Assembly (NCBI GenBank): GCA_002313335.1
Contig: DCBC01000089.1
Coordinates: 1-13,541, forward strand
DNA: 13,541 nucleotides
From: Porticoccaceae bacterium UBA1117
GTDB lineage: Bacteria > Pseudomonadota > Gammaproteobacteria > Pseudomonadales > Porticoccaceae
Direction of reading: 5' to 3'
In this document: piece after piece, positions 1 through 13,541 of the stretch
Layout of the letters: every line of letters begins with the position of its first letter
How positions within the stretch are numbered: position 1 is the stretch's first letter
The notes under the pieces: generated by a model
Told to the model about the DNA's origin: nothing
Seen by the model: only the letters and a program-made list of their open reading frames with translations
The model's database searches: none
Translations under genes and position numbers: made by a program

Positions 1-994
1 TCAGATGGGCTTCTCTGGTATGTACCCCACTACAGCAACTCACGGTCGTGGCGTACGCTCAATGATGGAGGAGGTGTTAGCACCTTATCCGGAATATATT
101 GAGCCTGAGGATGATGGCTCCAATAGCATCAGGATTGGCGTTGTTGGCCGCCCTAATGTGGGTAAATCTACCTTAGTTAACCGCCTCTTAGGCGAAGACC
201 GCGTGGTTGTTTTTGACGAACCAGGGACCACCCGGGATAGTATTTACATCGATTTTGAGCGTCATGGGCAGAACTACACGCTAATTGATACAGCCGGCAT
301 TCGAAAGCGCAAAAATGTGAAGCTTGCTATTGAGAAATTCTCGATTGTTAAAACCCTTCAAGCTATTGATGATGCTAATGTTGTTGTTCTAATGGTTGAT
401 GCCCATGAAGGCTTGGTAGATCAAGACCTCCATCTGATGGGCTCTGTCATTGATGCTGGGCGTGGTTTGGTGATTGGTATCAATAAGTGGGATGGACTTG
501 ATCCGGATAAGCGAGACCACATTAAAGTAGAGATAAAACGTCGCTTACAATTTGCTGATTTTGCTGACGTCCACTTTATCTCTGCCCTACATGGAACGGG
601 GGTTGGTAACCTTTATGACTCCATCGGTGCCGCTTATAGAGCGGCGACTGACGCATTGAGCGCCTCGCGCCTGACCAAAGTATTGGAAGGTGCGGTTGAA
701 GAGCATCAGCCACCGTTGGTGCATGGGCGACGTGTTAAGTTACGCTTTGCTCACGCTGGAGGTCGCAATCCTCCGGTTATTATTATTCATGGCAATCAGA
801 CAGATGCAGTACCGGCACAATATACCCGTTATCTGGAGAAAATTTTCCGTCGTGAACTAGGTCTGCACGGAACCCCGGTGAGAGTTGAATATCGTACCGG
901 AGAAAATCCTTATAAAAATAAGGCCGTCACTGCTAACGATCGTGCTGGGATGAAGCGTAAAAAAATTGTCAAATACAGCAAAAGAAACGATTAA
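1..994 (+). CDS. der: Ribosome assembly GTPase Der (EngA), 3' part
   Basis: Partial gene: the reading frame is already open at the window edge (the first complete codon, CAG, is at 2), so the ATG at 5 is an internal methionine. Der is a tandem-GTPase-domain protein needed for assembly of the 50S ribosomal subunit. The piece seen has the end of the first G domain (an AxHGRGV-type tail), an acidic linker, then a complete second G domain. Counted from the ATG at 5, G1 is GRPNVGKST at residues 48-56, G3 is DTAG at 95-98 and G4 is NKWD at 160-163. A KH-like RNA-binding domain follows from about residue 210, and the tail is lysine-rich (KRKKIVKYSKRND), as usual in this family. It converges on the regulator gene with only 12 bases between stop codons and no obvious terminator hairpin there. 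Identity is secure; about 130-160 N-terminal residues lie outside the window. Confidence 0.97.
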   Translation, partial: QMGFSGMYPTTATHGRGVRSMMEEVLAPYPEYIEPEDDGSNSIRIGVVGRPNVGKSTLVNRLLGEDRVVVFDEPGTTRDSIYIDFERHGQNYTLIDTAGIRKRKNVKLAIEKFSIVKTLQAIDDANVVVLMVDAHEGLVDQDLHLMGSVIDAGRGLVIGINKWDGLDPDKRDHIKVEIKRRLQFADFADVHFISALHGTGVGNLYDSIGAAYRAATDALSASRLTKVLEGAVEEHQPPLVHGRRVKLRFAHAGGRNPPVIIIHGNQTDAVPAQYTRYLEKIFRRELGLHGTPVRVEYRTGENPYKNKAVTANDRAGMKRKKIVKYSKRND

Positions 995-1006
995 TTTGCT
1001 CTTCCT

Positions 1007-1489
1007 TTACTTGATATGATCCAAAGGTAGCTCGGTACGCTGAACTACCTTGCGTAACACAAAGCTGGTTTTAATACTTCTTACTCCGTCTACTAGATTA
1101 AGCTTTTTTAGCAAAAATCGCTGGTAATAGTCCATATCTGGCATGACTACTTTTAGTAAGTAATCAGCGTCACTGCCCGTGATTAGCGAGCACTCTAATA
1201 CCTCAGGCCAGGCACTTATACATCTGTCGAAATTCTCTAGTCGAGCAGACTCTTGGTTTTCAAGACAGACCATGACATAAATACTGATTGGTAGGCCCAA
1301 CTGGTCTTGATTAAGCAGAGTGATCTGGCGATTTATAATGCCTGCTTCTTGGAGCATTTTTACCCGTCGCGCACAGGGCGATGGCGATAGTCCAATCCGC
1401 TCTGACAAGTCTAGATTAGTCAGGCTACCATCCGCTTGAAGTTCTTGAAGAATCCGTCGATCGATACGGTCTAGTTGTGGTATTGACAT
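1007..1489 (-). CDS. Lrp/AsnC-family regulator, probably of the adjacent methionine gamma-lyase
   Basis: A 160-residue protein of the usual Lrp/AsnC length. The N-terminal helix-turn-helix covers about residues 5-55, opening with the family signature LDRIDRRIL, and the recognition helix lies near SPSPCARRVKML. A C-terminal RAM (ligand-sensing, oligomerising) domain follows from about 65 to 145, including the typical LITGSDADYLLKV strand. The ATG at 1489 is chosen because TGAGG lies six bases before it and the protein then begins just ahead of LDxxDxxIL. A TTG codon four codons upstream (1499-1501) would place that ribosome-binding site inside the gene. The gene is divergent from methionine gamma-lyase, the arrangement known for mdeR-mdeA in Pseudomonas putida, so I infer that it senses methionine or another amino acid and controls the lyase. 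Family assignment is sure; target and ligand are inferred. Confidence 0.93.
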   Translation of the reverse strand: MSIPQLDRIDRRILQELQADGSLTNLDLSERIGLSPSPCARRVKMLQEAGIINRQITLLNQDQLGLPISIYVMVCLENQESARLENFDRCISAWPEVLECSLITGSDADYLLKVVMPDMDYYQRFLLKKLNLVDGVRSIKTSFVLRKVVQRTELPLDHIK

Positions 1490-1623
1490 ATATAGCCTCA
1501 AAAAAGAAAAAAGTTACACTAAGTCGCTATTATAGATGTAAATGAAGGTTTTATAAGAGAGAAAAAGCTCAATTTGTGACGTTATAATTTAAAACTACCA
1601 CGCTGATGACAGGGTAAGTTTAA
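1490..1623. promoter_or_regulatory. Divergent regulator / lyase control region with two perfect -10 boxes
   Basis: The 134-base space between the divergent genes is AT-rich. An exact TATAAT on the plus strand (1583-1588) is placed for a start near 1595 ahead of the lyase gene, but no good -35 lies upstream of it (AGAAAA at 1560-1565), as expected for an activator-dependent promoter. On the minus strand another exact TATAAT (1534-1529) faces the regulator gene, with a weak -35 (CTTATA, 1557-1552). TTATA occurs at 1530, 1551 and 1582, spaced 21 and 31 bases, about two and three helical turns. Lrp-type octamers often bind such phased AT-rich sites. The lyase ribosome-binding site is probably AGGGTAAG at 1611-1618. 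The -10 boxes are directly seen; their use and the operator idea are inferred. Confidence 0.5.
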
Positions 1624-2817
1624 ATGGATAGAAATAAAAAATTAGCTTTTTCAACTAGGGCGGTACATAGCGGTTATCAATCATCTGAAAATCAGGGGTC
1701 ACTCAACCCCCCTATCTACATGACATCAACGTTTTGTTTTGACACAGTAGAGCAGGGCGCAGCGCGATTTTCTGGTGAAGAGTCAGGTCATTTTTACAGC
1801 CGCATATCAAATCCGACCCAAGCGGTTCTAGAAACACGCCTAGCAGATCTTGAAGACGGAGAGGCCGCTTTGGCGACGGCGTCGGGCATGGGGGCTATCA
1901 GTGCAACCTTTTGGACAATAGTGTCCCCCGGTGACCATGTGTTAGTGGACAAAACTGTGTACGGATGTACCTTCTCTTTCATGGAGCATGGGCTGAAGAA
2001 ATTTGGCATTGAAGTGACCTATGTTGACTTTACTAAGCATGATGAGATCAATGCTGCGCTGCAGTCTAATACCCGAGTTGTGTATTTTGAGAGCCCGGTA
2101 AATCCATCGATGCGTATACTTGATATTCACCAAATAAGTATTTTAGTCAAAGATTACTCCAATGACATTCAGATTGTTGTTGATAACACCTACTGCACGC
2201 CGGCTTTGCAGAGGCCGCTTACCATGGGTGCTGATATTGTGGTCCACTCGGCGACTAAATATCTGGGTGGCCACGGCGATTTAATCGCTGGAGCTGTAGT
2301 GGGTCGAACTAATATGATAGAAAATATAAGACTCCACGGACTCAAAGATATGACTGGGGCCGTTATTTCCCCCATCAACGTATTTCTAGTGTTGAGAGGT
2401 ATTAAAACCCTACAGCTACGTATGGAGAGACACTGTCAAAATGCACAGATTGTCGCTGAAATGCTCGAGGCTCACTCTGCGGTTGAGAGCACCTATTATC
2501 CTGGGCTTCCTAGTGATTCAGGCCATCAATTAGCAAAGCGACAGATGGATGGATTTGGTGGCATGATTGCTTTTGAGCTCAAAGCCGGCTTCAGGGGCGC
2601 GGTAAAGACGCTCAATGCACTGCAGTTAATCAAGCGAGCGGTTAGTTTGGGCGATGCTGAAACGTTAATTCAGCATCCTGCCAGCATGACTCATTCTACC
2701 TACTCACCAGAACAGCAAGAAATGCACGGTATCACGCAAGGGCTGATTAGAATTTCGGTTGGTCTTGAATGTGTCGATGACATCTTAGCGGATCTTAATC
2801 AGGCTTTAGGCGCATAA
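1624..2817 (+). CDS. megL: L-methionine gamma-lyase (PLP enzyme)
   Basis: A 397-residue PLP-dependent enzyme of the Cys/Met metabolism (trans-sulfuration) family. Methionine gamma-lyase splits L-methionine into methanethiol, 2-oxobutyrate and ammonia in the cytoplasm. The PLP lysine is K212 in HSATKYLGGHGD, and the phosphate-binding YSR of the partner subunit is at 58-60. What separates it from cystathionine gamma-synthase or beta-lyase is YGCTF at 113-117, with Cys115 and Tyr113 matching the Cys116 and Tyr114 of the P. putida enzyme, plus GLKDMTGAV (239-247), matching its Lys240/Asp241 region. Length and the C-terminal block SLGDAETLIQHPASMTHS also fit. It lies divergent from an Lrp-type regulator and converges on xseA with 7 bases between stops. 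The pair sits between der and xseA like an inserted catabolic module. Homocysteine or cysteine activity is also possible; family assignment is firm. Confidence 0.94.
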   Translation: MDRNKKLAFSTRAVHSGYQSSENQGSLNPPIYMTSTFCFDTVEQGAARFSGEESGHFYSRISNPTQAVLETRLADLEDGEAALATASGMGAISATFWTIVSPGDHVLVDKTVYGCTFSFMEHGLKKFGIEVTYVDFTKHDEINAALQSNTRVVYFESPVNPSMRILDIHQISILVKDYSNDIQIVVDNTYCTPALQRPLTMGADIVVHSATKYLGGHGDLIAGAVVGRTNMIENIRLHGLKDMTGAVISPINVFLVLRGIKTLQLRMERHCQNAQIVAEMLEAHSAVESTYYPGLPSDSGHQLAKRQMDGFGGMIAFELKAGFRGAVKTLNALQLIKRAVSLGDAETLIQHPASMTHSTYSPEQQEMHGITQGLIRISVGLECVDDILADLNQALGA

Positions 2818-2824
2818 CAATGGG

Positions 2825-4180
2825 TCAGCTATTTCTTGAGACGTCAGTGGCTGTGGTTTTAGTGACTTCAATATGAAGCTCTCCATCGGTTAGTCGCGCC
2901 CTGAGATTTTCTCCCTTACTAACCGATGTAATACTCTTTATGACTTGATTGTTAGCATCACGGATAACTGAAAAACCGCGGCCGAGTATTTTAAGCGGAC
3001 TCACCGCGTCCAGCAGATGCAGTGTTTGTTCGGTATGACTCACTTTTTCCTTGAGCTGCTGGTTAACTACTTTGGATAGCTGTAAAACTGCGCTCTGAAC
3101 ATGCTGCTTTTGCCGTGCTAACGCATCTCGTGGGTGCTGGCGCAACAAACGATCTCGACTCAAGATAGTTTGATGACGATAGACTTGTACCATGCCTTGT
3201 ATTGAACGCCTCAAGCGAATATCTAAGTGATCCAGATGCTGTGCTTGCTCTTGAAGCTTTCGTCCCGGATGTTGCAGGCGATTGCGTAAATCGACAGTTT
3301 TTTGGCCTAAACTTTTTAATCGCCGGCTTATTGAGTTGGCCAGTAATGTTTCTAGTCCGGCAAATTGAGCCATTAATTCATCGCCGTCTAAACTGACTAA
3401 TTCGGCTGCGGCAGAGGGTGTGGGCGCACGAAGATCTGCAACAAAGTCGGCAATGGTAAAGTCAATTTCATGACCTACGGCACTAACCACGGGAATTTTG
3501 CTATGAAAGATAGCACGAGCTACCGACTCTTCATTGAACGGCCATAAATCTTCTAAAGAGCCACCACCGCGACCAACAATTAAAACATCACAGCGATCAT
3601 TGGCATTCGCTATTGCTGCGACTATTTGACTGGCGGCTTGGTCGCCTTGCACTGCGGTAGGGAAAAGCGTGACTTTGATGCTTGGAAATCTGCGTTCTAA
3701 AACAGAAAGAATATCTTTAAATGCCGCACCTGTGGAGGAGGTTACAACACCAACATGATTAATTGATCGTGGTATGGCTTGTTTGTGGGTCTGATCAAAT
3801 AAGCCCTCATTAGCGAGTTTGGCTTTTAGTTGATCAAATTGGCGCTGTAGTGCACCAAAGCCAGCTTCTTCCATATGTTCAATGATGAGCTGATAGTCAC
3901 CACGCCCCTCGTACAGGCCCACTCTGCAGCGCACTAGGACTGAAATGCCATTGCCTGGTTTAAAGTTAACGCGCATATTACTGTTTTTGAACATGGCGCA
4001 GCGAACCTGCGCGTTCTGATCTTTAAGCGTTAGATACCAATGACCTGAGCTTGGGCGAGCAAAATTTGAAATTTCGCCTTCTACCCATAACAGGGGGAGC
4101 GTACTTTCAAGTAATTGACGTACAGTGCGATTGAGTTCACTTACGGTAAAAATTTGGCGATCATGGGTATCTTTAGGCAT
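2825..4180 (-). CDS. xseA: Exodeoxyribonuclease VII large subunit
   Basis: XseA is the catalytic subunit of exonuclease VII, which with several XseB subunits degrades single-stranded DNA to oligonucleotides. With the start at 4180 the protein has 451 residues, close to the E. coli form. An N-terminal OB-fold covers about residues 10-105 (SGHWYLTLKD at 45-54). The catalytic domain follows, with GRGGGSLEDLW (about 203-213) and SAVGHEIDFTIADF plus APTPSAAAEL (about 233-261). A long helical coiled-coil region and a short C-terminal domain containing ILGRGFSVI complete it. The start is chosen by family alignment, since MPKDTHDRQIFTVSELN matches where E. coli XseA begins. Its ribosome-binding site is poor (GGGG directly abuts the ATG). 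Upstream alternatives are ATG at 4228 and TTG at 4273, neither with a better site. It is divergent from guaB, as in E. coli. A TTGACA on the minus strand (4317-4312) could be its -35, but I see no matching -10. Confidence 0.95.
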   Translation of the reverse strand: MPKDTHDRQIFTVSELNRTVRQLLESTLPLLWVEGEISNFARPSSGHWYLTLKDQNAQVRCAMFKNSNMRVNFKPGNGISVLVRCRVGLYEGRGDYQLIIEHMEEAGFGALQRQFDQLKAKLANEGLFDQTHKQAIPRSINHVGVVTSSTGAAFKDILSVLERRFPSIKVTLFPTAVQGDQAASQIVAAIANANDRCDVLIVGRGGGSLEDLWPFNEESVARAIFHSKIPVVSAVGHEIDFTIADFVADLRAPTPSAAAELVSLDGDELMAQFAGLETLLANSISRRLKSLGQKTVDLRNRLQHPGRKLQEQAQHLDHLDIRLRRSIQGMVQVYRHQTILSRDRLLRQHPRDALARQKQHVQSAVLQLSKVVNQQLKEKVSHTEQTLHLLDAVSPLKILGRGFSVIRDANNQVIKSITSVSKGENLRARLTDGELHIEVTKTTATDVSRNS

Positions 4181-4324
4181 CCCCACATTGTAGTGAAATG
4201 GGTAGCGGAAGGTAACTAATTTAAGCATTCTATTTCGATCTATTTTTTGTACAGGACGTAAAAAAAATATCAAAATCAGTGCTTTATCACCGTTTAACCT
4301 AATAGCGCTAGTGTCAAATAAATG

Positions 4325-4353
4325 TTTACCTTATAGCCCCTGAGGCATATAAT
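4325..4353 (+). promoter_or_regulatory. Sigma-70 promoter of guaBA
   Basis: TTTACC (4325-4330) and a perfect TATAAT (4348-4353) are separated by exactly 17 bases. The sequence just after the -10 (TCACCGC) is GC-richer than its surroundings, a discriminator type associated with stringent control of ribosome and nucleotide genes, including E. coli guaB. Transcription would start near 4360, giving a leader of about 60 bases. The guaB ribosome-binding site is the GAGG at 4404-4407, a rather long 12 bases before the ATG. A small hairpin (TCTC/GAGA) can form in the leader around 4387-4399. Confidence 0.7.
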
Positions 4354-4419
4354 TCACCGCTTATTTTTTAAACCCTATTGAGTACTCTCTAATTGAGAAT
4401 GCCGAGGTAAGCGTTCATT

Positions 4420-5892
4420 ATGCTACGAATCTCTAACGAAGCACTCACCTTTGACGACGTCCTTCTCGTCCCAGGGTATTCTGACGTCACTGCAAAAGAT
4501 GTGACCACCCGCTCTCAGCTAACACGTGGCATTACCATGAATATCCCGCTGGTTTCAGCGGCTATGGATACCGTCACTGAATCGCGCTTAGCTATTGCTA
4601 TTGCGCAAGAAGGGGGTGTTGGTATTGTTCATAAGAGTATGACAATTGAGGATCAAGCCAGAGAAGTTTGGGCGGTCAAAAAGTATGAGAGTGGTGTGGT
4701 TAAAGATCCCTTCACTATCGAATCATCGGCCACGTTAGAGCAGTTACATGCGCTCACTATGGCGAATAATATTTCGGGTGTCCCCATTCTTGAGAACGGT
4801 AACCTAGTAGGGATCGTGACGCGCCGAGATGTGCGTTTTGCGACCGATATGAGCGCCTGTGTAACCTCAGTAATGACGCCTAAAGATCGATTAGTTACTG
4901 TAAAAGAAGGCGCTGGTGCTGATGAGGTAAGAGCACTACTTCATAAGCACAGAATAGAAAAAGTCATGGTGATTAATGATGCCTTTGAGTTGAAGGGCCT
5001 AATTACAGTTACCGACATTGATAAAGCTGAACAATATCCCCATGCCTGTAAAGATGATCAGGGTCGTTTAATTGTTGGCGCCTCAGTTAGTGTTGGTGAA
5101 GGGACCGATGAGCGTATAGAAGCCCTGATTCATGCCAATGTTGATGTTCTTGTAGTAGATACTGCCCATGGGCACTCGATGAATGTATTAAACCGAGTAA
5201 GGTGGATCAAAAAGCATTTCCCAGATGTGCAAGTGATTGGGGGCAACGTAGCGACTGGCGAGGGTGCTAGAGCACTAGTTGATGCTGGAGCAGACGGCGT
5301 TAAGGTTGGCATCGGGCCAGGGTCCATTTGTACAACACGCATTGTTACTGGAATTGGCGTACCTCAAGTCACCGCAATTGCTAATGCGGTAGAGGCCCTA
5401 AAAGGGACCGGCGTACCTGTTATTGCCGATGGTGGAATTCGTTACTCTGGCGACATGGCAAAAGCTATTGTTGCCGGTGCAAGTTCGGTGATGATGGGCT
5501 CCATGCTAGCCGGTACTGAGGAAGCACCAGGCGAAATTGAAATGTTCCAAGGTCGCTCTTATAAAAATTATCGAGGTATGGGTTCTTTAGGTGCTATGTC
5601 GCATTCTATGGGATCAAGTGACCGTTACTTCCAAGATGCTAGTGCTGTTGAAAAATTAGTACCAGAAGGTATTGAAGGCCGAGTGCCTTATAAGGGGCCA
5701 GTATCCAATATTATTCATCAAATGATGGGTGGTTTGCGTTCTGCCATGGGATACACCGGTTGTACAACGATCGAGCAAATGCGCACTAAACCCGAATTTG
5801 TGCGAGTGACCTCTGCGGGCATGGGCGAGAGTCATGTGCACGATGTTCAGATTACCAAAGAAGCACCTAACTACCCAGCAGGCGGACGATAA
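4420..5892 (+). CDS. guaB: Inosine-5'-monophosphate dehydrogenase
   Basis: A 490-residue IMP dehydrogenase, which oxidises IMP to XMP with NAD+, the first committed step of GMP synthesis. The start at 4420 gives [18 protein letters not shown], matching the family N terminus. The TIM-barrel catalytic domain is interrupted by a pair of CBS domains at about residues 95-205. The active-site loop GPGSICTTR puts the catalytic cysteine at C304. The IMP phosphate site includes [11 protein letters not shown] (335-345), the flap begins after [10 protein letters not shown] (384-393), and the Arg-Tyr pair of the flap is R402-Y403. No key residue is missing. It is followed 82 bases later by guaA, the standard guaBA operon, and divergent from xseA. 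Confidence 0.98.
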
Positions 5893-5936
5893 GGCTAGCG
5901 GTAGCGAGTGATTACATAATGTTTAATGAAGGGCTG

Positions 5937-5958
5937 GGCTGGTTAGTCTAGCCTTTTT
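5937..5958 (+). terminator. Weak intercistronic hairpin with T-run between guaB and guaA
   Basis: GGCTGG (5937-5942) can pair with CTAGCC (5948-5953) around a 5-base loop (one G-T wobble), and five T residues follow at 5954-5958. It has the form of an intrinsic terminator but a short stem, and it lies inside an operon just before the guaA ribosome-binding site (AAGGG at 5964-5968). Partial termination or 3'-end protection of guaB mRNA is more likely than full termination. Confidence 0.4.
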
Positions 5959-5974
5959 ACTTTAAGGGCAACTA

Positions 5975-7552
5975 ATGATAGATCTACATTCGCAAAAAAT
6001 TCTTATTCTTGATTTTGGTTCTCAATATACCCAGTTAATTGCCCGTCGTGTGCGTGAGATTGGTGTGTTCTCTGAAATCAGAGCCTGGGATATTACAGAA
6101 GAAGAAATACGCGAATTTAATCCCCAAGGATTCATTCTATCCGGTGGTCCTGAGTCGGTTACTGGAGGGGCTAGCGCACCTAGAGCACCAGACTGCGTGT
6201 TTACAATGGGATTGCCGGTGCTTGGCATTTGCTATGGCATGCAGACAATGGCCGGCCAGTTAGGTGGAGAGGTTGCTACCTCTGATGTTCGAGAGTTCGG
6301 CTATGCCCAAGTGAAAGTGGAGGGTGTGTCTGCTTTACTGGGTGATCTTAATGACCATGCCAATACTGGTGGGGCTGCATTGTTAGATGTATGGATGAGC
6401 CATGGAGACAAAGTTGTGGCTATGCCTGAAGGCTTCAGTTTAATGGCCTCTACAGAGTCATGTCCGATTGCTGGGATGGTTAACGAAGAAAAGAAATTTT
6501 ATGGTATTCAATTCCATCCTGAAGTGACCCACACCCTGCAAGGCGAAAACATCTTCCAGCACTTTGCTCTAGAAATTTGCGGTTGCGAGCCACTCTGGAC
6601 TGCTGCCGCCATTATTGAAGATCAAATTACTCGAGTTCAACAGCAGGTGGGTGACAGTCATGTCCTACTGGGTCTCTCAGGCGGCGTTGATTCCTCTGTA
6701 GTTGCCGCGCTGCTGCATAAGGCTATTGGTGATCAGTTAACGTGCGTCTTTGTTGATAACGGCCTGTTACGTAAAAATGAAGGCGACGCAGTGATGGAGA
6801 TGTTCGCCAAGAATATGGGTGTAAAGGTAATTCGTGCCAATGCCCAAGACAAGTTTTTAAATGGTTTAGTGGGTGTTAGTGATCCAGAGGCTAAGCGTAA
6901 AGTTATTGGTAATACATTCATCGAAATTTTTGATGAAGAGTCCAATAAAATTGATAACGTCAACTTTTTAGCTCAAGGCACTATTTACCCTGATGTTATT
7001 GAGTCAGCGGCCTCCAAAACGGGTAAGGCGCACGTCATTAAATCTCACCACAATGTGGGTGGCTTGCCAGATGATATGGCCCTTGATCTGGTTGAGCCAC
7101 TACGCGAATTGTTTAAAGATGAAGTACGTAAAATTGGTGTTGAGCTTGGGCTGCCCTACGATATGGTCTATCGTCATCCATTCCCTGGCCCTGGTTTGGG
7201 CGTCCGTATCCTGGGAGAAGTTAAAAAGGAATATGCTGATATCCTTAGAGAAGCCGATGCCATCTTTATTGAAGAGCTGCATAACTCCGGCTGGTATCAA
7301 AAAACCAGTCAAGCCTTTGCCGTATTCCTACCGATTAAATCTGTCGGTGTAGTTGGTGATGCGCGGCGCTATGAGTGGGTCATTGCATTACGTGCAGTAG
7401 AAACTATTGATTTTATGACGGCTAGATGGGCGCATCTGCCTTATGAGCTCTTGGAAAAAGTTTCTAACCGCATTATCAACGAAATTACCGAAGTCTCTCG
7501 CGTAACCTATGATGTTTCTAGTAAACCGCCGGCAACTATTGAGTGGGAGTAG
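5975..7552 (+). CDS. guaA: GMP synthase (glutamine-hydrolysing)
   Basis: A 525-residue GMP synthase, the same length as the E. coli enzyme. It converts XMP to GMP using ATP and ammonia from glutamine. The N-terminal class I glutamine amidotransferase domain (about 1-205) has its triad as C86 (GICYGMQ) and H181/E183 (FHPEV). The ATP-pyrophosphatase domain begins near 210 with the P-loop SGGVDSS at 235-241. The C-terminal dimerisation domain ends in PPATIEWE, the typical family ending. The ribosome-binding site AAGGG lies six bases before the ATG. It is second in the guaBA operon. Everything after its stop codon is accessory, and the 3' end of guaA is a known insertion point for genomic islands in other bacteria. 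Confidence 0.98.
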
Positions 7553-7560
7553 TTATTTAA

Positions 7561-7609
7561 GTGTAAGTCATTGAATTAAAAAGTTTAATTACTTACACAT
7601 TTGTTTCAC
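7561..7609 (+). repeat. Element A: long AT-rich inverted repeat after guaA, related to 13382-13462
   Basis: GTGTAAGT (7561-7568) pairs perfectly with ACTTACAC (7591-7598), and inside it AATTAAA (7574-7580) pairs perfectly with TTTAATT (7584-7590) around the loop AAG. The only irregularity is a 5-base bulge on the left arm, so the total is 15 base pairs. It lies nine bases after the guaA stop codon and could end the guaBA transcript, although it lacks a GC-rich stem. Its left 17 bases (7561-7577) match 13382-13398 at 14 of 17 positions. The right end (7593-7609) matches 13446-13462 at 15 of 17, in the same order and orientation. The structure and similarity are seen directly; function is unknown. 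Confidence 0.6.
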
Positions 7610-7629
7610 GTAAAAAATAAATCATTAAT
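7601..7629 (+). promoter_or_regulatory. Candidate promoter of the arabinofuranose operon
   Basis: TTGTTT (7601-7606) and ATTAAT (7624-7629) are 17 bases apart and would start transcription about 12 bases before the first ATG of the operon. The -35 falls in the right end of element A, so a protein binding that dyad could repress the promoter. The region is very AT-rich and chance matches are common, so this is tentative. The ribosome-binding site of the first gene is also weak (GAG at 7636-7638). Confidence 0.3.
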
Positions 7630-7647
7630 TTAATTGAGTTTTTGAAA

Positions 7648-9084
7648 ATGGTTGAAACTAAAGTAATTGCTGTCGATTTGGATGGCACTCTTACGCTTAC
7701 TGATACGCTACACGAAGCGGTTTTGGTACTAGCTCGAAGCAAGCCGTTCATGCTATTTATGCTGCCATTTTGGCTGGCTAAAGGTGTTGCGTATCTTAAA
7801 TTAAAAGTTGCTGAAAACTCTGTGTTAGATGTGACTACATTGCCTTACAACGTGCCTTTCATTGATTGGTTAAAAGAACAAAAGGCGAGCGGAAAAACAC
7901 TTGTGCTTTGTACTGCAGCAAACAAGCTAATTGCACGTAATGTATGTAGACACTTCGATCTCTTCGATGACTTCATTGCTAGCGACGAATATACAAATTT
8001 AAAAAGCGCTAATAAGCGCAAGGCGTTAGAGGGTAAGTATGGCGAGCATGGCTACGATTATGCTGGAAACAGTAGTGCAGATTTAGAAGTTTGGGCTGGT
8101 GCAGCACAAGCAATCGTTGTCAATGCAAGTGCAACGGTGCTTGCGAAAGCAACAAAAGTCGCAACAGTATCAGAAACTTTCCCTTCAGCGAATCCCAGTT
8201 TATCAGTTTGGCTTAAAGCATTAAGAGTGCATCAATGGCTGAAAAATTTATTGTTATTTGTACCTCTTTTGGCAGCGCATCAATTTGGTAACTTTCAATC
8301 TCTTGCCACCCTCACTCTCGCTCTCATTTCATTTAGTTTGTGCGCATCATCAGTTTATGTAGTCAACGATTTACTTGATTTAGAAAGTGATCGGCGGCAT
8401 CCACGTAAGAAGAATAGGCCTTTTGCATCGGCAAAACTACCAATTTCGTTAGGTGTAGCAGTTGCACCTTTATTAATTGGATCGAGTGTTATGTTAGGCG
8501 CAATTGTCGGTGCAGACTTCTTAGTGATCTTGCTACTTTATCTTTTGCTGACAACTGCTTATTCATTGGCACTCAAGCGTGTGGTGCTAGTGGACTGTTT
8601 GACGCTCGCAACGCTCTACACTCTTCGCATCATCGCTGGTGCGGCAGCAGTATCGGTTAGACTCTCTTTTTGGCTGCTTGCGTTTTCGATATTTATATTT
8701 TTATCGTTAGCGCTTGTGAAGCGTTATGCAGAGCTCAAAGTTCAGATACAAGAAGGCAACAGTTCCGCACATGGACGTGGCTACATAGTTTCTGATGCGC
8801 CGCTTTTGCAGACATTAGGAGTATCTTCTGGCTACATCTCTGCTTTGGTTATGGCTCTATACGTTCAAAGTGAAGACATTGTTTCGTTATATGCTCAACC
8901 CTTAGCAATCTGGTTAGTACTTCCTATCCTTTTATTTTGGGTGAGTTGGGTTTGGCTGAAAGCAGAAAGAGGTGAGATGCATGACGACCCTATTGTATTT
9001 GCAGCTAAAGATAAAGCAAGTCTTGTAGTGGCAGCACTTACAGCAGTTGTCTTTGTATACGCGGCTATTGGGATGACGTTTTAA
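7648..9084 (+). CDS. HAD phosphatase - UbiA prenyltransferase fusion, probable polyprenyl-phosphate phosphoribosyltransferase
   Basis: A 478-residue two-domain protein. The ATG at 7648 puts DLDGTL right at the N terminus; a TTG two codons earlier is rejected. Residues 1-180 are a HAD-type phosphatase: nucleophile D10 and D12 in DLDGTL, motif II T89 (VLCTA), a lysine-rich motif III near 119-125, and motif IV GNSSAD (140-145), where Asn141 replaces the usual Asp. Residues 185-478 are a UbiA-family membrane domain with about eight to nine spans. They carry the first Asp-rich motif NDLLDLESD (240-248) followed by RR..P...NRPFA, and a second site YSLALK...D (305-316), as in Rv3806c, which moves 5-phosphoribose from PRPP to decaprenyl phosphate. 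I infer that the UbiA half makes polyprenyl-phosphoryl-5-phosphoribose and the HAD half removes the 5-phosphate, a step done by a separate PAP2 protein in mycobacteria. It is first of five overlapping genes. Confidence 0.88.
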   Translation: MVETKVIAVDLDGTLTLTDTLHEAVLVLARSKPFMLFMLPFWLAKGVAYLKLKVAENSVLDVTTLPYNVPFIDWLKEQKASGKTLVLCTAANKLIARNVCRHFDLFDDFIASDEYTNLKSANKRKALEGKYGEHGYDYAGNSSADLEVWAGAAQAIVVNASATVLAKATKVATVSETFPSANPSLSVWLKALRVHQWLKNLLLFVPLLAAHQFGNFQSLATLTLALISFSLCASSVYVVNDLLDLESDRRHPRKKNRPFASAKLPISLGVAVAPLLIGSSVMLGAIVGADFLVILLLYLLLTTAYSLALKRVVLVDCLTLATLYTLRIIAGAAAVSVRLSFWLLAFSIFIFLSLALVKRYAELKVQIQEGNSSAHGRGYIVSDAPLLQTLGVSSGYISALVMALYVQSEDIVSLYAQPLAIWLVLPILLFWVSWVWLKAERGEMHDDPIVFAAKDKASLVVAALTAVVFVYAAIGMTF

Positions 9085-9512
9085 TGGCGCTGACAGCGGT
9101 AAAAATTGCAGTGCTTTACATGCTATTTGCTGTATTTTCCATTGTCATCAATATTGGTTCTCAAATGTTATCGATTGGGGTTTACAAAGGTCCTTACTCC
9201 GTTGAAGTTTCTATCTTAGTTGGAACTGCTGCGGGGCTACCACTGCGTTATGTCCTAGAAAAACGTTATATATTTAATTTTACAAGCTACAATCTCGCAC
9301 ATGATGGACGGTTGTTCGTTTTTTATAGCGCTATGGGTGTAATAACAACGTTAATTTTCTGGGGCACCGAATACGCTTTCCACATAATTTACGATACAGA
9401 TTTTATGCGTTACGTTGGCGGCTTTATTGGGCTCTCAGCTGGCTTCTACGTTAAATACCAATTAGACAAAAAATATGTGTTTGTGAGCCGAATTAGTGAG
9501 GGTCAGCAATGA
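9084..9512 (+). CDS. GtrA-family small membrane protein
   Basis: A 142-residue protein with four predicted membrane spans (about 5-28, 38-57, 75-97 and 108-127) and the GtrA-like pattern of a conserved basic LEKRYIF segment after span two and LDKKYVF near the end. GtrA-family proteins are linked to moving polyprenyl-linked sugars across the inner membrane. In mycobacteria a GtrA-like protein (Rv3789) sits beside dprE1 and dprE2, where both a flippase role and a scaffold role have been proposed. Start and stop overlap the neighbours: the ATG shares one base with the TAA of the upstream gene, and its TGA overlaps the next ATG by four bases. I infer translocation of the arabinose lipid to the periplasmic side. 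Family assignment is good; the function is uncertain. Confidence 0.82.
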   Translation: MALTAVKIAVLYMLFAVFSIVINIGSQMLSIGVYKGPYSVEVSILVGTAAGLPLRYVLEKRYIFNFTSYNLAHDGRLFVFYSAMGVITTLIFWGTEYAFHIIYDTDFMRYVGGFIGLSAGFYVKYQLDKKYVFVSRISEGQQ

Positions 9513-10819
9513 CAATGACAACAACAATTAGCGGTTGGGGAAATTATCCTCGACAAGAATCTCAATGCACGAAGCCGTCTACAGCCGCATTACTTCGCAC
9601 AGCAGTTAATCAAGAAGGAAGCCTCCTAGCTCGTGGAATGGGTCGTAGTTATGGTGATAGTGCTAATGCCCATAAGGTGCTAGCAACATCCTATTGCAAT
9701 CACTTTATTGATTTTGACGAGCGCACTGGAAAACTTACAGCTGAGTCGGGCATTACATTAAGAGAGATACTGACTGTGATTGTACCTAAGGGATGGTTTT
9801 TACCAGTAACGCCTGGCACTAGCTATGTAACTTTGGGCGGTGCAATAGCAAGCGATGTGCATGGTAAAAATCATCATATTGCTGGCACGTTTGGACAGCA
9901 TGTTACATCTTTAAACCTAGTGCTAGGCACTGGAGAACTCTTAACTTCATCGAAGCATGAAAATGCTGATCTGTTTCATGCTACATGTGGAGGGATGGGG
10001 TTAACTGGCATAATTATCAGTGCAACCATTCAGCTAATTCCTATTCAATCTTCATTTATCAACCAAAAGACAATTAAAGCTGGTTGTATAGAGTCAGCAT
10101 GTGAATTGTTTGAAGAAAATAATGACGCTACCTATAGCGTTGCATGGATTGATTGTCTGGCAAAAGGGAAGAACCTTGGGCGTAGCGTTCTAATGCTTGG
10201 CGAACATGCAGAGGAAGGTGGATTAGAAATTGATTTAAAAGAGCCGGTCGCTGTCCCTTTTAATACTCCAGCTGCATTGCTTAATAGCATGACGATGAAA
10301 ACATTTAATACTATCTATTGGCATAAGGCAAAGGCTAAGCCACACCACGCTGTGCCGCTAATGCCCTACTTCTACCCCTTAGATGCAATCGGTAATTGGA
10401 ACAGAATGTACGGTAAAAAGGGTTTTTTACAATTCCAATGCGTAATACCGAAAAGTGATGGTGTAGCGAACATGCGCAAGCTCCTAACGGAGGTAGCAAA
10501 CAGTGGAGAAGGTTCGTGCCTTGCAGTACTCAAACAGTTCGGCAAAGCCAACGACAGCCTTCTATCCTTTCCAACTGAAGGCTACACATTAGCTTTAGAC
10601 TTTAAGTTAAATGAATCAACCATGCAGACAGTAAGTAGACTCGAAGCGATGACACTAGATATGGGTGGACGGCTGTACTTAACAAAGGATGCTGTAATGC
10701 AAGAAAGCACGTTTAAAGCTACATATCCAAATTGGGAAAAATTTGAGGCAGTACGCGAACAATATGGTGCAATTGGCAAGTTTAGTTCGATGCAGTCAAA
10801 ACGCTTAGGGTTAGCATGA
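9509..10819 (+). CDS. dprE1: DprE1-like FAD-dependent polyprenylphosphoryl-ribose 2'-oxidase
   Basis: A 436-residue FAD-binding oxidoreductase of the VAO/PCMH fold, clearly close to mycobacterial DprE1, which oxidises the 2'-hydroxyl of decaprenylphosphoryl-ribose to a keto sugar. Shared blocks include ARGMGRSYGD (41-50), PGTSYVTLGGAIASD (102-116), HGKNHH (118-123), GGMGLTGII (161-169) and LQFQCVIP (307-314). The active-site lysine equivalent is K393 in YLTKDA. At the position of Cys387, the residue attacked by benzothiazinone inhibitors in M. tuberculosis, this protein has Ala362 (GYTLALDF). The ATG at 9509 has GAGGG six bases upstream and overlaps the previous stop as ATGA; an ATG two codons later is possible. 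The gene is followed directly by its partner reductase. Confidence 0.92.
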   Translation: MTMTTTISGWGNYPRQESQCTKPSTAALLRTAVNQEGSLLARGMGRSYGDSANAHKVLATSYCNHFIDFDERTGKLTAESGITLREILTVIVPKGWFLPVTPGTSYVTLGGAIASDVHGKNHHIAGTFGQHVTSLNLVLGTGELLTSSKHENADLFHATCGGMGLTGIIISATIQLIPIQSSFINQKTIKAGCIESACELFEENNDATYSVAWIDCLAKGKNLGRSVLMLGEHAEEGGLEIDLKEPVAVPFNTPAALLNSMTMKTFNTIYWHKAKAKPHHAVPLMPYFYPLDAIGNWNRMYGKKGFLQFQCVIPKSDGVANMRKLLTEVANSGEGSCLAVLKQFGKANDSLLSFPTEGYTLALDFKLNESTMQTVSRLEAMTLDMGGRLYLTKDAVMQESTFKATYPNWEKFEAVREQYGAIGKFSSMQSKRLGLA

Positions 10820-11553
10820 AGAAAGTATTGATCATTGGAGCAACATCAGCAATTGCTGAACACTGTGCGCGGATATGGGCTGCTAAGGGTGATGTTATGC
10901 ACTTGGTTGCCAGAAATGAGCAGCACGTTCAAACAATAGCATCAGATCTTAAGGTACGTGGTGCTTCTGAGGTAACGACATATTACTTGGATCTCAATAA
11001 TGTGGGTAGGCATGAAGAGTTACTTAACGTCGCTGATGATGCGCTAGGTAGCGTAGACATCGTTTTAATTGCGCACGGTACACTCTCAAATCAAATAAAG
11101 TGTGAGGGTAGTGTTGAGGAAACTTTGGCTGAGATTCAAACTAATGCGCTTTCCACTATCAGCATATTAACTCTAATTGCGAACAGATTTGAGGCTAGAA
11201 AAAGCGGAGCTATCTGCGTGATTTCCTCTGTTGCTGGCGATAGAGGAAGATCTACCAACTATGTTTATGGATCGGCTAAAGCGATGGTAACTACTTTCAC
11301 ATCTGGGATGCGCCAGCGGTTATATAAGTCAAACGTGTCAGTTGTAACCATTAAGCCAGGATTTGTGGATACACCTATGACTAGTGAGTTTACAAAAGGG
11401 CTTTTGTGGGCTGAACCCAGTGCAGTAGCAGAGAAGATTGTGAAAGCAATTGATGAGAAGAAATCAGAAATTTATGTGCCATCATTTTGGTGGATGATTA
11501 TGGTTATCTTAAAAAAACTGCCCAATTTCATATTTAAAAGGCTTGATTTGTAA
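10816..11553 (+). CDS. dprE2: DprE2-like short-chain reductase
   Basis: A 245-residue short-chain dehydrogenase/reductase. The Rossmann nucleotide loop is GATSAIAE (8-15), a variant of TGxxxGxG also seen in DprE2. The structural NAG motif appears as AHG at 86-88. The catalytic set is N110, S138 (within VISSVAG), Y151 and K155 (YGSAK), and PGFVDTP (181-187) follows. The C-terminal 25 residues are hydrophobic and basic (near WWMIMVILKKLPNFIFKRL), suggesting membrane association. In mycobacteria DprE2 reduces the keto intermediate made by DprE1 with NADH, giving polyprenyl-phosphoryl-D-arabinofuranose. The SDR family alone would not fix a function; the assignment rests on the ATGA overlap with the dprE1 homologue and the pathway context. 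Confidence 0.88.
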   Translation: MKKVLIIGATSAIAEHCARIWAAKGDVMHLVARNEQHVQTIASDLKVRGASEVTTYYLDLNNVGRHEELLNVADDALGSVDIVLIAHGTLSNQIKCEGSVEETLAEIQTNALSTISILTLIANRFEARKSGAICVISSVAGDRGRSTNYVYGSAKAMVTTFTSGMRQRLYKSNVSVVTIKPGFVDTPMTSEFTKGLLWAEPSAVAEKIVKAIDEKKSEIYVPSFWWMIMVILKKLPNFIFKRLDL

Positions 11554-12689
11554 TGTTTGAATTTGATGCAAAAAGGTCTCAAATAATCTTTACAGTTGCT
11601 TGGATTGCTATTTTTTCAAGTATCTTAATCTTTGGATGGAGTACTACATGGGCTGCACTTGTTGTTCCTACGGTTTTTCCAGAGTTTGCAGACATGAGAA
11701 CGGTGCAAGGTGCTTTGTACTCTTTAAACGAAGGTTTTGATCCACAGATAAATAATGTTGGTGATCCTTGGGGTCGTAGCATGAATTACCCGTCAATCTG
11801 GATTTCAATTTCTGAAATATTTAATTTAAAAATTGAACTACACTTCAAAATCTTTGTATCGTTGATGGTCCTTCTGTTCCTTGGCTGTTGTTTTCTAATG
11901 CTAAAGCAGTATCCGTCACTGACACTTTTACTACTATGCTTTTCTGGAGCAACATTGCTTGCTGTTGAACGAGGAAATAACGATATTTTAATTTTCTCTT
12001 TGTTATATTTTTCAGTTTTTTTAGGTGGTGGTTTCTATGTTCTAGCTTTGTTAATGGCGACACTGTTGAAGATATTTCCAATTCTTGCATTTCCAGCCTT
12101 TTGTCGTTCTTTCAAGACATTTTTCTTGATGTTCGCTGTGGCAGCAATTGCTTTGATCCTGCTATTTCCAGAGTTTTCAAACATTAGAAATGGTACGCCA
12201 GTTAGTGCTCTGTTGAGTTACGGTTCTCCAAGTATATCGGCTGCATTTCAAAAAAAACTAAATTTTAACTTTCCTGCTCATTACATCTCTATTCTTGTGC
12301 TATTCACGGCATTAGTAGCTTGGCGATTAGAATTTCTAAGTAAAAGACTAACTTTTTCTGAGATAGATAGCCGTGCAAAACAAATGTTTTTAATTGGTGC
12401 CTATGTTTATGTTGGTACTTTCATTCTTTCGAGTAATTGGGATTATCGGCTTATATTTCTTATTTTGTGCGTGCCATATGTTATGAATGCAAATGATCGT
12501 TATTTGCGAATTTTGATGTCTTTATCTTTGATAATTGCATTCAACCAACAGCCGTTACATTTTGTATTAGGACCAATTGGGGTTGGGATAAATATCTTAT
12601 CTAAGATTCTTTTGGCAGTATTTTGTACTCTAGTTATTTTGATTGACTTGCGAACAAGGGTATTCATGATTTTTAAGTGGAATGTTTGA
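11553..12689 (+). CDS. Multi-spanning GT-C type membrane protein (GT87-like), candidate arabinofuranosyltransferase
   Basis: A 378-residue integral membrane protein with about ten to eleven hydrophobic spans. It resembles GT-C lipid-sugar glycosyltransferases of the GT87/DUF2029 type. After the first span a loop of about 55 residues carries Asp47 (FADMRT), where GT-C enzymes often have their catalytic aspartate, plus a DPWGRSMNYPSIW segment (71-83). Other landmarks are ERGNNDIL (139-146) and NWDYRLIF (295-302) on a later loop. It overlaps the reductase stop by one base (TAATG) and ends the operon. I infer that it uses the lipid-linked D-arabinofuranose and transfers it to a periplasmic acceptor such as a pilin or envelope glycan, but no acceptor gene is in the window. 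It is more AT-rich than its operon partners. Membrane nature is sure, glycosyltransferase likely, sugar and acceptor inferred. Confidence 0.7.
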   Translation: MFEFDAKRSQIIFTVAWIAIFSSILIFGWSTTWAALVVPTVFPEFADMRTVQGALYSLNEGFDPQINNVGDPWGRSMNYPSIWISISEIFNLKIELHFKIFVSLMVLLFLGCCFLMLKQYPSLTLLLLCFSGATLLAVERGNNDILIFSLLYFSVFLGGGFYVLALLMATLLKIFPILAFPAFCRSFKTFFLMFAVAAIALILLFPEFSNIRNGTPVSALLSYGSPSISAAFQKKLNFNFPAHYISILVLFTALVAWRLEFLSKRLTFSEIDSRAKQMFLIGAYVYVGTFILSSNWDYRLIFLILCVPYVMNANDRYLRILMSLSLIIAFNQQPLHFVLGPIGVGINILSKILLAVFCTLVILIDLRTRVFMIFKWNV

Positions 12690-12717
12690 TTAAGAATTTT
12701 TTAACTTCTTTAATTTT
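12690..12717 (+). terminator. Weak AT-rich hairpin after the operon
   Basis: Starting at the base after the stop codon, TTAAGAA (12690-12696) can pair with TTCTTTAA (12706-12713) with one bulged T, and four T residues follow. The stem has a single G-C pair, so intrinsic termination would be inefficient. It is the only terminator-like structure I see after the five-gene operon. Confidence 0.22.
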
Positions 12718-12803
12718 GATTTAGTGAATAAGCAGCGTTTAGTCATTTAAAAAGCTTGTAGTTATCTTGAATTTTATTCTTTGAATGAGCGTCGAGTGAT
12801 TTG

Positions 12804-12848
12804 ATGGTGCTAATAAAGACTTCTCGAATGACAGCCTTTGAACTCTGA
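12804..12848 (+). CDS. Possible 14-codon leader peptide
   Basis: A short frame encoding MVLIKTSRMTAFEL followed by TGA, with a GAG (12794-12796) seven bases before its ATG. By itself a 14-codon ORF is weak evidence. What makes it notable is its position. Its codons 10-11 (ACA GCC) contain the strand that can base-pair with the Shine-Dalgarno region of the next gene, and its stop codon sits at the base of the inner hairpin. This is the layout of translational attenuators, in which a ribosome on the leader exposes the downstream start. An internal ATG at 12828 in the same frame could also serve. No data beyond the layout support translation. Confidence 0.25.
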   Translation: MVLIKTSRMTAFEL

Positions 12849-12882
12849 AAGCACAATGCTTTTAGCTAACTAGGAGGCTGTT
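12830..12882 (+). promoter_or_regulatory. Nested stem structure covering the ribosome-binding site of the 143-residue gene
   Basis: The gene at 12883 has a near-consensus AGGAGG (12872-12877) five bases before its ATG. ACAGCCT (12831-12837) is an exact complement of AGGCTGT (12875-12881), which includes the last three bases of that site, and G-T wobbles at both ends can lengthen the stem. Enclosed within it is a second hairpin: CTGAAAGCA (12845-12853) pairs with TGCTTTTAG (12857-12865) around the loop CAA, with one wobble. Together they would hide the site unless the outer stem is opened. Seen directly: the complementary segments. Inferred: that they fold so in the mRNA and regulate translation. 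I found no clear promoter between 12690 and 12830. Confidence 0.42.
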
Positions 12883-13314
12883 ATGACTGTACTTAATACA
12901 CTTAGCTTCGTTGCATTTAATCCACTCGCTAACAACAACCCAATCGCTGTGCGTCGTCGTAAGTTGATGGCAAAGATAGATGAACAAATCCAACTAGCAA
13001 CAAACAAAGACTACACGCCCACGCAGCATAAATGGGTTACTGATGACGAAGGCAAACAAACCAAAGTTGAAGTTGCCAAGCCTGTTAAGCGTTGGTGGAC
13101 TGCTAGCGTTGATGGCAAGATTAACCTAGTAGTACGCTATGGCAGCAAGCCTTTAGAGTTTGCGAAAGGTAAGAATGCCATTGAACTAGCGAGTGAGGCT
13201 GATGTTGCTGATGTGCTAGTTAAGGTGCGTGAAGCTGTTGAACTTGGTGAGTTAGATGCGCTAATTGAACAGCAAGCACAGTTTGGTAGACGTTTGTCAC
13301 TGAAGAACAAGTGA
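12883..13314 (+). CDS. Uncharacterised 143-residue protein
   Basis: Coding is well supported by a strong AGGAGG at ideal spacing and a clear stop at 13312-13314. The protein is soluble, with no signal peptide or membrane span. It has a basic segment (VRRRKLMAKIDEQIQLA, about 23-39), a charged middle, then a conserved-looking RWW...SVDGKINLVVRYGSKPLEF stretch (about 69-93) that reads like a small beta-sheet. A helical, acidic tail (about 96-135) ends in lysines. It resembles small proteins found in accessory DNA of proteobacteria that I associate with the domain of unknown function DUF6641, but I cannot verify this and no function is known to me. It is not overlapped with the sugar operon, and codon use and spacing suggest a separate transcription unit. 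Confidence 0.8.
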   Translation: MTVLNTLSFVAFNPLANNNPIAVRRRKLMAKIDEQIQLATNKDYTPTQHKWVTDDEGKQTKVEVAKPVKRWWTASVDGKINLVVRYGSKPLEFAKGKNAIELASEADVADVLVKVREAVELGELDALIEQQAQFGRRLSLKNK

Positions 13315-13325
13315 ACGAAAGAACA

Positions 13326-13356
13326 GAAGAACGTGTATGGATTAAGCACGTTCTTC
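13326..13356 (+). terminator. Perfect 10-bp hairpin after the 143-residue gene
   Basis: GAAGAACGTG (13326-13335) is an exact inverted repeat of CACGTTCTTC (13347-13356) with an 11-base loop, beginning 11 bases after the stop codon. No T-run follows, so it is not a standard intrinsic terminator. It may protect the mRNA end or be a rho-associated stop. It is a clear structure on either strand. Confidence 0.45.
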
Positions 13357-13366
13357 GTCGTACGAT

Positions 13367-13462
13367 GTGCAAGTTCTGAGTGTGTAAACTATTGAATTGC
13401 AATAGGTACACAAGCATAGAAAAAACGTGCAGAGTGGTCGGTGATTTACACACTTGTTGCAC
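13367..13462 (+). repeat. Element B: long imperfect inverted repeat, related to 7561-7609
   Basis: Left arm: GTGCAA (13367-13372) then AGTGTGTAAA (13379-13388). Right arm: TTTACACACT (13445-13454) then TTGCAC (13457-13462). Both pairs are exact complements in mirrored order. An alternative or nested hairpin uses TGTGTA (13381-13386) with TACACA (13407-13412) and CTATTG (13389-13394) with CAATAG (13400-13405). The bases 13382-13398 and 13446-13462 match the two ends of element A at 14/17 and 15/17, but here the ends are 47 bases apart instead of 15. It sits ahead of the gene starting at 13508, just as element A sits ahead of the arabinofuranose operon. Confidence 0.55.
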
Positions 13463-13485
13463 ACGCACTATGAGGTACCTATAAG
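13457..13485 (+). promoter_or_regulatory. Candidate promoter for the gene at 13508
   Basis: TTGCAC (13457-13462) and TATAAG (13480-13485) are 17 bases apart. The -10 matches consensus at five of six bases, the -35 at only the first three. The -35 falls in the right arm of element B, the same relation as proposed for element A and the operon at 7648. Start of transcription would be near 13492. Confidence 0.35.
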
Positions 13486-13507
13486 TAGTCAATAAAAAGA
13501 GGTTTTT

Positions 13508-13541
13508 ATGAAAGAATCTATAGATGAAGTAAAAAATGAAG
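13508..13541 (+). CDS. Start of an unidentified gene, cut by the window end
   Basis: An ATG at 13508 is preceded by AAGAGG (13497-13502) at a five-base spacing, a good ribosome-binding site. Eleven codons are visible (MKESIDEVKNE), with the frame open to the edge. The segment is charged and probably helical; nothing more can be said about the product. The good ribosome-binding site and the promoter-like sequence upstream are the reasons to call it. Confidence 0.55.
   Translation, partial: MKESIDEVKNE

Follow-up and report, generated by a model that had tools for sequence, protein, structure and literature searches.

The present study analyzes a five-gene operon in the window, by which we mean the whole of contig DCBC01000089.1 (13,541 nucleotides), from the 74%-complete assembly of Porticoccaceae bacterium UBA1117. 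The operon is probably an acquired, self-contained system that adds D-arabinofuranose (D-Araf), best known as a sugar of the mycobacterial cell wall, to an extracytoplasmic acceptor. Gene content, gene order, motifs and nearest relatives were observed directly and the fold of the last protein was obtained by prediction; from these we infer every activity, arabinofuranose as the sugar, its flipping and the acceptor. A DprE1-like oxidase and a DprE2-like reductase would invert C2 to give polyprenyl-phosphate-D-Araf, a GtrA protein would carry this donor to the periplasmic side, and a GT-C protein would move the sugar onto its acceptor, most likely a surface polysaccharide or glycolipid. The nearest solved relatives by sequence were DPPRS, DprE1 and DprE2, and the donor pathway proposed in the first-pass annotation is supported, as a prediction from family matches and nearest structures, for four enzyme activities and GtrA. 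The same annotation overstated the novelty of a self-contained module, in that the plan of donor synthesis, flippase and GT-C enzyme was already published by Kelly et al. in 2024, whose text includes DprE1/E2 homologues for Araf-containing glycans and further candidate systems of unknown glycan (PMC11127046). Because such systems were described in 2024, the cassette looks less like a new type of system than like a probably acquired new member whose last enzyme is unclassified.

That five overlapping genes follow guaA was borne out by the ORF coordinates (Table 1), with neighbors overlapping by 1, 4, 4 and 1 bases in gene order and a gap of 89 bases between guaA and the first ORF, for which the TTG and ATG starts are equally likely. 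Since the window is the whole contig, the right-hand neighborhood was readable for 852 bases past the operon, and the claim that the operon sits alone is not supported because it cannot be judged on that side, where the contig ends. The left-hand genes we take to be guaA, guaB, xseA and der. Promoter-like sites (7 compared with 14.4 in shuffles) and terminator-like sites (3 compared with 5.5) were both fewer than in shuffled sequence.

Table 1. Positions in the window of the operon genes, their left neighbor and the short site at its end.
Feature	Position	Strand	Evidence or remark
HAD phosphatase and UbiA-type polyprenyl-phosphate phosphoribosyltransferase fusion (predicted)	7648..9084	+	NCBIfam PRK08238, PDB 8j8j, motifs; alternative TTG start at 7642
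GtrA-family small membrane protein, candidate lipid-linked-sugar flippase	9084..9512	+	NCBIfam gtrA_1, PF04138
DprE1-like FAD oxidase (putative polyprenylphosphoryl-ribose 2'-oxidation)	9509..10819	+	NF053785, PDB 4aut
DprE2-like SDR reductase (predicted)	10816..11553	+	PRK07102, NF053786, PDB 21gq_C, VYGSAK
GT-C-fold membrane glycosyltransferase (predicted), unclassified GT87/PimE-like family	11553..12689	+	
guaA, left neighbor	5975..7552	+	Stretch behind guaA variable, sometimes integrase-bearing, in congeners
GAGTGGGA at guaA 3' end	7541..7548	+	Core of published GIsul2 integration site (PMC9376610)

A UbiA-type transferase and a HAD phosphatase had been expected from the first reading, and both domains were found, but in one fused protein, with PF12710 (HAD) at residues 11–148 and PF01040 (UbiA) at residues 209–440 in the Pfam scan. 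This protein matched NCBIfam PRK08238 at 644 bits (cut-off 351), and its residues 180–372 matched the decaprenyl-phosphate phosphoribosyltransferase of PDB 8j8j with E 2.4e-29, a structure of mycobacterial origin (PMC11127046). Its motifs DLDGT at 12, NDLLDLESD at 242 and KRYAEL at 360 (positions counted from the TTG start) are counterparts of the residues mutagenized in ORF15 of Citrobacter youngae, i.e. the HAD nucleophile Asp, the N/D of NDxxDxxxD, and the R and E of loop IV, the loop IV variants still being active (PMC11127046, section 7). The HAD domain is N-terminal in both proteins, and the predicted combination of a PPPRS bearing NDxxDxxxD with a phosphoribosyl phosphatase (HAD) domain is that of the systems of Kelly et al. 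The three-component pentofuranose systems of C. youngae O1/O2 thus share with the window operon the N-terminal fusion of HAD to a UbiA-type PPPRS with the same motifs, as well as a flippase gene and a GT-C gene (PMC11127046). They differ in that the C. youngae prototype has a MATE flippase where the window has a GtrA-family protein, O2 has a single SDR epimerase in place of the oxidase/reductase pair, and ORF12 carries a carbohydrate-binding domain where the PimE-like GT-C of the window has no added C-terminal domain (PMC11127046); moreover, unlike C. youngae, no O-antigen genes were recognized among the ORFs of the 7.6 kb left of the operon, for which the Pfam scan covered two ORFs. The GtrA protein matched NCBIfam gtrA_1 at 164 bits (cut-off 50) and PF04138 at 26.5 bits (cut-off 26.1), no MATE-family match was found among the six proteins scanned against Pfam, and we consider the GtrA gene the candidate flippase gene of a system of this kind. 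SMR/Gtr-type transporters are discussed for related systems (PMC11127046), and the GtrA-family protein Rv3789 has been proposed, though not without dispute, to flip the Araf donor in mycobacteria (PMC7389260).

Neither Pfam nor NCBIfam gave a match for the fifth ORF at E up to 0.1. When its predicted model was used in a structure search, PimE came first by a clear margin, followed by GT-C enzymes and relatives such as ALG6, ArnT, PglB, EmbC/EmbB and AftD, so that the GT-C nature earlier assigned to the last protein is supported by its predicted fold, as is a GT-C-fold transferase of the sort found in the systems of Kelly et al. PimE is a member of GT87. The GT87 family PF09594 had no match in the window protein, appeared as a precomputed label in 4 of 120 listed relatives, and scored 27–28 bits (cut-off 25) in two of eight relatives scanned, those two having been chosen for that label. 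A profile of 54 GT-C family sequences found no sequence match among PDB chains at E up to 10. In the model, helix 46–59, in the stretch after TM1, has an invariant Asp (D47) at its beginning, a place roughly comparable with the JM1 tip where mycobacterial PimE has its catalytic D58 (PMC12041525). The likeness to PimE therefore appears to lie in the predicted fold as a whole and in the approximate position of this residue, whereas sequence, by the profile search, and presumably donor and acceptor differ. Judging from gene neighborhoods, the GT-C family is not confined to arabinose systems: in the two genomes with clear members that were read further (G066 and G057), stretches of 19.0 and 19.5 kb gave no match to DprE1, DprE2 or HAD-UbiA, and in G057 two family members lie near a GT2 that, from its sequence, we take to be DPM-synthase-like.

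As to the acceptor, no gene for it was recognized in the window, and neither a Wzy_C ligase nor a PF00114 pilin was found in the source genome. Neither usual acceptor route is therefore supported, but as the assembly is 74% complete these empty searches exclude nothing. The best explanation has a narrower form, overlapping with it, with a membrane glycolipid or phospholipid anchor as acceptor; the GT-C protein would then act as PimE does, lengthening a sugar anchored in lipid and not a polymer. We regard this narrower form as unlikely, since acceptor class does not follow from a shared fold, the ligase search would overlook O-antigen ligases not belonging to PF04932, and the lipid A-core could itself be an acceptor without O antigen. 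Alternatively, the same donor could serve O-arabinosylation of a protein such as a type IV pilin, with the GT-C protein as a protein arabinosyltransferase. This has a precedent in Pseudomonas paraeruginosa, where pilin glycosylation with D-Araf from a genomic-island gene set is published and TfpW is called a GT-C family arabinosyltransferase in the title of a reference within PMC12369383. RGP80 of that species (PSPA7_6245-6251) shares with the window a set of Gram-negative D-Araf biosynthesis genes, but TfpW is in the pilin locus (PMC12369383), while the window GT-C is inside the operon with no pilin recognized nearby, and we consider such protein arabinosylation improbable here.

Returning to the preferred reading of an arabinofuranose donor, its identity depends on the oxidase and reductase. 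The oxidase scored 386 bits with the DprE1 model NF053785, missing the cut-off of 500, with the next best model at 63 bits, and its nearest solved structure was DprE1 (PDB 4aut, E 1.2e-78). The reductase, which has the motif VYGSAK at 150, matched the generic SDR model PRK07102 first (327 bits, cut-off 267) and the DprE2 model NF053786 second (173 bits, below the cut-off of 250), and its best PDB match was DprE2 (21gq_C, E 1.5e-23; next 3.2e-13). Both structures are presumably mycobacterial. The cut-offs were also missed by all four other DprE1 homologues and both other DprE2 homologues tested, which came from two Pseudomonas, Conexibacter and one Pelagibacteraceae genome and were cut to tblastn ranges; to our knowledge none of these has been experimentally proven. 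Placement within the DprE1/DprE2 clades, gauged here by model and structure scores, would fit the nearest structures and, for DprE1, the nearest model, but does not extend to equivalog level, and the pair are best called predicted homologues of the DprE1/E2 of the Araf variant of Kelly et al. The identity of the sugar cannot be proved from sequence, and related systems make Ribf or Xylf (PMC11127046). Because both enzymes fall outside the curated equivalogs and similarly built systems are known for Ribf and Xylf (PMC11127046, sections 7 and 12), the operon could make another pentofuranose donor, e.g. Ribf or another 2'-modified sugar, but this is improbable given that DprE1 is by far the oxidase's nearest model, that DprE1 and DprE2 are the nearest structures, that other homologues miss the same cut-offs, and that the published Xylf system relies on one SDR epimerase, likened to GalE (PMC11127046). 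The reaction sequence would be that of the mycobacterial decaprenyl-phosphoryl-arabinose pathway (Rv3806c, Rv3807c, DprE1/E2, Rv3789, Emb/Aft), with which the window has homologues of DPPRS, DprE1 and DprE2 and a GtrA-family protein in common. It differs in oxidase and reductase scores below the equivalog cut-offs, in one GT-C, its family profile unmatched in PDB, rather than Emb/Aft, and in the phosphatase, which is a HAD domain of the transferase protein in the window and the unrelated Rv3807c in mycobacteria (PMC11127046, section 7).

GC content, closest named relatives and distribution suggest that the operon was probably acquired horizontally. Its ORFs have 35–43% GC compared with 46–48% in guaA and guaB, and the closest organism-named relatives were from Candidatus Pelagibacter for DprE1 (77%) and, among the matches listed, Planktomarina for GT-C (74%). 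Of the 39 genomes sampled from the genus, one had the HAD-UbiA family above cut-off, namely the source genome itself, and a near full-length DprE1 match was found in none of 22 congeners and in three of 13 genomes from other families of the order. Integrases were present behind guaA in three of the 15 congener loci having at least 1 kb of sequence. The core of the GIsul2 integration site at the guaA 3' end, GAGTGGGA (PMC9376610), matched once in the window, with 0.27 matches expected by chance; no integrase beside guaA and no second GAGTGGGA was found in the window, which ends 852 bases past the operon. A 22-base imperfect direct repeat, D6 (77%), partly overlapping the guaA end, was rejected as an island boundary, short two-copy repeats often arising by chance. 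Among viral_contigs, no phage-borne copies turned up when DprE1, HAD-UbiA and the GT-C alignment were used as queries; the plasmid search found no match for GT-C and DprE1 matches in 75 of 72,556 records, none reaching 60% identity, with 18 of the 20 listed on Rhizobium, Cereibacter, Salipiger or Ruegeria plasmids. No mobile carrier of the operon was therefore found, and the earlier term "portable" stands in the sense of accessory (not found in sampled congeners, in a variable site).

It is possible, though rather unlikely, that the fifth gene founds an undescribed D-arabinofuranosyltransferase family and that the operon is a cassette traveling between unrelated surface-ocean bacteria and inserting at variable positions, the guaA 3' end among them. 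On arrival it would alter a surface glycan or glycolipid much like serotype-converting Gtr cassettes, the donor block being standard and the GT-C exchangeable. If a donor block recurs while the last genes vary, this would go some way toward explaining possible D-Araf surface decoration in many Gram-negative bacteria and would provide defined genes for asking whether such decoration changes how phages or grazers recognize the cell; the GT-C family is in itself worth biochemical attention. A search had been proposed for the five-gene order, and the four-gene donor order (HAD-UbiA, GtrA, DprE1, DprE2) did recur, in 18 of 83 DprE1 loci examined, and is hence not special to this operon. The GT-C family profile did not match the single downstream proteins of three other loci (L017, L071 and L007). 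The fifth protein of the five-gene locus of Sphingomonas montanisoli (L017) was considered as a further possible GT-C; its search gave three homologues besides the protein itself, and its model had a pLDDT of 54.6.

The five-gene operon is real: ORF calling in the window returned the coordinates first assigned to it, and its ORFs lie on one strand with successive overlaps of 1, 4, 4 and 1 bases. The window is one entire contig of 13541 bases from an assembly of 1.92 Mb that is 74% complete, and 193 bases separate the end of the operon from an ORF after which the contig ends.

Features flanking the operon; guaB and guaA are what we take these two genes to be
Feature	Position	Relation to operon	Basis
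guaB	4420-5892	left of guaA	
guaA	5975-7552	immediate left neighbour, gap 89 bases	
DUF6641 ORF	12883-13314	right of operon	Pfam match

The first-pass annotation had read the operon as a pathway to a lipid-linked D-arabinofuranose donor, and this biochemical reading is probably right, the models and structures identifying a fused HAD-UbiA protein, a DprE1-like and a DprE2-like protein whose activities are deduced from sequence. In the Pfam scan, ORF1 has an N-terminal HAD phosphatase followed by a UbiA-type transferase; it exceeds the cut-off of NCBIfam PRK08238 (644 bits vs. 351), and over the transferase half there is a match to the solved structure 8j8j, a decaprenyl-phosphate phosphoribosyltransferase (E 2.4e-29). 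ORF15 of Citrobacter youngae, with which conversion of PRPP to farnesyl-P-Ribf was demonstrated, has a domain order identical to that of ORF1, and its tested motifs have counterparts in ORF1 (PMC11127046). For ORF3 both the closest structure (E 1.2e-78) and the closest model (386 bits, the next model reaching 63) are DprE1, at a score below the curated cut-off of 500 bits. The closest structure to ORF4 is DprE2 (E 1.5e-23; next protein 3.2e-13); among the models PRK07102, a generic SDR family, ranks first and its cut-off is passed, with DprE2 second at 173 bits, below the cut-off of 250. Because the DprE1 cut-off was also missed by all four homologues tried (from two Pseudomonas, Conexibacter and a Pelagibacteraceae genome) and the DprE2 cut-off by both further homologues, all as sequences trimmed to the tblastn range, these thresholds may be set tightly around mycobacterial relatives. 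Ala362 of ORF3 occupies the position of mycobacterial DprE1 cysteine 387, where M. avium naturally has alanine (PMC3206020).

The donor block recurs elsewhere and its last gene differs between loci. Gene order was read by tblastn with the window proteins at 83 loci, namely the best 80 of at least 587 DprE1-encoding stretches and three added loci from genomes of the taxonomic order to which the window genome belongs. The order HAD-UbiA, GtrA, DprE1, DprE2 was found at 18 of these 83, one of which (L073) has an additional membrane ORF separating GtrA from DprE1; nine had the same order with a UbiA lacking a detected HAD, 21 had UbiA-DprE1-DprE2, and 35 a different arrangement. A membrane protein followed the block at ten of the 83 loci, including three of the 18 (L007, L017 and L071), under a crude rule by which genes can be missed (at least 300 aa, at least six hydrophobic segments, start within 400 bases of the block). 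None of the ten matched ORF5 (blastp, E up to 1). The last genes at other loci are likely, though on a weak test, to be GT-Cs. Among the ten proteins, a glycosyltransferase-type Pfam domain scores above cut-off in a single case (PMT_2 in L007), another protein has such a match below cut-off and eight have none. The L017 protein, with a structure model of poor quality, is annotated at source as containing DUF2029, which we take to be the former name of GT87. At two relatives of the window genome's order, L158 (4075-5037) and L159 (6657-7646), where no GtrA match was found, a membrane protein of 320–329 aa with 7–8 hydrophobic segments directly precedes HAD-UbiA-DprE1-DprE2 and may be another type of flippase. 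Two DprE1 loci, L018 and L023, with 48–49% identity to the window, come from records titled Klebsiella pneumoniae MAG, a label that looks doubtful.

ORF5 itself is rare, with matches in 3 of 368 other genomes of the class sample (clear in G066 and G057, and in G278 over 36 residues only, with an internal stop) and in none of 397 in the phylum sample, the two samples overlapping in some genomes. No DprE1, DprE2 or HAD-UbiA matches were found around the relatives in G066 and G057 (19.0 and 19.5 kb), so the ORF5 family is not tied to arabinose. At locus L157 a tandem pair of ORF5 relatives (8334-9542 and 9539-10789) lies close to a GT2 gene that we take from its sequence to be DPM-synthase-like; the family would thus occur with another donor too.

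The operon is a further example of a system plan already published. Kelly et al. 2024 describe the combination of donor, flippase and GT-C, report that systems for glycans containing Araf have DprE1/E2 homologues, and mention additional candidate systems whose glycan is not known, as well as one phage-encoded system (PMC11127046); pilin arabinosylation is described for P. paraeruginosa (PMC12369383). No title or abstract opening on the ORF5 family or on such an operon behind guaA was found in a literature search covering few subscription journals. As to the acceptor, no match to Wzy_C or PF00114 was found in the 74% complete assembly of the window genome, and within the genus 5 of 39 genomes exceeded the Wzy_C cut-off. 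The absence of both matches from that assembly, taken with the predicted PimE-like fold of ORF5, would mean that a glycolipid or lipid A-core has to be seriously considered as acceptor in place of a polymer.

The interest of the operon lies in its unclassified GT-C and in signs that the cassette moves. Among the 39 genus genomes only the window genome exceeds the HAD-UbiA cut-off, the other 38 having weak matches, nearly all on the UbiA part. Near full-length DprE1 was found in none of 22 congeners, where weak matches were partial, and in 3 of 13 genomes (G025, G033 and G035) that belong to the same order but to different families; several of these genomes are incomplete and such absences are not strict. 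DUF6641 is likewise confined to the window genome among the 39, and its ORF may mark a mobile region. Among relatives that carry an organism name, the nearest to DprE1 was Ca. Pelagibacter (77%) and the nearest to ORF5 was Planktomarina (74%); in each search three of the 120 listed proteins were so named, and closer unnamed relatives exist for both.

The 3′ end of guaA in the window contains GAGTGGGA, published as the integration core of GIsul2 (PMC9376610). The window, which ends shortly 3′ of the operon, contains neither an integrase adjoining guaA nor a second att core. Sequence behind guaA was taken from 20 congeners out of 39 genomes searched; five stretches stop 447 bases or less after the guaA stop codon and 15 have at least 1 kb. 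In 3 of these 15 (L142, L143 and L147) the first ORF of at least 100 aa is a phage-type integrase. When up to four initial ORFs per locus were compared, genes in common were limited to two locus pairs, apart from a distant likeness of the three integrases. L142 (G036:C1:890600-910500) has the appearance of an element inserted at guaA, with the integrase first, approximately 16 kb, and then two partial copies of the guaA 3′ end. The integrases, the few shared genes and these guaA fragments thus put the operon at a site that changes often. In two congeners, G017:C3 and G018:C1 (L124, L125 and L149), guaA is in two adjacent pieces, residues 1–445 and 442–525, which points either to an error in the assembly or to a change of frame close to the 3′ end.
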